Positions 1 to 64,000 of a DNA stretch of 64,000 bases are shown piece by piece. How positions within the stretch are numbered: position 1 is the first letter of the stretch; each line of letters starts with the position of its first letter. The stretch lies in NCBI GenBank assembly GCA_016185365.1, contig JACPNP010000007.1, positions 1 to 64,000 on the forward strand. Direction: 5' to 3'. Below the pieces are notes generated by a model. It was not told the origin of the DNA. It did no database searches and saw only the letters and a program-made list of their open reading frames with translations. The stretch comes from Terriglobales bacterium. GTDB lineage: Bacteria; Acidobacteriota; Terriglobia; Terriglobales; Acidobacteriaceae. The translations under genes were made by a program, and so were the position numbers.

Positions 1-504
1 GAAGATTCCGAGCCGACGCTTAAGGCCATCCGCAGCGCGCCCTCCAACCGCGCGATGGTGCTGTATGCCATCGCCGACACCAAGGTTGCGATCCGCTTCT
101 CCCAATATGGGATCAATGTGGTCTTCCCATCTCCCATGGAGAAGCAATCCACCCTTAAGCTGGTGCGTAGCACGTACCTGCTGGCCTTGCATGAGTTCCG
201 CCGTTATGTGCGCGTGCCGGTCGCGATCGGCGTGGACATTGAGAATGAGAACCAGAGGTTGAACGCCCTCAGCCTGGAAGTAAGTTCCGGCGGGATGTCC
301 TTGCAAGCGCCGGAGCCGCCGGGCGATTCCGCAAAACCATTGAATGCCACATTCCGCCTGCCGGACGCGAATCCCATCACCATCAAGGCCACAGTGTGCT
401 GGCGGCGGCAAAAGGAAGGATCTTTCGGCATCCGGTTCGTGGCCAGTGATCCCAACCGGATCGTGGTACGGGACTGGATCGAGGATTTCCTCGCCATCCA
501 CTGA
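1..504 (+). CDS. PilZ-domain protein, C-terminal part (5' end outside window)
   Basis: The reading frame is open from base 1, so the gene starts upstream. An internal ATG at 55 is not needed as a start. The last 100 residues look like a PilZ domain: the RRYVR stretch near residue 60 of the ATG-initiated part fits the RxxxR c-di-GMP motif, followed by a conserved SxGG turn (SSGGM) and a beta-rich end with the WRR and FGIRF strands. The part before PilZ resembles a degenerate receiver-like domain (alpha/beta pattern), but this is weak. Likely role: cytoplasmic c-di-GMP effector. It ends 43 bases before the ABC genes; no clear operon signal. Confidence 0.75.
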   Translation, partial: EDSEPTLKAIRSAPSNRAMVLYAIADTKVAIRFSQYGINVVFPSPMEKQSTLKLVRSTYLLALHEFRRYVRVPVAIGVDIENENQRLNALSLEVSSGGMSLQAPEPPGDSAKPLNATFRLPDANPITIKATVCWRRQKEGSFGIRFVASDPNRIVVRDWIEDFLAIH

Positions 505-547
505 AACTAATCATCCCGTATTCCCGTAGACTCATACCAGCGCTCCC

Positions 548-1456
548 ATGCAGGCCATCGAATTACTCAAAGCCCGCAAGACCTACGACCAGTTCGTGGC
601 CGTGGACGACCTCTCATTCGCCATCGAATCGGGCACGATGTTCGGCCTGCTCGGGCCGAATGGCGCGGGCAAGACCAGCACCATCCGCATGATGATCGGC
701 ATCACCCTTCCGGATGCCGGTGAAGTACGCATGTTCGGCGAGCCGTTCCGGCGCGAGCTGCTCAGGCGCGTGGGATATCTCCCCGAAGAGCGCGGCTTAT
801 ACCCCAAAATGAAGGTGCTGGACCAGCTGGTGTTCATGGGAGAGATCCACGGATTAAGCGCCGCCGAGGCGAAGAAGCGGTCGCAAGCGTGGGGCGAGCG
901 GCTGGACATCGCGGACCATTATCAGAAGAAGACCCAGGAACTCTCCAAGGGCATGCAGCAGAAGATCCAGTTCATCGCCACGCTGTTGCATGACCCGGAG
1001 TTCATCATCATGGACGAACCGTTCTCGGGGTTGGATCCGGTGAATACCCGCCTGCTGGAGGACGTGCTCGTGGACCTGCGCAAGCAGGGCCATACCGTCC
1101 TGTTCTCCACCCACCGCATGGAGCAGGTGGAAAAGCTTTGCGATTCGATCTGTCTGGTGAACAAAGGCCGGTCCGTGGTGCAGGGCGAATTGCGCGAGAT
1201 CAAATCGCGCTACGGCCGTGACCGTGTGCTGCTCACGTTCCATGAATCGAATGATGGACACTTCCTGGACACGCACCCCCTGGTGGACCGCGTGAGCCGG
1301 TATGAGGGACACATCCAGGTGCAGTTGAAGGGCGGCTCAGATCCGCAAGTGCTCTTGCGTGACGCCGCGGCCCAGGGACAAGTATTGAAGTTCGAGTTGA
1401 TGGAGCCATCGCTCGAAGACATCTTCATCGACGTTGTGGGGAAGACCGATGCGTGA
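548..1456 (+). CDS. ABC transporter ATP-binding protein (NatA-like)
   Basis: This 302-residue protein is a complete ABC ATPase. Walker A is GPNGAGKTS at about residue 36, the signature is LSKGM near 140, Walker B is IIMDEPFSGLDP near 160, and an H-loop STHRM follows. The C-terminal 80 residues form the extra domain typical of NatA/CcmA-type exporter ATPases. The 3' end overlaps the start of the permease gene, so the two are translationally coupled and should form one ABC-2 type efflux complex at the inner membrane. The substrate cannot be told from sequence; sodium or drug export are the usual guesses for this family. Confidence 0.92.
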   Translation: MQAIELLKARKTYDQFVAVDDLSFAIESGTMFGLLGPNGAGKTSTIRMMIGITLPDAGEVRMFGEPFRRELLRRVGYLPEERGLYPKMKVLDQLVFMGEIHGLSAAEAKKRSQAWGERLDIADHYQKKTQELSKGMQQKIQFIATLLHDPEFIIMDEPFSGLDPVNTRLLEDVLVDLRKQGHTVLFSTHRMEQVEKLCDSICLVNKGRSVVQGELREIKSRYGRDRVLLTFHESNDGHFLDTHPLVDRVSRYEGHIQVQLKGGSDPQVLLRDAAAQGQVLKFELMEPSLEDIFIDVVGKTDA

Positions 1457-2774
1457 GCTGAACGTCCGACACATGTGGCTGGTGGCCAAGCGCGAGTATC
1501 TGGAGATCGTGCGCAATAAGTGGTTCCTCATCATGACGGTGCTGACGCCGGCGCTGGTGATCGCCTGGAGCGTGGTGCCCAGCATGCTGATGATGAAGAC
1601 CACGCGCACCCATCGCACGGTGACGGTGGTGGCGGAGGACAAGGCGTTGGGCCAGGCGCTGGTGGAGCGGATGAGCAAAGGCTCGACCACCAAGACGCCC
1701 ACCATGGATGCGACGAAATCCGCGGAGCAGCAGGACCGCGACGGCAGCATCATCCTGAGCTACACCGCCGTCCTCTCCACCGAGTTGACCGAGGAGAACC
1801 GCAAGGCGCTGCAAGGCCGGATCGACAGCGGATCGATCGACGGGTTCCTGTGGGTGGACCACGCCGCGCTCGACGCGGGCGAGATCAACTACACCGCCCG
1901 TTATACCAACGACATGATCGAGCTGCGCTCGCTGCAGGACATGGTGCGCGAGACCATCCGCCGGCATCGCGGCAGCGCCCTGGGTCTGAACGATACCCAG
2001 ACTTCCGAGGTCCTGCGCCCGTATGGGATCGACGCCGTGCGCTGGCAGAACGGCAAGGCCTCGAACGCTGATTTCCGCGTCCTGCTGTTCAGCGTGATCA
2101 TCCTGGGGATGACCATGTTCATGAGCGTGATGCTCTACGGCATCGGCGTGATGCGCGCCGTGCTGGAGGAAAAATCGAACAAGATCATGGAAGTGCTGAT
2201 GTCCACGCTCACGCCCACCGAGCTGATGGTGGGCAAGATCGTGGGCGTGGGCGCGGCGGGTCTGAGCCAGCTGGCGATCTGGATCGCGATGGGCTCGATC
2301 CTGGCGGTCCCGGGCGTGGTGGCGGCCAGCAGCGCGATCCACAACCTGGACCTCGGCGTCTCGGCCGCGGTCTACTTTGCCATCTTCTTCTTCCTCGGCT
2401 TCTTCCTCTACAGCACCATGTGCGCCGCGGTGGGCTCCATAGTCAGCACCGAACGCGAGGCGCAGCAGATCCAACAGTTCGTGATGATGCCGCTGATCGC
2501 TTCCTTCGCGGCCATCTTCCTGGCCATCCGCGCGCCGAATGATATGGCCATCACGGTGATGTCCATGATCCCGTTCTGCGCTCCGGTGGTGATGTACATG
2601 CGCATCGTGATCCAGACGCCGCCGTTCTGGCAGATCGCCCTCAGCATCGGCATCATGCTGGTGACCATCGCCGTGATGTTCTGGGTCGCGGGCCGCATCT
2701 ACCGCGTGGGCGTGCTCATGTACGGCAAGCGGGCCACGCTGCCGGAGATCATCAAGTGGATCAAGTACGCGTGA
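1449..2774 (+). CDS. ABC-2 type permease (NatB-like)
   Basis: About 441 residues with one membrane segment near residues 20-45, a large extracytoplasmic loop of about 170 residues, then a bundle of five or six membrane segments from about residue 215. This is the NatB/YhaP ABC-2 permease layout. I chose the ATG at 1449, which overlaps the ATPase stop by 8 bases; a TTG at 1434 would add five residues and is less likely. The motif EEKSNKIMEVLMST after the second membrane helix is characteristic of the family. It forms the membrane part of the exporter with the preceding ATPase. Confidence 0.9.
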   Translation: MRELNVRHMWLVAKREYLEIVRNKWFLIMTVLTPALVIAWSVVPSMLMMKTTRTHRTVTVVAEDKALGQALVERMSKGSTTKTPTMDATKSAEQQDRDGSIILSYTAVLSTELTEENRKALQGRIDSGSIDGFLWVDHAALDAGEINYTARYTNDMIELRSLQDMVRETIRRHRGSALGLNDTQTSEVLRPYGIDAVRWQNGKASNADFRVLLFSVIILGMTMFMSVMLYGIGVMRAVLEEKSNKIMEVLMSTLTPTELMVGKIVGVGAAGLSQLAIWIAMGSILAVPGVVAASSAIHNLDLGVSAAVYFAIFFFLGFFLYSTMCAAVGSIVSTEREAQQIQQFVMMPLIASFAAIFLAIRAPNDMAITVMSMIPFCAPVVMYMRIVIQTPPFWQIALSIGIMLVTIAVMFWVAGRIYRVGVLMYGKRATLPEIIKWIKYA

Positions 2775-2821
2775 TCCTCGGCCGGCTTGAATCCGGACGG
2801 GACCACAGGTAAGCTCTGACC

Positions 2822-3046
2822 ATGGATTACCGCGAACGCATCACGATCGAGCCGGGAAAGCGCGGGGGGAAGCCCTGCATCCGGGGGATGCGGATCACTG
2901 TCTATGACGTGCTTGAATATCTCGCATCGGACATGTCGGTGGAGCACATCCTCCGTGATTTTCCCGAGCTTACGGAAGATGACATTAAAGCCTGTCTTGC
3001 GTTCGCGGCGGACCGCGAGCGCCGCCTGCTCAGCGAACCTGCGTGA
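2822..3046 (+). CDS. DUF433 family antitoxin
   Basis: This 74-residue protein has the DUF433 signature: an I..EPGKRGGKPCIRG type start, then TVYDVLEYLASDMS and a helix with DFPELTEDDIKACLAF. DUF433 proteins are small winged-helix antitoxins normally paired with a DUF5615 PIN-like toxin, and that partner follows here with a GTGA overlap (its GTG start overlaps this stop). It is expected to bind the toxin and repress its own promoter. The pair is complete. Confidence 0.85.
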   Translation: MDYRERITIEPGKRGGKPCIRGMRITVYDVLEYLASDMSVEHILRDFPELTEDDIKACLAFAADRERRLLSEPA

Positions 3047-3387
3047 AGCTGTTATTCGACCAGAATCTGTCCTTCCGCCTCGCGTCGGAGCTCGCCGACT
3101 TGTTCCCGGACTCCCGTCATGTCATGGGACTGGGGCTGGATCACGCGGATGATCAAGCCCTATGGCGTTTCGCCAAGGAAAACGGATTCACGCTCATCAG
3201 CAAGGACTCGGACTTTCACCAGCGTAGTTTTGTGTACGGGCAGCCGTCGAAATTCATCCGGGTGCGGGCGGGCAATTGCTCGACTGAACAGGTCGCCGCT
3301 CTCTTGCGCGGACAAGTCTCTCTCATCCTGGAGTTTGCGAACGATCCCGAGCTTGCCTTTTTGATCTTGCCGCGCGAGCGCCGCTAG
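3043..3387 (+). CDS. DUF5615 PIN-like toxin
   Basis: 114 residues starting at GTG 3043, overlapping the antitoxin stop by four bases. The N-terminus KLLFDQNLS contains the first acidic residue of the PIN-like (Mut7-C type) fold. The second acidic block is ISKDSDF near residue 60. DUF5615 proteins are predicted metal-dependent ribonucleases. Together with the preceding DUF433 protein this is a type II toxin-antitoxin module. A short GC hairpin (GGACG, CTTC, CGTCC) follows at about 3400 between this gene and the convergent fabF. Confidence 0.83.
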   Translation: MKLLFDQNLSFRLASELADLFPDSRHVMGLGLDHADDQALWRFAKENGFTLISKDSDFHQRSFVYGQPSKFIRVRAGNCSTEQVAALLRGQVSLILEFANDPELAFLILPRERR

Positions 3388-3451
3388 AAACACAGGGCAC
3401 GGACGCTTCCGTCCGCGCTGGTTGCCGGGGACCCTGACCAAATAGATTTGA

Positions 3452-4699
3452 TCACTCTTCCCACCTCTTGAAGATCAGCGAGCCATTCGTCCCGCCGAAG
3501 CCGAAGCTGTTCGAAAGCGCGTAGGTGAGCGGCGCCTTACGGGCCACGTTAGGAACGTAATCCAGGTCGCACTCCGGGTCCTGGTTCTCCAGGTTGGTGG
3601 TGGGCGGAATGATCTGGTCCTGCAGCGCCAGCAGGGTGATGCCGGCTTCGAGCCCGCCCGCGCCGCCGAGCAAATGCCCGGTCATGGACTTGGTGGAACT
3701 CACAGCCAGCTTTTTCGAGGTGGCATGCTCGCCGAAGGCGCGTTTGATGGCGATGGATTCCAGCTTGTCGCCGAGCGGCGTCGAGGTGCCGTGCGCGTTC
3801 ACGTAGCCGATGTCTTCCGGCTTGAGCTTGGCGTCACGCAGCGCGGCCATCATCACGCGGTATCCGCCTTCGCCTTCCGGCGCGGGCTGGGTGATGTGGT
3901 TGGCATCACCGCTCATGCCGTAGCCGACGACTTCCGCGAGGACCGCCGCCCCGCGGCGTTTCGCGTACTCCAGCTCTTCCAGGATAAGGATGCCGGCGCC
4001 TTCGCCGATAATGAACCCGTCGCGGTCCCGGTCCCACGGACGGCTGGCTTTTTCCGGCGCATCATTGCGGGTGGAGAGCGCGCGCATGGCGGCGAACCCG
4101 CCCACGCCCATCGGTGTGATGGCCGCCTCCGTGCCGCCGCAGATCATCACATCGGCATCGTCGCGCTGGATGATCTTGAAGGCATCGCCCACGGCGTGCG
4201 CGCCGGAGGTGCAAGCCGTGCAGGTGGCTTCGTTCGGACCTTTGGCGTTATAGCGGATGCTGACGTGGCCGGCCGCCAGGTTCACGATGGCCGCGGGGAT
4301 GAAGAACGGGGAGATCTTGCGCGGGCCGCCCTCGAGCAGGTTGGAGTGTTCGCGCTCGATGATGTCAAACCCGCCGATGCCGCTGCCGATGTGCACGCCC
4401 ACGCGGGGCGCGATGTCATCGCTCACTTGAAGTTTGCTTTGCTCCATGGCCTCGGCGGCGGCGGCCATGGCCAGATGGATGAAGCGGCCCATCTTGCGGG
4501 CCTCTTTCTTCTCCACGAAGTTCAGAGGGTCGAAACCCTTGACCTCGGCGGCGAAGGTGCAGGCGAAGGCGCCGGCGTCAAAGTGGGTGATGGGCGCCAT
4601 GCCGCTCTTGCCCGCAAGCAGGTTCTTCCACACCTCCGGCGCGGTGTTGCCAACGCCGCAGATGAGGCCCATCCCAGTGACTACGACCCGGCGATTCAA
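3452..4699 (-). CDS. fabF: 3-oxoacyl-[acyl-carrier-protein] synthase II
   Basis: 415 residues, the normal FabF length, with both thiolase-fold halves. The catalytic cysteine is in ATCTACTSGAHAVG. The two histidines are in NAHGTSTPLGD and SMTGHLLGGAGG, the latter preceded by the conserved STK lysine. The C-terminal NSFGFGGTN motif is intact. It elongates acyl-ACP in fatty acid synthesis in the cytoplasm. It lies three bases downstream of an acyl carrier protein gene and is clearly in one operon with the two ACP genes; fabD and fabG are not in the window. Confidence 0.97.
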   Translation of the reverse strand: MNRRVVVTGMGLICGVGNTAPEVWKNLLAGKSGMAPITHFDAGAFACTFAAEVKGFDPLNFVEKKEARKMGRFIHLAMAAAAEAMEQSKLQVSDDIAPRVGVHIGSGIGGFDIIEREHSNLLEGGPRKISPFFIPAAIVNLAAGHVSIRYNAKGPNEATCTACTSGAHAVGDAFKIIQRDDADVMICGGTEAAITPMGVGGFAAMRALSTRNDAPEKASRPWDRDRDGFIIGEGAGILILEELEYAKRRGAAVLAEVVGYGMSGDANHITQPAPEGEGGYRVMMAALRDAKLKPEDIGYVNAHGTSTPLGDKLESIAIKRAFGEHATSKKLAVSSTKSMTGHLLGGAGGLEAGITLLALQDQIIPPTTNLENQDPECDLDYVPNVARKAPLTYALSNSFGFGGTNGSLIFKRWEE

Positions 4700-4702
4700 A
4701 CG

Positions 4703-4945
4703 TTACTTCCCTTTCGAATGCTTCTCGATGTATTCCACGGCGTCTTTCACGGTGCGGATCTTCTCGGCGTCCTCATCGGGGATCTCGATGTCAAACGCCT
4801 CTTCGAAGGCCATGACCAGTTCCACGGTGTCCAGCGAGTCCGCGCCCAGGTCGTCCACGAAAGAGGCGCTGGAGGTCACTTCCCCCTCGTCCACGCCCAG
4901 TTGCTCCACAATGATCTGTTTGACTTTCTCTTCCACTGCGGCCAT
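4703..4945 (-). CDS. acpP: Acyl carrier protein (second of two)
   Basis: 80 residues with the phosphopantetheine attachment site [14 protein letters not shown], the serine being the modified residue. The family length is 75-85. It lies directly upstream of fabF (three-base gap) and 67 bases downstream of a second acyl carrier protein that is closely similar over its whole length. Spacing to fabF makes this the more likely fatty-acid carrier partner. Confidence 0.95.
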
Positions 4946-5012
4946 GTTGTGCCTTTCTGTAATGAGATGGGAGACGGCCGGGAAAGGATTCCGCTCCGGC
5001 CGGGAAGTGCGG

Positions 5013-5261
5013 CTACTGCTGCACCGTCTTGGAGTTCTTTTCGATGTAATCCACCGCGTCCTGCACGGTCTTGATGGTCTCAGCCTGCTCGTCGGGGATC
5101 TCGAGGCCGAAGTCTTCTTCGAACTTCATGATCAGTTCCACGCGGTCCAGCGAGTCCGCGCCCAGGTCGTCCACGAAGGACGCCGCCGGCGTGATCTCCG
5201 TCTCTTCCACGCCCAGCTGGTCTTTGATGATCTGCTTTACTTTGTCCATGGTGGTGGACAT
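5013..5261 (-). CDS. acpP: Acyl carrier protein (first of two)
   Basis: 82 residues, with the phosphopantetheine site [14 protein letters not shown]. It matches the neighbouring acyl carrier protein along its length but differs in charge (EETEITP against DEGEVTS) and has a longer tail ending TVQQ. Tandem ACP genes in front of fabF suggest a gene duplication; whether the two are specialised, for example one for lipid A or hydroxy fatty acids, cannot be told. Confidence 0.93.
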
Positions 5262-5432
5262 AAGGGATGACTCCTTGCTTCCAGGTATGGCCGGCGGCCC
5301 GCAGGCGTCCGGCGGCGTTGCTTAGTCTAAAAACAGCAAAGTGCCGGTGTAAAGCATATTCCGGCACCCTAAGGCCAACCTCTTATCGTAAATGCTGGCT
5401 GGGCGGGGGTCAAACCGACTTGGTCCTGGTGG

Positions 5433-7634
5433 TTACCGCTCGCCACCCACGCGGAAGCGCAGTCCAGCGCGGAAATTCGCCTTCAGGCCTGGATAGCCCA
5501 CCACCTCTTCATACTTCTTGTTGAACAGGTTTTCGACATTGGCGTAGGCCGTCACCCAGCGGGTCACGGCGTACCAGCCACCCAGCTCCCAGCGCGCGTA
5601 GCCGGCGGCGTGGGTGATGGGCGTGGGCGCGGTGTTGAAGTCCGAATCCGGACGCTGCCCGATGAACGATCCGCCCAGGTTCGCACCCCAGCGCTTGCCG
5701 ATGTAATTCACCAGCAGATTGGCCGCGTGCTTGGGACGCCGCAACAGCGGCTTGCCCGCCACCAGCAGCGGATCGGTGGCCAGCGGCGCGTCCAGGATCT
5801 GCGTGGCGGTGTAGACATAGGACGCATCGAGCGAGACGTGCCGCACCGGCTGCATATGGAACTCAAGCTCCGCGCCGTGCGCCAGCGCCTTGTTCAGGTT
5901 CACGTATTGTGACGTGAAGGTGATGGGGTCGAAGCTGAATGCGATCTGGTCCGTGAACTGATTGTGGTAATACGTCCCGGAGAGCGATGCGCCGGCGCCG
6001 AAGTTCTGGATGAATCCCGTCTCGATGGAGCGGTTCGATTCCGCCCGCAGGTTTGGATTCGGCAGCGTGACCGGACCGAACGCGCCCACCGCGCCGAACG
6101 ACTCCTCCAAGCGCGGCTCCTTGATGCCTTCGCCGTACGCGAAGCGCAGCCGCGTCCCGGTCAGGAAGCGCTTGCCGCGCCACGCCAAAACCGTGGCGGA
6201 GACGCGCGGCACGGCCTTGTCGCCGAAGCTCTCGTTGTGCACGTAACGCACCCCGCCGGTGAGCGAGACCCTCCGGAAGGTGAACACGGCTTCGTCGAAC
6301 AGCTCGTGATTGCGGCGCAACCCGTGGCTATTGATGATGAACCCGGAGAAATCCTGGTTCACGAACCCGTTCTCATTCTCGAAGCTGTAGCCCACCACAT
6401 TGCGGAACCAGTTGCGCGGCGTGAATTCGCCGGTGTAATCGAAACCCGCGCGGTTGAAGGAGAACAGGTCGGTGAAACCGCAATCGAGGAAGGCGGGGAA
6501 GGCGCAGCCACGGTCGGCGATCTGGTCGCTGTTGAGGCGCTTGTGGTCGTAGTCGCTTCCGGTGAAGCGGTGGCGCCAGCGACCCTTGTTGACGGTCAGC
6601 TCCAGGCTGCCGAGCAGGTTGTTCTGCCGGGCGTATTGGTCGGCGTCCGGAGGCAGCACCGGCACGCCGTTGAACTGCCAGAACGATTGCACACCGCTGC
6701 GGTTGTTCGAGTGCCGCACGCGCAGGCGCAGACCGATGCCGTCGGCGACGACGAAGCCGATGTTGCCGCCTTGCGAAGAGTTCGCATAGCCGTCATTGAT
6801 ACCCTGGCCCTCGCTGTTCGACTGGTCGGCGAAGAGGTTGTAGTCAAGCCGCTTATACGCGCCGGCCAGGCTGGCGTAGCCGCGCGCCGTGGCGAACGTG
6901 CCGCCTTCCGCGCCGAAGCGGAACTCGGGCGTGAGCGTGGTCCCCCGCCGGCTGAAGAGTTGCACCACGCTGGTCATCGCGTCCGACCCGTAGAGCGCGC
7001 TCTGCGCGCCGCGCACGAACTCGATACGGTCGAGTTCCCACGTGGGCACCACGCCGAAGTCGAAGGTGCCGCCCGCATCGTTCACGTCCACGCCATCCAC
7101 CAGGACTTTGTTGTAACGGGACTCGCCGCCGCGGACGAACAGTGACGTGAGTCCGCCGCGACGCCCGGCCGCATTCACCACCGTGGCCGGCAGATAGCGC
7201 AGGGCTTCGCTCACCGCCACCGGTTGCAGCAACTCGAGCACCGGTTGCGACATCACCGCGGCCGGGACGCCGGAGTCCGCGGGCGTGATCTCCGTCTGCG
7301 CGGCGGTCACGTTCACCGTCTCCGACTGGGTGGCGATCTTCAGCTCGACGGTCTCCGTGGCGGCGCTTGTTTTGAGTGCAAGCTGCGCTTCAGCGAAGCC
7401 GGGCGCCAACACACGCACCAAGTCAGCGGATCCCGACCTAGGGAATGTTGCGACGCCTTCCGCATTGGTGTACTTCACCGCGCGGACGGTGCTGCCTTGC
7501 AGAAGCACCACGCGGGCGTTGGCGACCGCAGCTTTTTGCGGATCCACGACCTTGATGGTCAGCGGCTCCGCCGCAAAGGCGGAGGTCAGGAGTGTGATGA
7601 GAAAAAGCGAGACGGAAATGAAGAGACGGCGCAT
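5433..7634 (-). CDS. btuB: TonB-dependent outer-membrane receptor, BtuB-like (probable cobalamin receptor)
   Basis: 733 residues. A signal peptide (LFISVSLFLITLLTSAFA) is followed by a carboxypeptidase-regulatory-like beta-sandwich (about 25-105), a plug domain (about 120-230, with SLFVRGGES and VDGVDV) and a 22-strand barrel. The protein ends FRVGGER instead of the common terminal aromatic residue, while ENLFNKKYEE near the end is typical. Function in vitamin B12 uptake is inferred from the cobalamin riboswitch directly upstream in the same direction; sequence alone supports only a small-ligand TonB receptor. A strong AAGGAGG ribosome site sits at 7641-7647. No btuCDF genes are adjacent. Confidence 0.88.
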   Translation of the reverse strand: MRRLFISVSLFLITLLTSAFAAEPLTIKVVDPQKAAVANARVVLLQGSTVRAVKYTNAEGVATFPRSGSADLVRVLAPGFAEAQLALKTSAATETVELKIATQSETVNVTAAQTEITPADSGVPAAVMSQPVLELLQPVAVSEALRYLPATVVNAAGRRGGLTSLFVRGGESRYNKVLVDGVDVNDAGGTFDFGVVPTWELDRIEFVRGAQSALYGSDAMTSVVQLFSRRGTTLTPEFRFGAEGGTFATARGYASLAGAYKRLDYNLFADQSNSEGQGINDGYANSSQGGNIGFVVADGIGLRLRVRHSNNRSGVQSFWQFNGVPVLPPDADQYARQNNLLGSLELTVNKGRWRHRFTGSDYDHKRLNSDQIADRGCAFPAFLDCGFTDLFSFNRAGFDYTGEFTPRNWFRNVVGYSFENENGFVNQDFSGFIINSHGLRRNHELFDEAVFTFRRVSLTGGVRYVHNESFGDKAVPRVSATVLAWRGKRFLTGTRLRFAYGEGIKEPRLEESFGAVGAFGPVTLPNPNLRAESNRSIETGFIQNFGAGASLSGTYYHNQFTDQIAFSFDPITFTSQYVNLNKALAHGAELEFHMQPVRHVSLDASYVYTATQILDAPLATDPLLVAGKPLLRRPKHAANLLVNYIGKRWGANLGGSFIGQRPDSDFNTAPTPITHAAGYARWELGGWYAVTRWVTAYANVENLFNKKYEEVVGYPGLKANFRAGLRFRVGGER

Positions 7635-7675
7635 GGCAATCCTCCTTGCACGCGAGAAAGGGTTGCTGAACTACG

Positions 7676-7835
7676 ATCGGCGCCGGTCTCCTGGCTTCGC
7701 AGGCTCTCTCCCCGGGGGCCTTCCCATGCCGAAGCACAGTGGCCGTCCGGAGTGAAGCTCATGCCTGCTTACAGTTGCGCGGCAGCGCGGGATTCTCACC
7801 CGGCTTCCCGAACACGCTGATCGGATCAGGTTGTG
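7676..7835 (-). promoter_or_regulatory. Cobalamin riboswitch
   Basis: Read on the minus strand, the leader contains the B12-box AGCCAGGAGACCGGCG (7696 to 7681) and the conserved core GGGTGAGAATCCCGCGCTG followed by GCAACTGTA (about 7795 to 7770). These are the diagnostic parts of the adenosylcobalamin element. It lies between the promoter at 7841-7869 and the receptor start at 7634, with about 40 bases to the ribosome site, so B12 should turn the receptor off. The 5' and 3' limits are approximate. Confidence 0.9.
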
Positions 7836-7840
7836 GATCG

Positions 7841-7869
7841 AGCCTAGAGGATTGGGATGGCGGTGTCAA
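7841..7869 (-). promoter_or_regulatory. Sigma70-type promoter of the riboswitch transcript
   Basis: On the minus strand, a perfect -35 TTGACA (7869-7864) is followed after 17 bases by TAGGCT (7846-7841), a three-of-six match to the -10 consensus. The expected start, about 7834, coincides with the 5' edge of the cobalamin element. Confidence 0.6.
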
Positions 7870-7896
7870 CCCGGAGTTACAGCTATTACTTTGCCG

Positions 7897-7924
7897 TTGC
7901 GCCGGATTCCTTGACAGCTATACT
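7897..7924 (+). promoter_or_regulatory. Possible promoter of the DUF418 gene
   Basis: A good -10 TATACT (7919-7924) lies 42 bases before the ATG at 7966, with a weak -35 TTGCGC (7897-7902) 16 bases upstream. It is divergent from the riboswitch promoter. Confidence 0.35.
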
Positions 7925-7965
7925 TGCTCTGTTTTCCCAAGCCCAATATCCTCCCGGAGCAGCGC

Positions 7966-9324
7966 ATGGCCACTGACACTGCCGTTCCCGCCGCAGACAC
8001 GCACGCGGCGTCGGCGCCCCAGCCCTCCCCCTCGTCCGGCGCCACACCGGTCACCTTCACCGAGCGCATCTCCGCCATCGACACGCTGCGCGGATGCGCC
8101 GTGCTCGGCATCCTGCTGATGAACATCGTGGCCATGGGACTGAACTTCGGCTCCTATGACGATCCAACCGTGGCCGGCGGGGCCACAGGCGCGAACCTAT
8201 GGGTCTGGGCGGTGCTGCACGTGGTGGCGGAAGGCAAGATGCGCGCGCTGTTCTCGCTCATCTTCGGCGCCAGCATGGTCCTGCTGGTGGGGCGACTGGA
8301 CAAGCGTTCCGGCGATGGCGCGGACATCTACTATCGCCGCCTGCTCTGGCTGCTGCTGTTCGGCATCGTGCACGCCTATCTGCTCTGGCTGGGCGACATC
8401 CTTTATCCCTATGCGCTCTGCGGCCTGTTCCTCTATCCCTTCCGCCACCGCTCGGCGAAGTCTCTGGCCATCATCGGCGGCGTGCTGCTCGCGATCACCG
8501 CGCTTTCCTACGTCGGCTTCGGCTACGGCGTGCGCGAGATGATCACCAAGGGACGCGCCGCCCAGGCGCTCGCCGACCAGGGCGCGAAACTCACCGCCGA
8601 TCAGAAAGAAGAATTGCAGCAGTACGAGGAGTGGCGCAAGTTCAGCAAGCCCACGGAGGCTGAGATCCAGGAGAACAACGACGCCTGGCGGGGCAGCGTG
8701 CTCAGCGTGATCAAGGCGCGGGCCGGCGTGGTCTTCGGCTTCTTCCACCGTCTGCCCCTCTACCATCCCATGATGTTCGACATCTTCGGCATGATGTTCC
8801 TGGGCATGGCGGCGCTGAAGTTGCGCCTGCTCGACGCCTCGCGCTCCCTGCGCTTTTACGCCTGTGTCACGGTGGTCGGATACGGCATCGGCCTTCCGGT
8901 GGGCGCGTATTCGGCGTGGCTCATCATCAAGACGGACTTCGACCCGGTCACGCACCTGTTCGCCAACTCCACCTATGACCTGGTGCGGCTCAGCGTGTGC
9001 CTGGGCCATCTGGGGCTGATCATGATGCTGTGCAAGGCCGGCTGGCTGCGCTGGCTCACGGCGCGCCTGGCCGCCATCGGGCAGACCGCGTTCAGCAATT
9101 ACATCTTCCAGTCCGTGGTCACCGCGTTCTTCTTCACCGGATACGGCTTCGGATACTACGGGATGCTCGAGCGCTACCAGTTGTATTACGTGGTGGGCGT
9201 GATCTGGCTCTTCCAGTTGATCCTCAGCCCGATCTGGTTGCGCTACTTCCGCTTCGGCCCGCTGGAGTGGGGCTGGCGTTCACTGACGTATTGGAAGCGG
9301 CAGCCGATGCGGATGGGGGCGTGA
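7966..9324 (+). CDS. DUF418 / YeiB-type multispanning membrane protein
   Basis: About 452 residues. I chose ATG 7966, which has a GGAG site nine bases upstream, instead of the TTG at 7924. After a Thr/Ala/Pro-rich N-terminus comes the family start ERISAIDTLRGCAVLGILLMNI, followed by eight to ten membrane segments. The C-terminal DUF418 domain covers about the last 160 residues, with RLAAIGQTAFSNY and a final GPLEWGWRSLTYWK box. These inner-membrane proteins have no proven transport activity; the family is near acyltransferase-3 folds. The charged loop KLTADQKEELQQYEEWRKF is cytoplasmic or periplasmic. Divergent from the B12 receptor; no sign that the two are functionally linked. Confidence 0.9.
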   Translation: MATDTAVPAADTHAASAPQPSPSSGATPVTFTERISAIDTLRGCAVLGILLMNIVAMGLNFGSYDDPTVAGGATGANLWVWAVLHVVAEGKMRALFSLIFGASMVLLVGRLDKRSGDGADIYYRRLLWLLLFGIVHAYLLWLGDILYPYALCGLFLYPFRHRSAKSLAIIGGVLLAITALSYVGFGYGVREMITKGRAAQALADQGAKLTADQKEELQQYEEWRKFSKPTEAEIQENNDAWRGSVLSVIKARAGVVFGFFHRLPLYHPMMFDIFGMMFLGMAALKLRLLDASRSLRFYACVTVVGYGIGLPVGAYSAWLIIKTDFDPVTHLFANSTYDLVRLSVCLGHLGLIMMLCKAGWLRWLTARLAAIGQTAFSNYIFQSVVTAFFFTGYGFGYYGMLERYQLYYVVGVIWLFQLILSPIWLRYFRFGPLEWGWRSLTYWKRQPMRMGA

Positions 9325-9345
9325 GTCATTAGAAGAGCAGGGACG

Positions 9346-9386
9346 GGGTCGCCCAGCCTTTCGCTTCACGAAAGACTGGGGCACCC
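9346..9386. repeat. Imperfect hairpin repeat
   Basis: GGGTCGCCCAGCCTTTCG (9346-9363), loop CTTCA, then CGAAAGACTGGGGCACCC (9369-9386) forms an imperfect 18-bp stem just downstream of the DUF418 gene. It could act as a terminator without a T-run or be one of the mobile intergenic hairpins seen elsewhere here. Confidence 0.6.
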
Positions 9387-9496
9387 GGCTTACTATCACT
9401 CTCGAATGGATTCATTCCAGTAGGGAATGGGTGTTGTTCTCATATGGATTATGCCGAGTTTGTATCAAGTGATGTTTATGACATCAAGACAGCCAA

Positions 9497-9868
9497 TCAA
9501 ACAACATCCCGCCTAAAACCATGACAGATCCACATCATTACCGCATACGTACCTAGTATCAGCCAGTAGGCAAAGACCGGGGGGAGCAGAATCGCAGCAA
9601 CCACGACGAACCAATTCTCTTGCAAATATGGGAAGAGCATCCATGGTTTGTAGGTCTGCTCAAACGTGGACTCAGCGTTCCGGACGCAGGATTGCAGATC
9701 ATTTGGTGGTGTGGAGCCCGAGTTGTAGCACAACTCTCTAGAGATGTTATAGAGGTCGATCGCCCGATTCCGCTGTTCGCCCGGATACATGAAGAGCGGA
9801 TATATCGACCAGATGACTGTCAACATAACGAGTACGCGCTTTATTCCTCGCCGCGTGTGGGTGGGCAT
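9497..9868 (-). CDS. Hypothetical small membrane protein
   Basis: 123 residues, not recognised. The protein has two membrane segments: VLVMLTVIWSIYPLFMY near the N-terminus and WFVVVAAILLPPVFAYWLILGTYAVMMWI near the C-terminus. A soluble loop of about 55 residues between them carries two cysteines (ELCYN and QSCVRN) that could form a disulfide. Base composition is visibly less GC-rich than the flanking core genes, and the next gene is more than 900 bases away across repeats. It may be an accessory gene of foreign origin. No family or function can be given. Confidence 0.55.
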   Translation of the reverse strand: MPTHTRRGIKRVLVMLTVIWSIYPLFMYPGEQRNRAIDLYNISRELCYNSGSTPPNDLQSCVRNAESTFEQTYKPWMLFPYLQENWFVVVAAILLPPVFAYWLILGTYAVMMWICHGFRRDVV

Positions 9869-9947
9869 AGTGAACTAGTACGGCTCCAATGATTTTTGTG
9901 GAGCATTATGTCGCCTCTATTTCATCTTGTCCAGCCTCGGCAGGTGG

Positions 9948-9984
9948 CCCACGTTCGCGCCGTGCCGTTCGGCGCTAACGTGGG
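9948..9984. repeat. Hairpin repeat
   Basis: CCCACGTTCGCGCC (9948-9961) and the inverse arm GGCGCTAACGTGGG (9971-9984) enclose a nine-base loop. A related partial copy (CCACGTTCGCGCCGAATGAC) occurs near 10601-10620. The surrounding 9869-10176 holds no believable gene. Confidence 0.55.
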
Positions 9985-10176
9985 TGCTTTCGTTTTTCGC
10001 GTCACAGAAAATGATACAGCTGTCCTTGCTCCCATGCCTTGGGGTATGAGGCATGCCCTCTCAGATCTAACCACCGCCGAAGCAGCGTGAGGCTCCGCGT
10101 GCCGCAGGATCCAAGTCGCCAGTCGCGCAGCGACGCGATACCGGATAGCCCCGGACGACAGACCGGGGAACACTTC

Positions 10177-10560
10177 GATCTCCGGTGTCGAGTCGGCTTC
10201 AGCCGACGGCAGACACCTGCGCCGCAAGTCGACATCACGGGAAGCAGATTCTTCGCGGGTTGAGACCCGCTCAGAATGACACCCTCCCGGGAGGGGTCGG
10301 TGCGGCTGAAGCCGCACCCCTTCACCAGGTCCGGGTGGTAGCAGTGTTGTGGTACATCTAAAGACCGCGCCGATCTCCGCTGCCGAGTCGGCTTCAGCCG
10401 ACGGCATATTCTTGCGCCGCGAGTCGACATCACAGAAGCAGGTTCTTCGCGGGTTGAGACCCGCTCAGAATGACACTCTCTTGGGAGGGGGTCGGTGCGG
10501 CTGAAGCCGCACCCCTTCACCAGGTCCGGGTGGTAGCAGTGTTGTGGTACATCTGAAGCC
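10177..10560. repeat. Two tandem copies of a 195-bp composite intergenic repeat
   Basis: Copy one runs 10177-10371 and copy two 10372-10560, differing at scattered positions. Each contains the hairpin GTCGGCTTCAGCCGAC, a stretch typical of recurrent intergenic repeats (TCTTCGCGGGTTGAGACCCG), and the 27-base block beginning GTGCGGCTGAAGCCGCAC that also occurs at 12897 and 33819. Frames across this region are repeat-derived and not genes. The gene-free stretch 9869-10822 otherwise holds only the hairpin at 9948 and the XRE promoter at its end. Confidence 0.85.
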
Positions 10561-10773
10561 ATGCTCCACCACTGCACGGATGGACCTTTTTTGGCAAAGC
10601 TCCACGTTCGCGCCGAATGACTCGGCGCCCATTCGACTTCGCTCAGGGCAGGCTCCCGTGGGGCGCCTGCCGCTTAGTCATACTGGCTTCTGTGAGTACT
10701 TATTTGTATATCACTGTCATTAAATGTTGTTCGTTAAGTTCATGTAACTATATGATAATAAACATATAATAAC

Positions 10774-10804
10774 TTGAAAAATATTACAAAAAATGTAATA
10801 TAAT
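10774..10804 (+). promoter_or_regulatory. Promoter with embedded palindromic operator for the XRE module
   Basis: In an AT-rich block there is a -35-like TTGAAA (10774-10779) and a perfect -10 TATAAT (10799-10804), spacing 19. Between and overlapping them is a perfect inverted repeat: ATATTACA (10781-10788), five A, TGTAATAT (10794-10801). This placement is what an autorepressed XRE promoter would look like. The ATG at 10823 or 10832 follows within 30 bases. Confidence 0.55.
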
Positions 10805-10822
10805 GAATCATTTATTCGTGGG

Positions 10823-11527
10823 ATGGACACAATGACCGGGACAGAATTCAAAACGTGTCGCAAGAACCTGGGACTGACCCAGCAGTCCGTGGCTGCGGTC
10901 TTGGATGTCTCACAGACTTATGTGGCCCTCCTGGAAAGCGGACAACGGCCGTTCACGCCGCGATTGCTCAGGGCCGCGGTCCGGAGATTCCAATTGTCTC
11001 CCACAGTGCTTCCTTTCTCCGGAACGGATCCACAGCGCGCTGATCCTGAACGGGTGGTCAAAGATCTGGGCGCCTTGGGATACCCCGGCTTCGCGTACAT
11101 GAGACATGGGCGGATGAAGAATCCCGCGGAGGTCCTCTTGAACGCGTTGTCCCTGAGCGACCTGGAATCACGCGCGGTGGAAGCTTTACCGTGGCTATTT
11201 CTCGCATTTGACATGGCGGAGCCCGAATCGCTGGTCCGGGAGGCGCGGGCCAGAGCCGTACAGAACCGAATGGGTTTTGTGGTCGATCTTGCGCTGGCAG
11301 TACTGGTCCTCCGAGGAGAGGCGGACACTCCCAAATGTCGAAGTCTCCGGGCCTTGCGTGACGCGCTTTACCAGGCGCCATTATCCAACGAAGATACTTT
11401 CTTCCAGGTCGATCTAAGTACTGCTCAGAGAGATTGGCTCAGAGAGGCACGGTCAGAATCCGCGAAGCAGTGGAATCTCCTGACGGATTGGAAGCCCGAA
11501 CACTTGCCATACACTCAGACCGTCTAG
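10823..11527 (+). CDS. XRE-family helix-turn-helix protein, partner of the following nucleotidyltransferase
   Basis: 234 residues. Residues 5-60 are an XRE/Cro helix-turn-helix (FKTCRKNLGLTQQSVAAVLDVSQTYVALLESGQRPF). The remaining 170 residues are unrecognised and mostly helical. Start is uncertain between ATG 10823 and ATG 10832. The gene is ten bases upstream of a DUF6036-like nucleotidyltransferase, so the two are an operon and probably a toxin-antitoxin or abortive-infection type pair with this protein as the DNA-binding antitoxin. An operator-like palindrome lies in its promoter. Composition is less GC-rich than the core genes, and the AT-rich leader suggests horizontal acquisition. Confidence 0.75.
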   Translation: MDTMTGTEFKTCRKNLGLTQQSVAAVLDVSQTYVALLESGQRPFTPRLLRAAVRRFQLSPTVLPFSGTDPQRADPERVVKDLGALGYPGFAYMRHGRMKNPAEVLLNALSLSDLESRAVEALPWLFLAFDMAEPESLVREARARAVQNRMGFVVDLALAVLVLRGEADTPKCRSLRALRDALYQAPLSNEDTFFQVDLSTAQRDWLREARSESAKQWNLLTDWKPEHLPYTQTV

Positions 11528-11537
11528 GACAAAACGA

Positions 11538-12068
11538 ATGATCCCGCCGCCATGGCACGACTTTCTTAATGAACTCGACCTATTGCTTTCGCGGGAGGTC
11601 GAGCTGGTCTGTGTCGGTGGATTTGTTCTTGCGGCGCTCCATGGAAACCCGAGGGTCACCGGTGACCTTGATTTCCTGGAGATCCGGCCAACGGATGCAT
11701 CGGATGAATTGTTGCGATTAGGGGACCTGGACTCAAGGTTGGCCCAGAAACACAAAGTCTATTTGCAACGACTGACTGGTATCGTGGATCCTCCAGACGC
11801 ATACGAAGACCGGTTGGTCTCGATCGAGACCGAAACGGAGAAGCTCAAGCTTTTTGCTCTGGAGCCGATCGACCTCATTCTTGCCAAACTGAGCCGGAAC
11901 AGTCCCAAGGACCGTGAGGACATAAGGTATCTGGCTCATCGGCTCGGTCTCGGGTTCGGTCAGGTCAAGGCGAGATATGAAGCGGAGATGAAAGATTGGA
12001 TCCCGAATCCAGACAAACATGCGACAACACTCGATCTGGTCTGGAAAGACCTATTCCCGGTCCCCTAA
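11538..12068 (+). CDS. DUF6036 / AbiEii-like nucleotidyltransferase
   Basis: 176 residues with the hallmarks of the minimal nucleotidyltransferase fold: CVGGFVLAALHGNPRVTGDLDFLE at about residues 26-50, where GG and the DLD pair are the catalytic motif, and later EPIDLILAKLSRNSPKDREDIRYLA, the conserved region shared by DUF6036 and AbiEii proteins. It is probably the toxin of the XRE-nucleotidyltransferase pair, transferring nucleotides to an unknown target (tRNA is the target in the related AbiEii/MenT enzymes). Ten-base spacing to the XRE gene. Confidence 0.75.
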   Translation: MIPPPWHDFLNELDLLLSREVELVCVGGFVLAALHGNPRVTGDLDFLEIRPTDASDELLRLGDLDSRLAQKHKVYLQRLTGIVDPPDAYEDRLVSIETETEKLKLFALEPIDLILAKLSRNSPKDREDIRYLAHRLGLGFGQVKARYEAEMKDWIPNPDKHATTLDLVWKDLFPVP

Positions 12069-12136
12069 ATCGGGGTGGATGCGGGCCCCACTTCTGTGAT
12101 TCAGGAGTTCGCGCTACGGCTCAGTCAGTGCGTAGG

Positions 12137-12838
12137 CTAGCCGAGTTGCCCGAACGCCGCGTCCGCCTTTTCCCGCACCCGATCCAGCGCAGCCTGCATC
12201 TCCGCGTGTTTCGATTCGCGCAGGTCATGGTCCGAGTCCTCGGGCACGGTCATGATGCGGCTGGTGCAGAGCACCGCGCGGGAAAAGGGTTTGGGGATGA
12301 TCATGCGGTCCCAGGAGCCGAGGGTCCAGGCGCGCTCCACCGCGATGTGGAACACCACGATGGGCACGCCGGTGTGGCGGGCCAGCAGCACCGGGCCGGG
12401 CTTGGCCACGTACCTCGGCCCGCGGGGGCCGTCGATGGTGAAGGCGGCCACGCGTCCCTGCTCGATCTCCGTATGCATGCCCAGCAGGGCGCGCACGGCG
12501 CCGCGCGAGCTCGAGCCGCGCACCGCGCGGAAGCCCAGCCGCTGGATGATGCGCGCGATGTACTCGCCGTCATAACTGCGGCTGGTCATCACGGCGATAT
12601 CGCGGTGGCGGAAGAACCAGGCGGCGGGGAGGATGCAGCGGTGCCAGAAACAATAGACCGCCGGGACAAGCAACGGGTCTTTATCAGCCAGCTCGGGGCC
12701 GCCCGGCTCGATCTCCACGCGGAAGCGCAGCGTGGGCCCGATCAGGCGGATGAGCAGCACGCCCAGCCCGCTGATCAGCCATAGCGAAAGGCGCTGGCGG
12801 AGGGAAAAGGTTTCCTGGCCGTGTTGGTCGGGGGCCAC
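12137..12838 (-). CDS. DUF374 lysophospholipid acyltransferase-like protein
   Basis: 233 residues. After an N-terminal membrane helix (LWLISGLGVLLIRLIG), the protein has VYCFWHRCILPAAWFFRHRDIAVMTSRSYDGE at about 65-95, then a GRVAAFTIDGPRGPRYVAKPG block, the signature of DUF374. The family is related to LpxL/PlsC acyltransferases and probably acylates a lipid at the inner membrane; in some genomes it sits near lipid A genes. Here it is a lone gene, preceded by a hairpin repeat block, so no pathway can be named. Confidence 0.85.
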   Translation of the reverse strand: MAPDQHGQETFSLRQRLSLWLISGLGVLLIRLIGPTLRFRVEIEPGGPELADKDPLLVPAVYCFWHRCILPAAWFFRHRDIAVMTSRSYDGEYIARIIQRLGFRAVRGSSSRGAVRALLGMHTEIEQGRVAAFTIDGPRGPRYVAKPGPVLLARHTGVPIVVFHIAVERAWTLGSWDRMIIPKPFSRAVLCTSRIMTVPEDSDHDLRESKHAEMQAALDRVREKADAAFGQLG

Positions 12839-12856
12839 AGCGGGATTTTACAGTGT

Positions 12857-12923
12857 CGCCCCTAAAGGGGCTTTTTCTCTTTGATAGGACTTATCGGTGC
12901 GGCTGAAGCCGCACCCCTTCACC
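12857..12923. repeat. Composite hairpin element, copy 1
   Basis: GCCCC-TAAA-GGGGC (12858-12871, followed by TTTTT), 25 bases of spacer, then GTGCGGC-TGAA-GCCGCAC with CCCTTCACC (12897-12923). The same two-hairpin order recurs at 32437 and 33781, and the second half alone at 10300 and 10495. The T-run after the first hairpin could also terminate transcription rightward. Confidence 0.8.
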
Positions 12924-12960
12924 AGTGTGTGGCGGCGACCATTCGATTTTTTTCAATGAA

Positions 12961-13168
12961 GGCGGGGCGAGAAGCGATGCTTTGAGCGAGGGCGGGACGC
13001 CCTCGCCACAGCCGGCGGGACGCCGGCGCTACAAGAAGCGCACAGCCGAGGGCGGCTGTGCCACCTCTCATAAGATTAAGCAACACCATCGGTGGGACGA
13101 GAAGCAATGCTTCGAGCGAGGGCGGGACGCCGGCGCTACAACAACACAGCCGAGGGCGGCTGTGCCAC
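12961..13168. repeat. REP-type hairpin cluster with partial tandem duplication
   Basis: Hairpins GCGAGGGCG-GGA-CGCCCTCGC (12986-13006), GCCGGCG-GGA-CGCCGGC followed by GCTAC (13011-13032) and GCACAGCCG-AGGG-CGGCTGTGC (13040-13061) occur in a row. A second shorter set, lacking the middle portion, follows at 13094-13168. On the minus strand the second hairpin is preceded by GTAG and the third by GGTGG, the tetranucleotide position typical of REP sequences recognised by RAYT transposases. Together with the element at 12857 this fills the 420-base gap before the PDZ gene. Confidence 0.8.
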
Positions 13169-13206
13169 CCTTACGGTTGGGTTACCTTTCATAAGGCACG
13201 CACAAC

Positions 13207-13244
13207 AAAAAAGGCGCGGGCCCGAAGGCCGCGCGCCGTTTTTC
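13207..13244 (-). terminator. Rho-independent terminator of the sigma/PDZ operon
   Basis: A GC-rich stem GGCGCG.GGCC / GGCC.GCGCGCC with loop CGAA (13213-13237) is flanked by a run of A at 13207-13212, which reads as a T-run on the minus strand, and by TTTTT on the other side. It lies 17 bases past the PDZ gene stop. Confidence 0.75.
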
Positions 13245-13260
13245 TCTCAGGAGGAGAGTC

Positions 13261-14490
13261 TTACATCCAATCGGGATCCACCGTGTGGCGCATGTGCTTC
13301 AGGTGATCGCGCAGTTCGTCCATCTTCAAGCGCAGGCCGTCCTGATCGATGCGTATCTTCTCGCGCAGCACTTCCTGCATGCGCGGCATCTCGATGCGGA
13401 TCTTGTCGCGCAGCTCCATGCGGGCCTGGTCCAGGCCTTCCCGGACCTCGGCCAGGGCCATCTCGGTGGCGTGGCGGGCGTGATCTTCCGCCAAACGCGC
13501 GACATCGACCGCGGCCTCCGGGTCGATGTCGATGTCGATCTCTTCGTGATGCCTGGGTCCCAACATGGAATCATCTTTGGGCCGCCGTCGCTCCGGAAGG
13601 GTGAGGCTGAGCGGCACCTCTTTCTTCTCCCGGATGACCACCACGCCGACCTTGCCGGACTTCTTGCTGAAGGCGCGGCGCAGGTCGCCGCGGTCCTCGA
13701 TGCGCTCGTCGTCGATCTTCACGATCACGTCGCCGGCCTTGACCCCGCCGGACTCGCCCGCGCTGCCCTTCTCCACCGAGCGGACCAGCACGCCGCCGTT
13801 CTTGGCGCCGAAGTATTCCGCGAGTTGCGGCGTGAGGTTGTCCACCATCAGCCCGGTGCCGCGCATGCTGGAGGTGACGATCACGTTGACCGCCGGCATC
13901 TCCGGCATGTCCGGCATTTCCGGCATCTCCGGGATCTCGATCACGTTCGGCGTCCAGTCCGGATCCATCTTTTTCATCTTTGGCATCGAATAGATCTTCG
14001 CCACCATTTCTTTCCTGGCGGCGACGGTCACATTGACCTGCTGGGGGCCGCCATCGCGCCAGATGCCGAGGGTGACGCTGCGTCCGCCGGGGGTCTCATG
14101 CAGCAGGCGGCGGAGCTGTTCGGTCGAGTCCACGCGCTGGCCGTTGAATTCGAGGATCACGTCCTTGACCTTGAGCCCGAACTTGCCCGCGGGCGCGTCC
14201 TGGTCCACTTCCGTGATCTCCACGCCGCGCTCCTCTTTCAGCTTGAGGGCGGCCACGCGGTCCGAGTCGATCTCCCGCACATCCACGCCCAGGTAGGAGC
14301 CGCTGGGGTCGCCGAAAAATGCGGCGGCTGCCTCCGGCGCGGTGCGGACCGCGATGGCCGGACGCGCGGTGGTGGCGGCGCGGGGCGCCGTGCGTGGTTT
14401 CGGGTCTTGCGGGTCGCCGTTCGAAGCGGCGGCAGCAGCCGTCAGCATCAGGATCGAGAGTGTGGTTGCGATTCCGTATTTCATTCTCAT
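13261..14490 (-). CDS. Secreted protein with two PDZ domains
   Basis: 409 residues. A signal peptide (GIATTLSILMLTAAAAAS) is followed by a Pro/Ala-rich stretch and PDZ domain 1 at about 65-160 (YLGVDVREI, then GVEITEVDQDAPAGKFGLKVKDVILEFNG). A short repetitive linker of EMP/DMP units lies near 190-200. PDZ domain 2 is at about 205-300 (GGVLVRSVEKGSAGESGGVKAGDVIVKIDD). The C-terminal 100 residues are charged coiled-coil-like helices. There is no trypsin-like protease domain, unlike DegP/DegS. As the last gene of an ECF sigma operon it is probably a periplasmic peptide-binding or scaffold component of an envelope stress response; this role is inferred. Confidence 0.88.
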   Translation of the reverse strand: MRMKYGIATTLSILMLTAAAAASNGDPQDPKPRTAPRAATTARPAIAVRTAPEAAAAFFGDPSGSYLGVDVREIDSDRVAALKLKEERGVEITEVDQDAPAGKFGLKVKDVILEFNGQRVDSTEQLRRLLHETPGGRSVTLGIWRDGGPQQVNVTVAARKEMVAKIYSMPKMKKMDPDWTPNVIEIPEMPEMPDMPEMPAVNVIVTSSMRGTGLMVDNLTPQLAEYFGAKNGGVLVRSVEKGSAGESGGVKAGDVIVKIDDERIEDRGDLRRAFSKKSGKVGVVVIREKKEVPLSLTLPERRRPKDDSMLGPRHHEEIDIDIDPEAAVDVARLAEDHARHATEMALAEVREGLDQARMELRDKIRIEMPRMQEVLREKIRIDQDGLRLKMDELRDHLKHMRHTVDPDWM

Positions 14491-14512
14491 GATTCAATCC
14501 CTCCCGGCGAGG

Positions 14513-15760
14513 TCAGTCACGTCCCCGCGCCCCGGACTTGCGGATCCGGATATTGCCGTTGGTGGTGTAGAGCTTCAGCACCGGGCCACCGCCGTTCAGC
14601 CGGCCCTCAGCCTGTACGGTCCCGCTGCCGTACTGTTTGCCTTCGCGGGTGATATTCAGGCCGGAAAAATCCGAGTACACATCGTGTCCATTCGACTCTT
14701 CCACCGTGGCCACGATGCTCACTGGCAGATCAGACGGAAGATAGACGGTAATGTCACCATTGCTGGTATAGAGCTTGGAGGCGGTGAACTGCCCGCGCGC
14801 AGCGGCGATCTCGACCTCGATCGGGCCGGCCTGGGTGTCGGCGCGCACGCCGCCATAGACCTTCGTCAGCCGGATGCCTCCGCCCGCGGTGGAAGCGACC
14901 ACCGGTCCCTTGACCTCGAGGATGCGGATGCTGCCGCCGGCCGTGTCCACGCTGGCCGAACCGCCGACCCGCTCCACCTCGATGGATCCACCGGCGGTCG
15001 AGGCCGACAGTGAACCATCACATTGCTTCACGCCGATCCCGCCCCCGGCGGTCTCGATGCTGACATTCTTCTTGCCGACACCCACCTGCACGCTTCCCCC
15101 CGAGGTATTGGCCACGATCGCACCGCCGACCGTGCCGATGGAGATGCTGCCGCCGGCGGTCTCCAGCTTGACCATGCCGCCCACGGCGCCCACGCTGATG
15201 GATCCGCCCAGAGTGCTGACCAAGGCGGTCTCGCCGATATCATCCACCGTGACCGAGCCGCCGGCGGTCTCGGCATAGGCCTTGCCCGCGATGCTCTTGA
15301 TCTCCACGCTGCCGCCCATGGTGTTGACCTTCACCCACTGGCTGTTGCGCGGCACCGTGACGTAGAACTCCACCATCAACTTGCCGGAGTGGTCGCCGTC
15401 CCAGTCGCCCTCGATGCCCACATACTCGGCGGTCCGGCGATAGATGGCGATGGGAAAGATGCGGAAGTCGCGCTTGGCGGCTTCTTCCGCCGGGCGCGAA
15501 GACTTTTTCTTGATGGTGTAGGTGACTTCATCGCCGCTGCCGCCGCGCACTACCACCGCGCCCAGCGCGGACTCCAGGCGCAGGCCCTTGCCGGCGGTGA
15601 TGGAGCCGGTCAGCTCTTCCACCCAGAACTTGCCGTCGCGATAGACCTTGGTGTTGATCTGGCAGGAGGCGCTGGCGCAGTACGTCTTCTGCGCGGAGGC
15701 GCTTCCCAGGGCCAGCATCACCAGCGCGGCGAGGATAACGGCTTGGATCTTGGACTTCAC
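14513..15760 (-). CDS. DUF4097 adhesin-like beta-solenoid protein
   Basis: 415 residues with a signal peptide ending ALGSASA. From about residue 150 to 330 the protein is a run of roughly 20-residue repeats containing TAGGSI, TLGGSI, TSGGSV or TAGGGI, the DUF4097 beta-helix pattern. Two residual cysteines lie near the mature N-terminus (YCASASC). The C-terminus KLYTTNGNIRIRKSG matches the usual family end. It lies 22 bases upstream of the PDZ gene and 16 bases downstream of the anti-sigma gene. DUF4097 proteins near sigma/anti-sigma genes are probably envelope-located sensors or structural proteins; function unproven. Confidence 0.87.
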   Translation of the reverse strand: MKSKIQAVILAALVMLALGSASAQKTYCASASCQINTKVYRDGKFWVEELTGSITAGKGLRLESALGAVVVRGGSGDEVTYTIKKKSSRPAEEAAKRDFRIFPIAIYRRTAEYVGIEGDWDGDHSGKLMVEFYVTVPRNSQWVKVNTMGGSVEIKSIAGKAYAETAGGSVTVDDIGETALVSTLGGSISVGAVGGMVKLETAGGSISIGTVGGAIVANTSGGSVQVGVGKKNVSIETAGGGIGVKQCDGSLSASTAGGSIEVERVGGSASVDTAGGSIRILEVKGPVVASTAGGGIRLTKVYGGVRADTQAGPIEVEIAAARGQFTASKLYTSNGDITVYLPSDLPVSIVATVEESNGHDVYSDFSGLNITREGKQYGSGTVQAEGRLNGGGPVLKLYTTNGNIRIRKSGARGRD

Positions 15761-15776
15761 TCTTTGCTGTCTTCCT

Positions 15777-16700
15777 TTACTGTAGGTCCGCCGAGGCGGC
15801 CAGGATGCGCCGGGACTCGCTGCGGATGAATTTGTTGGAATCCTGATTGGCCATCACTTCCAGCGCCTGACGCACGCTGGTGTCGGCCACGCGCGAACGC
15901 AGGGCGCGGATGGCTTCGGTGCGGACCCCGGGATTCGAGTCGCGGATCAGGGCTTCCAGCATGGCGTCACGCACGCGCTGGTCGCTGTCCACGAAGGGCT
16001 TCAGGCCTTCCAGCGCCTTCAGGCGCACGCCCGGGTTGCGGTCATAGCGCAAGGAGAGCATCAGCGCCTCGCGGACGTGCTCATCTTCCGGTCGCTTGGT
16101 GAGCAGGTTCACGGAATCCATGCGCACGCCGGAGTTGTAATTGCTGCGCGCCGCAAAGAGCAACAGTTGCTGGATCCTCGGATCATTCAACGAGCCCGAG
16201 GCCGTCTCCGGCACGGCCCGGTCATACTGGATCTGCACAGTATTCGAATTCGGGTCCTGGGTGATGCCCTTGATGGAAGTGATGGTGGCGTTGGCCGTGT
16301 CCGGCGTTGTGCTCTGTCCGCCGTTCTGCTTGACCGCCATGAACGTCGTCATGGAGCCGCTGAGGAAACCGACTACCAGCAGGATGCCGGCGAGCGCGGG
16401 AGCGAAGCGGACCTGCTGGAACCATCGGGTCACGTCCAGCGCGATGCGCCATGAGGGTATCTGTTCGGTGGATTCCAGCTTCTCCTGCAGGCGCATGCGC
16501 GAGGCGGCCAGCAGATTCGGTGTCGGCTCGGCCATGGGCATCAGGCCGGTCATGGCGGCATGGAAGCCGCGCAGAGCGGTCACTTCCTCCGCGCAGTCCT
16601 TGCACTTGGCCAGATGCATGTCCATCTCGTGCCGGGCGTCATCCGCCAGCTCGTCATACAGCAGCAGCGTCGCGTTGTTCTTTACCCATTCGCAGTTCAT
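15777..16700 (-). CDS. Anti-sigma factor: zinc finger, one membrane helix, periplasmic HEAT repeats
   Basis: 307 residues. The N-terminus has the ZAS zinc motif HxxxCxxC in HLAKCKDC (about 29-36), with an additional Cys at residue 3. One membrane helix lies near 130-150 (FAPALAGILLVVGFLSGSMTTF). The C-terminal half (about 190-305) consists of HEAT-like repeats, each with a NPGVRLKALE / NPGVRTEAIRALR core. This topology puts a zinc anti-sigma domain in the cytoplasm and a HEAT array in the periplasm. It follows the ECF sigma gene and should sequester that sigma factor; the HEAT array is the likely signal-sensing part. Confidence 0.87.
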   Translation of the reverse strand: MNCEWVKNNATLLLYDELADDARHEMDMHLAKCKDCAEEVTALRGFHAAMTGLMPMAEPTPNLLAASRMRLQEKLESTEQIPSWRIALDVTRWFQQVRFAPALAGILLVVGFLSGSMTTFMAVKQNGGQSTTPDTANATITSIKGITQDPNSNTVQIQYDRAVPETASGSLNDPRIQQLLLFAARSNYNSGVRMDSVNLLTKRPEDEHVREALMLSLRYDRNPGVRLKALEGLKPFVDSDQRVRDAMLEALIRDSNPGVRTEAIRALRSRVADTSVRQALEVMANQDSNKFIRSESRRILAASADLQ

Positions 16701-16709
16701 ATTGCACCC

Positions 16710-16740
16710 GCTTCCAGCTGCCAGCCACCGGCTGCCGGCA
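16710..16740. repeat. Heptamer tandem repeat
   Basis: GCTTCC AGCTGCC AGCCACC GGCTGCC GGCA: period seven with the theme AGCTNCC, in the 46-base gap between the sigma and anti-sigma genes. A second array with the same heptamer theme is at 25189-25220. Confidence 0.7.
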
Positions 16741-16746
16741 AAATCC

Positions 16747-17478
16747 TTACCGCAACTGCACCAACTGGCCGCGCAGTTTCTGCGTGGCCCGGAAGAGCGT
16801 GTTCTTCGCCGTCTCTTCCGTCGTGTTCAACATCTCGCCGATGGTGCGCAGTTTGAGTCCCTGATAGTGCTTCAACTCGAACACCATGCGCTCCCGCGGC
16901 GTCAATTTCTCAAGGGCGTTCCCGATCCGCCTGCCCAGCTCCTTGCGCATCAATTCGCGCTCGGGGCTGGCGCCGGAGCGGTCATCAGGCACCGCATCCA
17001 GCAGGCTGTACTCTCCGCCTTCACCGTCGGCCACCACCGGCGCGTCTTCGCGGCGGGTCTTGCGCCGCCGCAGATGGTCCAGGCACAGATTGGTGACGAT
17101 GCGGTAGATCCAGGTGTAGAAAGAACACTCGAAGCGGAAGTTCCCGATGTGGCGATACGCCTTGAGGAACGCTTCCTGATAGATGTCCTGAGCGTCCGAT
17201 TCCGAACCGGTAAGGTGCAGGGCCAATCGCAGGACCGCCTGGTCATACTGACGGACCAGCACCTCGAAGGCGGCATGGTCGCCCCGCTGCGCCTGCCGGA
17301 CCAGATCGGAATCGTCCACGCGGCCTAGTAACGTGCCTGCCATGCCCATCCCGGCCGCCGGGCCGTTCCCGCCACCGTTTCCGGAGCGCTGAACAGGCCC
17401 AGCTGAGGCCTTGGAATTTGAACCCCTCATCCGGCCCGCCGGCGCCTGGATCGCGATGGCACCCAGCATTGCTTCCAC
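16747..17478 (-). CDS. ECF RNA polymerase sigma factor
   Basis: 243 residues. A Gly/Ala/Pro-rich N-terminal extension of about 50 residues precedes sigma region 2 (LVRQAQRGDHAAFEVLVRQY, then DIYQEAFLKAYRHI and YTWIYRIVTNLCLDHLRRRK). Region 4 is at about 180-240 (LTPRERMVFELKHYQGLKLRTIGEMLNTTEETAKNTL). It heads the operon sigma, anti-sigma/HEAT, DUF4097, PDZ and probably responds to envelope stress. The start at 17478 is the longest option; an internal ATG about 43 or 45 codons in (GMGMAG) would give a standard-length sigma factor. Confidence 0.93.
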   Translation of the reverse strand: MEAMLGAIAIQAPAGRMRGSNSKASAGPVQRSGNGGGNGPAAGMGMAGTLLGRVDDSDLVRQAQRGDHAAFEVLVRQYDQAVLRLALHLTGSESDAQDIYQEAFLKAYRHIGNFRFECSFYTWIYRIVTNLCLDHLRRRKTRREDAPVVADGEGGEYSLLDAVPDDRSGASPERELMRKELGRRIGNALEKLTPRERMVFELKHYQGLKLRTIGEMLNTTEETAKNTLFRATQKLRGQLVQLR

Positions 17479-17819
17479 GTCGCTAATCCCTTCTCTACCT
17501 GGCAGGGAATAGACGAGGTAAATGCCTGATGGTAAGCAGGATTATAGCTTCTGGCAGGGGAATTGCCTTACCTTGGGCACCCCCGTTCTCAGTGCCATTC
17601 GGCCCACCCCGCAAAGGCCTGGAACCGGCTGCTTTGAAGGGCAGATTGGGTCTAAAACGGTTCAAAACCGAGGTGGATGACAGTTCGTCACAATCGCTCA
17701 AGTTTTCCACAGATTTAGCCTGACGCCACCTGACGTGTTCCGAAAACAGAACAAGATGTGGATTTTTGGGATTAGGCCAGTGATTCCGCTTAACCTGCGG
17801 GCCGCTCGGAGGTGAGTCG
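17479..17819. other. Divergent intergenic region between sigma operon and patatin gene
   Basis: No gene is visible in these 341 bases. A small inverted repeat CGGTT-CAA-AACCG lies near 17660. The composition falls towards AT near 17690-17780, as expected for promoter DNA, but no convincing -35/-10 pair was found. A GGAGG ribosome site lies at about 17809-17813 just before the patatin ATG. Confidence 0.5.
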
Positions 17820-20800
17820 ATGAGCACGCAGCCTGTTCTTGCCAGCCAGTCAAATGCTCCTGATCCGTACACCCAGGACATCCGTTTCGCCGTGGTGATG
17901 TACGGCGGTGTGTCGCTCTGTATTTACATGAACGGCGTGGCCCAGGAGATGCTCAACCTGTCGCGGGCGACATCGCGCCTGCCCGACGCCGGCAAAGGGA
18001 CATCTGCCGTCTATCAACGGCTTTCGCAAGCGCTCGGCGGCGCGCGCTTTGTGGTGGATGTCATCTCGGGGACATCCGCCGGCGGGATCAACGGCATTTT
18101 TCTGGCCAAGGCCCTGGCCAACAATCAGGAGATGGAAAGTCTCAGCGGTCTCTGGAAGGAAAAGGGCGATCTGGGCGTGTTGTTGAATGACGCAGGGTCG
18201 AAACGGTGGCCGGTAAAAAACCAGAAGCCGCCGGCTTCCCTTCTTAACACCCGCCGCATGTATCTTGAGCTGCTCGAGGCATTCAACGGAATGGACGGTG
18301 GCGAACAGGCCCCGTCGCGACACGTCAATGAGCTGGACTTATTTGTAACGACCACGGACATCACCGGGCAGGTGGTGCCATTGCTGGTCGACGGCAACCA
18401 CGTCGAGGAGAAGAAGCATAAACAGGTGTTCCACTTCGTGTATTCCACAGCGGAGGATCGCGGTATCAAGCGGAATGACTTTAAAAGAATGAACAATCCC
18501 TTCCTGGCCTTCGCGGCGCGATGCACCTCCTCTTTCCCGGTCGCCTTCGAGCCGATGACTGTGGCGGAGATGGAGGATGTACGGCTGGCATTGCGCATGA
18601 ACCCGGATTTCAATCTGCAAAGCCTTGAGAATGTCTACCGCCCTTATACCGCAGCGGAGCTTGGCCAACGTCATTTCGGCGATGGCGGCTATCTGGACAA
18701 TAAACCATTCAGCTATCCCACAGAGCTATTGAGCCGGCGGAACCCCACGCGCCCGGTCCGGCGGACGCTGCTCTATGTGGAACCAGACCCGGAACAACTG
18801 CTCGACCACGGGCCGGCAACCCGGGAGATCGACTTCATCGCCAATGCCCAGGCAGCCCTGATCGGACTCCCCACCTACGAGACCATCCGCGAGGACATCG
18901 ACCGTATCCACGAGCGCAACCGGCTGATCCGTAGGGTGGCCCATGTGTACGAAGGTATCCGCGAGGACCTTGGCTGGATCGCGCGGTCCGGAAGAGGACT
19001 GCCCACCGCGGCACCAGGCAACGACTACGCGAAGGAGTACCTGGAGGACCTGACCGCGAAATACGGCCCAGCCTATGGCGGCTACCACCGCCTCAAAGTC
19101 GCCGAGGTGACCGATCAACTCACGGCGCTGGTCAGTCGCTCCACGGAATTCGGAGCATCCCCGGGAGGACAGGCGACCGTGCGGCGCGTGATGCAGTGCT
19201 GGCGGTACCAGGTCTATCAACCGCTCAAAAGCGCTGCAGCGGAGCCGGGCAAACACAGTGAGACCAGATTCCTCTTGCAATTCGACCTGGGCTACCGGCT
19301 TCGCCGGCTGGACCATATTCGTTGGGAGATCGACACACTAAGTGGAGACGTGACTGCCGTGGATGCGATCGTGCGAGACGGTGTGACCGCCATATCGCGG
19401 ACGGAGTACGAGGACCTGCAAGCCTATCTCCTCGGGCTGAAAAAGGCTGTCTCAGAGATCTACACCGTCCTGCGGATCATGCAACACAACGTCTGGTCAG
19501 CCCCGATCGATTTGAACACAGAGGAAACCAAGCCTAAAACGATCGACGATCTTGATGCATTGTTGAAGAGTGACCTGAGCAACACGGAATCCCGCACCCG
19601 ATTTGCCGAATGCGTCCTTTCCCTGGCCCGGGGGGTCCTATCGGGGCTGGCCACACTGACACAGACCGACTCCTGGAAGGCGGCGTGCCTGCAGCTGGAC
19701 CGGATCGCGAGGGACCCGGTCACCCCGACATTGCCGGACTCGATCGTCAACGAGGTGACGGGCAAGCTCGAGAAGCTCGATGCACTTCTGCATAAGGTCT
19801 TCAGCTGGGCAAGCCCCCGATTCGCTGCTGTGGTCGCCGGCGATGACTCCTCGAAGCGGGGCAAGCTTCTGCAGCATCTGCGGACCACGTATGACCGGTT
19901 CGAGTGTTTCGATATGGCGCTGTTCCCCACGCTCTACTCGACCGGCGCGGGCGAGACCGGGGTGATGGACATCGTGCGCGTCAGTCCGCGGGACACCAGT
20001 GACGCGAACAACAATCAACGCCTTGGCGGCGCGAGCCTTATGCACTTCAGCGCCTTTCTGGAGCGGGCCTGGCGGGAAAATGACATTCTCTGGGGCCGGA
20101 TGGATGCGGCCGACCGTCTCATCTGGACCCTGGCGAAAGGGTCCGTCCTGGATCCAGGCGATACAGCGAAGATGGTGCGCGATGCGCAGCTCGTCATTTT
20201 GCTGGAAGAGCTGACTCCGGGGCGCGTCACCCAACTGGAAATCATCCTCTCTCAAGCATTCCCGGGGCAGAAGCTCGAAGTGGCTGTGCAGAGGATCCTG
20301 GCGGAAAAGCCGATCACGCCCGCAGAGCAGCGTGCCCAGTTGCTCCTGGAAGCCAGCGCCGCGTTTGCCCAGAAAAAAGAAATCGCGTTCCTCGATGACC
20401 TGAAGACCCACTATGAGGTCATCGCCCATCCCGCCCCGCATACGGCCCTGCAGATCGCGGCCCGAGCCATCGCTGTCTTTGGCCAGATGCTGGATGGCGT
20501 CCTGGTCAAGCGAAGGGTCGACCCCAAGATCGCGCGGTATATCGCGCTGGCCGGCCGGGCCGCCGTGGGCATGCTGGAGATGGCTACGGAGCGAAGCTTT
20601 GCCGGCATTTTGTTGAACAACCTGCACCGCCTGGCGATGCTGGCGGCGCTCATGCTTCTGGCATTTGGTTATGTCGGCGGGAAAAAAGAGGTCGTGCAAT
20701 TCGGGTGGCAAGTGTTTGGGGCCGTGCTCATCCTCTATGTCGGGGTGTGGCTGTTGCAGCTATTGCTCCACCGATCGTGGAAGAAGATGTATTTCAATAT

Positions 20801-20954
20801 GTTCGCCGCTCTCCTGACGGCCATCATGCTTGCCCTGGCCGTGTTCGGCGGCTCGCAGCTCTATTTTCAGAAAGCCTATTACGGGCAACAGCTCTGGGAA
20901 TGGCTCAGCGCGCTAGGGCACAAGATCATGCTCTATCTCTCCTGTAGCTCTTGA
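17820..20954 (+). CDS. Large patatin-like phospholipase with DUF3376-type C-terminal region
   Basis: 1044 residues. The N-terminal 320 residues are a patatin domain: oxyanion region VMYGGVSLCIYMNG at about 27-40, nucleophile elbow SGTSAGGING at about 83-92, and the catalytic aspartate in DGGYLDNKPF near 292. The middle is helical, and the last 110 residues contain three membrane segments (LAMLAALMLLAFGYVGG, VFGAVLILYVGVWLLQLLL, MFAALLTAIMLALAVFGG). The length and layout fit the patatin-related TIGR03607/DUF3376 family, whose role is unknown; a membrane-bound lipid hydrolase is the best description. GGAGG precedes the ATG. It stands alone between divergent and convergent operons. Confidence 0.87.
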   Translation: MSTQPVLASQSNAPDPYTQDIRFAVVMYGGVSLCIYMNGVAQEMLNLSRATSRLPDAGKGTSAVYQRLSQALGGARFVVDVISGTSAGGINGIFLAKALANNQEMESLSGLWKEKGDLGVLLNDAGSKRWPVKNQKPPASLLNTRRMYLELLEAFNGMDGGEQAPSRHVNELDLFVTTTDITGQVVPLLVDGNHVEEKKHKQVFHFVYSTAEDRGIKRNDFKRMNNPFLAFAARCTSSFPVAFEPMTVAEMEDVRLALRMNPDFNLQSLENVYRPYTAAELGQRHFGDGGYLDNKPFSYPTELLSRRNPTRPVRRTLLYVEPDPEQLLDHGPATREIDFIANAQAALIGLPTYETIREDIDRIHERNRLIRRVAHVYEGIREDLGWIARSGRGLPTAAPGNDYAKEYLEDLTAKYGPAYGGYHRLKVAEVTDQLTALVSRSTEFGASPGGQATVRRVMQCWRYQVYQPLKSAAAEPGKHSETRFLLQFDLGYRLRRLDHIRWEIDTLSGDVTAVDAIVRDGVTAISRTEYEDLQAYLLGLKKAVSEIYTVLRIMQHNVWSAPIDLNTEETKPKTIDDLDALLKSDLSNTESRTRFAECVLSLARGVLSGLATLTQTDSWKAACLQLDRIARDPVTPTLPDSIVNEVTGKLEKLDALLHKVFSWASPRFAAVVAGDDSSKRGKLLQHLRTTYDRFECFDMALFPTLYSTGAGETGVMDIVRVSPRDTSDANNNQRLGGASLMHFSAFLERAWRENDILWGRMDAADRLIWTLAKGSVLDPGDTAKMVRDAQLVILLEELTPGRVTQLEIILSQAFPGQKLEVAVQRILAEKPITPAEQRAQLLLEASAAFAQKKEIAFLDDLKTHYEVIAHPAPHTALQIAARAIAVFGQMLDGVLVKRRVDPKIARYIALAGRAAVGMLEMATERSFAGILLNNLHRLAMLAALMLLAFGYVGGKKEVVQFGWQVFGAVLILYVGVWLLQLLLHRSWKKMYFNMFAALLTAIMLALAVFGGSQLYFQKAYYGQQLWEWLSALGHKIMLYLSCSS

Positions 20955-20981
20955 ATCGGAGGCGGGACGTGCCGCAAAACG

Positions 20982-21005
20982 AAAAGGCGGAGCCTTAGCT
21001 CCGCC
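20982..21005 (-). terminator. Rho-independent terminator after rplI
   Basis: Perfect stem GGCGGAGC (20986-20993), loop CTTA, GCTCCGCC (20998-21005). AAAA before it reads as TTTT on the minus strand. It lies 22 bases beyond the rplI stop and also separates the convergent patatin gene. Confidence 0.8.
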
Positions 21006-21027
21006 CGGGAATCCTTGCTAATCAGAG

Positions 21028-21486
21028 TTACACCGTCGCCGCTTCTTCCGCCTTGACCGTCACCTTGAAGCGCGCGGTGACGTCGCGATGCAGCTTGATG
21101 GGCACATCGAACTCGCCCAGCGACTTGATGGGTTCTTCCAGCTGGATCTTGCGGCGATCCACGTTGAAGCCCTTGGCGTTGAGGGCCTCCGCCAGATCGG
21201 CCGAGGTGACCGAACCGAAGAGGTGGTCCTTCTCGCCGGTCTTGCGCGTGAACTCCAGGGCCACGGCCTCGAACTGCTTGGCCAGCAGCTCGGCTTCCGT
21301 CTTCTCTTTGGCCGAGCGGCGCACCGAAGCGGCCTTCATCTGCTCGATGACGTTCTTGTTGCCCTTGGTGGCTTCGATGGCCAGCTTGCGGGGCAGCAGG
21401 AAGTTGCGGCCATAACCGTCGGCGACTTTCACAACATCACCGCGGTGTCCGAGTTTCTCGATGTCTTCTTTCAGAATGACTTCCAT
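21028..21486 (-). CDS. rplI: 50S ribosomal protein L9
   Basis: 152 residues from the ATG at 21486; an upstream in-frame start at 21540 would add 18 residues that do not belong to L9. The N-terminal domain MEVILKEDIEKLGHRGDVVKV and the GYGRNFLLPRKLA signature at about 24-36 bind 23S rRNA, and the long helix and C-terminal domain follow. It is the last gene of the rpsF-rpsR-rplI group and is followed by a terminator. Confidence 0.97.
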   Translation of the reverse strand: MEVILKEDIEKLGHRGDVVKVADGYGRNFLLPRKLAIEATKGNKNVIEQMKAASVRRSAKEKTEAELLAKQFEAVALEFTRKTGEKDHLFGSVTSADLAEALNAKGFNVDRRKIQLEEPIKSLGEFDVPIKLHRDVTARFKVTVKAEEAATV

Positions 21487-21570
21487 GTTCCAGGCTCCGA
21501 TCTCCGGGCCGGTGCAGAGCGCCGGCCGTGCATCTTTCATGTCACGCGTCCGCCTTGGCGGACGCTGCGG

Positions 21571-21897
21571 TCAGCGCGCCGCGTACGGCAGCAACGCGAT
21601 GTTGCGCGCCTGCTTGATGGCGTTGGTCACTTCGCGCTGGTGCGGGCTGCAGACGCCGGTCAGCCGGCGCGGCGTGATCTTGCCGCTCTCCGGGGAGACG
21701 AACTGCCCGAGCAGGCGCACGTCCTTGTAATTGATGTCGTCGATGCGCTCGACGCAGAACTTGCAGACCTTCTTGCGGCGGAAGAACTTCCGCCCGCCCG
21801 GTCCGGAACCTCCGGCGGGGCGTTCCGAGCGTTCGCGGCCGGGGCCGCCCCCGGAGCGTGGTCCGGGACCTGATGTGGTTCTTGCTTCGTCAGCCAT
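21571..21897 (-). CDS. rpsR: 30S ribosomal protein S18
   Basis: 108 residues. The core from residue 37 ([32 protein letters not shown]) matches S18, with a CxxC pair, and ends [12 protein letters not shown] Gly/Pro/Arg-rich N-terminal extension of about 35 residues makes it longer than the usual 75-80. It lies between rpsF and rplI in the standard order. Confidence 0.96.
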
Positions 21898-21975
21898 GAT
21901 GGATCCTTTCGTCTTCCTGATGTTGTTCCCGGCGCGGCATGTTCCGCCGGCCGTGGTCCGCGCGCGACTTCCGGA

Positions 21976-22413
21976 CTATGCGCCCGGGGTCTCCGGCGCC
22001 GGCGTGGCCGCCGCGGCCGCAGCGGCCGCTGCATTGGCGGCATTCGCCGCCGCCGCGGCTTCCACCGCGCTGCGCTTTACTTTTTGCGAGCGGAGTTTCG
22101 CCAGCTTCTCCACCCGCTTCATGCGTTCGTCCGTGCGCACGGTGATGAACTTCAGCACCGGCTCGCTCACGCGCAGGCGCCGCTCCACTTCGTGGATGGC
22201 GTTGCCGTCCGCTTCGAGCTTGAGCAGGACGTAGTTGCCGTCATTGAACCGGCGGACCATATAGGCCAGGCGGCGCTTGCCCATCTTCTCGGCGCTCACG
22301 ACCTTGGCCCCTGCCGTGGCGGCGTTGGTCTCGATGGTGGAGACCAGTCTGTCAGCCTCTTCTTCGGTCAGGTCGGGGCGGATGATGAACATCACTTCGT
22401 ATTTGCGTTGCAT
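21976..22413 (-). CDS. rpsF: 30S ribosomal protein S6
   Basis: 145 residues. MQRKYEVMFIIRPDLTEEE and KMGKRRLAYMV.RFNDGNYVL are S6 hallmarks. After about residue 110 there is an alanine-rich tail (AAANAANAAAAAAAAA) not present in E. coli S6. It is the first of the rpsF-rpsR-rplI trio and binds S18 in the small subunit. Confidence 0.96.
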   Translation of the reverse strand: MQRKYEVMFIIRPDLTEEEADRLVSTIETNAATAGAKVVSAEKMGKRRLAYMVRRFNDGNYVLLKLEADGNAIHEVERRLRVSEPVLKFITVRTDERMKRVEKLAKLRSQKVKRSAVEAAAAANAANAAAAAAAAATPAPETPGA

Positions 22414-22439
22414 GTGTCTCTCCGGAAAACTCGTGTTCG

Positions 22440-23039
22440 TTACTCGTTCTCGTCCACGGCCTCATCGCGGCGGTGGAAGCGGTTCATGGTCGCAACCACA
22501 CCGTCCACCAGGATCGCGGTCACCGCATCGGCGGCACGATCCAGCATCTCGCCCACGAGGGGCAGGTCCTTCTTCTTCCACGCGGTCAGCACGTATTCCG
22601 CGCCGTCGCGCAACGGATGGTCCGGCGCAATGCCGAGCCGCACCCGGATAAACTCCTGGCCCACGGCGCTGATCACGCTCTCCACGCCGTTGTGCCCGCC
22701 CGCGCTGCCCCGCTCCTTGATGCGGAGCGTGCCCAGGGGAAAGGCCAGCTCGTCATGAATCACGATCAGGTCCTTGCGCGGGTCGAACTCTTCCTTGCTC
22801 TGGCGTTCGGCCACCAATTCCCTCACCGCGTTGCCGCTGAGGTTCATGAAGGTCTCCGGCTTGGCCAGCAGGACTTCGTGTCCCGCGATCCTGGCCTTGC
22901 CGGTCAGCGCCCGGCAGCGGCGATTGTTCACCGCCACGCCCGCCTGTTCCGCCAGCAGGTCCACGACCAGAAAGCCGAGATTATGCGGCGTCTGCTCGTA
23001 CTCCGGACCCGGATTGCCCAATCCGACGATCAGCTTCAC
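22440..23039 (-). CDS. pth: Peptidyl-tRNA hydrolase
   Basis: 199 residues, the usual length. The N-terminus KLIVGLGNPGPEYEQTPHNLGF contains the conserved asparagine and catalytic histidine (near residue 20). HDELAFPLGTLRIKERGSAGGHNGVESV and FIRVRLGIAPDH complete the active site. It recycles tRNA from stalled peptidyl-tRNA in the cytoplasm. It lies five bases downstream of rplY, an arrangement common in bacteria. Confidence 0.97.
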   Translation of the reverse strand: MKLIVGLGNPGPEYEQTPHNLGFLVVDLLAEQAGVAVNNRRCRALTGKARIAGHEVLLAKPETFMNLSGNAVRELVAERQSKEEFDPRKDLIVIHDELAFPLGTLRIKERGSAGGHNGVESVISAVGQEFIRVRLGIAPDHPLRDGAEYVLTAWKKKDLPLVGEMLDRAADAVTAILVDGVVATMNRFHRRDEAVDENE

Positions 23040-23044
23040 GCCGG

Positions 23045-23740
23045 TTATTTCTTGCCCGCAGGAGCCTCAGCCACTTCCTCGGTCTCCTGCTTGCCCTTCT
23101 TGATGACTTCCGGCTCGGCCGGGGCCGCGGCCGCGGCTTCCGCCGTCGCTTCCGGCGTGGCCACAACCTCTTCCTTCACGGCGGTGATGTGGGCGATGGC
23201 CTGATCCTCCGCGGTGATGAACTTGAGCTTGCCGCCGTGCGCCAGGTCGGAGACGCGCAGCACCTGACCGAAGACCAGATTGGTCACGTCGAGATCGATG
23301 TGGCTGGGGATGTCCGCCGGTAGGCACTCGAGTTCCACCTCACGCATGATCTGATCGAGGATGCCGCCCTGGGTCTTCACGCCTTCGGCGGTGCCGGTCA
23401 GGATGACGGGCACGGTGACGCGCAGCGCCTTCTTCATGTCGATACGCTTGAAGTCGATGTGCAACAGGTTGTCCTTGACCGGGTCATACTGCCAGTCCAC
23501 GATCATGGCCTTTTCCGCCGCGCCTTCGCCGACCTTGAGGTCGAAGATGGTGTTGTGGCCGGACTCCGAATGCAGGATCTTGGTGATCTGCTTGGGGCTG
23601 ACGCTCACCGCGATGGAATCCTTGCCCGCGCCATAGACCACCGCCGGGATCCTGCCGGTCACGCGAAGCCGCTTGGCCTCGTTCTTACCGCGCGATTCCG
23701 CCGGCCGCGTCTGCGCTTCTACCAGTTCATTCGTGATCAT
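23045..23740 (-). CDS. rplY: 50S ribosomal protein L25/general stress protein Ctc
   Basis: 231 residues: an N-terminal L25 domain (about 1-95, with RGKNEAKRLRVTGRIPAVVYG) and a C-terminal TL5 beta domain (about 100-190), then an Ala/Glu/Pro-rich tail of about 40 residues. This two-domain form is the Ctc type that binds 5S rRNA. It lies between prs and pth, a conserved order. Confidence 0.95.
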   Translation of the reverse strand: MITNELVEAQTRPAESRGKNEAKRLRVTGRIPAVVYGAGKDSIAVSVSPKQITKILHSESGHNTIFDLKVGEGAAEKAMIVDWQYDPVKDNLLHIDFKRIDMKKALRVTVPVILTGTAEGVKTQGGILDQIMREVELECLPADIPSHIDLDVTNLVFGQVLRVSDLAHGGKLKFITAEDQAIAHITAVKEEVVATPEATAEAAAAAPAEPEVIKKGKQETEEVAEAPAGKK

Positions 23741-23790
23741 CTCGTCTATTTCCTTTCCCTTTGGGGCCTGGGCCCCGGGAGTGAATCGGC

Positions 23791-24837
23791 TTACAGGAAG
23801 AGCGAGCTTACGCTCGTCTCTTCGTGGATCGACTGGATGGCCCGCGCCACCAGCCCGGCGACGGAAAGCACCTTGATCTTGGGCTCCCGCTTCGCCGCCT
23901 CGGTGACCGGGATGGTGTTGGTGACCACCACCTCTTCCAGCACCGAGTTGGAGATCCGCTCGATCGCCGGACCAGAAAGCACCGGGTGCGACGCGCAGGC
24001 ATATACGCTGATCGCGCCCGCATTCTTCAACGCCTCGGCCGTCTTCACCAGCGTGCCCGCGGTGTCGATGATGTCGTCGATGATCAGGCAGTTGCGGCCT
24101 TTCACATCGCCGATCACGTGCATCACTTCGGCCACGTTGGTCTCGGTGCGGCGCTTGTCCACGATGGCCAGCGCGGCATCCATCTTCTTGGCCACGAAGC
24201 GGGCGCGTTCCACGCCGCCGGCATCGGGCGAGACCAGCGTAAGGTCCTGCAATTCCTTCCTGCGGAAGTAATCCACCAGCACCGGGGACGCGAACAGATG
24301 GTCCACCGGGATGTTGAAGTACCCCTGGATCTGCGGCGCATGCAGATCCACCACTAAGGCCCGGTGCGCCCCGGCGGTGGTCAGCAGGTCAGCCACCAGC
24401 TTGGCGGAGATGGCCACCCGCGGCCGGTCCTTGCGGTCCTGCCGCGCGTATCCGAAGTACGGGATCACTGTGGTGATCCGCCGCGCCGACGCGCGCTTCA
24501 GCGCGTCGATCATCAGCAGCAGCTCCATCAGGTGCTGGTCCACCGGATAGCAGGTGGGTTGCACCACGAAGACGTCCGCGCCGCGGACGTTCTCCAGGAT
24601 CTGCAAGTACACTTCCCCGTCGGAGAAGCGGGTAAGGTGCGCCTGTCCGCGGGCAATGCCCAGGAACTGGCAGATCTCATCGGTCAACGCCTCATTGGCG
24701 GTGCCGCAGAAGATCTTGAACTTGTCATCCGGCCTGTGGCGCCCGGGACCGTGTGTCTTGGTCTTGGGACCCTGTTCCGGCTGCGACTTCTTGCTGTCGT
24801 CCTGCGATTGCAGCGCTTTATCGGTTGCCGTCGCCAT
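23791..24837 (-). CDS. prs: Ribose-phosphate pyrophosphokinase (PRPP synthase)
   Basis: 348 residues from ATG 24837, which has GGGAG seven bases upstream; the longer start at 24927 is unlikely. After a charged extension of about 35 residues, the enzyme core starts KFKIFCGTANEALTDEICQFLG. Diagnostic parts are VVDLHAPQIQGYFNIPVDHL, the flexible loop with KRR, and the PRPP loop LIIDDIIDTAGTL. It makes PRPP from ribose-5-phosphate and ATP for nucleotide, His and Trp synthesis. tRNA-Gln and ispE lie upstream, and rplY and pth downstream, a classical gene order. Confidence 0.96.
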   Translation of the reverse strand: MATATDKALQSQDDSKKSQPEQGPKTKTHGPGRHRPDDKFKIFCGTANEALTDEICQFLGIARGQAHLTRFSDGEVYLQILENVRGADVFVVQPTCYPVDQHLMELLLMIDALKRASARRITTVIPYFGYARQDRKDRPRVAISAKLVADLLTTAGAHRALVVDLHAPQIQGYFNIPVDHLFASPVLVDYFRRKELQDLTLVSPDAGGVERARFVAKKMDAALAIVDKRRTETNVAEVMHVIGDVKGRNCLIIDDIIDTAGTLVKTAEALKNAGAISVYACASHPVLSGPAIERISNSVLEEVVVTNTIPVTEAAKREPKIKVLSVAGLVARAIQSIHEETSVSSLFL

Positions 24838-24980
24838 GACATCTCCCATGTGGAACCAGGTTTTGAACCGCTTGGGGTGTGACAGCTGCCAGTCGAACGT
24901 TGGGGCCGGACGCGCCGGTGTCCGCAACGACTCCTGTTCTTGCTTCCTGACTGCTTCCTCGTACTGCGACCATCAAACTT

Positions 24981-25054
24981 TGGCTGGGCGACTAGGATTC
25001 GAACCTAGACCGAGTGCTCCAAAGGCACTTGACCTACCGTTAGTCGATCGCCCA
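24981..25054 (-). tRNA. tRNA-Gln (anticodon TTG)
   Basis: On the minus strand the seven-base acceptor TGGGCGA (25054-25048) pairs with TCGCCCA (24991-24985). The anticodon arm is AGTGC-CTTTGGA-GCACT, giving anticodon TTG. The T arm is CTAGG-TTCGAAT-CCTAG, discriminator G, and CCA is encoded (24983-24981). The U1-A72 pair is normal for tRNA-Gln. A second copy of its first 28 bases is at 25152-25182. Confidence 0.96.
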
Positions 25055-25151
25055 GTGCTTCCCGATCCTTCGACTCGCGCTCCGCGCTCGCTCAGGATTT
25101 CGCCTGCGGGCTCTCGTTCGCTCCGCTCCCTCACGCCCGCAATACGGCTCA

Positions 25152-25182
25152 ACTTGACCTACCGTTAGTCGATCGCCCAGTG
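25152..25182 (-). repeat. Duplicated 5' half of tRNA-Gln
   Basis: These 31 bases are identical to 25027-25057, which cover tRNA-Gln bases 1-28 plus three upstream bases. The copy lies 125 bp away, upstream of the real tRNA on the same strand, and cannot fold as a complete tRNA. The 94 bases between contain the inverted motif TCCTTCGACTCGCG and TCGCTCAGGAT, common in dispersed repeats. Confidence 0.9.
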
Positions 25183-25188
25183 AACACC

Positions 25189-25220
25189 AGCTACTAGCTG
25201 CTAGCTTCTAGCTGCCAGCT
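25189..25220. repeat. Heptamer tandem repeat
   Basis: AGCTACT AGCTGCT AGCTTCT AGCTGCC AGCT: 4.5 units of a seven-base theme (AGCTNCY) right next to the half-tRNA copy. The same theme is at 16710-16740. Confidence 0.8.
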
Positions 25221-25249
25221 AAAGACCAACAGCTACTTGCCCCGAGTAC

Positions 25250-26386
25250 CTAGACGAACATCCGCCGCCAGTAATCTTTTCGGGGCAGGGTCCGCGCGAC
25301 ACTCGCCGGAATGCCCTTCTTCCCCAGGTCCCGCGCGGCTTTCTCCGCGGCGGCACGGCTGCGGAAGATCCCGTAGACCGTGGATCCGGAGCCGGAGAGC
25401 GAGGCGTAGGCGCTGCCCTCGCGTTCGAGGGCCTGTTTCACTTGTCGCAAAGCTGGGAATTGATCAAAGACCACGCGTTCGAAGTCATTTGCAATCCCGG
25501 TACGGACAAGGTCGAGAAGCAGTGCCTCGGCCCGGTTCCCGCCTCGTGCGGAAACACCGGATACCAATGGGGACGCAGCCAGACAGCCATACAGCTGACG
25601 GCTGAACATATCCAGTTTACCGGACTGGGCGGAAACCGTCAAACCTTGTTGGGTCATCGGCGCGGTTTTGGCGGGTTTTCGCCGGTTGAGGAAGGTCGGC
25701 TCATTGGGCAACAATTGTGCCCGGGTGCCTTCGGGAAGTTGGTTCGCTTCGTGTCGTCGCTCGGCGGTGGTCGGCTGCTCCGGCGGCAGTTCGGCGCGGC
25801 TGGCCGGCGCGGAAAAAAGATGGTCCCAGGCGGCGAACGCCTTCGGCGTGCTCACCCCGATCTCCGGCGTGGCCACCACCAGATCCAAGGTTGGCAGATC
25901 GGGCAGCGGATACACCTGCTCGCCCCGCCCTACACCTAAGACCGTTCCGCCGATCAAAAACAGCGGCACGTCCGACCCGACCTGCTCGGCGATCCGCATC
26001 CGTTCAGCAGGGTCCAGCCGCTTCCGGGCCGCGCGCTCGATGCCGAGGATCGTGGCCACGGCATTACCCGAGGCCGCGCCCATCCCGCCCTGCACAGGCA
26101 GGCGCTTGTCGATGACGATCTTCACCCGGCCACTGAGCTTCAACGCGGCCATCGTGCGTTCGGCCGCTTTCCAGCAGGTGTTTGAGGCGTCGGTGGGCAC
26201 GCGCGGGTCGTCGCAATGAAGCTCGATGCCGGCGCGTCCCTTGGAAAGTTCGACAGTCAACCGATCGTGCAATGCGATGGTCTGGTAAACAGTCCGCAGC
26301 TCGTGGAAGTTGTCACGGCGCAGGCCGGGCGGGCCGATGTACAGACCGATGTTGATCTTGGCGAAGGATTTGATGCGCACCAGCAT
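25250..26386 (-). CDS. ispE: 4-diphosphocytidyl-2-C-methyl-D-erythritol kinase
   Basis: 378 residues; typical IspE is 280-310. The GHMP-kinase features are SFAKINIGLYIGPPGLRRDNFHEL at the N-terminus, the ATP loop LPVQGGMGAASGNAVAT near 105, and the C-terminal SLSGSGSTVYGIF. Between about residues 200 and 280 there is an extra segment of about 70-80 residues (Glu/Arg/Pro-rich) not expected in the family. The enzyme phosphorylates CDP-methylerythritol in the MEP isoprenoid pathway. It is upstream of tRNA-Gln and prs, as in many bacteria. Confidence 0.9.
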   Translation of the reverse strand: MLVRIKSFAKINIGLYIGPPGLRRDNFHELRTVYQTIALHDRLTVELSKGRAGIELHCDDPRVPTDASNTCWKAAERTMAALKLSGRVKIVIDKRLPVQGGMGAASGNAVATILGIERAARKRLDPAERMRIAEQVGSDVPLFLIGGTVLGVGRGEQVYPLPDLPTLDLVVATPEIGVSTPKAFAAWDHLFSAPASRAELPPEQPTTAERRHEANQLPEGTRAQLLPNEPTFLNRRKPAKTAPMTQQGLTVSAQSGKLDMFSRQLYGCLAASPLVSGVSARGGNRAEALLLDLVRTGIANDFERVVFDQFPALRQVKQALEREGSAYASLSGSGSTVYGIFRSRAAAEKAARDLGKKGIPASVARTLPRKDYWRRMFV

Positions 26387-26417
26387 GGGCGAAGTGATTG
26401 TAGCGGATGCGGCGTAG

Positions 26418-27305
26418 CTAGTAGATGCGCGTCGTCGCTCCGCCGGCGATCTTGAAGACCTTCACGGAATCGATCGCGTATTCCAGGACATAAGCGACGT
26501 CGCCCGAGAATGTGATGCCAGTCGGGCCGAAGGGATAAGTGGAGCGGTGAAAGACCGTCATCTTGCCATCCGTCCCGAATTTCTCCACCTGCCCCGCGCC
26601 ATAATTGGCGACGAAGACGTTGCCCGCATCATCCACGGCCATGCCCATCAGCGCATGCCGGGGTTGCACCCACAGGGTGGCGCGCTTGCGTCCGGCAAAC
26701 TTCGCCGGCAAGGTCCGCACCTCGCCTGCCGGCAAGACGCGGCGCAGGCGGCCCGCGTCCGTCAGATAGAGGTTGCCGTCACGGGCAGCGTAGATCCAGA
26801 TCACGTCGGTAAATCCCGCGACCGCTCCGGTTCCATCCTTATTCGTGGCCGCGCCGCCCGCCACGAGTTCTTCACGGCCATCAGGACGCAGGCGGAACAA
26901 GCGCTTTTCCCGCATGAGGTACTGGTTCCCAGCGGCGTCGCGGACCAGGGAGTATTTGTAGTCGAAACCTGCCTCAGGCGGAGCCAGCCGCTCGAGCTTC
27001 CCATGCGCGGTCAGCTTCCACGGATAATGCCAGAACTTCTGCTGGGCCGATTCATACCAGAGGTGTTCGCCGAGCAGGTTTCCTTCGGCATCAAGGTACA
27101 GCTCGTGCGTGTGCACGTTGGGCACAGCGACGGTCTTCGTCCCGTCCGGAGCGAGCTTCCATACCTGTTTCAGATCGGTGAAGTAAACGTTGCCGGCCTT
27201 GTCCACCACGATCCCGATGCCGGGATGCGCGAGCGCGGGTAGCGAGCAAAGTAACAGCAGGCCGGTGGCGGCCTTGCGTCGGAGGGTTCTCATCGGCGCG
27301 GCCAT
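26418..27305 (-). CDS. Secreted NHL/SMP-30-like beta-propeller protein
   Basis: 295 residues. A signal peptide (TGLLLLCSLPALA) is followed by repeated D.AGNVYFTD / DAAGNQYLM / DDAGNVFVANYG units, the blade pattern of NHL or SMP-30 beta-propellers. There are about six blades and no catalytic motif that I can assign. Start could be 27305 or the second ATG at 27293; both keep the signal peptide. It lies 20 bases downstream of the DUF5916 gene, so the two may be co-transcribed. Function unknown; periplasmic binding or lactonase-like activity possible. Confidence 0.7.
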   Translation of the reverse strand: MAAPMRTLRRKAATGLLLLCSLPALAHPGIGIVVDKAGNVYFTDLKQVWKLAPDGTKTVAVPNVHTHELYLDAEGNLLGEHLWYESAQQKFWHYPWKLTAHGKLERLAPPEAGFDYKYSLVRDAAGNQYLMREKRLFRLRPDGREELVAGGAATNKDGTGAVAGFTDVIWIYAARDGNLYLTDAGRLRRVLPAGEVRTLPAKFAGRKRATLWVQPRHALMGMAVDDAGNVFVANYGAGQVEKFGTDGKMTVFHRSTYPFGPTGITFSGDVAYVLEYAIDSVKVFKIAGGATTRIY

Positions 27306-27324
27306 TGTAGCGAACAGCCCCGCC

Positions 27325-29589
27325 TCAGAACCGGAACAAATAACTTGCTTTGAAGAACAGTCCGCGTGAGTCGTTGATGAAGCGGTTGGGCGGCGTGCCC
27401 GGGCCGTTGAAGGTCGGGTCAGGGTTGGAAAGGTTGGTGTTGTAACCGAGGTAGAGGGCCGTGCCCGGATGCGGCAGCCAGGTGAGCAGCACGTCGGTGT
27501 TGAATCTTTTGGCCTTGCTGAGCGAAGTGAAGTTCGGGTTGGCCAGCAGCGACGTGTACTGCATGATGAAGCGCGCTGAGATCGCTTTGGTGAACTGGTA
27601 GTTCCAGCGCGAGCGCAGGATGTGCAACGTGAAGCTGCTGCTGTCCGTGGCCCGGTCGCGATAGCGGTTGAGGAAATAGGTGTTGCCGATGGTCAGCGCG
27701 GAGAACGGTTTCACCGTGGTGTAGAGATTGATGTAGTTGTACTTGCCCTTCACCGGCGGGTTCGGGTCCGCTGGGACGTAGTTGATGTCCGTGCCCCAGC
27801 CGAACTCGCCGTTCATCGAGAGCTGCTTGAACCAGGCGGTGCCGAAGAAGATGCCGCGCCGCGCGGTGTTGTACTCCTGATCGATCACCAGCGTGGAAAA
27901 ATCCTTGGGCCGCAGGCGGTCGAAGCCGAAGTTGCCAAAGGCCCCGAACGAGGTCTGGCGCGCCAGCCGTACCCGGTAATTCGCGTTCAGGTAATGCGAG
28001 AGTTTCTTGCCGCTGTGGTCAAAGACGATCTCATTAAAGGCGGAGAAGCCGTGGTTCACGAATTTTGGTTTCTCCGGCCACCAGAAGTATTCGGCGTAGT
28101 TGCTCCAGCGGCGGATGTCCGGCCGGCGGAAGAACCCGGTGCGGGTGAGGAAGTGCTCGCTGGTGTCGGTGTACTGGGTGTTCCCATAGAAGTGCTTGCC
28201 GGAACGCTCGAACCAGAGGTGGAATGAGGTGCCGGTCTTGTCCGGGCCCGGGCCGTCCTTGTCGTCACTGAGCACGCCTTGGAACTCCATCGTATATTTC
28301 GATCCGAACTTGAGCCGGCCATCCACGCTGCTCACGCGATTGAAGTCGTCCAGGAACTGGCGATGGGTGTAGAGCACGCCGATGCTGCTGCCCTTCCACA
28401 GGTCGCGCGCGCCGCGGAACACGCCGTATTTGGCGCGCTTGTCGCGCAGCGGGTCGGCGTCCGGCACCACGCGGCCGGGCGACTGATCGTCCGCGAACAG
28501 GATGCCCAGCTTGTACGGGCCCTGCTTGCCGGTCAGCCGTATCCCGTATTGCGGGTCGGCGATGCGGCGCGTGAACAGCAATGTGATGGGCGTGTTGAAG
28601 AAGTCCGAGTTCTCGAGAAAGAACGGACGCTTCTCCGGGAAGAACACTTCGAAGCGCTGATTGACGGTGACCTGCGGCTCGTCAGACTCCACCTGCCCGA
28701 AATCCGGATTGAGGGTGGCATCGAGCACGAAGCTGTCTTTGAGCACGATCTTCGCGTCCAGGCCGTAATCCGGGCGGAAGTGCGCGCCGCCGAACTGCGG
28801 GTTGGCCGGGTCGCGCAGATCGGGCGCGCGGAAACTGCGTCCGGCGACGTAAGGAATGAACTGCATGTTGCGCCCGGGCGAGATCTTCTCCATGCCCTCG
28901 GCCTGGCCCTCCTGGGTCAACCGGCCGGAGACGTTCTTGGTGCTCTGCGGCCAGAACAGGTTCTCATTCGTGCGCGGGTTCACCCGCTGCAGCAACAGGC
29001 CCCAGCGCTGGGTCCGGGTGGCGGGAAAGCGCATGCTCTTGAACGGGATGGTGAAGGAAGCGACCCAGCCCTGCGGCGTCCTGCGGCCGTCGGAGTACCA
29101 GACCGTGTCGAAGGAAGGGTCATACCCGTTCTCCTCCGTCCATAAATAGTCGAACTGCACGCCTTTGGGGTTGGTCATGAAGCCGTAGCTGCGGCGCTGG
29201 TCGTTGAATGTGTCCAGATAGACCTGGACCTCATCATCTTCCGGGCCGATATTGTCACGGCGCGCGAGCCGGGAACGCACGCTGCCGGGCTTGTCATCGA
29301 AGCAAATGAAAATGGCATAGAAATTCTTGTCGTCGTAACCCAGGTAGACTTCCGTGCGGTTCATCGCGGGCGCGCCGTCTTTGGGCTCGCGTTGCAGGAA
29401 GGCGTCCACCTTGGCCAGCTTGCCCGCCCATTCGGGGCTGGGCTTCATCTCCAGGAACGCTTCCAGCGGCGGCGCTTTCTCGATGCGCGGGATCTTGACG
29501 GAGCCGTTGACCGTGATGCGGTCGGGTGCGGCGAATGACACGGTGGACAACACCAACAGGGAGACGAAGAGAGACCCGACGATTCGCAT
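27325..29589 (-). CDS. DUF5916 outer-membrane protein with CBM9-like N-terminal domain
   Basis: 754 residues from ATG 29589, which starts a clean signal peptide (VGSLFVSLLVLSTVSFA); an upstream start at 29637 is rejected. Residues 45-230 form a CBM9-like domain (TEVYLGYDDKNFYAIFICFDD, EVQVYLDTFNDQRRSYGF). The rest, with SRSFRAPDLRDP, RFEVFFPEKRPFFLENSDFF and ending SYLFRF, is the DUF5916 barrel-like region. Terminal phenylalanine supports outer-membrane insertion. Substrate unknown; the family is widespread in Acidobacteriota and Bacteroidota. Confidence 0.88.
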   Translation of the reverse strand: MRIVGSLFVSLLVLSTVSFAAPDRITVNGSVKIPRIEKAPPLEAFLEMKPSPEWAGKLAKVDAFLQREPKDGAPAMNRTEVYLGYDDKNFYAIFICFDDKPGSVRSRLARRDNIGPEDDEVQVYLDTFNDQRRSYGFMTNPKGVQFDYLWTEENGYDPSFDTVWYSDGRRTPQGWVASFTIPFKSMRFPATRTQRWGLLLQRVNPRTNENLFWPQSTKNVSGRLTQEGQAEGMEKISPGRNMQFIPYVAGRSFRAPDLRDPANPQFGGAHFRPDYGLDAKIVLKDSFVLDATLNPDFGQVESDEPQVTVNQRFEVFFPEKRPFFLENSDFFNTPITLLFTRRIADPQYGIRLTGKQGPYKLGILFADDQSPGRVVPDADPLRDKRAKYGVFRGARDLWKGSSIGVLYTHRQFLDDFNRVSSVDGRLKFGSKYTMEFQGVLSDDKDGPGPDKTGTSFHLWFERSGKHFYGNTQYTDTSEHFLTRTGFFRRPDIRRWSNYAEYFWWPEKPKFVNHGFSAFNEIVFDHSGKKLSHYLNANYRVRLARQTSFGAFGNFGFDRLRPKDFSTLVIDQEYNTARRGIFFGTAWFKQLSMNGEFGWGTDINYVPADPNPPVKGKYNYINLYTTVKPFSALTIGNTYFLNRYRDRATDSSSFTLHILRSRWNYQFTKAISARFIMQYTSLLANPNFTSLSKAKRFNTDVLLTWLPHPGTALYLGYNTNLSNPDPTFNGPGTPPNRFINDSRGLFFKASYLFRF

Positions 29590-29696
29590 AGGACACCCGG
29601 CGCTGGATTCCCCACGGAACTCCAGCGCGAACAGCAATTGGTAAGACCAGGCTGGACCGGGATGGGGCCGGTCCGGCCCGGCGACAGCAAACTTCC

Positions 29697-29951
29697 CTAT
29701 AAAGGATACGACGTCTGACTCACCCGGATGCTGCCGTGACTGGAACGCAACTCCAACCGCGGGCCGCCGCCGTTGATCTTTCCCTGTAAAGCTTCGCGTC
29801 CGCGGTATGCTGGCGTTTCGACCGGATGATCGGTCGAAACGGATCCGCCGCTGGTGCGGCGCATGGGAGTAAGTCCGTCTCCGGGCATGTTCGGACCTCC
29901 GTGTTGGCCTTTAGACGGAAAGACACACGGACGGTCAGCTTGCGTTCCCAT
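29697..29951 (-). pseudogene. Relic of a DUF4097 gene C-terminus
   Basis: The 84-codon frame ends with GKINGGGPRLELRSSHGSIRVS, which closely parallels the end of the DUF4097 protein at 14513 (GRLNGGGPVLKLYTTNGNIRI), and TSGGSVSTDHPV also fits this family. The upstream part shifts frame (KLTVRVSFRLKANTEV reads in another frame). No start, signal peptide or repeat body remains. I read it as the decayed 3' end of a DUF4097 gene. Confidence 0.5.
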
Positions 29952-29990
29952 TTGGGTGGGATGAACAGCGATGTATTCCTGGGCTAGAAC

Positions 29991-31031
29991 CTAGAACAAT
30001 GCGTTCTGCTTCGTCCCAGGGACGATCCCGAAGTGCTCGTAGGCCAGCTTGGTGGCCACGCGTCCGCGCGGGGTGCGGTCAAGGAACCCGATCTGGATGA
30101 GGAACGGCTCGTAGATGTCTTCGATGGCATCCGGCTCTTCCGCCAGCGCCGCCGCCAGCGTGTTCAGACCGACCGGGCCGCCCTGGTACTTCTCGATGAT
30201 GGTGAGCATCAGCTTTCGGTCCACTTCGTCGAAGCCGTGCCGGTCCACTTCCAGCATTTTGAGCGCGGCCTGCGCGGTGGCCAGGTCGATGTGGCCCGCG
30301 CCCCGCACCTGGGCGTAATCGCGCACCCGTCGCAATAAACGGTTGGCTATGCGCGGCGTGCCCCGCGCGCGTCCGGCGATCTCCTTTGCGCCGGCTTTGT
30401 CCACGCGGATGCCGAGGATCTCCGCCGAACGTTCCACGATCACGGTCAAATCCTGATCGGTGTAGAACTCCAGCCGCAGCACGATGCCGAAGCGTGAGCG
30501 CAGCGGCGCTGAAAGCAGTCCCGCGCGCGTGGTGGCGGCGACGAAAGTGAACGCGGGCACATCCATGGTGTGGGTACGAGCGGACGGCCCCTGCCCGATG
30601 ATGATGTCCAGCTTGTAGTCCTCGAGAGCGGAATAAAGGATCTCTTCGAGCGCCGGTTGCAGGCGATGGACCTCATCGAAGAACAGCACCTGCTTGGCAC
30701 GCACGTTGGTGAGGATGGCGGTGAGGTCGCCTTTGATCTGCAGCACCGGGCCGGAGGTCTGCTGGAACTCCGCGCCCATCTCGTTGGCGATGATCGAGGC
30801 CAGCGTGGTCTTGCCCAGGCCGGGCGGGCCGTAGAGCAAAACATGGTCCAGGGTCTCGCCGCGGGAACGCGCCGCCTCGATGGCCACGGAGAGGTTCTCC
30901 TTCACCTTCGCTTGTCCGATGAATTCCTGCAGGCGGCGGGGGCGGAGCTTGAGCTCGAAGGAGCCATCGTCATCCAGCGAAGCCGCCGAGACGATCCGGT
31001 CACGCTCGAGCTTGTCCTTCGAGGCCGCCAC
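29991..31031 (-). CDS. ruvB: Holliday junction branch migration ATPase RuvB
   Basis: 346 residues starting at GTG 31031. Walker A is [14 protein letters not shown], Walker B is [10 protein letters not shown], sensor I is [18 protein letters not shown], and the winged helix DNA-binding end ([25 protein letters not shown]) is intact. It drives branch migration with RuvA in recombination repair. ruvA and ruvC are not adjacent; a small unknown gene lies upstream. Confidence 0.97.
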
Positions 31032-31088
31032 TGAGCATTAGTGTAACCGGATTTTGCGGAGAGGAAAAAGGAAAGCGAAGAGGCTGGG

Positions 31089-31292
31089 CTACGGTTCCTC
31101 GCGCGTGCGCCCGACTTCGGCGATCACTTCCTGCAGCACCAGTTTGCCGTCCTCATAGACGGCGCGCACCAGCTTTTGCCGGTAGGTGCGGTTGGAGAAC
31201 ACGGCGGAGGCTGGCTCAAAGGAGAGGAAGGAGGCATGCAGGTTCCAGCGGCCCTTGTTCTCCAGCCAGATCTCGAATTGCTCGGCTTGCAT
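31089..31292 (-). CDS. Small conserved-looking hypothetical protein
   Basis: 67 residues, not recognised. It starts MQAEQFEIWLENKGRW and is rich in charged and aromatic residues, with no signal peptide or membrane segment. It sits 14 bases downstream of a membrane-protein gene and 57 bases upstream of ruvB, all on the same strand, which supports a real gene in an operon. Function unknown. Confidence 0.5.
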   Translation of the reverse strand: MQAEQFEIWLENKGRWNLHASFLSFEPASAVFSNRTYRQKLVRAVYEDGKLVLQEVIAEVGRTREEP

Positions 31293-31306
31293 AGGGAGCC
31301 GACATT

Positions 31307-31963
31307 CTATCGGCTGGCGGCGGATTTGTCCCGCGCGTCCTCCTTCAGGTCGAACAACACGTGGCCGTGCAGCGGACTGTTCTCATGCGTGATAAGGAAC
31401 GCATTCGGCCACGCCGCATTCCTCAACCAGAGGCGCAGGTCACGCGCGCCGGGCGGGACGGCGAACGCGATGTGCGTCTCATAGGACTCACCCGGCTTCA
31501 ACGGCTGATCAAGCGGCGTGCCGGTCATGGCCGGAAGCGGGGCATAGCGTGTGCCATTCGCATCCAGCACCCACAGCTCACGCGGGTTCGGTGTCAATGG
31601 GACTTCTTTTGGCCGACGAGGGCTGGTCGTGGTCTCGTCAAAGCGGGTGCGCAACGTCACCAGGAGTTGGTCGCCGTTACGAGTGACGCCGGTGATCGAG
31701 TAGGCCAGATGGCAGTCCGCCTCGCAAAAATATTTCTCCACGCCCCGGCCAAGCACATACTCCTTGCTGAACGCTGAGGCGCCGAGCAAGATCCCGGCGT
31801 AAATCCCCACAAAGACGCCCAGCAGGATGAGGCCGAGCCGGGCACGGTCCCGGTGCCCGGCGATGGCGGCGACCGCGACCCAGGTGAATCCGGCGAACAC
31901 GGCGAGACAGGCGCCAAGGAACGCGAGGATGACGAGCGGGGCCTGGGATACATCCGTGATCAT
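31307..31963 (-). CDS. Membrane-anchored hypothetical protein, probable target of the adjacent regulator
   Basis: About 218 residues from ATG 31963 (AGGAAAG eight to ten bases before). Two membrane segments lie in the first 75 residues (LVILAFLGACLAVFAGFTWVAV and LGLILLGVFVGIYAGILLGA). The C-terminal 130 residues form a beta-rich domain with two cysteines (YFCEADCHLAY) resembling DUF4352-type domains. A palindrome at 31986-32002 lies in its promoter and matches the one upstream of the gene at 32509. Function unknown. Confidence 0.65.
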   Translation of the reverse strand: MITDVSQAPLVILAFLGACLAVFAGFTWVAVAAIAGHRDRARLGLILLGVFVGIYAGILLGASAFSKEYVLGRGVEKYFCEADCHLAYSITGVTRNGDQLLVTLRTRFDETTTSPRRPKEVPLTPNPRELWVLDANGTRYAPLPAMTGTPLDQPLKPGESYETHIAFAVPPGARDLRLWLRNAAWPNAFLITHENSPLHGHVLFDLKEDARDKSAASR

Positions 31964-31985
31964 GGTTCTTTCCTTCCATGAAAGT

Positions 31986-32002
31986 ACTTTGTGTTGTAAA
32001 GT
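31986..32002. promoter_or_regulatory. Operator-like palindrome (7-3-7), copy 1
   Basis: ACTTTGT gtt GTAAAGT, just upstream of the gene starting at 31963. It has the same size and left arm as the element at 33215-33231 and lies between this target and the winged-helix regulator gene. Confidence 0.6.
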
Positions 32003-32027
32003 CACGGCACAAAAAAATTTTCGCGCC

Positions 32028-32411
32028 CTATTTCTTGCGTGTGGCCTGGATCAATGACTCCATCTCATCCAGATACCGCTCCAGGGCGCGGCGTCCGGCG
32101 GCGGTCATGCGGTATTCGGTGCGGGGCATGCGTCCGGCGAACGACTTCTCGCAATGGATGTATTGCGCCTCTTCCAGCTTGCGCGCATGCACGCTCAGGT
32201 TTCCGTCCGTGGTGTTCAGCAGCTTCTTCAACTCGTTGAAGGTGAGCGCAGAATTCACTGCCAGGGCGCTGAGGATGCCCAGCCGCAGCCGCTCATGGAT
32301 CACGCGGTCGAGTTCGACCGGCGTCGGCGGCACCGGTCGAGCGGGCTTGGCGGTCTTCACCGCCGCGCGCCTGGTGGCGGGAGTGGTCGAGGATGGATTC
32401 GGTTTCGTCAC
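32028..32411 (-). CDS. Winged-helix transcriptional regulator (HTH_27 type)
   Basis: 127 residues from a GTG start. After a Pro/Ala/Lys-rich N-terminus of about 35 residues comes a winged helix: RLGILSALAVNSALTFNELKKLLNTTDGNLSVHARKLEEAQYIHCEK, then a wing with RTEYRMTAAGRRALERYLDEME. This matches the PF13601-type MarR/ArsR-like regulators with no visible metal ligands. It probably controls the flanking membrane-protein genes, since two similar palindromes lie in their promoters (31986 and 33215). The effector is unknown. Confidence 0.82.
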   Translation of the reverse strand: MTKPNPSSTTPATRRAAVKTAKPARPVPPTPVELDRVIHERLRLGILSALAVNSALTFNELKKLLNTTDGNLSVHARKLEEAQYIHCEKSFAGRMPRTEYRMTAAGRRALERYLDEMESLIQATRKK

Positions 32412-32435
32412 TGCCTATGACTTCGATGTTTCTGC

Positions 32436-32498
32436 CGCCCCTAAAGGGGCTTGAACAGTTGGATCCTCATACCGGCACGGCGAAAGCCGCGCCCTTTT
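32436..32498. repeat. Composite hairpin element, copy 2 (degenerate)
   Basis: GCCCC-TAAA-GGGGC (32437-32450) followed after about 30 bases by a diverged second hairpin CACGGC-GAAA-GCCGCG and CCCTTTTAC. Same order and orientation as the elements at 12857 and 33781. Confidence 0.65.
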
Positions 32499-32508
32499 AC
32501 AAAATCGC

Positions 32509-33174
32509 TTATCCACCGTACCGCCGGGCGATGATCCCGCCAAAGATGAGATGCAGCCCCGCGAATCCCAGCAACATATATAGGTTCACCCATCCCGTGG
32601 GCAAGAAGATCGCCAGCGCGCCCAGCCCGAGAAAACACGCGCCCATCACCGGCACGATCTTCACGGAGAACTCGCCCGCCGTGATGACGGCTGTGCCGTA
32701 GAGCATCAGCCACATGGCCGGGATCAGCCCGCGCATGGCATGGGGAAACATGGCCAGCGTGAGCAGGGCTCCCACCAGCATCGGCGGAATGAAATGGGTG
32801 GCGAATTTCCGGCCCGGCCCGCTGAGCAATGATTGCCCCGCGCGTTCCGCTTTGCGCAGCATGGCCCACAGGCCGATCCCCATCGCGACCACCGCTTCCA
32901 CCAGCCAGAGGTAAAGCCAGGTACGGGTGATCTGCCCATCGCTTTGCCACGCCGCATAGGATCCGGTGGCCAGCGCGGTCAGCCCGATGGCCATCATCCC
33001 CTGCCCGGGCACGGCGGTGAACGCACCCGCCGACTCCATGGTCTGGCGGATGAAGCGCAGTTGCTCGATGGCTTCTCCCGCCGGCGGCATCAGGTCCTGG
33101 ATCTCCGGCACAGGTGCGGTTTCTCGGGCGGATGAGGTCCGGCGATGGCGCGGCTTGCGGCAGGGCTGTTGCAT
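32509..33174 (-). CDS. Hypothetical integral membrane protein, co-transcribed with the winged-helix regulator
   Basis: Up to 221 residues. After a soluble N-terminal part of about 55 residues there are five membrane segments (for example GMMAIGLTALATGSYAAW, WLYLWLVEAVVAMGIGLWAM, MLVGALLTLAMFPHAM, GACFLGLGALAIFLPTG, LYMLLGFAGLHLIFGGII). A promoter at 33185-33212 would start only about four bases before ATG 33174, so the true start may be further in, for example the methionine about 28 codons downstream (MPPAGEAIEQL). Regulator gene follows 97 bases later. Function unknown. Confidence 0.7.
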   Translation of the reverse strand: MQQPCRKPRHRRTSSARETAPVPEIQDLMPPAGEAIEQLRFIRQTMESAGAFTAVPGQGMMAIGLTALATGSYAAWQSDGQITRTWLYLWLVEAVVAMGIGLWAMLRKAERAGQSLLSGPGRKFATHFIPPMLVGALLTLAMFPHAMRGLIPAMWLMLYGTAVITAGEFSVKIVPVMGACFLGLGALAIFLPTGWVNLYMLLGFAGLHLIFGGIIARRYGG

Positions 33175-33184
33175 GTTCGGGACG

Positions 33185-33212
33185 ATGATAGCAGTTGGTG
33201 TGACTGTGTCAA
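33185..33212 (-). promoter_or_regulatory. Sigma70-type promoter of the membrane protein-regulator operon
   Basis: On the minus strand TTGACA (33212-33207), 16-base spacer, TATCAT (33190-33185), a five-of-six -10. The palindrome at 33215-33231 lies directly upstream of the -35. Confidence 0.6.
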
Positions 33213-33214
33213 GT

Positions 33215-33231
33215 ACTTTGTACTACAGAGT
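33215..33231. promoter_or_regulatory. Operator-like palindrome (7-3-7), copy 2
   Basis: ACTTTGT act ACAGAGT, three bases upstream of the -35 of the promoter at 33185-33212. It shares the ACTTTGT arm and the spacing with the element at 31986. Its location next to the -35 would suit activation or steric repression by the winged-helix protein. Confidence 0.6.
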
Positions 33232-33238
33232 AAAGAGG

Positions 33239-33772
33239 CTACGGTTCCGGTGTTTCCGTCTCTAGACCCGTCTCGGCCTCAGTCTTTTCATAGAAGATGT
33301 CCGGGCGGTTTTCCTGCAGCCAGGCGATCAACTTCTCCGCATCTTCCTCGCCCACGCCGTCCGCAAAGCGGATGTCGAGGCCTTTGTACCAGAAGGCCAT
33401 CCAATCCCAGGCCAGCTCGCCCAGGGAAAACCCGCGCAGATAGCGGACTTCGAGGATGCCGGCGATCTCGAACTTGCGCCCGGAGGTGACGCCCAGCGTG
33501 CGCCGCAGCAGGACCAGATGCTCACCGTCCAAGCGGACGGTCTCGGCGGTGAAGGCGTCGGCCAGGAATCCGATCCCGGCGATGAGCATGACCCAGTAAG
33601 GCCAGCTCAGCAGAGCGGCCTTGCCCAGCATGCTGAGCGCGGGCTCGGACTCCGGGAAGGCCTGGATCTCGCTGACGACCGGCCCCAGCAATCCCACACC
33701 ACCGCCCAGCACCAGCAGGAAGCCGGACAGGCGCTGCAGCGAAAGCTTCGACTTGTTGATGCGGTATTCCAC
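33239..33772 (-). CDS. Hypothetical membrane protein with PH-like domain
   Basis: About 177 residues if it starts at GTG 33772. The longer start at 33862 would translate the hairpin repeat at 33781-33845 and is unlikely. Two membrane segments (LSGFLLVLGGGVGLLGPVV and LLSWPYWVMLIAGIGFLADAF) are followed by a beta-rich C-terminal domain (VRLDGEHLVLLRRTLGVTSGRKFEIAGILEVRYL) resembling bacterial PH domains, and an acidic tail. It is unrecognised otherwise. Convergent or downstream genes do not help. Confidence 0.6.
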   Translation of the reverse strand: MEYRINKSKLSLQRLSGFLLVLGGGVGLLGPVVSEIQAFPESEPALSMLGKAALLSWPYWVMLIAGIGFLADAFTAETVRLDGEHLVLLRRTLGVTSGRKFEIAGILEVRYLRGFSLGELAWDWMAFWYKGLDIRFADGVGEEDAEKLIAWLQENRPDIFYEKTEAETGLETETPEP

Positions 33773-33780
33773 GCGGGGCC

Positions 33781-33845
33781 GCCCCTGAAGGGGCTGGGAA
33801 TTCTTGGGGACATCCACGGTGCGGCTGAAGCCGCACCCCTTCACC
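33781..33845. repeat. Composite hairpin element, copy 3
   Basis: GCCCC-TGAA-GGGGC (33781-33794), spacer, then the 27-base block starting GTGCGGC-TGAA-GCCGCAC (33819-33845), identical to the one at 12897 and in the tandem repeat at 10300 and 10495. Confidence 0.8.
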
Positions 33846-33909
33846 TCGATCGATCCTCTCATGCGACAAGATTCAAGCCGTGCCCCGGTCCAAACGGCTG
33901 GGAGCCAGG

Positions 33910-36012
33910 CTAATCCTCCACTTCCACCAGCTCCCCGCGTTCGGCCTTGGAGTGGGCGATCACTTTCTCCGCCTGCAGCGCGGGCACGAAGTCATAGTGG
34001 TCCATCTCCATCTGGAAGCTGCCCCGGCCCTGGGTCATGGCGGTGAGGTCGGCGCCATAGGTGAGCATCTCCGCCATGGGCACTTCGGCCTTGACCACGG
34101 TGTTGCCGGCCTTGTTGTCCATGCCCTGGATGCGGCCGCGCCGCGAGTTCAGGTCGCCCATGATGGCCCCGGCGAATTCATCGGGGATGGTGATCTCCAC
34201 TTTCATGACGGGCTCGAGCAGCGAAGGCTTGGCCTGTTCCATGGCTTTGCGGAAGGCGAGGCGTCCGGCCACTTTGAAGCTGAGCTCGTTGGAATCCACG
34301 TCATGATAACTGCCGTCATAGAGGATCACGCGATAGTCCACCACCGGGAACCCGGCCAGGTGGCCGCGCGCGGCCGCCTCGACGATACCCTTCTCCACCG
34401 CGGGGATGAAGTTGCGCGGGATGGAGCCGCCGAAGATGTCATTCACGAACTCGAAGCCGCCGCCGCGGGGCAGGGGCTCCATCTTGATCTTGCAATCGCC
34501 GAACTGGCCGTGTCCGCCGGTCTGCTTCTTGTGCCGGCCATGCGCATCGGCCTTGCCGCGGATGGTCTCGCGATACGGGACCTTGGGCGCCTTCAGCACC
34601 ACTTCCGTGTGGTAGCGCTTCTTCAGCTTGGAGACGATGACCTCGATGTGCTGTTGCCCGGTGCCGGCGATGAGGAACTCCTTGGTCTGCTCGTCGCGGA
34701 AGAAGCGGACCATCATGTCCTCTTCCATCAGCTTGTGCAGGCCGTTGGCCAGCTTGTCTTCATCGGCGCGGGTCTTGGGCTCGATGGCGAAGGTGATGGC
34801 CGGCTCCGGCAGCTTGACCACGGGATAGGCCACCGGATGGGCTTTGTCGCCGAGCGTGTCACCGGTGAGCGTGACCTTGAGTTTGGCCACCGCGCCGATG
34901 TCGCCCGCGTGCAGTTCGGTCACGGCATTGAGCGACTTGCCCTGCATCACGGAAAGGTGGCTGAATTTTTCCGCCGTGCTGCGGGTGTAATTCTGCACGC
35001 TCGCATCCGTCTTGAGCACGCCGCTGAAGACTTTGAACAGGGTGATGCGCCCGGTGAAGGGATCGTTCACGGTCTTGAATGCCTGCAGCGTGAGGGATTC
35101 GGCATCGCTGATGTGATGCTCTTCCGGCTCGCCGGGGGCGAGCGGGGTGTCATGCACCGGCGGGCGCTCGACCGGCGCGGGCGCGAACTCGGTGATGAAG
35201 TCAAGGATCTTGTCCGTGCCCACGTTTCCCAGACCGGAGGCGAACATGATGGGGAACAGTCGGTGCGCGACGATGGCCTCGCGCAAGCCGGGCAGCAGGT
35301 GTTCATCCGGGATGGTGCCTTTGTCGAAGAACTCCTGCATCAGTTCATCGTTGCCTTCCGCGACCAACTCGACGATGGCCTCATGGCCGGCCTTGGCGGC
35401 GTCCGCCACGTCAGCCGGGATGGGGACCTCCCGTCCCTTGCCGTTCCCGCCCAGGTCGTACTGGTAGGCCTTCATGCGTACCAGGTCCACCACGCCTTTC
35501 AAGCCTTTTTCCTGGCCGATGGGCAACATCACCGGCACCAGGTGTCGGCCGAAGGCATTGCGCAACGCCTCGATGGAGCGCTGCGCGTCGGCGCGGTCGC
35601 GGTCCATGCGGTTCACCACGATGACGCGCGGCAATTCGAACTCTTCGGCATAGGCCCAGACGCGTTCGGTCATCACTTCGACCGCGTGCACGCCATCCAC
35701 CACCACCAGCACGGACTCGGCGGGGATCATCGCCGCTTTGGCTTCATGGACGAACATATTGAAGCCGGGCGTGTCCAGGATGTTGACCTTCTTGCCTGCC
35801 CATTCACCGTAGGCCACGCCGATGGAAAGCGACATCTGGCGCGCGACCTCTTCCTCTTCCCAGTCGGTGATGGTGCTGCCTTCATCCACCCGGGTCTGTT
35901 TGGGGGTGACGCCGGCGGTGTACAGCATGGCGGCGACAAGAGTGGTCTTGCCACAATGCGAGTGGCCCACGACGGCGAGGTTGCGGACATCGGCGCTCTG
36001 ATAGACCTTCAC
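33910..36012 (-). CDS. Elongation factor G-like GTPase (EF-G paralogue)
   Basis: 700 residues with the five-domain EF-G layout. G1 is GHSHCGKTTL, where EF-G proper has GHIDAGKTT. G3 is DTPGFNMF, and G4 is NRMD instead of the consensus NKxD. The switch region EGSTITDWEEEEVARQMSLSI is divergent but recognisable. Domain IV with GRHKKQTGGHGQFGDCKI and the C-terminal MAEMLTYGADLTAMTQGRGSF are present. The altered motifs and absence of neighbouring rpsL/rpsG/tuf genes point to the EF-G-like paralogue found in many phyla, whose role (perhaps ribosome recycling or stress) is unclear. No tetracycline-resistance features. Confidence 0.9.
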   Translation of the reverse strand: MKVYQSADVRNLAVVGHSHCGKTTLVAAMLYTAGVTPKQTRVDEGSTITDWEEEEVARQMSLSIGVAYGEWAGKKVNILDTPGFNMFVHEAKAAMIPAESVLVVVDGVHAVEVMTERVWAYAEEFELPRVIVVNRMDRDRADAQRSIEALRNAFGRHLVPVMLPIGQEKGLKGVVDLVRMKAYQYDLGGNGKGREVPIPADVADAAKAGHEAIVELVAEGNDELMQEFFDKGTIPDEHLLPGLREAIVAHRLFPIMFASGLGNVGTDKILDFITEFAPAPVERPPVHDTPLAPGEPEEHHISDAESLTLQAFKTVNDPFTGRITLFKVFSGVLKTDASVQNYTRSTAEKFSHLSVMQGKSLNAVTELHAGDIGAVAKLKVTLTGDTLGDKAHPVAYPVVKLPEPAITFAIEPKTRADEDKLANGLHKLMEEDMMVRFFRDEQTKEFLIAGTGQQHIEVIVSKLKKRYHTEVVLKAPKVPYRETIRGKADAHGRHKKQTGGHGQFGDCKIKMEPLPRGGGFEFVNDIFGGSIPRNFIPAVEKGIVEAAARGHLAGFPVVDYRVILYDGSYHDVDSNELSFKVAGRLAFRKAMEQAKPSLLEPVMKVEITIPDEFAGAIMGDLNSRRGRIQGMDNKAGNTVVKAEVPMAEMLTYGADLTAMTQGRGSFQMEMDHYDFVPALQAEKVIAHSKAERGELVEVED

Positions 36013-36335
36013 GATTCACTCCTCGGGAAGCCGGCGGACACAGCGGTGTCTTCGGCAGGATGATGGCATTCACTGGATTTACGGGATCTTGCTGCTACGG
36101 GGCGGTATGCGGAGGCAGGGTCGACGGGATGCGCGGCTCCTGGCCGCGCAGCTGCGGTGCCCGGTCGAGTCCCCGGTCCATTCCAAGGCGCGCTGGAGAG
36201 GCTTCTCATGCGCTTACTTCTTCAAGGGAAAGGAATCCTAGCACACGGGCGGGGGCGTCTCAAGCCGGGCAATCCGAACCGGCTTCCTCGCCGTACCTCC
36301 TCCGGGACCCCATATTCCAACTCCGGAGGAACACC
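36013..36335. other. Intergenic region, divergent between EF-G-like and haemoglobin genes
   Basis: No gene is supported. A frame running from 36060 into the haemoglobin gene has no coding character before the signal peptide. A CGGAGGA ribosome site lies at 36323-36329, before the haemoglobin ATG. No clear promoter or repeat seen. Confidence 0.5.
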
Positions 36336-36785
36336 ATGCAACGCAAGCTCGCGCTTGGCCTTTTGGCCGCATTTCTGCTCTCCTTCTGCACGGCGGGATC
36401 CGCTCAGGCCAAGCAGGAGAAGACCTTGTATCAACGTCTCGGCGGCTATGACGCGCTGGCCGCTGTGACCGACGATTTTCTCGGCCGCCTCACCACGGAC
36501 GCGCAGATGAAACGCTTTTTCGTGGGGGCCAGCACGGATTCGCAGAAGAAGATCCGCCAGCATATCGTGGACTTCCTGTGCGCCGCCACGGGCGGCCCCT
36601 GTGCGTACATCGGCCGCGACATGAAGACCGCGCACACCGGACTCGGAATCACCGGGTCCGACTGGGACCTGACCGTGAAGCACCTGGTGGCCACGCTGGA
36701 CAAGTTCAAGGTGCCGGAGAAGGAAAAAGGAGAAGTGCTGGCCGCCATCTCCGGGTTGAAGAAAGACATCGTCGAACAGCCGTAG
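36336..36785 (+). CDS. Secreted group-1 truncated haemoglobin
   Basis: 149 residues from ATG 36336 with GGAGGA seven bases upstream. A signal peptide (LALGLLAAFLLSFCTAGSAQA) is followed by the truncated globin fold: LYQRLGGYDALAAVTDDFLGRL, the RFFVG region, then IRQHIVDFLCAATGGPCAYIGRDMKTAHTGLGI, where the second histidine (TAH) is the probable proximal heme ligand, and WDLTVKHLVATLDKF. Two cysteines flank the TGGP loop. Group-1 globins are usually cytoplasmic, so export to the periplasm is the unusual part. Possible roles are oxygen or NO handling. Confidence 0.9.
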   Translation: MQRKLALGLLAAFLLSFCTAGSAQAKQEKTLYQRLGGYDALAAVTDDFLGRLTTDAQMKRFFVGASTDSQKKIRQHIVDFLCAATGGPCAYIGRDMKTAHTGLGITGSDWDLTVKHLVATLDKFKVPEKEKGEVLAAISGLKKDIVEQP

Positions 36786-36791
36786 CCGGGC

Positions 36792-36820
36792 AACGGCGGC
36801 AAACGCGGTCTGCCGCCGTT
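36792..36820 (+). terminator. Probable terminator after the haemoglobin gene
   Basis: AACGGCGGCA (36792-36801), nine-base loop, TGCCGCCGTT (36811-36820) then TGTG. The T-run is short, so efficiency is uncertain. Confidence 0.55.
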
Positions 36821-36878
36821 TGTGCATCCTTTTGCCGCGAGGCTGTAACCGGATAGGCTAGAATCTGCTCATTGCGTC

Positions 36879-37429
36879 ATGCGCCGCTCACCCATCCCGG
36901 TCGCACTGCTCGTTGCAGGGGTCACTCTGCTGCCGATGCATGCCGACCTCATGGTGGTGTGCTGCGCTGAGCCAGCTTCAAGATCCGCCAGTGGGAAAGC
37001 CAGGGCGTAGGTTTGCGACTGCAATATGCCACCAGCCGCACCTACTTCTACGGCCCATTCACGGGAGGCATTTCCCAAGATCCCATCCCGCCGGGAGAAC
37101 GCATCCTGCCGGCGTTCGATGAGGTCCACACGGGAACGCTGCAACTTTCTTATCAGCGCCCCTGGCGGGACCTCTACAGCAACGTGAACATCCGCGGGGG
37201 CAGCGGCACCGCTGCCCTTGACGGCGCGCTCCGGCTTCCCAGCCACGTCACCGCTGACCTGACCGCGCGTGTGAGCTTGTGGAAGCAGGACGATCGCACC
37301 CTCTCCGCCGAATTCAATGTCGAGAATGTGTCCGGCGATCGATACCCGATCGCCAAAGAGAGCGAGGTAGCGCCCATCCAGTACTCTCCCGGGCGGGTGA
37401 TCGGGGGCCGATCGCGTTTCCGGTTCTGA
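36879..37429 (+). pseudogene. TonB-dependent receptor remnant (internal deletion plus frameshift)
   Basis: ATG 36879 begins a signal-peptide-like stretch (SPIPVALLVAGVTLLPMHA) in one frame, stopping after about 45 codons. From about 36980 a different frame reads FKIRQWESQGVGLRLQYATS and continues to 37429, ending LSAEFNVENVSGDRYPIA and a final SRFRF, a typical TonB receptor C-terminus with terminal phenylalanine. The plug and most of the barrel are missing. This looks like a receptor gene that lost roughly 2 kb; the size is a guess from family length. Confidence 0.7.
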
Positions 37430-37532
37430 TCCCGGCCCAGCGGACTTGCGGCAATCTGCATCCAATGACGGAACCCCTTGCTTTCGGATACCATGCTGCA
37501 GGGGACTTTGAGATCAGTCCCAAGGAGATTGG

Positions 37533-38177
37533 ATGCGACTCGTAAAGATCCTGCCGTTGCTGCTGCTCATCGCGATGAGCGCCGCGGCCCAACAGAAGAG
37601 CAAAGCCGCGCGTCCGGCGAAAGCGGCCACGCCGGTCCCGGAAAAATTGAGCGTGTTGCGTCCACCGGCGGGCGCAAAAGTGGCCATCGTGATGTTTGAG
37701 GACCTGCAATGTCCGGACTGCGGCCGCGCCTGGCCGCTGGTGCATGACGTGGCCCGGCGGCAGAACGTGCCCGTGGTGCTCTACGATTTCCCGCTGGCCA
37801 TGCACAACTGGTCGTTCGACGCGGCCGTGTGGGCGAGGTACTTCGACACAAAATCAAAAAAACTGGGTGACGGCTTTCGCGGCTACCTCTATGCCAGCCA
37901 GATCTCCATCACGCCCTTGAACCTATTGGACTATGTGCGCCGTTACGCGGAGTCGAATAACGTCCAGATCCCGATGGTGCCCGACCCCGGCGGCAAGATG
38001 GCGGAGAAGATCCGCGCTGATTACGCGCTGGGTCAGCGCATCGGCGTGCAACACACCCCGACCATCTGGGTGGTGGGCGCGGTGAAAAACAAGCCGGAAC
38101 CGTTCGTGGAGATCGTGGACCGCTCGCAGCTCTCTTCCATCATCGAGGACATGAAACGGCAGGCGGGAAGCAAATAG
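37533..38177 (+). CDS. Periplasmic DsbA-like thiol-disulfide protein
   Basis: 214 residues. A signal peptide (VKILPLLLLIAMSAAA) is followed by a thioredoxin-like fold with active site EDLQCPDCGRAWP (CPDC at about residue 60) and the cis-proline loop HTPTIWVVG near 175. The helical insert between them is as in DsbA/thioredoxin_4 proteins. It probably oxidises or reduces cysteines of exported proteins. The GGAG before the ATG at about 37522 is a plausible ribosome site. A terminator follows. Confidence 0.88.
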   Translation: MRLVKILPLLLLIAMSAAAQQKSKAARPAKAATPVPEKLSVLRPPAGAKVAIVMFEDLQCPDCGRAWPLVHDVARRQNVPVVLYDFPLAMHNWSFDAAVWARYFDTKSKKLGDGFRGYLYASQISITPLNLLDYVRRYAESNNVQIPMVPDPGGKMAEKIRADYALGQRIGVQHTPTIWVVGAVKNKPEPFVEIVDRSQLSSIIEDMKRQAGSK

Positions 38178-38194
38178 GCGCATTCGGAAGATAA

Positions 38195-38224
38195 AAAAGG
38201 CGTCAGCTCATGCGGACGCCTTTT
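38195..38224. terminator. Bidirectional rho-independent terminator
   Basis: AAAAGGCGTC (38195-38204), ten-base loop, GACGCCTTTT (38215-38224), flanked by A on the left and T on the right, between the convergent DsbA-like and M56 genes. Confidence 0.85.
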
Positions 38225-38239
38225 GATGTTTCAGGATGA

Positions 38240-39214
38240 TCAGCGGACCAGCAGCTCCAGCAATTCGTGCGTATGCTCTAGCAGTTCCGCGTACGGCACC
38301 AACGCAACCACCAACGCGGAGAGCGCCAGGATGACAGCCGCCCTCTCGCGGCGATCGGTGATGGGAGCGGGATCCGGCATGCGAGTACGGGTCAGCCGAA
38401 GCACGCGTTGCGCCAATTCAGAGTCGGAACTCTTCGGCAATAGATAGGCGCCCACCGCTTCCGGTTCCTCATGGAGCGCGGTCGCGCGGGCGAACTTCAC
38501 CAGCGCGGACGCCAATGCGATCGCCTGGGAACGGTCCTGGTGGACTCCGTCGTGGTCCGCCGCTTCTTCTGTCTTTTGCTGGAAGAGGCGCTGCAGGCGG
38601 GTGAATCGGCCACCGGGCACAAGGTCCGGCAGGCAGCGCACCGCCCACTGTTTCCACAGGTCGCGGGCGCGATGGTGCGCCAGCTCATGCTGCAGGGCCG
38701 CGCGAAACTCCTCCGGCGCGAGCATCGCCACCGCCGCGTGGGAGACGAACATCCGCGGGCGCCATACGCCCACCACCGCCATCATTGGAACACTCGATTC
38801 AAAGCACAGCACCGGAAGCTCCACGCCGGCATCCGGCATTGACATAGCCGTCTTTGACCACCGGCTGACGGCGCGCCGCGTCGCCAGCCAGGTCAATGCG
38901 ATCCGACAATGTGCATGCACGAGAAGCGCCACCGCGGCCGCGGACAGTGCTCCCAGCTTCCAGGTGATGGATTCTCCGGCGCTATTCGGTTCGTGAAGAA
39001 GAAAAGCCGGCGTAATCAGCAATGCGACAGAGGCGATCGCGATGACGAAGGGCAGCACGCGCAGGGTGAGGATGACGCAGGCCGCCGTGCGCGGGGACCA
39101 GCGCTCCAGCCGGCGCTCCAGCACTCGGGCGGACACGATGGAGACAAGTCCCATGGCCGTGTGCACGAGTACGAATGCCGAAAGCGACAGCGCCACCAAC
39201 AAGTCCCAATACAT
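38240..39214 (-). CDS. M56-family (BlaR1/MecR1-like) membrane metallopeptidase
   Basis: 324 residues. Four membrane segments surround a zinc-protease domain with HELAHH (about 180) and a downstream glutamate in EEAADHDGV. Unlike BlaR1 there is no C-terminal penicillin-binding sensor domain; the protein ends with a membrane helix and a short leucine-rich tail. It follows a BlaI-type repressor gene by nine bases, so it probably cleaves or inactivates that repressor after an unknown membrane signal. Confidence 0.87.
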   Translation of the reverse strand: MYWDLLVALSLSAFVLVHTAMGLVSIVSARVLERRLERWSPRTAACVILTLRVLPFVIAIASVALLITPAFLLHEPNSAGESITWKLGALSAAAVALLVHAHCRIALTWLATRRAVSRWSKTAMSMPDAGVELPVLCFESSVPMMAVVGVWRPRMFVSHAAVAMLAPEEFRAALQHELAHHRARDLWKQWAVRCLPDLVPGGRFTRLQRLFQQKTEEAADHDGVHQDRSQAIALASALVKFARATALHEEPEAVGAYLLPKSSDSELAQRVLRLTRTRMPDPAPITDRRERAAVILALSALVVALVPYAELLEHTHELLELLVR

Positions 39215-39223
39215 GCCTGTCTC

Positions 39224-39613
39224 CTAGCGTTTGCCGGCCAGGTCGGCCGCGCGAGCCTTTTTCACGATCTCTTCCAGTTCATCGAGCAGCCGGCGGTCGT
39301 GTTGACTGACCGCCTCCACCAGGCAGGCCAGCAGCGGCCGCGTCTCTTCGCCACCCCGGGCGAACATGCGGTCGAGGAATTGCCGGGCGAATCCGCGTTC
39401 GAACTCGGCCCGCGTGTGCTGTGGGGAGTATAGGAACGCCTTGCCGTCTTTGCGGCGCAAAAGCAGGTTCTTCTTAAAAAGGCGGTCAAGTGTGGTCATG
39501 GCCGTGGTATAGGCCAGGCGACCGCCGGTGTGCTCGTAAAAATCGCGTACCGTGACCTCGCCCCGTGACCAGACGAACTCCATGACTTCGCGTTCCAGCC
39601 TGCCCAGTTCCAT
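39224..39613 (-). CDS. BlaI/MecI/CopY-family transcriptional repressor
   Basis: 129 residues with the Penicillinase_R winged helix: LGRLEREVMEFVWSRGEVTVRDFYEHTGGRLAYTTAMTTLDRLFKKNLLLRRKDGKAFLYSP. The C-terminal dimerisation helices follow. It is upstream of and coupled to the M56 protease gene. Regulated targets cannot be seen; the operator would be expected in its own leader at 39614-39771 but no clear palindrome was found. Confidence 0.92.
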   Translation of the reverse strand: MELGRLEREVMEFVWSRGEVTVRDFYEHTGGRLAYTTAMTTLDRLFKKNLLLRRKDGKAFLYSPQHTRAEFERGFARQFLDRMFARGGEETRPLLACLVEAVSQHDRRLLDELEEIVKKARAADLAGKR

Positions 39614-39771
39614 GCTCCATCTCGCGACTGCCTGGTCATTCTACTCGAAGCGTGATGAAACATGCGGAGGCCGAATAGAATAGCGTTACAGGGACGGATG
39701 CGCCACCTTCGGTCGGGCTGGATCCGCGAAGCAATCCTTAGAATGCCGCATCTGTTTTCTTTTGAGGGCTG

Positions 39772-40167
39772 ATGAGCGAAAAGATCGCTAAGACCGACGA
39801 GCAATGGCGGGCGGAACTGACGCCCGAGCAATTCCATGTGACCCGTGAAAAGGGCACCGAGCGGGCCTTCAGCGGCGAGTATTGGAACACCAAGACGCCC
39901 GGGGTCTATCTCTGCCGCTGCTGCGGGCAGGAGTTGTTCTCTTCGGACACCAAGTTTGATTCCGGAACAGGCTGGCCCAGCTTCAGTCAGCCGGCCTCGG
40001 GAGGCGCGGTGGAAGAGCACCGCGATTCCACCTACGGCATGATGCGCATCGAGGTCACCTGCGCCCGTTGCGGCGCGCACCTTGGGCATGTGTTCCCCGA
40101 CGGCCCTCGGCCAAATGGCCTGCGCTACTGCATGAACTCGGCCAGTCTGAAGTTGGAAAAGAAATAG
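39772..40167 (+). CDS. msrB: Peptide-methionine (R)-S-oxide reductase
   Basis: 131 residues, the usual length. Zinc-binding pairs are CRCCGQ and CARCGAH. The substrate region is [13 protein letters not shown], and the catalytic cysteine is in LRYCMNS near the C-terminus. It repairs oxidised methionine in the cytoplasm. Divergent from blaI; the ATG at 39772 is preceded by GAGG. Confidence 0.97.
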
Positions 40168-40225
40168 GCCCGAGGCAGATTTTGTCCCAGCCGGGAAGAC
40201 TCCTCCATCGTATTTGCCAAGAACC

Positions 40226-40252
40226 GTGTGGCACAGCCGTCCTCGGCTGTGC
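40226..40252 (+). repeat. REP hairpin upstream of RAYT 1
   Basis: GTGTG precedes a perfect nine-base stem GCACAGCCG (40231-40239), loop TCCT and CGGCTGTGC (40244-40252). It lies 15 bases before the RAYT start. Same sequence at 51556, and with loop changes at 52085, 13040 and 13145. Confidence 0.9.
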
Positions 40253-40267
40253 TACTCTGCCCAGCCA

Positions 40268-40831
40268 GTGAAGTTGACCAAGAAATTCGCATATCGCAGG
40301 AATCTTCCACACATTCAGAAGGCTGATCGGCCTCACTTCATCACTTTCAACACTTGGAATCACTTTCAGCTTCCTCCGGATGCCCGGGACACCGTCTTTC
40401 TCGCCTGTCTTCATTATGACGAAGTCAAGATCGGACTGTATTCGGTCGTCGTCATGCCAGACCACGTGCACATGGTCTGCACCTTCCTTCGAAACACTTA
40501 TGGTGAGATCCATACTTTTGCGGAATTATTGAATTCGATCAAGGGATTCACCGCGCACTCCGTCAACCGGCTTTTGGGGTGGAAAGGGCACCTTTGGCAG
40601 GACGAAAGCTTCGATCATGTTTTGCGCCATGAAGAATCGATCGCGCAGAAGATCGAATACCTAAAAAATAATCCGGTCGAAGCCGGCCTGGTCAGTAAGC
40701 CAGGGGATTATCCCTGGCTTTGGGCCGATGACATGGTGGATTGGTCGTTTGTTCGCACAGCCGAGGACGGCTGTGCCACACGGACCCTGGATCAACTACC
40801 GGCTTGGAAGTCGCGGCAGAGTCAGGAATGA
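40268..40831 (+). CDS. REP-associated tyrosine transposase (RAYT), copy 1
   Basis: 187 residues from GTG 40268, the position that also starts copy 2. The Y1 transposase features are YRRNLPHIQKADRPHFITF, the HUH-type metal motif MPDHVHMV near 62, SIKGFTAHSVNRLLGWKGHLWQDESFDHVLR, and the catalytic tyrosine in KIEYLKNNPVEAGLV. After the usual end (YPWLWADD) the frame runs through an inverted REP at 40755-40781, which encodes RTAEDGCATRTL. Single-stranded DNA nicking at REP sequences is the known activity of RAYTs. About 75-80 per cent identical by eye to the protein at 51509. Confidence 0.93.
   Translation: MKLTKKFAYRRNLPHIQKADRPHFITFNTWNHFQLPPDARDTVFLACLHYDEVKIGLYSVVVMPDHVHMVCTFLRNTYGEIHTFAELLNSIKGFTAHSVNRLLGWKGHLWQDESFDHVLRHEESIAQKIEYLKNNPVEAGLVSKPGDYPWLWADDMVDWSFVRTAEDGCATRTLDQLPAWKSRQSQE
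40755..40781 (-). repeat. Inverted REP hairpin inside the 3' end of RAYT 1
   Basis: GCACAGCCG, loop AGGA, CGGCTGTGC, then CACAC: the exact reverse complement of the upstream copy at 40226-40252. It lies within the transposase reading frame. Confidence 0.9.
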
Positions 40832-40845
40832 TCCGGACGACCCGC

Positions 40846-41328
40846 CTACAACGCCCTCAACACCCGCAGGGCATCCTCATTGTTCGGCTGCTCGCCCAGC
40901 TCATACACCTGGGAAAAGGCGATCTTGCCGGTCTTGTCCACCACGAACACGGCGCGTTCATTGATGCCGGGGATGGGCGGACCTTCGCGGAAGACGTCAT
41001 ACTTCCGCGCGATCTCGCCGTGCGGGTAGAAGTCCGCGCACAGCGGATACTTCAGCATCCCGATGCCCTTCTGCTGCCAGGCGGTGTGACTGAACAGTGA
41101 ATCCACGCTGATACCCACGACCTGGGTATCGAGGCCGGCGAACGTATCGAGTTCCGCATCGTACGCCGACATCTGCGCGGTTCACGTCGGCGTCCAGTCC
41201 AGCGGATAGAACGCCAGCAGCACATTCTTGCTGCCCCGGTGATCGCTGAGCTTCACCGTGTGGCGCTCTTCTCCGGTCACGGCCGGAAGTTCGAAGTCCG
41301 GCGCCATCGCGCCCACTGGCAAGGCCAT
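40846..41328 (-). CDS. Peroxiredoxin (AhpC/TSA family), probable selenoprotein with UGA at the peroxidatic position
   Basis: One continuous frame from ATG 41328 (GGAGGG site upstream) to 40846, interrupted only by TGA at 41184-41182 (codon 49). Translating TGA as U gives [20 protein letters not shown]. The family motif is PxxxTxxC, so the TGA falls exactly on the peroxidatic cysteine. The rest is intact: [15 protein letters not shown] at the start, [49 protein letters not shown]. Total about 160 residues, normal for the family. The only cysteine left (LCADF) could resolve. A hairpin starts 14 bases after the UGA. The alternative is a nonsense mutation, which would have to hit this one codon by chance. 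Confidence 0.85.
41136..41168 (-). promoter_or_regulatory. Candidate bacterial SECIS-like hairpin after the UGA codon
   Basis: On the mRNA strand, 14 to 46 bases after the UGA, CGGCG pairs with CGCCG (5 bp), then A-C-G with C-G-U, then UG with UA around a ten-base apical loop CGGAACUCGA. The GG in the loop lies 27-28 bases after UGA, within the usual bacterial range. Pairing was done by hand. Confidence 0.45.
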
Positions 41329-41354
41329 CCCAACCCTCCATGCATAAAACCTTG

Positions 41355-41360
41355 ATTATA
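41355..41360 (-). promoter_or_regulatory. -10 element for the peroxiredoxin gene
   Basis: TATAAT on the minus strand, 27 bases upstream of the ATG. No good -35 is present at normal spacing. Confidence 0.4.
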
Positions 41361-41480
41361 TCGTGCCGGTTTTCGCCATTTGTTTCCGGGGGATGAAATC
41401 TTTCTTTTTTCCGGTCGCCGTAACCATTTTCGTTCAGCCACATCAGACGAAGGGACCACACTCTCCTCGGAGGTATTCCC

Positions 41481-42125
41481 ATGCGGAAGCCTGTCCTGTC
41501 CGTAATGTTCGTATTGCTGTCTGCCGCCGCCTTCGCCCAGAACGATGGTGACGACAAGAAGAATGAGCTCGGCCTGACCATCGGCGCCGAGATCGTGCCC
41601 AGCGTGGAGGCGAATGGCACCCGCCTCGACTTTTCCAGCTCGGTCGTCTTCGGGGTCGATTACGCCCGGCGCCTGAAGGCGGGCAAGAACATCGCCCTGT
41701 ATCTGGAGGTCCCATTCGTGGCCGCGCCCAGCCACTCGGTGACGGCCGGCACTACCATCCTGCCGCCGTTGCCGGCCACACCCACCAGCCTGGCCACGCT
41801 CTTCGTCACGCCCGGACTGCGCGTGAAGTTTGCGCGAAAGTCCGCGTTCTCGCCCTGGGTCAGTTTTGGCGGTGGGTACGGCCTGTATGAAGGCAGCGAG
41901 CGGTTGAGCAATGGCGCCGTCAACCCCGACCGTTTCTCGAGCGTCGGCACGCTGCAGTGGGGCGGCGGCGTGGACATCAAGACGCCCCTCAAGATCCTGT
42001 TCCCCATCACCCTGCGCGGCGAGGTGCGCGATTTCTATACCTTGGACTCGCTCAACTTCAACACCGGGCGCGGCACCGGCCAGCACAATGTGTTCGTCGG
42101 CGGCGGGATCGTGCTGAAGTTCTAG
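41481..42125 (+). CDS. Outer-membrane beta-barrel protein
   Basis: 214 residues. A signal peptide (VLSVMFVLLSAAAFA) is followed by alternating beta strands with FVTPGLRVKFARKSAFSPWVSFGGGYGLYEG and ending VFVGGGIVLKF, with a terminal phenylalanine, as in small 8-stranded OmpW/OmpA-like barrels. GGAGG precedes the ATG by nine bases. It is transcribed together with or just upstream of the genes at 42176 and 42999. Function unknown. Confidence 0.78.
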   Translation: MRKPVLSVMFVLLSAAAFAQNDGDDKKNELGLTIGAEIVPSVEANGTRLDFSSSVVFGVDYARRLKAGKNIALYLEVPFVAAPSHSVTAGTTILPPLPATPTSLATLFVTPGLRVKFARKSAFSPWVSFGGGYGLYEGSERLSNGAVNPDRFSSVGTLQWGGGVDIKTPLKILFPITLRGEVRDFYTLDSLNFNTGRGTGQHNVFVGGGIVLKF

Positions 42126-42175
42126 GCTGCGGAGAAGCGGCGCGGCGTACCATGGCTGGGCCGCATCCAAGTCTC

Positions 42176-42994
42176 ATGCGAATCACGCGGACCTTGCTGC
42201 TCTGGCTGGCCGCCACGCTGGCCGGCGCCGCCCAATCCCCGCCCACCGGGCTCGACCGCGGCTTTCATGCGATGTATGACCTGCGCTTCGACGAAGCCCG
42301 GCGCGAGGTACGCGAATACCGCAAGGACCACCCGGAAGACCCGATGGCTTCGATCGCGGACGCCTCCGCGCTGCTGTTCGGCGAGTTCGAGCGGTTGAAG
42401 ATCCTGCAGACGGAGTTGTTCGCCTCTGATGAGAAGTTCGATGCGCGGGAGAAGCCGAGACCGGACCCCATGCTGCGCGGAGAGTTTGAAAGTACGCTGC
42501 TGCACGCGGAAGAGCAGGCCAAGCAGATGTTGGGCAAGGACGCCAAGTCGAAGGACGCGCTCTTCACCCTGGCGCTGGCCAGCGGATTGCGCGCCGACTA
42601 CGCGGCGTTGATCGAGAAGCGCAACTTCGCCGCACTGGGCTTTACCAAGTCCGCGACCGAGTATGCGGAACGGCTCCTGGTCATCGCGCCGGACTATTAC
42701 GATGCCTATCTCTCGACCGGACTGGGCAAGTTGTTGATCGGCGCGAAGCCGGCGCCCGTCCGCTGGGTGCTGCGGCTGGGTGGCTACAAGGGTAATGTGG
42801 ACGAGGGCAAGAAGGAGTTGCGGATCGTGGCGGAGAAAGGCCGATATCTCGCCTCCTTCGCCCAGTTGTTGCTTGCCGTGGCCTATCTGCGCGACCAGAA
42901 GCGGGAGGAGGCGCGGAAGCTGCTGATCGGCCTGCGAGACCGTTACCCGAATAATCCGCTCTACGCGCAGGAAGTCGTAAAACTGGAGAAGTGA
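42176..42994 (+). CDS. Secreted TPR-like helical protein
   Basis: 272 residues from ATG 42176, which begins a signal peptide (TRTLLLWLAATLAGAA); the ATG at 42152 would put eight residues before it. The rest is helical with TPR-like pairs (FDEARREVREYRKDHPEDPMA, AYLSTGLGKLL, FAQLLLAVAYLRDQKREEARKLLIGLRDRYPNNPLY). Likely a periplasmic scaffold. It ends five bases before the YceI gene. No specific family recognised. Confidence 0.78.
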   Translation: MRITRTLLLWLAATLAGAAQSPPTGLDRGFHAMYDLRFDEARREVREYRKDHPEDPMASIADASALLFGEFERLKILQTELFASDEKFDAREKPRPDPMLRGEFESTLLHAEEQAKQMLGKDAKSKDALFTLALASGLRADYAALIEKRNFAALGFTKSATEYAERLLVIAPDYYDAYLSTGLGKLLIGAKPAPVRWVLRLGGYKGNVDEGKKELRIVAEKGRYLASFAQLLLAVAYLRDQKREEARKLLIGLRDRYPNNPLYAQEVVKLEK

Positions 42995-42998
42995 TCGA

Positions 42999-43574
42999 AT
43001 GAGATCGTTGTTTGCATTGCTACTGGCCGGCCTGAGTCTGTGCGCGCAGGAACCGGCGGCGCCGGCGAAGCGGGCGATCGACCCCGCCAAGTCCCGGCTC
43101 ACGGTCTACGCCTACAAGACCGGGTTCCTTTCCTTCGCGGCCCATGACCACGAGATCGCCGCGCCCATCGTGAGCGGCCATGTGCAGGAGAGCGGCGCGC
43201 AGTCCGTGGAGCTGGTCATCGACGCGCGCCAGATGAAGGTGCTCGACCCCAAGCTGGCCGCCGAAAAGCGCGCCGAAGTGCAGAAGACCATGTTGAGCGC
43301 CACGGTGCTCGACGTGGAAAAGTTTCCGGAGATCCGCTTCGTCTCCACCAAGGTCGCGGCGAATGGGAAAGACCAGTGGAATGTACTGGGAAATCTCACC
43401 CTGCACGGACAGACCAAACAAGTCGCCGTTGTTGTCAGCAAACAAGGCGAGCGCTATCTGGGAAGTGCGAAGTTCAAGCAGACCGATTTCGGCATTGCGC
43501 CGGTCTCCGTCGCCGGCGGCACCATCAAAGTAAAGGACGAAGTGAAGATTGAGTTTGAGATTGTATTGAAGTGA
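42999..43574 (+). CDS. YceI-family lipocalin-like periplasmic protein
   Basis: 191 residues. A short signal peptide (SLFALLLAGLSLCAQ) is followed by IDPAKSRLTVYAYKTGFLSFAAHDHEI, then EKFPEIRFVSTKV and LHGQTKQVAVVV, the conserved YceI strands. YceI proteins bind long isoprenoid or amphiphilic lipids in the periplasm. Its stop overlaps the GTG start of the next gene. Confidence 0.9.
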   Translation: MRSLFALLLAGLSLCAQEPAAPAKRAIDPAKSRLTVYAYKTGFLSFAAHDHEIAAPIVSGHVQESGAQSVELVIDARQMKVLDPKLAAEKRAEVQKTMLSATVLDVEKFPEIRFVSTKVAANGKDQWNVLGNLTLHGQTKQVAVVVSKQGERYLGSAKFKQTDFGIAPVSVAGGTIKVKDEVKIEFEIVLK

Positions 43575-43972
43575 TCCGAAAGCACCGCCCTTGGTGTCAA
43601 ATATGTCATGGTCAAGGTACGATTCAAGTTTATTTTTCCGGTCACCATTGGATGGTTTGGTCGACGGGTCGAACTTCCAAATTTGAGAAGTATTACGATT
43701 TGACGTTATACCGTGGTCCTGCGGAGCCTCAGGACATACAAGACGCGCAATGGGGCGAGCGGTGGACAAATCTCACGGAAAAGATTGTCATTCTTTGCAC
43801 GTTTCCAGCAGTCTTGCTGTCAATAGCAACTGTGCTGCCGATTACGGGAAAGCTTGGCATCGACCAAGTTTTCCCGTTTTATGCCGCAACAACTGCGTAT
43901 ACCTTCATGTTTTGGTATTTCATCGGCTGGCTTATTGACAGAAATAGAAACCGCGCACCCGATCGGACTTGA
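43571..43972 (+). CDS. Hypothetical small membrane protein
   Basis: 133 residues from a GTG that overlaps the YceI stop by four bases. A CQICHGQG motif (CxxC) near the N-terminus could bind a metal. Two membrane segments follow in the C-terminal half (IVILCTFPAVLLSIATVLPIT and YAATTAYTFMFWYFIGWLI). Base composition is much less GC-rich than that of its neighbours, suggesting recent acquisition. No family recognised. Confidence 0.6.
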   Translation: MIRKHRPWCQICHGQGTIQVYFSGHHWMVWSTGRTSKFEKYYDLTLYRGPAEPQDIQDAQWGERWTNLTEKIVILCTFPAVLLSIATVLPITGKLGIDQVFPFYAATTAYTFMFWYFIGWLIDRNRNRAPDRT

Positions 43973-44005
43973 TCCGATCTGATCCGCGGTCAGAATTCTC
44001 CGCCC

Positions 44006-46789
<2,784 letters not shown>

Positions 46790-46900
46790 AGGATGGCTCC
46801 GTGGCGGAGGGACAACCTTGCATTCTAACGCAGCGTCCCAGCCCCTGCCGAAGGGCATTCGTCCCAACCCGGTTGACGAACGGCAGCGGCCCCCGTTCTA

Positions 46901-47440
46901 ATGGGCAGGTCGGAAATCTTTATGTGCATTCTCCCTGCAGCCTTCATGATCTTCTGCCTCGCCGCCGCCGATGACGGCGCCTCCAGCGGCGGGGGCACCC
47001 AGCATCGCGACCACAGCATGCACAGCCAGGGGGCCATCGATGCCCGCGGGAACGTAGCCATGGGCTTTGACCAGGCCAGGGCCACCCACACGTTCGTGAC
47101 CCGCAAGGACGGCGGCTCGGTCCGCGTGGTCGCCAAAGACGCGAAGGATACGGCCAGCGTTGTCCAGATCCGCAGCCACCTGAAAGAGATCGCGCGGTTG
47201 TTCGCCGCCGGCGACTTCGACAAGCCGGAGTTCATCCACGCAAAGAATCCGCCCGGTGCGGACGTGATGCGTCGCTTGAAGAGCGAGATCCGCTACGACT
47301 ATATGGATATCCCGGCCGGGGCGGAAGTCCTGTTGCTGTCGCGGAATCCGAAAGCCGTGAAAGCCATCCACGATTTCCTGGCCATGCAGATCACCGATCA
47401 CAAGACCGGCGATGCGATGCCCGCCGGCCATCAGCACTGA
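46901..47440 (+). CDS. Secreted conserved hypothetical protein
   Basis: 179 residues from ATG 46901, or 172 from ATG 46922. Signal peptide MCILPAAFMIFCLAAADD is followed by a His/Met-rich patch (HRDHSMHSQG) and a compact domain with GFDQARATHTFVTRKDGGSVRVVAKDA, HLKEIARLFAAGDFDKPEFIH and EIRYDYMDIPAGAEVLLLSRNPKAVKAIHDFLAMQ. The C-terminus is also His-rich (GHQH). Histidines and methionines at both ends suggest copper or other metal binding, as an inference only. Divergent from acnA, convergent with the hydrolase. Confidence 0.7.
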   Translation: MGRSEIFMCILPAAFMIFCLAAADDGASSGGGTQHRDHSMHSQGAIDARGNVAMGFDQARATHTFVTRKDGGSVRVVAKDAKDTASVVQIRSHLKEIARLFAAGDFDKPEFIHAKNPPGADVMRRLKSEIRYDYMDIPAGAEVLLLSRNPKAVKAIHDFLAMQITDHKTGDAMPAGHQH

Positions 47441-48319
47441 TCAAGCCTTCGATCCTACCGGCCGTCGAAGCACAAAATCCAGGATCCTTCCCACATACTC
47501 TTCCCGTCGTGTCAGTGTGACCAGATGGCCCGCGTTGTGGAACGTATGAACCTCGGCGGAAGGATAGAGCGAGCGCAAGGCCGCGCGCTGCGACGGTGAA
47601 AGCATCTCATCCCGATCGGACTCCATGATCAAGACTGGCGCGCCGCACGGCGCCGGGTCGCCAGGCATGGCCGGATGATTCTGGCAGAAATCGTGTACGC
47701 GCTCGTAGATCGCCAGGATGTCCGCCTTGGTACGCGGAGCCATCTGTTCCTGCACATACTCTCTCCAAAACTCGGCCTGTCCGGTGCCACGGAACATCTT
47801 TGCCACTTTTGCGCGCATGGCCCAGCGCAACACTCCGGCCGGCAATATCGACATGACTCGCAGCGCGGGGCGAAGCCGGGCGCCCATTTGTTTGTCTGGT
47901 CCGCCGGTGTGCGAAAGGATCAGCGACTTGACCCTGCCGGGGTATCTTTGGGCGAATACCTGAGCCACCATCCCGCCATACGACCCGCCGAAGATATGCG
48001 CTGACTCGAGCCCGTTCTTCGTCATGATCTCCGCAATGCCTTCCGTCAGTGCAGCCATCGTGGGCACGGGCGGATAGCTGACCGCGATCAGGCGGACTTC
48101 TTGCGCCATGGCCCGGATCGTACCCATGGCGGAATCCGCAGCGCCCAGCGCGCCGGGCAGCAACACGATGGACTCCTCACCGCTGCCGGCACAGATCCAC
48201 TCCCAATCCTGTCCGTGGAAGGTCTGTCTTGTCGGGGGATGTGCCGCGCGGAAGTGACGGAACTCCTCCGCCAACACGGCAGCACTCGTCGGTCGGACAG
48301 CGGTCGCGGTCGTCGGCAT
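47441..48319 (-). CDS. Alpha/beta-hydrolase
   Basis: 292 residues with nucleophile elbow IFGGSYGGMVAQVFAQRYPGRV near 125, oxyanion region VLLPGALGAADSAMG, acid in MESDRDEMLSP and histidine in FHNAGHLVTLTRREEYV. Substrate cannot be predicted. It lies three bases downstream of the NRAMP reading frame and was probably co-transcribed with it. Confidence 0.85.
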   Translation of the reverse strand: MPTTATAVRPTSAAVLAEEFRHFRAAHPPTRQTFHGQDWEWICAGSGEESIVLLPGALGAADSAMGTIRAMAQEVRLIAVSYPPVPTMAALTEGIAEIMTKNGLESAHIFGGSYGGMVAQVFAQRYPGRVKSLILSHTGGPDKQMGARLRPALRVMSILPAGVLRWAMRAKVAKMFRGTGQAEFWREYVQEQMAPRTKADILAIYERVHDFCQNHPAMPGDPAPCGAPVLIMESDRDEMLSPSQRAALRSLYPSAEVHTFHNAGHLVTLTRREEYVGRILDFVLRRPVGSKA

Positions 48320-48322
48320 GGA

Positions 48323-49650
48323 TCACGCCATCCAGTCACGGAAGGTCTGCACCAGCAGCCACGCATTCAGCGAGGCGATGAAGATCCCCGTGGTCCAGGC
48401 CAGGCCCTTCAACCAGGGTGCATTCACGAACTCGCCCATCTTTCGCCTGTCGCTGGTGAAGATCACCAGCGGGAAGACGGCGAAACTTAACTGGAGGCTG
48501 AGGACCACCTGGCTGAGGATCAGCAATTTGGCCGTTCCGCTGGCGCCATAGAACCAGGTGACGATCACCGCCGGGATGATGGCGATCAGCCGCGTGATCA
48601 ATCTCCGCAGCCACGGCTTCAGGCGGATATTGAGGAACCCTTCCATCACGATCTGCCCGGCCAGCGTTCCGGTGAGCGTGGAGTTCTGTCCGGAGGCCAG
48701 CAGCGCCAGCGCGAACAGCGTGCTCGCGCCGGTCACGCCCAACACCGGCGTGAGCAGCTTGTAGGCGTCCTGGATCTCGCCCACATGGTTCATGCCCACG
48801 CGGTAGAACGTGGCCGCGGAGACGATCAGGATGGCGGCGTTGATGAACAGCGCCAGCATCAGCGCGAAGGCGGAGTCGATCTGGAAATACTTGATGGCCT
48901 CGCGCTTGCCTTCCGGTGTGCGCTCGTAGTTGCGCGTCTGCACCGCGGCGGAGTGCAGGTAGAGGTTGTGCGGCATCACCGTGGCCCCGAGGATGCCGAT
49001 GGCGATGTAGAGCATGGTGGTGTCACTCAGGATCTCGCGCGAAGGCACGAAGAACCCGTGCGCGATGGCCACGAACTCCGGCCGGGAGAAGATGATCTCC
49101 AGCGCGAAACAGAAGCCGATCACCGCGATCAGTGAGATCACCAGCGCTTCCAGATAGCGGAAGCCCTTTTGTTGCAGGTGAAGGATGATCAGGACATCGA
49201 GCGCGGTCAGGCACACGCCCCAGACCAGGGGGACGCCGAACAACAGATTCAACGCGATGGCGGTTCCGCCAGATCGCAGGCGGCAATGGCGATCTCGCAC
49301 AGCACCCACAGGACGAAACTGACCGGCTTGCTGTAATGGTCGCGGCAGGCCTGGGCCAGGTCGCGCCCGGTGACCACGCCCAGCTTCACGCACAGGCTCT
49401 GCAGCAGGATCGCCATCAGGTTCGAGAGCATGATGACGAACAGCAGCGAGTAGTTGTAGCGCGAACCGGCGGCCAGGTCGGTGGCCCAGTTCCCCGGGTC
49501 CATGTAGCCCACCGAGACCAGGAAGCCCGGCCCGGCGAAGGCCAGCATCTTGCGCCATACCGCCGCCTGCGGCGGAACGTGCATGCTGGAATGGACCTCC
49601 GGCAGGCTGGGGGCGCCGACCGGCAATCGCCATGTGGAGAGCGTGTTCAT
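48323..49650 (-). pseudogene. mntH: NRAMP-type manganese transporter, broken by a frameshift
   Basis: The N-terminal third (ATG 49650 to about 49265) reads [31 protein letters not shown], the NRAMP DPGN motif in helix 1, and stops losing frame after [12 protein letters not shown]. The rest continues in another frame with [19 protein letters not shown] and MPHNLYLHSA, the helix 6 MPH motif. At the join, the residues expected between DLAE and TAIA are missing: a loss of about ten bases between two GGAA copies near 49262-49270 would explain it. Everything else is intact, so the damage is recent or a sequence error. The MntR-type regulator is divergent upstream. Confidence 0.82.
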
Positions 49651-49667
49651 TCGCTTCGCAAACCTTT

Positions 49668-49697
49668 ATTTAACTATAGTTAACAATCCGATGTCAA
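49668..49697 (-). promoter_or_regulatory. mntH promoter with MntR-box palindrome
   Basis: On the minus strand TTGACA (49697-49692), 18-base spacer, TTAAAT (49673-49668). A perfect 14-base palindrome TTAACTATAGTTAA (49670-49683) covers the -10, the place where a DtxR/MntR repressor would block transcription. Confidence 0.65.
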
Positions 49698-49746
49698 TAG
49701 AGGTTTAAGGTTTGGGCTTTTCCGTAGTAATCTATGGGGACCGATC

Positions 49747-50406
49747 ATGATCACCGTCTCCAAAGAGGACTACCTCAAGGCCATTCTCGAAGCCGAGGCT
49801 GAAGGCGAGCGGGTGATCTCCGCAACGTTGGCGCACTGGCTCCACGTCTCCGCCCCGGCGGTGACCATGGCCTTGCGCCGGTTGAAGAAAGACGGCCTGG
49901 TCACGGTGCAGGCGGACGGACACGTGCAGCTCACGCGCGACGGCCGCGCCGTGGCCAAGCGCACCGTGGTGCGCCATCATCTGATCGAGCGCATGTTGAG
50001 CGAAGTCTTCGGCATGGAGTGGTACAAGGTGCACGACGAGGCCGAGCGGCTGGAGCACGCCGTCTCCGCCGACTTCGAGTCCAAGCTCGCGGAAAAGCTC
50101 GGCCGCGGCGGCGCCTGTCCGCACGGGAATGACGTGGCCCCGGAAAGTCCCGTAGCCCGCCGCAAGCGGGGGTGGAGCCTTCTTTCAGAGGCCGCGCCCG
50201 GCCATTACGCCATCGCCAGCGTCTACGAGCGTGACCGCAAACTGTTGGAGTTTCTCGACGGCAAGGGCTTGCGTCCGCAGGCGCGGCTCGAGGTCCTGAC
50301 CCGGAATTACGACCAGACCCTTTCTCTCAAGACCGAAGAAGGCAAGGTCAGCGTGGGCCATCCGGTGGCGGAAAAGGTCTGGGTCAGGCCCGTGCGGGAA
50401 AGCTGA
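49747..50406 (+). CDS. mntR: MntR/DtxR-family metal-dependent repressor
   Basis: 219 residues. The N-terminus SKEDYLKAILEAEAEGERVISATLAHWLHVSAPAVTMALRRLKKDGLV is the DtxR winged helix. The metal-binding and dimer domain (VRHHLIERMLSEVFGMEWYKVHDEAERLEHAV, then CPHGN) follows, and residues 140-219 form the FeoA/SH3-like C-terminal domain. Divergent from mntH with a palindrome between them. Between CPHGN and the C-terminal domain, a GTAG-led GC hairpin (50152-50170) is read as SPVARRKRGW, possibly an in-frame repeat insertion. Confidence 0.9.
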   Translation: MITVSKEDYLKAILEAEAEGERVISATLAHWLHVSAPAVTMALRRLKKDGLVTVQADGHVQLTRDGRAVAKRTVVRHHLIERMLSEVFGMEWYKVHDEAERLEHAVSADFESKLAEKLGRGGACPHGNDVAPESPVARRKRGWSLLSEAAPGHYAIASVYERDRKLLEFLDGKGLRPQARLEVLTRNYDQTLSLKTEEGKVSVGHPVAEKVWVRPVRES

Positions 50407-50466
50407 ACCCATTTCCCGCGCCCTTCATCTAGAATGACAATCCTGATTCCAACCGTGAGGACTCCC

Positions 50467-51378
50467 ATGCGCCTTCTCCTTCACTTGATATTCTGCGCCT
50501 CCCTTGCTGCGGCCCAGGACCGTGACTGGTCCAAGGTCGAGATCAAAGTGCAACCAGTCTCCGGCGGCATTTACATGCTCACCGGCTCCGGCGGGAACAT
50601 CGGCATCTCCGTGGGCGAAGACGGGGTGCTCATTGTGGACGACCAGTTTGCCCCGCTGGCGCCGCGCATCCAGGAAGCCATCAAGCACATCACGGAAAAG
50701 CCCATCCGCTTTGTGCTCAACACCCATTACCACTATGACCACACCGGAGGGAACCCTGAGTTCGGCAAGGATTCCACCATCATCGCGCATGACAACGTGC
50801 GCAAGCGGCTGGTGAGCGGCTCACCTAGCGGCATCACCAAGGCCGACCCGGCCCCCAAGGCCGCGCTGCCGGTGATCACCTTTGACAGTTCCCTCACCGT
50901 GCACATCAATGGCGAGGACATCCAGGCGCTGCACTTTGCCCACGGCCACACCGATGGCGACAGCATCATCTTCTTTCCCAAGGCCAACGTGGTCCACATG
51001 GGCGATGACTTCGTGACCTACGGCCTGCCCTTCGTGGACGTGGAAGGCGGCGGCAATCTGCAGGGCATGATCGAGAACGTGGAAAAGGCGATGGCCTCGG
51101 TGCCGGATGACGTGAAAGTCATCCCCGGCCACGGCCCGCTTTCCACCAAGGCCGACGTCAAGAAGTTCACGGACATGCTGAAGGATTGCATCGCGCTGGT
51201 GAAGACCGCGATGCGCGGCGGCAAAACGCTGGCCCAGGTCAAAGCCGCCAAGCCTCTCCAGAAATATGACGCCATCGGCCAGGGCTTCATCAAGACCAAC
51301 GAATTCATCGAGCTGATCTACAACGAGCTGAAGGGCGACATCGGGAAAGCGAAACAGAGGTCGACGAAGCACCACTGA
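50467..51378 (+). CDS. Secreted metallo-beta-lactamase-fold hydrolase
   Basis: 303 residues from ATG 50467, which has GAGGA upstream and begins a signal peptide (LLLHLIFCASLAAAQ). The MBL zinc motif is NTHYHYDHTGGN (HxHxDH, near 93), a later HGHTDGDSIIF, MGDDF, and GHGPLS. It is a class B3-like or general periplasmic MBL-fold enzyme; whether it hydrolyses beta-lactams cannot be read from sequence. Related proteins are common as unassigned hydrolases in Acidobacteriota. Confidence 0.88.
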   Translation: MRLLLHLIFCASLAAAQDRDWSKVEIKVQPVSGGIYMLTGSGGNIGISVGEDGVLIVDDQFAPLAPRIQEAIKHITEKPIRFVLNTHYHYDHTGGNPEFGKDSTIIAHDNVRKRLVSGSPSGITKADPAPKAALPVITFDSSLTVHINGEDIQALHFAHGHTDGDSIIFFPKANVVHMGDDFVTYGLPFVDVEGGGNLQGMIENVEKAMASVPDDVKVIPGHGPLSTKADVKKFTDMLKDCIALVKTAMRGGKTLAQVKAAKPLQKYDAIGQGFIKTNEFIELIYNELKGDIGKAKQRSTKHH

Positions 51379-51508
51379 TAAATTGATATCCAGAGCAAAT
51401 CGGGCACGGGCCTTTAGAGTTCGTCTTTGCGAGCGCCAGTCAGGGCGCGGGTCGATCCGTGTGGCACTGGAGCCTGCACTGAGCGAAGCCGCAGGGTCCC
51501 CGGTAGTG

Positions 51509-52069
51509 CTAAAAACTTTGTCGATTGCTCCAAGCCAGTAGTTGATTCAGGGTCCGTGTGGCACAGCCGTCCTCGGCTGTGCGCACAAACGACCAATCCA
51601 CCATGTCATCGGCCCAGAGCCATGGATACTCGTCCGCTTTGGCGACCAATCCGGCTTCGACCGGATTTTGCTTAACATACTCGATCTTCCGTGCCAAAGA
51701 CTCCTCATGCCGTAATACGTGATCAAAGCTCTCGTCCTGCCACAAATGTCCCTTGCGGCCAAGTTGCCTGTTTACCGAGTGCGCCGTGAAACCCTTGATT
51801 GAATTCAGAACCTCCGCAAACGGGTGGATGTCTCCATTCAGACCCCGCAGAAAAGTACACACCCTATGCACGTGGTCGGGCATGACAACGACCGCGTGCA
51901 GCTCGAGCTTGACCTCATCGTAGTAAAGACAAGTGAGAAAGACGATGTCACGTTCTCTGGGATGCAACTGGAAATGCTTATGGGTATTGAAGGTTATGAA
52001 GTGGGGTCGATCCGCTTTCTGTAAATGGGGCAGATTTCTGCGGTATTCGAATTTCTGTTGCAATTTCAC
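51509..52069 (-). CDS. REP-associated tyrosine transposase (RAYT), copy 2
   Basis: 186 residues from GTG 52069. It is a close paralogue of the protein at 40268, with MPDHVHRV as HUH motif, LWQDESFDHVLRHEES, and KIEYVKQNPVEAGLV holding the catalytic tyrosine. Its C-terminal tail (RTAEDGCATRTLNQLL) is again encoded by an inverted REP (51556-51582). A REP in direct orientation lies 16 bases upstream (52085-52111). The same unit structure as copy 1 shows the REP-RAYT-REP block is a heritable cassette. Confidence 0.93.
   Translation of the reverse strand: MKLQQKFEYRRNLPHLQKADRPHFITFNTHKHFQLHPRERDIVFLTCLYYDEVKLELHAVVVMPDHVHRVCTFLRGLNGDIHPFAEVLNSIKGFTAHSVNRQLGRKGHLWQDESFDHVLRHEESLARKIEYVKQNPVEAGLVAKADEYPWLWADDMVDWSFVRTAEDGCATRTLNQLLAWSNRQSF
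51556..51582 (+). repeat. REP hairpin inside the 3' end of RAYT 2
   Basis: GTGTG, stem GCACAGCCG, loop TCCT, stem CGGCTGTGC; identical to 40226-40252. Relative to the RAYT (minus strand) it is inverted. Confidence 0.9.
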
Positions 52070-52084
52070 TGGCCGGGCAGGTTA

Positions 52085-52111
52085 GCACAGCCGGGGACGG
52101 CTGTGCCACAC
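52085..52111 (-). repeat. REP hairpin upstream of RAYT 2
   Basis: GCACAGCCG, loop GGGA, CGGCTGTGC, CACAC. On the minus strand it reads GTGTG followed by the stem, in the same orientation as the RAYT. Confidence 0.9.
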
Positions 52112-52174
52112 GAACCTTGCTTCAATTTCTTGCCTGGAAAAGACGATCTTCCCTGTCTTATCAATAGCAATCTC

Positions 52175-52194
52175 GGCGCGGGTGAACCCGCGCC
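52175..52194. repeat. Hairpin GGCGCGGG-TGAA-CCCGCGCC
   Basis: Perfect eight-base stem with TGAA loop. The identical 20 bases recur at 54042-54061, so the secreted-protein cluster 52370-54020 lies between two copies. Confidence 0.85.
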
Positions 52195-52212
52195 AATCAG
52201 TGCCCCCAAAAA

Positions 52213-52242
52213 CCTGGCGAAGGGCTTTAGCCCTTCGCCAGG
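52213..52242. repeat. Perfect 13-bp hairpin with TTTA loop
   Basis: CCTGGCGAAGGGC (52213-52225), loop TTTA, GCCCTTCGCCAGG (52230-52242). Together with 52085 and 52175 these hairpins account for most of the 300-base gap before the gene at 52370. Confidence 0.85.
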
Positions 52243-52369
52243 AACGGATTCGGCCCATCCTGAACTTTCCGCCTGCCGAGCAATGGGGTGATTGTCTTAT
52301 GGATTGAATTGGCAGGAGTCGTGAGACAATTCGTTCATTCTTTGCCAGTCTGACTCCGGAGTCCATTTC

Positions 52370-52840
52370 ATGAAGTTTCTTCGTGGCCCTGTCTCTCTGT
52401 TGCTCATCACAACCCTGTTTTCACAACCTGCATCGGCCGGTCTTGGCGGCGACAAAGCGATGTACGTCGGCGGCACTCTTGCATCCCCGCCCGAAAAGAC
52501 CGAGGGCAAACCGCGCCTCGGTGAGACCGACTTTTTGTTTGAATACAAGGGGAGTAGCCTGCATATCCCATTCCGGCAGATCAACAGCCTGGAATACGGT
52601 CAAAAGGCGGGAAGGAGGTTGGGGCTGGCAATCGCAGTTTCTCCGTTGTTCATCTTTTCCCACAAGCGCAGACACTTTCTCACGATCGGGTTTCTGGATG
52701 ACAACAACAAGCAACAGGCGGCAGTGTTGGAATTGGGCAAGAACGTCATATCTCCGCTTCTCAGCGGACTTGAGCAAAGGACAGGTAAAAAGGTTGAGTA
52801 CGAGGACGCCGAAGCTCGTAAGACCGCGGAAAAGAAATAG
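52370..52840 (+). CDS. Secreted conserved hypothetical protein, paralogue 1
   Basis: 156 residues. A signal peptide (VSLLLITTLFSQPASA) precedes GLGGDKAMYVGGTL, a beta-rich domain, LEYGQKAGRRLGLAIAV, a hydrophobic patch, then RHFLTIGFLDDNNKQQAAVLELGKNV and GLEQRTGKKVEYEDAEA. It is the first of two adjacent paralogues (next starts 10 bases later). I do not recognise a named family, but the high conservation between the copies shows constraint. Likely periplasmic or membrane associated. Confidence 0.72.
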   Translation: MKFLRGPVSLLLITTLFSQPASAGLGGDKAMYVGGTLASPPEKTEGKPRLGETDFLFEYKGSSLHIPFRQINSLEYGQKAGRRLGLAIAVSPLFIFSHKRRHFLTIGFLDDNNKQQAAVLELGKNVISPLLSGLEQRTGKKVEYEDAEARKTAEKK

Positions 52841-52849
52841 GGGAACAGT

Positions 52850-53323
52850 ATGAGATACAAAAAATCGCTGGCGCTATTACTCTCCATCGTCTTCTTTGTA
52901 GAGGGCAATCTGCTTTGGGCGGGCCTTGGGAGTGATAAAGCAATGTATGTTGGGGGCACCGTCAGCGCTATCCCGGATGGGTCGGAAGGAATACTTTCCA
53001 CAAAGAATGAGCACGTATTGATGTTTACCTATGGTGGGAATAAAGTCGAGATTCCATATGAAAAGGTAAACGATCTCGAATATGGACAGAAAGCCGGGCG
53101 CAGACTCGGCGTGGCGATTGCGGTCACCTGGATGGCCTTGTTCTCAAAGAAACGCAAGCACTTCCTTACGATCGGATTCACCGATGCAGAAGACAAACAG
53201 CAAGCTGCGGTGTTCGAGCTGGGCAAGAATACTGTACGAGTCACGCTTGCCAGCCTGGAAGCACGGACCGGGCGGAAAGTGGACTACGAGGATGAGGAAG
53301 CTCGCAATAGTGGCCGCAACTAG
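52850..53323 (+). CDS. Secreted conserved hypothetical protein, paralogue 2
   Basis: 157 residues, similar to the preceding protein over its whole length: signal peptide, GLGSDKAMYVGGTV, LEYGQKAGRRLGVAIAV, KRKHFLTIGFTDAEDKQQAAVFELGKNT, LEARTGRKVDYEDEEA. The two genes probably arose by tandem duplication and diverged, mostly in the N-terminal half. The third gene of the group starts within its 3' end (53292). Confidence 0.72.
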   Translation: MRYKKSLALLLSIVFFVEGNLLWAGLGSDKAMYVGGTVSAIPDGSEGILSTKNEHVLMFTYGGNKVEIPYEKVNDLEYGQKAGRRLGVAIAVTWMALFSKKRKHFLTIGFTDAEDKQQAAVFELGKNTVRVTLASLEARTGRKVDYEDEEARNSGRN

Positions 53324-54020
53324 AGCTAATATATTCATCATTGGATGCATTCTTTCCATCGCACTCACCTGTTCCGCGCAGACTGGAGATCACCCGGTCC
53401 CGCAGGCGCCGTTTGAGATTAAGGAAAGGCCTGCTGAGACCACTCCTGTCGTAACACTTAAACCCCCTGCTGCCTCCCTTAAAGAGGTGAGGCGCATCTA
53501 TGTTGAGGGCTTTGGAGACGATGTAACTTCAAAACAGATCCAAGCGAATGTTGTCGCCCAGCTCACATCGAACGGCACTTTTGTGGTCACGGAAGTAAAG
53601 GAAAAGGCAGACGCCATCCTCAAGGGCTCAGCGTTGGAAAAAACGTCGCAGGAAGCCCATTCCTATAGCACCGGGACGGCCGCAGGTTCGGCTGCGGGAA
53701 GTCATAGTGGGACGGTGTCAGGACGCATATCCGGCGGTACAGGATCGATCTCGGGTGAATCCAGCGGCGGATTTCATTCAGCAGCGGCCGCGATCAACGA
53801 TTCTTATTCTTCGACTGAAACCGTCAACGATGCGCGAATCGCCGTTCGCCTGGTAAATCAAGAAGGGGACATTATTTGGGCCACTGCCCAAGAAAGCAAA
53901 GGCGCAAAGTACAAAGGCGCGAGTGCTGATGTCGCGGATAAGGTCGTAAAACAGCTTCTGAGGGACCTGGAAAAGCAAAAGGAACTGAAATTGGAAAAGA
54001 AGGATTCAACAAATCAGTGA
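53292..54020 (+). CDS. Secreted hypothetical protein with Gly/Ser-rich centre
   Basis: About 242 residues from ATG 53292, overlapping the previous gene by 32 bases; a later GTG near 53310 is also possible. Signal peptide IFIIGCILSIALTCSA, then an alpha/beta domain with VRRIYVEGFGDDVTSKQIQANVVAQLTSNGTFVVTEVKEKADAILKG, a Gly/Ser-rich stretch of about 60 residues, and NDARIAVRLVNQEGDIIWATAQES. The domain resembles the one in the protein at 60206 (RTIYLTP, AVLKSELVHNGF, KADAVL). It may belong to CsgG/LpoB-like fold proteins; function unknown. Confidence 0.65.
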   Translation: MRKLAIVAATRANIFIIGCILSIALTCSAQTGDHPVPQAPFEIKERPAETTPVVTLKPPAASLKEVRRIYVEGFGDDVTSKQIQANVVAQLTSNGTFVVTEVKEKADAILKGSALEKTSQEAHSYSTGTAAGSAAGSHSGTVSGRISGGTGSISGESSGGFHSAAAAINDSYSSTETVNDARIAVRLVNQEGDIIWATAQESKGAKYKGASADVADKVVKQLLRDLEKQKELKLEKKDSTNQ

Positions 54021-54041
54021 CGGTGAACCTCGATTTCAATT

Positions 54042-54061
54042 GGCGCGGGTGAACCCGCGCC
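54042..54061. repeat. Hairpin GGCGCGGG-TGAA-CCCGCGCC, second copy
   Basis: Identical to 52175-52194. It lies between the convergent gene at 53292 and gatB and could also end transcription. Confidence 0.85.
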
Positions 54062-54087
54062 CTGACTGGCAGATTTACAACAACAGC

Positions 54088-55566
54088 CTACCCTTCCAAC
54101 TTCTTCGCCAACAGCTCATTCACCACCTGCGGATTGGCCTGGCCCTTGCTCGCTTTCATCACCTGGCCTACGAAGAAGGCGATCACCGTCTTCTTTCCGG
54201 CGCGATACTGCTCCAGCTGCTTGGGGTTCGCGGCAATCACCTCGTCAATGATCTTCTCCAGCGCTGAGGTGTCGGTGGACTGCCGCGGGCTTCCCTCTTC
54301 GGCATAGACCGCGGGAAAATCCTTGCCCCGCTCGAAGCAAAGGTCGTAGAGGTCCTTCAGCATCTTGCCGCTGATGGCGCCGGATTCCACCAGGTCTGCC
54401 GAAGCGGCCACACCCTTCATCGAGATGGGCGACTGCTCGATCTCCAGACCCTTCGCTTTCAGGCGGCCGAGGATCTCGCCCTGGACAAGATTAGCCACGC
54501 GCTTCGGGTTCTTCGCGTGCTTCGCCGCCTCCTCGAACTGGTCAGCCAGCGATCGGGTGAGCGTAAGCACGCCGGCGTCCTGTTCGGTGATGCCGTACTC
54601 CCGCACCAGGCGCGCGCGCCGCGCCTCCGGCAGCTCCGGCAGCGATTCCCGGATCTTCGCCTGCCATGCCGCCGAGACCACAAGCGGCAGCAGGTCCGGC
54701 TCCGGGAAATAACGGTAATCGTGCGCCTGCTCCTTCGAGCGCATGGAGTACGTTTTGCCTTCGTTCGCGTTGTAGAGCCGGGTCTCCTGCGCCACCGAGC
54801 CGCCGGACTCGAGCAGCAGCACCTGGCGCTCGATCTCATGCTCCAGCGCCGCCTTGATGAAGCGGAAGCTGTTCACGTTCTTCACTTCGGCCTTGGTGCC
54901 GAACTTTTCTGCGCCGTGCGGCCGCACGCTGATGTTGGCGTCGCAGCGCAGCGAGCCTTCTTCCATGTTGCAGTCACTCACGCCGGTGTAGAGGATGATC
55001 TCCTTCAACCGCGTCAGGTATTCGAAGGCCTCCTCCGGCGAGCGCATGTCCGGCTCGCTGACGATCTCGATCAGCGGCACGCCCGAACGGTTCAGGTCGA
55101 TGTAAGTGCGCTCGGCCGAATCCGGAAAGCCGTCATGCAGGCTCTTGCCCGCATCCTCTTCCATGTGCAGGCGCGTAATGCCGATGCGCTTGGCTTCATG
55201 GTTCAGCTTGATCTCGATGTAGCCGTGCTCGGCCAGCGGCTTGTCATACTGCGAGATCTGGTAGCCCTTGGGCAGATCAGGATAGAAATAATTCTTGCGC
55301 GCGAAGATGGACGTTTCATTGACGCGGCAGTTCAGCGCCGACGACGCCAGCACCGCGAACTCCACCGCCTTCTCATTCAGCACCGGAAGCGCGCCCGGCA
55401 GGCCCAGGCACGTGGGACAGACGTTCGTGTTCGGAGGCGCTCCGAATTTCGTCGAGCAGCCGCAGAAGGCCTTGGTCGCCGTCAGCAGCTGGACGTGGAC
55501 CTCGAGACCGATGACGGCCTCGTACTTGGCGATGGCGGCCTTGATGTCGGCGGAAGCGGTTGCCAT
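54088..55566 (-). CDS. gatB: Aspartyl/glutamyl-tRNA amidotransferase subunit B
   Basis: 492 residues. The signature [16 protein letters not shown] with [19 protein letters not shown] (zinc cysteines) and [19 protein letters not shown] mark the catalytic cradle. The C-terminal YqeY/GatB tail domain (ending [15 protein letters not shown]) is complete. It transamidates mischarged tRNA-Gln and tRNA-Asn with GatA and GatC, which are not in the window. Thus the organism uses the indirect route, consistent with the tRNA-Gln(TTG) at 24981. Confidence 0.97.
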
Positions 55567-55615
55567 AGAGTCTTGATTATAGATTTTCTTCGACTTCAGT
55601 GGCGCAGGTGGCCGA

Positions 55616-56947
55616 TCACGCGTTGGCCTTCATCGCACGGTGACCTATGTCTTTGCGGAAATACATCCCGTCAAAGTGGATCTTGCCTGCTGCCTCGTAC
55701 GCGCGGCTGAGCGCTTGCTCCAGGGACGCGCCACGCGCGGTCACGCCCAAAATGCGTCCGCCGGAAGTGACCAGCCGCGATTGCGAGGGCGAGACGCCCT
55801 CGTCATTGCCGGCGAGGACGCCGGCGCTACTTCGCGCCGTCCCCGCGTGAAAGACCTTCACGCCTTGGACCAGCGCGGCTTCGTCCAGACCGCGGATCGG
55901 TTTCCCGACCTCATACGCGCCGGGATATCCGCCCGAGGCGATCACCACGCACGCCGTCGCCTCCTTCGACCACGTAAACTCTTCTTCACGCAGGCGTCCG
56001 TCGGCCGCGGCAGTGAAGATCTCCGCCAGGTCGCTCTCCAGGCGCAGGAGGATGGGCTGGGTCTCGGGATCGCCGAAGCGGCAGTTGAACTCCAGCACCT
56101 GCGGCCCTCGCGCGGTCATCATCAGGCCGCAGTAAAGCACACCGCGATACTCCGCCTCTTCCTGTTTCATGCCCGCGATCACCGGTCGGGCCACGTGATG
56201 CAGCAGCCATTCACGCATCTGCGGATCGAGCAGCGCGTCGATGGAATACGCGCCCATGCCGCCGGTGTTCGCGCCGGTGTCACCCTCACCGATGCGCTTG
56301 TGGTCCTGCGCCGGCGCCAGCGGCACCAGGCGCTCACCGTCACTCACCACCAGGAACGAAAGTTCCTCGCCATCCAGGAACTCCTCGATGACCACGCTCG
56401 CGCCGGCCGCGCCCAGCATCGCGCCACTCAACATCTCTTTTGCGACCGCTGCGGCTTCGTCGCGGTTCTCCGCGATCACCACGCCCTTGCCCGCGGCCAG
56501 CCCGTCGGCCTTCACCACGATCCTGCCGTGCAGGTGGACCAGCGCGTCACTCACGTCTTTCTCGCTGGCGCAGACCGCGTAATGTCCGGTGGGGATGTTG
56601 TGTCGGCGCATGAACTCCTTGGCGAAGGCCTTGCTCGCTTCCAGGCGCGCCGCGCGCTGCGTGGGGCCGAAGATGCGCAGGCCGCGTTTTTGAAACTCAT
56701 CCACCACGCCGAGCGTGAGCGGCAGTTCCGGGCCGACCACCGTAAGGTCGGGCGCGAGCTTCGACGCGATCCCCAGCAGCGCCTCGATGTCCTTGCCGTC
56801 CCAGGCCAGGCACTCCACGCCCGGTTCCGCGGCGATGCCGCCGTTGCCCGGCGCGCAATAGATCGTCGGCGCTCGCGGCGACTGCGCCAGCTTCCACACC
56901 AGCGCGTGCTCGCGTCCGCCGCTGCCCAGCACCAGTATCTTCATCAT
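55616..56947 (-). CDS. purD: Phosphoribosylamine-glycine ligase, with REP-derived insertion
   Basis: 443 residues against about 425 usual. [22 protein letters not shown], the ATP-grasp region [17 protein letters not shown] and [18 protein letters not shown]-type metal site (here [13 protein letters not shown]) are normal. Near residue 380 the sequence VFHAGTA and [13 protein letters not shown], adjacent in other PurD proteins, are separated by [20 protein letters not shown], which is encoded by a double hairpin of REP type (55777-55830). The reading frame is kept. It makes glycinamide ribonucleotide in purine synthesis and is presumably functional. Confidence 0.95.
55777..55830 (-). repeat. 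REP-type double hairpin inside purD
   Basis: On the minus strand: GTAGC then GCCGGCG-TCCT-CGCCGGC, then ACGAGGGCG-TCT-CGCCCTCGC. Both hairpins match those at 13011-13032 and 12986-13006, in the same order. About 54 bases, a multiple of three. Confidence 0.88.
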
Positions 56948-56980
56948 GAAAAAGTGTACATGGAGTCGCGGGCGCCGCGC

Positions 56981-57358
56981 CTACTCCGCGACCTCATATC
57001 CGGCGGCACGCAACGTGCTGACCGCGCGCGCGAATTCGGCGGATTTCACCAGGAGGTAATCCGTGTCGTACGTCGAGACGATAAAAATGCCGATGCCGGC
57101 TTCGGCCAGCGGCTTGCTCAGCCCGGCCACCACCCCGGTCACGCCGAAGGGGATCGGGCCTTCCAGATTCAGGCAGCGCCAGTCACGCTCAGCCTTCTCC
57201 ACGTCCGCGGGGACGTGCGCCTGCTCGCACACGATGGAAAGTTCGTCCTTCGTCTGTGTCAGCGAATAGAAAGATCCTCCCGTGGCCCAGGCGGGGATGC
57301 GCGCATCGGGCGCCAGGCGGACGATGCAGAAAATGGGGGTAAGCGCGGTCAGCTTCAT
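56981..57358 (-). CDS. ACT-domain protein (CASTOR/ACT_7 type)
   Basis: 125 residues: an N-terminal beta-alpha part (TPIFCIVRLAPDARIPAWATGGSFYSLTQTKDELSIVCEQ) and a C-terminal ACT half (GVTGVVAGLSKPLAEAGIGIFIVSTYDTDYLLVKSAEFARAVSTLRAAGYEV). Such proteins bind amino acids. The ATG overlaps the stop of the adenosine deaminase gene, so the two are translationally coupled; how they act together is not known. Confidence 0.87.
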   Translation of the reverse strand: MKLTALTPIFCIVRLAPDARIPAWATGGSFYSLTQTKDELSIVCEQAHVPADVEKAERDWRCLNLEGPIPFGVTGVVAGLSKPLAEAGIGIFIVSTYDTDYLLVKSAEFARAVSTLRAAGYEVAE

Positions 57359-58416
57359 GTCCGGTCACACAGTTCGAGGAATCTTACCTTTTCTTCCGCC
57401 GGGAGAAAACTGGCCTCAAAGGAATTACGCGCCAGCTCGCGCAACTGGTCTTTCGTGAACCCGAATGCCTCGTGCGCGATCCGGTACTCGTGATCCAGCG
57501 TGGTGTGGAACATGGTGGGGTCATCGGTGTTGAGCGTAACCATCAACCCGGCATCGAACATGCGCTTGACCGGATGCAGCTCCAGCGATGGGCAGCATCC
57601 CGTCCTGAGGTTCGAGGACACGCAGACTTCGATCGGGATCTGCGACTCGGCCAGATGCTCCATCAATTCCGGATCGTCCACCGCGTGCAGTCCGTGGCCG
57701 ATACGCTCCGCGCCGATGTTCAGCGCCGCCCACACGGACTCCGCGCCGGCGCTCTCTCCGGCGTGGACAGTCAGACGCAGCCCGGCGTCACGGGCACGGG
57801 CGTAGACTTCGCGGAAGTCGCCCGCCGGCCCGCGGGCTTCGTCGCCGCCGATGCCGAACCCCGCGATGCTGGTTCGGCCCTGCGCCTTCAACTGCCGGTC
57901 GCGCAGCGCGACCGTGGTTTCCACCACGCGCGCGGCCTCTTCCACGCCGAAATTGCGCACCGCATCGAACAGCCACAGCAGCGACGTGCCGAAATCTTTT
58001 TCCGCTCGTTTGCGTCCACGTTCCATGCCCTCGAACAGCGGCGCGAACACCCCCCCGCGCCAATGGATGATCCCCACCGAGACATACACCTCGGCATGGA
58101 GCACATTCTGCGCAGCCAGCGCGCGGCACAGGTTGTGGGTGATCAGCTCGTAGTCTTCCGGCGTGCGCAATCGTTCGGTCACCGCTTTGAACGCCATCAG
58201 GAAGCCGAAGAAATTCGAATAGTCATAAAGTCGCTGCACTTTTTCCAGCGTAAGCAGCTCACCGCCGAGAGGGTCAGGCTGGTACCGGTTGTTCTGCGCG
58301 GGCAGCGGCGTGGGATGTCGTTGGCTCAACTCCACCAGCGTGGGGGCGTCCACCGAACCTTCCAGATGAAGGTGCAACTCGGCCTTGGGCAGGCGCTGGA
58401 TGAAGTCAGCGATCAT
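57355..58416 (-). CDS. Adenosine deaminase-family enzyme
   Basis: 353 residues. Zinc and catalytic residues are in AELHLHLEGS (HxH), VHAGESAG (His and Glu), IGHGLHAVDDPELM and NTDDPTMF. It is complete and of normal length. The family includes adenosine deaminase, adenine deaminase and the aminodeoxyfutalosine deaminase of the futalosine menaquinone route; which one cannot be decided here. It is coupled to the following ACT protein. Confidence 0.88.
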   Translation of the reverse strand: MIADFIQRLPKAELHLHLEGSVDAPTLVELSQRHPTPLPAQNNRYQPDPLGGELLTLEKVQRLYDYSNFFGFLMAFKAVTERLRTPEDYELITHNLCRALAAQNVLHAEVYVSVGIIHWRGGVFAPLFEGMERGRKRAEKDFGTSLLWLFDAVRNFGVEEAARVVETTVALRDRQLKAQGRTSIAGFGIGGDEARGPAGDFREVYARARDAGLRLTVHAGESAGAESVWAALNIGAERIGHGLHAVDDPELMEHLAESQIPIEVCVSSNLRTGCCPSLELHPVKRMFDAGLMVTLNTDDPTMFHTTLDHEYRIAHEAFGFTKDQLRELARNSFEASFLPAEEKVRFLELCDRT

Positions 58417-58436
58417 CGCGCCCTGTCATCATCCGA

Positions 58437-59936
58437 TCATCTCTGGAGCGCAAACTCGCTGTGATTGCGGCTGTAAGCGAAGTAAATGCCCAGGCCGATG
58501 ACCAGCCAGACCACGAACCCGATCCAGTTCATGATGGTCAGCCCGCCCATCAGCAATCCGCAGAGGATCACGGTCGCGACCGGCGCCACGGGCCCGCCGG
58601 GGGCGCGGAAACCGCGCGCTCGGCCCGCATCGCGCTTGCGCAGGATGAGCACGCCCAGCGCCACCAGAGTAAAGGCGAAGAGCGTGCCGAGGTTCGAGAG
58701 ATTGGCCAGCGTGCCGATGTCCAGCAGCCCGCCGCCGAGTCCCACCACCACGCCTGCGATCCAGGTGGAGATGTGCGGGGTGCGGAAGCGCGGATGGACC
58801 GCGCTGAATAGCTTGGGCAGCAAGCCGTCCCGCGACATGGCATACCACACCCGCGCCTGGCCGATCTGGAAGACCAGCAGCGAACTGATCATGCCCATGA
58901 TGGCGCCGAACAGGACGCCGGCGCGCACCCACCCGAGGTTGTACTTCTTCAGCACCTCCACCACCGGCGCCGCGGGATCGAGCGAGCCCCACTTCTCCAT
59001 GCCGGTCAGCACCACGACCACGGAGATATAGAGGATGGTGCACACGATCAGCGTGGCGATGATCCCGATAGGCACGTCGCGCTGAGGATTTTTCGCCTCC
59101 TCCGCCGCGGTCGAGACCGAATCGAACCCGATATAGGTGAAGAAGATGATAGAACCACCGGTCAGCAATCCGGCATAGCCATTGGGCATGAACGGCGTCC
59201 AGTTGTCGGTCTTGATGAAGCTGGCGCCGGCGATCACGAAGGCGAAGATGGCCGCGATCTTCAGCAACACCATGATGTTGTTGGTGGTCGCCGACTCCTT
59301 GATGCCGCGCACCAGCACCACGGTCAGCAACATCACGATCAGGAACGCGGGAAGATTGAACGCGCCGTTGTATTTGAATCCCTCCGGCGCCGCCAGGAAC
59401 GTGGGCTGGATCAGCCAGGCCGGCAGGTGGATGCCGAACAAGTCAAACAGGTTCACGATGTGCGCGGAAAATCCGACGCCGACCGCCATGTTGCTGACGG
59501 CGTATTCCAGGATCAGGTCCCAGCCGATGATCCAGGCGATGAACTCGCCCATGGTCGCATACGTGTAGGTGTAGGCCGACCCCGCGATGGGGATCATCGA
59601 GGCCATCTCCGCGTAGCACAGCGCGGCGAAGGCGCAGGCGATGGCCACCAGCACGAACGAGAGCGCGATGCTGGGCCCCGCCCCCGGCCGTCCGAACGTC
59701 TGCGAGCCGTAGATCAGGTACTCCAGGATGGGCGCGTGCCACAGCGAAGGCGCGCTGAACTGCTCCCCGCGGATGGCTGTCCCCACCACCGTGAAGATGC
59801 CGGACCCGATCACCGCGCCGATGCCGAGCGACGTAAGCGCCACCGGCCCCAGTGTCTTCTTCAGCCGCGTCTCCGGATTTTCGGAGTCAGCGATCAGCTT
59901 GTCGATGGATTTCTTGGCGAAGAGTTGAGAGGACAT
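58437..59936 (-). CDS. APC-family amino-acid permease
   Basis: 499 residues with 12-13 membrane segments. The GIGAVIGSGIFTVVGTAI motif in the first helix binds the amino-acid backbone in APC transporters, and IIFFTYIGFDSVSTAAEEAKNPQRDVPIGI in the middle is the conserved helix 6 region of the cationic amino acid transporter group. A basic N-terminus (FAKKSIDKLIADSENPETRLKKTLG) matches the YfnA/CAT subtype. Substrate probably a branched or cationic amino acid. Confidence 0.93.
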   Translation of the reverse strand: MSSQLFAKKSIDKLIADSENPETRLKKTLGPVALTSLGIGAVIGSGIFTVVGTAIRGEQFSAPSLWHAPILEYLIYGSQTFGRPGAGPSIALSFVLVAIACAFAALCYAEMASMIPIAGSAYTYTYATMGEFIAWIIGWDLILEYAVSNMAVGVGFSAHIVNLFDLFGIHLPAWLIQPTFLAAPEGFKYNGAFNLPAFLIVMLLTVVLVRGIKESATTNNIMVLLKIAAIFAFVIAGASFIKTDNWTPFMPNGYAGLLTGGSIIFFTYIGFDSVSTAAEEAKNPQRDVPIGIIATLIVCTILYISVVVVLTGMEKWGSLDPAAPVVEVLKKYNLGWVRAGVLFGAIMGMISSLLVFQIGQARVWYAMSRDGLLPKLFSAVHPRFRTPHISTWIAGVVVGLGGGLLDIGTLANLSNLGTLFAFTLVALGVLILRKRDAGRARGFRAPGGPVAPVATVILCGLLMGGLTIMNWIGFVVWLVIGLGIYFAYSRNHSEFALQR

Positions 59937-60023
59937 GTCGGCGGTCGGCTCCAGAGCGTGGATTGAGACCCGTCCGCCGTCCGCCGCAATAGCGCCGCGG
60001 CGGACAGTGGACCTTCGGTCTGC

Positions 60024-60176
60024 TTAGCGCTTCGACGTGCCGCGCACCATCTTCTTCACTTTGCGCTTGGCGGACCCGCGCGCGTGGGTGCGCTTGGCTT
60101 TCGGCGCCGCCTTCTTGCGCGCCGTCCGTTTGGCTTTCTTGCGTTCGTCTTTCGAGAGTTTCGTGGTATTGGCCAT
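60024..60176 (-). CDS. Very small, highly basic protein
   Basis: 50 residues beginning MANTTKLSKDERKKAKRTAR and ending MVRGTSKR, with about half of all residues Lys or Arg plus several Ala, Thr and Ser; only two acidic residues. The ATG is at 60176; the ribosome site is weak (AGAAAG). Its composition resembles small histone H1-like or ribosome-associated basic proteins of GC-rich bacteria. Codon use is regular and no stop interrupts. It lies between the permease and the secreted protein gene. Confidence 0.6.
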   Translation of the reverse strand: MANTTKLSKDERKKAKRTARKKAAPKAKRTHARGSAKRKVKKMVRGTSKR

Positions 60177-60205
60177 AAGTGTCTGTTTTCTTTCTTGGGA
60201 TCGGA

Positions 60206-60676
60206 TTATTGATGCGGCTTCTTCTTGTCTTTTTCCTGGTTCTTGGTGATCAGATCATCTTTCGCCAGACGGATGGCGGAGGCAATGTTCCGGGCTTCCG
60301 CGTTCACCAGCTTGTCCAGGTCGTCGCCGGACTTGGTCCGCCCGCCGCTCCAGATCATGGAGTGCGCGGCGTTCTCCAGCATGGCGGAGGTCTCCACGTT
60401 GTTCTTGCCGGCGCCGCTGGAGAGGGTGACCTCAACGGTCAACACCGCATCCGCCTTCTCCGCCTTTGGGACCACGGCAAATCCGTTGTGGACCAGCTCA
60501 GATTTCAGCACCGCCTGGAAGCGTGCGGAATTCGTACCGCCCTCGATGGGCGTGAGATAGATGGTGCGGATCGAGTCGAGGTCTTTTTCCTGCACCAGCG
60601 CTGTTGCCGCAATCACGAGGAACAGTGCCGCGAGGATCGGCAGGACAATACCGGAACGGAAGAGCCTTGAGGTCAT
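60206..60676 (-). CDS. Secreted hypothetical protein, distant relative of the 53292 protein
   Basis: 156 residues. N-terminal membrane or signal segment IVLPILAALFLVIAATALV, then IRTIYLTPIEGGTNSARFQAVLKSELVHNGFAVVPKAEKADAVLTVEVTLSS and a C-terminal helix, ending with a charged tail (KNQEKDKKKPHQ). The domain order and several residues match the protein at 53292, but without its Gly/Ser insert. Function unknown. Confidence 0.7.
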   Translation of the reverse strand: MTSRLFRSGIVLPILAALFLVIAATALVQEKDLDSIRTIYLTPIEGGTNSARFQAVLKSELVHNGFAVVPKAEKADAVLTVEVTLSSGAGKNNVETSAMLENAAHSMIWSGGRTKSGDDLDKLVNAEARNIASAIRLAKDDLITKNQEKDKKKPHQ

Positions 60677-60733
60677 GCGGTTTGGATTCCCACGGATCGA
60701 GGATTTCGCGACGGATGAGGCCCGTATCGATGG

Positions 60734-63313
60734 TCAGGCCTTTTCCAGCTGGGCATATTTTTCCACCAGCTTTTTCAGGCCGAACCTTGGAAATTGTACC
60801 GTAATCTTCGCGCTTTCGCCCTCGCCCTCGCGTTTGTAGACCGTGCCCTCGCCGTACTTCGGATGCTTCACCTTTTGTCCGGGACGGAATCCCTTGTTCC
60901 CGCGTGGCGCATCGGTGTCGTTCCCCGGCCTGGGCAACGGGAACTTGCGTCCCCGCGATGCGAAGAATTCCGCGATGTTCTCCACCGAGTTGTAGGAACC
61001 AGCCTTGTTCCGCGACGGCGCGGGCCGTTGACCTCTTGCCGCAGGGGGCCCCGCGTGTTTCCTCGCCCCGCCGCTCTGGTCCTCGTCTTCATACGCGTAG
61101 TGGGTCTCGCCGAACTCGTGGTCGTTGGACCAATCCACGGCGGTCGAGGCGCGCGCCGCTCGGTCCCGGCCATTCCCGCCATCCACGTCCTCAAGCAGCT
61201 TGCCGGGGATCTCCTCGAGGAAGCGCGACGGGATGCCGGCTTCAGGCATGTCCGAGCCATAACGCCGCCGGTACCGCGCCCGCGTCAGCACCAGCGAATC
61301 CATGGCGCGGGTCATGCCCACATAACACAAGCGGCGCTCCTCTTCGAGCCCGTCGGGATCGAGCAGCGTGCGTGAGTGCGGGAACAAGCCCTCTTCCAGT
61401 CCGGCAAGGAACACCACCGGGAACTCCAGGCCCTTGGCGGCATGCAGCGTCATCAGGGTCACATGGGCCTCGGGATCGTATTGATCGGTGTCACTCACCA
61501 GCGCGGCATGATCAAGGAACTCGTCGAGCGCTTCACCGCGGTCGCGCGAATCGCGCGCGGCGTTGGTCAACTCCTGCAGGTTCTCGATGCGGGAAAAGGC
61601 CTCCGGCGTGGCTTCCACCTCCAGCGCCTTGATGTAGCCGCTCTTGTCGATGAGGAATTTCAAAACTTCGGGCAGCGACGCGGTTGTGAAATGCGGCGTG
61701 TCCGGCTTGGTGATTGCTTCGGCGGCGCCGGCTGTGATCTCATGCGGGGCATGTTCATCGAATCCCAGTCCACCGAATGAAAAATCAGTGTCAGCGCCAT
61801 CCTGCCCGGCAGAGTCCGACGCAGCCGGCGGAACATCTTCCTTTACCTGCGTTCCCGCCGCGCCGAACATCATGGCGCGGGCCTCCACGATGATCTCCCG
61901 GAATGATTTGAGCGCCGCCAGCGCGCGCGGGGTCAGCAGCTTTTCTTCGACGGCATGCCCGACCGCGCCCCATAGCGACTTCCCCGTCTCCAGCGCCAGC
62001 CGCTCCAACGTCTCCACCGTGGTCTTGCCGATGCCGCGCACCGGCGTGTTGATCACGCGCAGCAGCGCGATCGAGTCGTCGGGATTGTTGACCAGTTTGA
62101 GATAGCTGATCATGTCTTTGATCTCGGCGCGTTCATAAAAGCTGAATCCGCCCACCACGTTGTACTTGATGGCGTAACGGCGCAGTGCTTCCTCGAACAA
62201 CCGCGATTGGAAGTTGGTGCGATACAGCACCGCCGCGCGCGACGGCCGCTCCCGGTCTTCGCCGGATTCGCGCATGTATCTGGAGATCGAGTCGGCCACA
62301 AACAACGACTCATTCTCGCCGTCGGGCGCTTCGTAATAGCCGATCAGTCCGCCGCCCTCGCGCGAGGTCCAAAGCGTCTTGCCCTTGCGCTGCTTGTTGT
62401 TGGCCACCACCGCCGACGCGGCCTCCAAGATGACCTGCGTGGAGCGGTAATTCTGCTCCAGGCGGATGATGCGCACCTCGGGAAAGTCTTTCTCGAACTC
62501 CAGGATGTTGCGGATGTCGGCCCCGCGCCATGAATAGATCGACTGGTCCTCATCGCCCACCACGCAGACATTCTGGTGGGTGCCGCCCAGCAGCTTCATC
62601 AGCTCATATTGCGGGCGGTTGGTGTCCTGATACTCATCGATCATCAGGTACTGATAGCGCCGGTTGTACTTCTCGCGTACCTCGGCGCTCGATTTGAGCA
62701 GGCGCACGGCCTCCAGCAACAGATCGTCGAAATCGAGCGCATTGTTCTTGCGCAGCTCCTTCTTGTACTCGGCAAAGATGTGGGCCACGCGTTCGGTGCG
62801 CGGATCGGCGGATTGCAGGTAATACTCCTGCGGATCCAGCATGTGGTTCTTGGCCCAGGAGATGCGGGAAAGCACCAGGCGGGGCGTCAGCAGTTTTTCG
62901 TCGCTGGTGATGCCCAGCCGCTTCATCACCGTCTTGACCAGTTGTTGCTGGTCGCCCTCGTCGTAGATGGCGAAATCTTTGGTGTGGCCCACGCCGCCAG
63001 TGCGCAGCGTCTCGATATCGCGCCGCAGCACGCGCACGCAGAAGGAATGGAAGGTGGAGATGGTGGGTTGGGCCAGCGAGCGTCCGCCGATCAGCTGGTT
63101 CACCCGCTCGGCCATCTCGCCCGCGGCCTTGTTCGTGAACGTGACCGCCAGCACCGAATCCGCCGGGACCCCGATGTCCTCGATCAAGTGCGCGATGCGG
63201 TAGGTGATCACCCGCGTCTTGCCGCTGCCCGCCCCGGCCAGGATCAGCAGCGGGCCGTTCACATGCTCGGCGGCTTCGCGCTGCTGCGGATTGAGATGGT
63301 CGAGAAGGGGCAC
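60734..63313 (-). CDS. pcrA: UvrD/PcrA-type ATP-dependent DNA helicase
   Basis: 859 residues. Helicase motifs in order: Walker A ILAGAGSGKTRVIT near 28, Ia TFTNKAAGEM, II DEYQDTNRPQ, III GDEDQSIYSWRGADI, IV LEQNYRSTQ, V MTLHAAKGLEFPVVFL, VI RRLCYVGMTRA. The 2B region has a charged insert (about 505-545). The C-terminal PcrA Tudor-like region (GQKVKHPKYGEGTVYKREGEG) ends the protein. It unwinds DNA in nucleotide excision repair and recombination control. Confidence 0.96.
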   Translation of the reverse strand: MPLLDHLNPQQREAAEHVNGPLLILAGAGSGKTRVITYRIAHLIEDIGVPADSVLAVTFTNKAAGEMAERVNQLIGGRSLAQPTISTFHSFCVRVLRRDIETLRTGGVGHTKDFAIYDEGDQQQLVKTVMKRLGITSDEKLLTPRLVLSRISWAKNHMLDPQEYYLQSADPRTERVAHIFAEYKKELRKNNALDFDDLLLEAVRLLKSSAEVREKYNRRYQYLMIDEYQDTNRPQYELMKLLGGTHQNVCVVGDEDQSIYSWRGADIRNILEFEKDFPEVRIIRLEQNYRSTQVILEAASAVVANNKQRKGKTLWTSREGGGLIGYYEAPDGENESLFVADSISRYMRESGEDRERPSRAAVLYRTNFQSRLFEEALRRYAIKYNVVGGFSFYERAEIKDMISYLKLVNNPDDSIALLRVINTPVRGIGKTTVETLERLALETGKSLWGAVGHAVEEKLLTPRALAALKSFREIIVEARAMMFGAAGTQVKEDVPPAASDSAGQDGADTDFSFGGLGFDEHAPHEITAGAAEAITKPDTPHFTTASLPEVLKFLIDKSGYIKALEVEATPEAFSRIENLQELTNAARDSRDRGEALDEFLDHAALVSDTDQYDPEAHVTLMTLHAAKGLEFPVVFLAGLEEGLFPHSRTLLDPDGLEEERRLCYVGMTRAMDSLVLTRARYRRRYGSDMPEAGIPSRFLEEIPGKLLEDVDGGNGRDRAARASTAVDWSNDHEFGETHYAYEDEDQSGGARKHAGPPAARGQRPAPSRNKAGSYNSVENIAEFFASRGRKFPLPRPGNDTDAPRGNKGFRPGQKVKHPKYGEGTVYKREGEGESAKITVQFPRFGLKKLVEKYAQLEKA

Positions 63314-63376
63314 AGTTAGAGAGCCGCAAATGATCGATGCGGGGTGCGGTGCCTCTATTCTAATCGACGAGTCCGA

Positions 63377-64000
63377 CTACTTAGCCGCTTGGATCCGGGC
63401 GTAACGCGCCTCAAACGCGTCCGCTTCGCTCGGCTTGCCCATTTTCCTCATGAGGTCACTTAATTGACTCAGGATCCCCAGTAGCATCCGGTCGCTTTCA
63501 CCATAACCTTTTTCGCTTACGAACAGGGCTCGGCGAAACGTTGCTTCCGCCTTCTCAAACTTCCCGGCCGACCGATAAAAAGAACCTAAGTGGTCCAGCG
63601 GCACCATAAGAGACTTATTGTCTGCACCGTACATCTCTTCCGTCGCGCGTATACCGCGCAGGAGGAGGGGTTCGACGAATTCCGGATGGTTCAGCAATAG
63701 GTACGAGTCGGCAAGCATGTCCAATTCCATGATCACAGCGCGATCACGATCGCTGCCGTTTCGCGTCCGAATGTTCAATGCCCTTTCGAATGAGGCGGCG
63801 GCATGTTCAGCGTCGTTCTGGGTCAAGTAGAAATTGCCCAGAGCGTCTTGGGCCTCTGCCACCTGAACGCTGTCGCGCCCAAATCTCTTTTCGTTCTCGG
63901 CTGTCCATTCTTGAAAAGTCCTTCGCGCGTCCTCAGGCCTTTGCTGTTGCGAATAGAAATAGCTGAGAGCGCGCAGGGATTCATTCACCGCTGCGCTTTG
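63377..64000 (-). CDS. TPR protein, C-terminal part (5' end outside window)
   Basis: The frame is open to the window edge; the GTG at 63988 is an internal valine or an unproven start. The visible 207 residues are four to five tetratricopeptide repeats of kinesin-light-chain type (42-residue units): DALGNFYLTQNDAEHAAASFERALNIRTR, MLADSYLLLNHPEFVEPLLLRGI, HLGSFYRSAGKFEKAEATFRRALF. Likely a scaffold; nothing more can be said. Confidence 0.8.
   Translation of the reverse strand, partial: QSAAVNESLRALSYFYSQQQRPEDARRTFQEWTAENEKRFGRDSVQVAEAQDALGNFYLTQNDAEHAAASFERALNIRTRNGSDRDRAVIMELDMLADSYLLLNHPEFVEPLLLRGIRATEEMYGADNKSLMVPLDHLGSFYRSAGKFEKAEATFRRALFVSEKGYGESDRMLLGILSQLSDLMRKMGKPSEADAFEARYARIQAAK

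Follow-up and report, generated by a model that had tools for sequence, protein, structure and literature searches.

The 64,000-nucleotide stretch of DNA analysed here (hereafter, the window) contains on its minus strand (40846..41328) a peroxiredoxin gene of 160 codons followed by a TAG stop codon (40848-40846), identified on the basis of its reading frame, Pfam and PDB matches and homologues. The 160-residue product begins with MALPVG and ends with VLRAL, and its reading frame presents a single interruption, a TGA at codon 49 (41182..41184, minus strand) that falls on the exact spot of the peroxidatic residue in the PxxxTxx[C/U] motif, here PLDWTPTU. An earlier note on this DNA had described this frame, its coordinates, the motif and the lone TGA at 41184-41182, and the sequence, the Pfam match and the PDB alignments agree with it on all four. 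The match to the Pfam AhpC-TSA domain (PF00578) extends across the TGA with 115.5 bits, against a cut-off of 26, and in alignments with PDB entries the catalytic Cys of known peroxiredoxins aligns with the TGA column. The catalytic set is complete, comprising Pro42 of the PxxxTxxU motif (41203..41205, minus strand), Thr46, Sec49 and the invariant catalytic Arg125 (NERAVF; 40954..40956, minus strand), and Cys97, the sole ordinary cysteine of the protein, lies at 41038..41040 (minus strand). A standard ORF caller reports for this gene only the 108-aa fragment starting at MSAYDAEL, downstream of the TGA, which is the truncation that the earlier note had anticipated.

Both upstream signals mentioned in that note can be located on the minus strand, yet they differ in their support. 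A GGAGGG Shine-Dalgarno sequence (41339-41334) lies 5 nt upstream of the ATG, and a TATAAT hexamer (41360-41355) could represent a -10 element. A promoter scan detected no -35 partner hexamer for this TATAAT, and the promoter hence constitutes weak evidence.

The structure predicted with the TGA residue entered as Cys (pLDDT 96) resembles Prx1-type peroxiredoxins, with a TM-score of ~0.9. In Prx1-type enzymes, the resolving Cys sits in a C-terminal tail. The best match in both fold and sequence was to 2-Cys enzymes of the Prx1/BAS1 type (PDB 5zte and 6j13; TM 0.91), but the window protein does not have the C-terminal tail bearing the resolving Cys. The short peroxiredoxin AhpE of Mycobacterium tuberculosis (Rv2238c; PDB 5id2 and 4x0x) matches with ~84 bits and has the PHG and catalytic Arg regions in common with the window protein, but carries a Cys, aligned with U49, where the latter has Sec. 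Among NCBIfam models, the best-scoring one was PrxU (NF040737), to which the earlier note had likened the gene. The likeness holds for the catalytic site, where PrxU also has Sec, but not for membership of that family, with 81.1 bits against a cut-off of 270 and 160 aa against a model of 233 positions. On these scores, the window gene lies outside the PrxU equivalog and belongs to another Sec-peroxiredoxin subfamily.

Alignment with homologues addressed whether the peroxidatic column holds C or U, a check put forward in the earlier note. Across 89 loci that share 65 or more identical residues with the window protein (window gene included) and come from Acidobacteriota, Bacillota, Zixibacteria and others, this column is TGA in 78 and Cys in 11, with no other residue present. 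Relatives in the named genome collection include Acidobacteriaceae, Candidatus Korobacter, Candidatus Angelobacter, Pyrinomonadaceae, Tumebacillus, Ammoniphilus, Schinkia, Zixibacteria and Ignavibacterium. In a class-wide search encompassing 299 genomes, the best 12 homologues outside the source genome, from 10 genera and three families, each presented exactly one TGA, and alignment to the window protein put it in the peroxidatic column every time. Conservation of the TGA in homologues is thus far above chance, and codon 49 is almost certainly read as selenocysteine at the active site. Estimates of dN were 0.20-0.31 on the 3' side of the TGA and 0.18-0.34 on its 5' side, with dS ranging from 0.7 to saturated. 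These low dN and high to saturated dS values on both sides indicate that both halves of the gene evolve as protein, with purifying selection downstream of the TGA comparable to that acting upstream. The aligned region is devoid of Cys in 43 of the 78 Sec forms. Cys97 is kept in just 21 of the 78, and hence cannot be a resolving residue for the group in general.

Several other peroxiredoxins were observed in the course of these comparisons. One genome (G251) carries a Sec copy (L034) together with a close TGA-free copy (C20:118208-118672). Gemmatimonadota-type peroxiredoxins with an FFRxRTxGU motif (L179, L185, L187-L190, L192 and L193) make up a group of their own that also has TGA in the peroxidatic column, and Wallbacteria Sec peroxiredoxins (L166, L169 and L170) present WTGGU in place of WTPxU.

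In bacterial SECIS elements, the apical loop opens with a G, at a distance of roughly 16-37 nt from the TGA. Folding and comparison outlined a putative bacterial-type SECIS stem-loop within the coding sequence (41134..41170, minus strand), with a stem formed by 41170-41164 and 41140-41134 and a GAACU apical loop (41150..41154, minus strand) that is immediately preceded by a G. The first G of the loop is located 28 nt past the TGA, inside the expected distance. The hairpin proposed in the earlier note therefore exists, and it is conserved with covariation; its stem begins, however, ~11 nt past the TGA instead of 14, and its energy is not above chance. The z-score of the window hairpin was +0.78 against dinucleotide shuffles and -1.2 against synonymous recodings, and single-sequence folding energy, being no better than in either, was dropped as evidence for a SECIS. 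The support for the window hairpin as a candidate SECIS comes instead from comparison. A stem-loop starting 11-12 nt past the TGA is common to Sec copies and mostly missing from Cys copies; its short apical loop opens, in the majority of Sec copies, with a G at +28. Folding energies were about -11 to -29 kcal/mol for Sec copies (-15 to -26 in one compared Sec set) and just -6 to -11 kcal/mol for nine same-class Cys copies; two actinobacterial Cys copies (L172 and L173) fold strongly, unlike most Cys copies.

A covariation test on 28 non-redundant Sec sequences with 500 shuffles yielded 75% paired cells and a covariation score of 0.208, compared with 68% and 0.108, respectively, in the shuffles; no shuffle reached either value (0/500 in both cases), and since related sequences are counted repeatedly in these measures, the figures are not to be read as probabilities. 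The stem structure also outperformed every slid register in this test. Among 171 pairs of wobble positions, the +18/+42 pair showed the highest mutual information: G-ending Ala and Ser codons pair with TTC (GCG/TCG, 23 times), and their A-ending counterparts predominantly with TTT (GCA/TCA, 15 times with TTT and 3 with TTC). Because the changes at both positions are synonymous, this covariation points to selection on the RNA. RNAalifold retained only four stem pairs on the alignment, a result that we count against the selenocysteine reading, and the Bacillota and Zixibacteria copies, which are more divergent and fold in variant ways, were left out of the structure fit.

The earlier note had also proposed a search for the sel genes and had regarded the absence of all of them as grounds for discarding its reading. 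The source genome (2.38 Mb in 70 contigs, 89.5% complete) encodes selA (560.8 bits) and selB (381.5 bits), both above their cut-offs, so that the machinery is not absent altogether. The search did not detect selC (tRNA-Sec) or selD in this ~89% complete assembly, where the best selD match is a 67-bit paralogue. The eight best tRNA-Sec candidates in the genome are in fact tRNA-Ser, His, Cys, Leu, Arg and Lys, and placement of selD by synteny on the contig carrying the selD-like paralogue (C30) was uninformative, with a single gene pair matching. selA is present in each of 15 relatives carrying the TGA gene (as two fragments in G188), and selC and selD in 14 each. The relatives missing selC (G188) and selD (G211) are represented by incomplete assemblies (80-87%), and Aragorn confirmed a tRNA-Sec (TCA) in nine relatives. 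Six same-family genomes that do not have the TGA gene yielded no selA or selD above the cut-off and no tRNA-Sec scoring >50 bits. In most relatives (L085-L100), selD itself contains one in-frame TGA and is probably a selenoprotein gene.

The missing genes could alternatively reflect a decaying selenocysteine trait, in which the lineage would have lost selC and selD and retained selA and selB as remnants, with the TGA now ending translation in what would be a recent pseudogene. In favour of this scenario, both genes are absent from a 2.38 Mb assembly of an estimated 89% completeness, and two of four genes would be missing by chance in ~5% of cases if gaps were independent. Two neighbouring genes are however also absent from the source assembly, where both have only distant paralogues, as assembly gaps would predict: one, which we take to be PhzF-like, is found next to selC in five out of five relatives, and the other, presumably TldD/PmbA-like, lies upstream of selD in four out of five. 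Furthermore, selA and selB are intact, and there is no other damage in the peroxiredoxin gene or in two further AhpC/TSA-type genes of the genome that each contain one TGA at an active-site-like position. Given that the neighbours of selC and selD are missing too and that nearly all relatives with the TGA gene carry selA, selC and selD, the evidence favours, without proving, assembly gaps over trait loss. We infer that selC and selD lie in the unassembled part of the genome, and consider trait decay improbable; the apparent lack of these genes in an incomplete assembly does not equate to loss of the trait. It is less likely still that the lineage truly lacks selC and selD and reads UGA in some other manner, such as through an unusual tRNA inserting Cys or Ser.

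Other explanations fare worse. An ordinary pseudogene, in which TGC or TGT had mutated by chance to a stop, would need a change of just one base in a Cys codon, but the TGA occurs in 77 other loci from several phyla and is followed by a conserved stem-loop, which in practice refutes this possibility. It is comparably far-fetched that the downstream MSAYDAEL frame, of 108 aa, gives the functional product. An ORF caller lists this frame, but it contains neither the active site nor the initial strands of the fold, and the portion of the gene upstream of it is itself conserved as protein-coding. A sequencing or assembly error at the TGA, conceivable in a window from a fragmented assembly, is the least credible of all, given that relatives from independent isolates and studies show TGA in the same column. 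With only TGA or Cys in this column across 89 loci, neither chance mutation nor sequencing error can explain the TGA.

The conserved TGA column, the covariation in the stem-loop and the presence of selA and selB in the genome hence support the selenocysteine-peroxiredoxin reading advanced in the earlier note. We regard it as very probable that the window contains a functional selenoprotein gene, encoding an AhpC/TSA-fold peroxiredoxin with Sec as its peroxidatic residue. SelB loaded with Sec-tRNA(Sec) would bind the stem-loop shortly past the UGA, allowing the ribosome to insert Sec at codon 49. The selenolate of this residue, within the Pro42, Thr46, Sec49 and Arg125 site, would then reduce peroxides, being converted into a selenenic acid. 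Given that the protein has no tail with a resolving Cys, that many relatives are Cys-free and that Cys97 is not conserved, the enzyme probably follows a one-Sec mechanism in which an external thiol would act as the reductant.

TxxU Sec peroxiredoxins (Prx in PF00578) are a recognised selenoprotein family (PMC13188914, PMC1794560), and a Sec peroxiredoxin from Eubacterium acidaminophilum is cited in PMC13188914. Like the window gene, members of this family, found in many bacteria, combine an AhpC/TSA domain and a PxxxTxxU motif with Sec at the peroxidatic site. Nothing essential sets the window gene apart from them; it represents one subfamily, common to Acidobacteriota, Bacillota and Zixibacteria and often without any Cys. 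Selenoproteins have already been reported in Acidobacteria (PMC1794560, PMC13188914, PMC5029168), including one acidobacterium with three known selenoproteins (PMC12013277). Our literature search on AhpE-type Sec peroxiredoxins and Acidobacteriota selenoproteins returned reviews and surveys, none of them on the present gene group. The window gene is therefore genuine but unexceptional, belonging to a known type of selenoprotein gene that gene-prediction software cuts short. Its identification corrects a gene that pipelines cut off before the active site, adds a clean selenoprotein case for a Terriglobia-type acidobacterium, and draws attention to a peroxiredoxin subfamily of several phyla that depends on Sec and in many cases has no other redox residue.

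The two further redoxin genes with a TGA map to other contigs of the source genome. The first (contig C10, 30846-31226, plus strand; L005:1450-2000) is AhpC/TSA-like, with the TGA at FSRGYYU, and is probably a second selenoprotein gene. The other (contig C51, 33525-33824, plus strand; L007:1450-2000) encodes a SelL-related redox protein with the TGA at LRHYGU, and scores 119.4 bits with the NCBIfam model of such proteins, just under its cut-off of 120. A scan of the window for other split frames that might be Sec genes brought up none as clean as the peroxiredoxin. Close to the peroxiredoxin gene, an MsrB-like (methionine sulfoxide reductase) frame with Cys (RYCMNSASL) is present at 39772-40167 on the plus strand. 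A frame resembling REP-associated transposases (VVVMPDHVHMV; 40214-40831, plus strand) lies just downstream of the peroxiredoxin gene and is flanked by short sequences that resemble each other.
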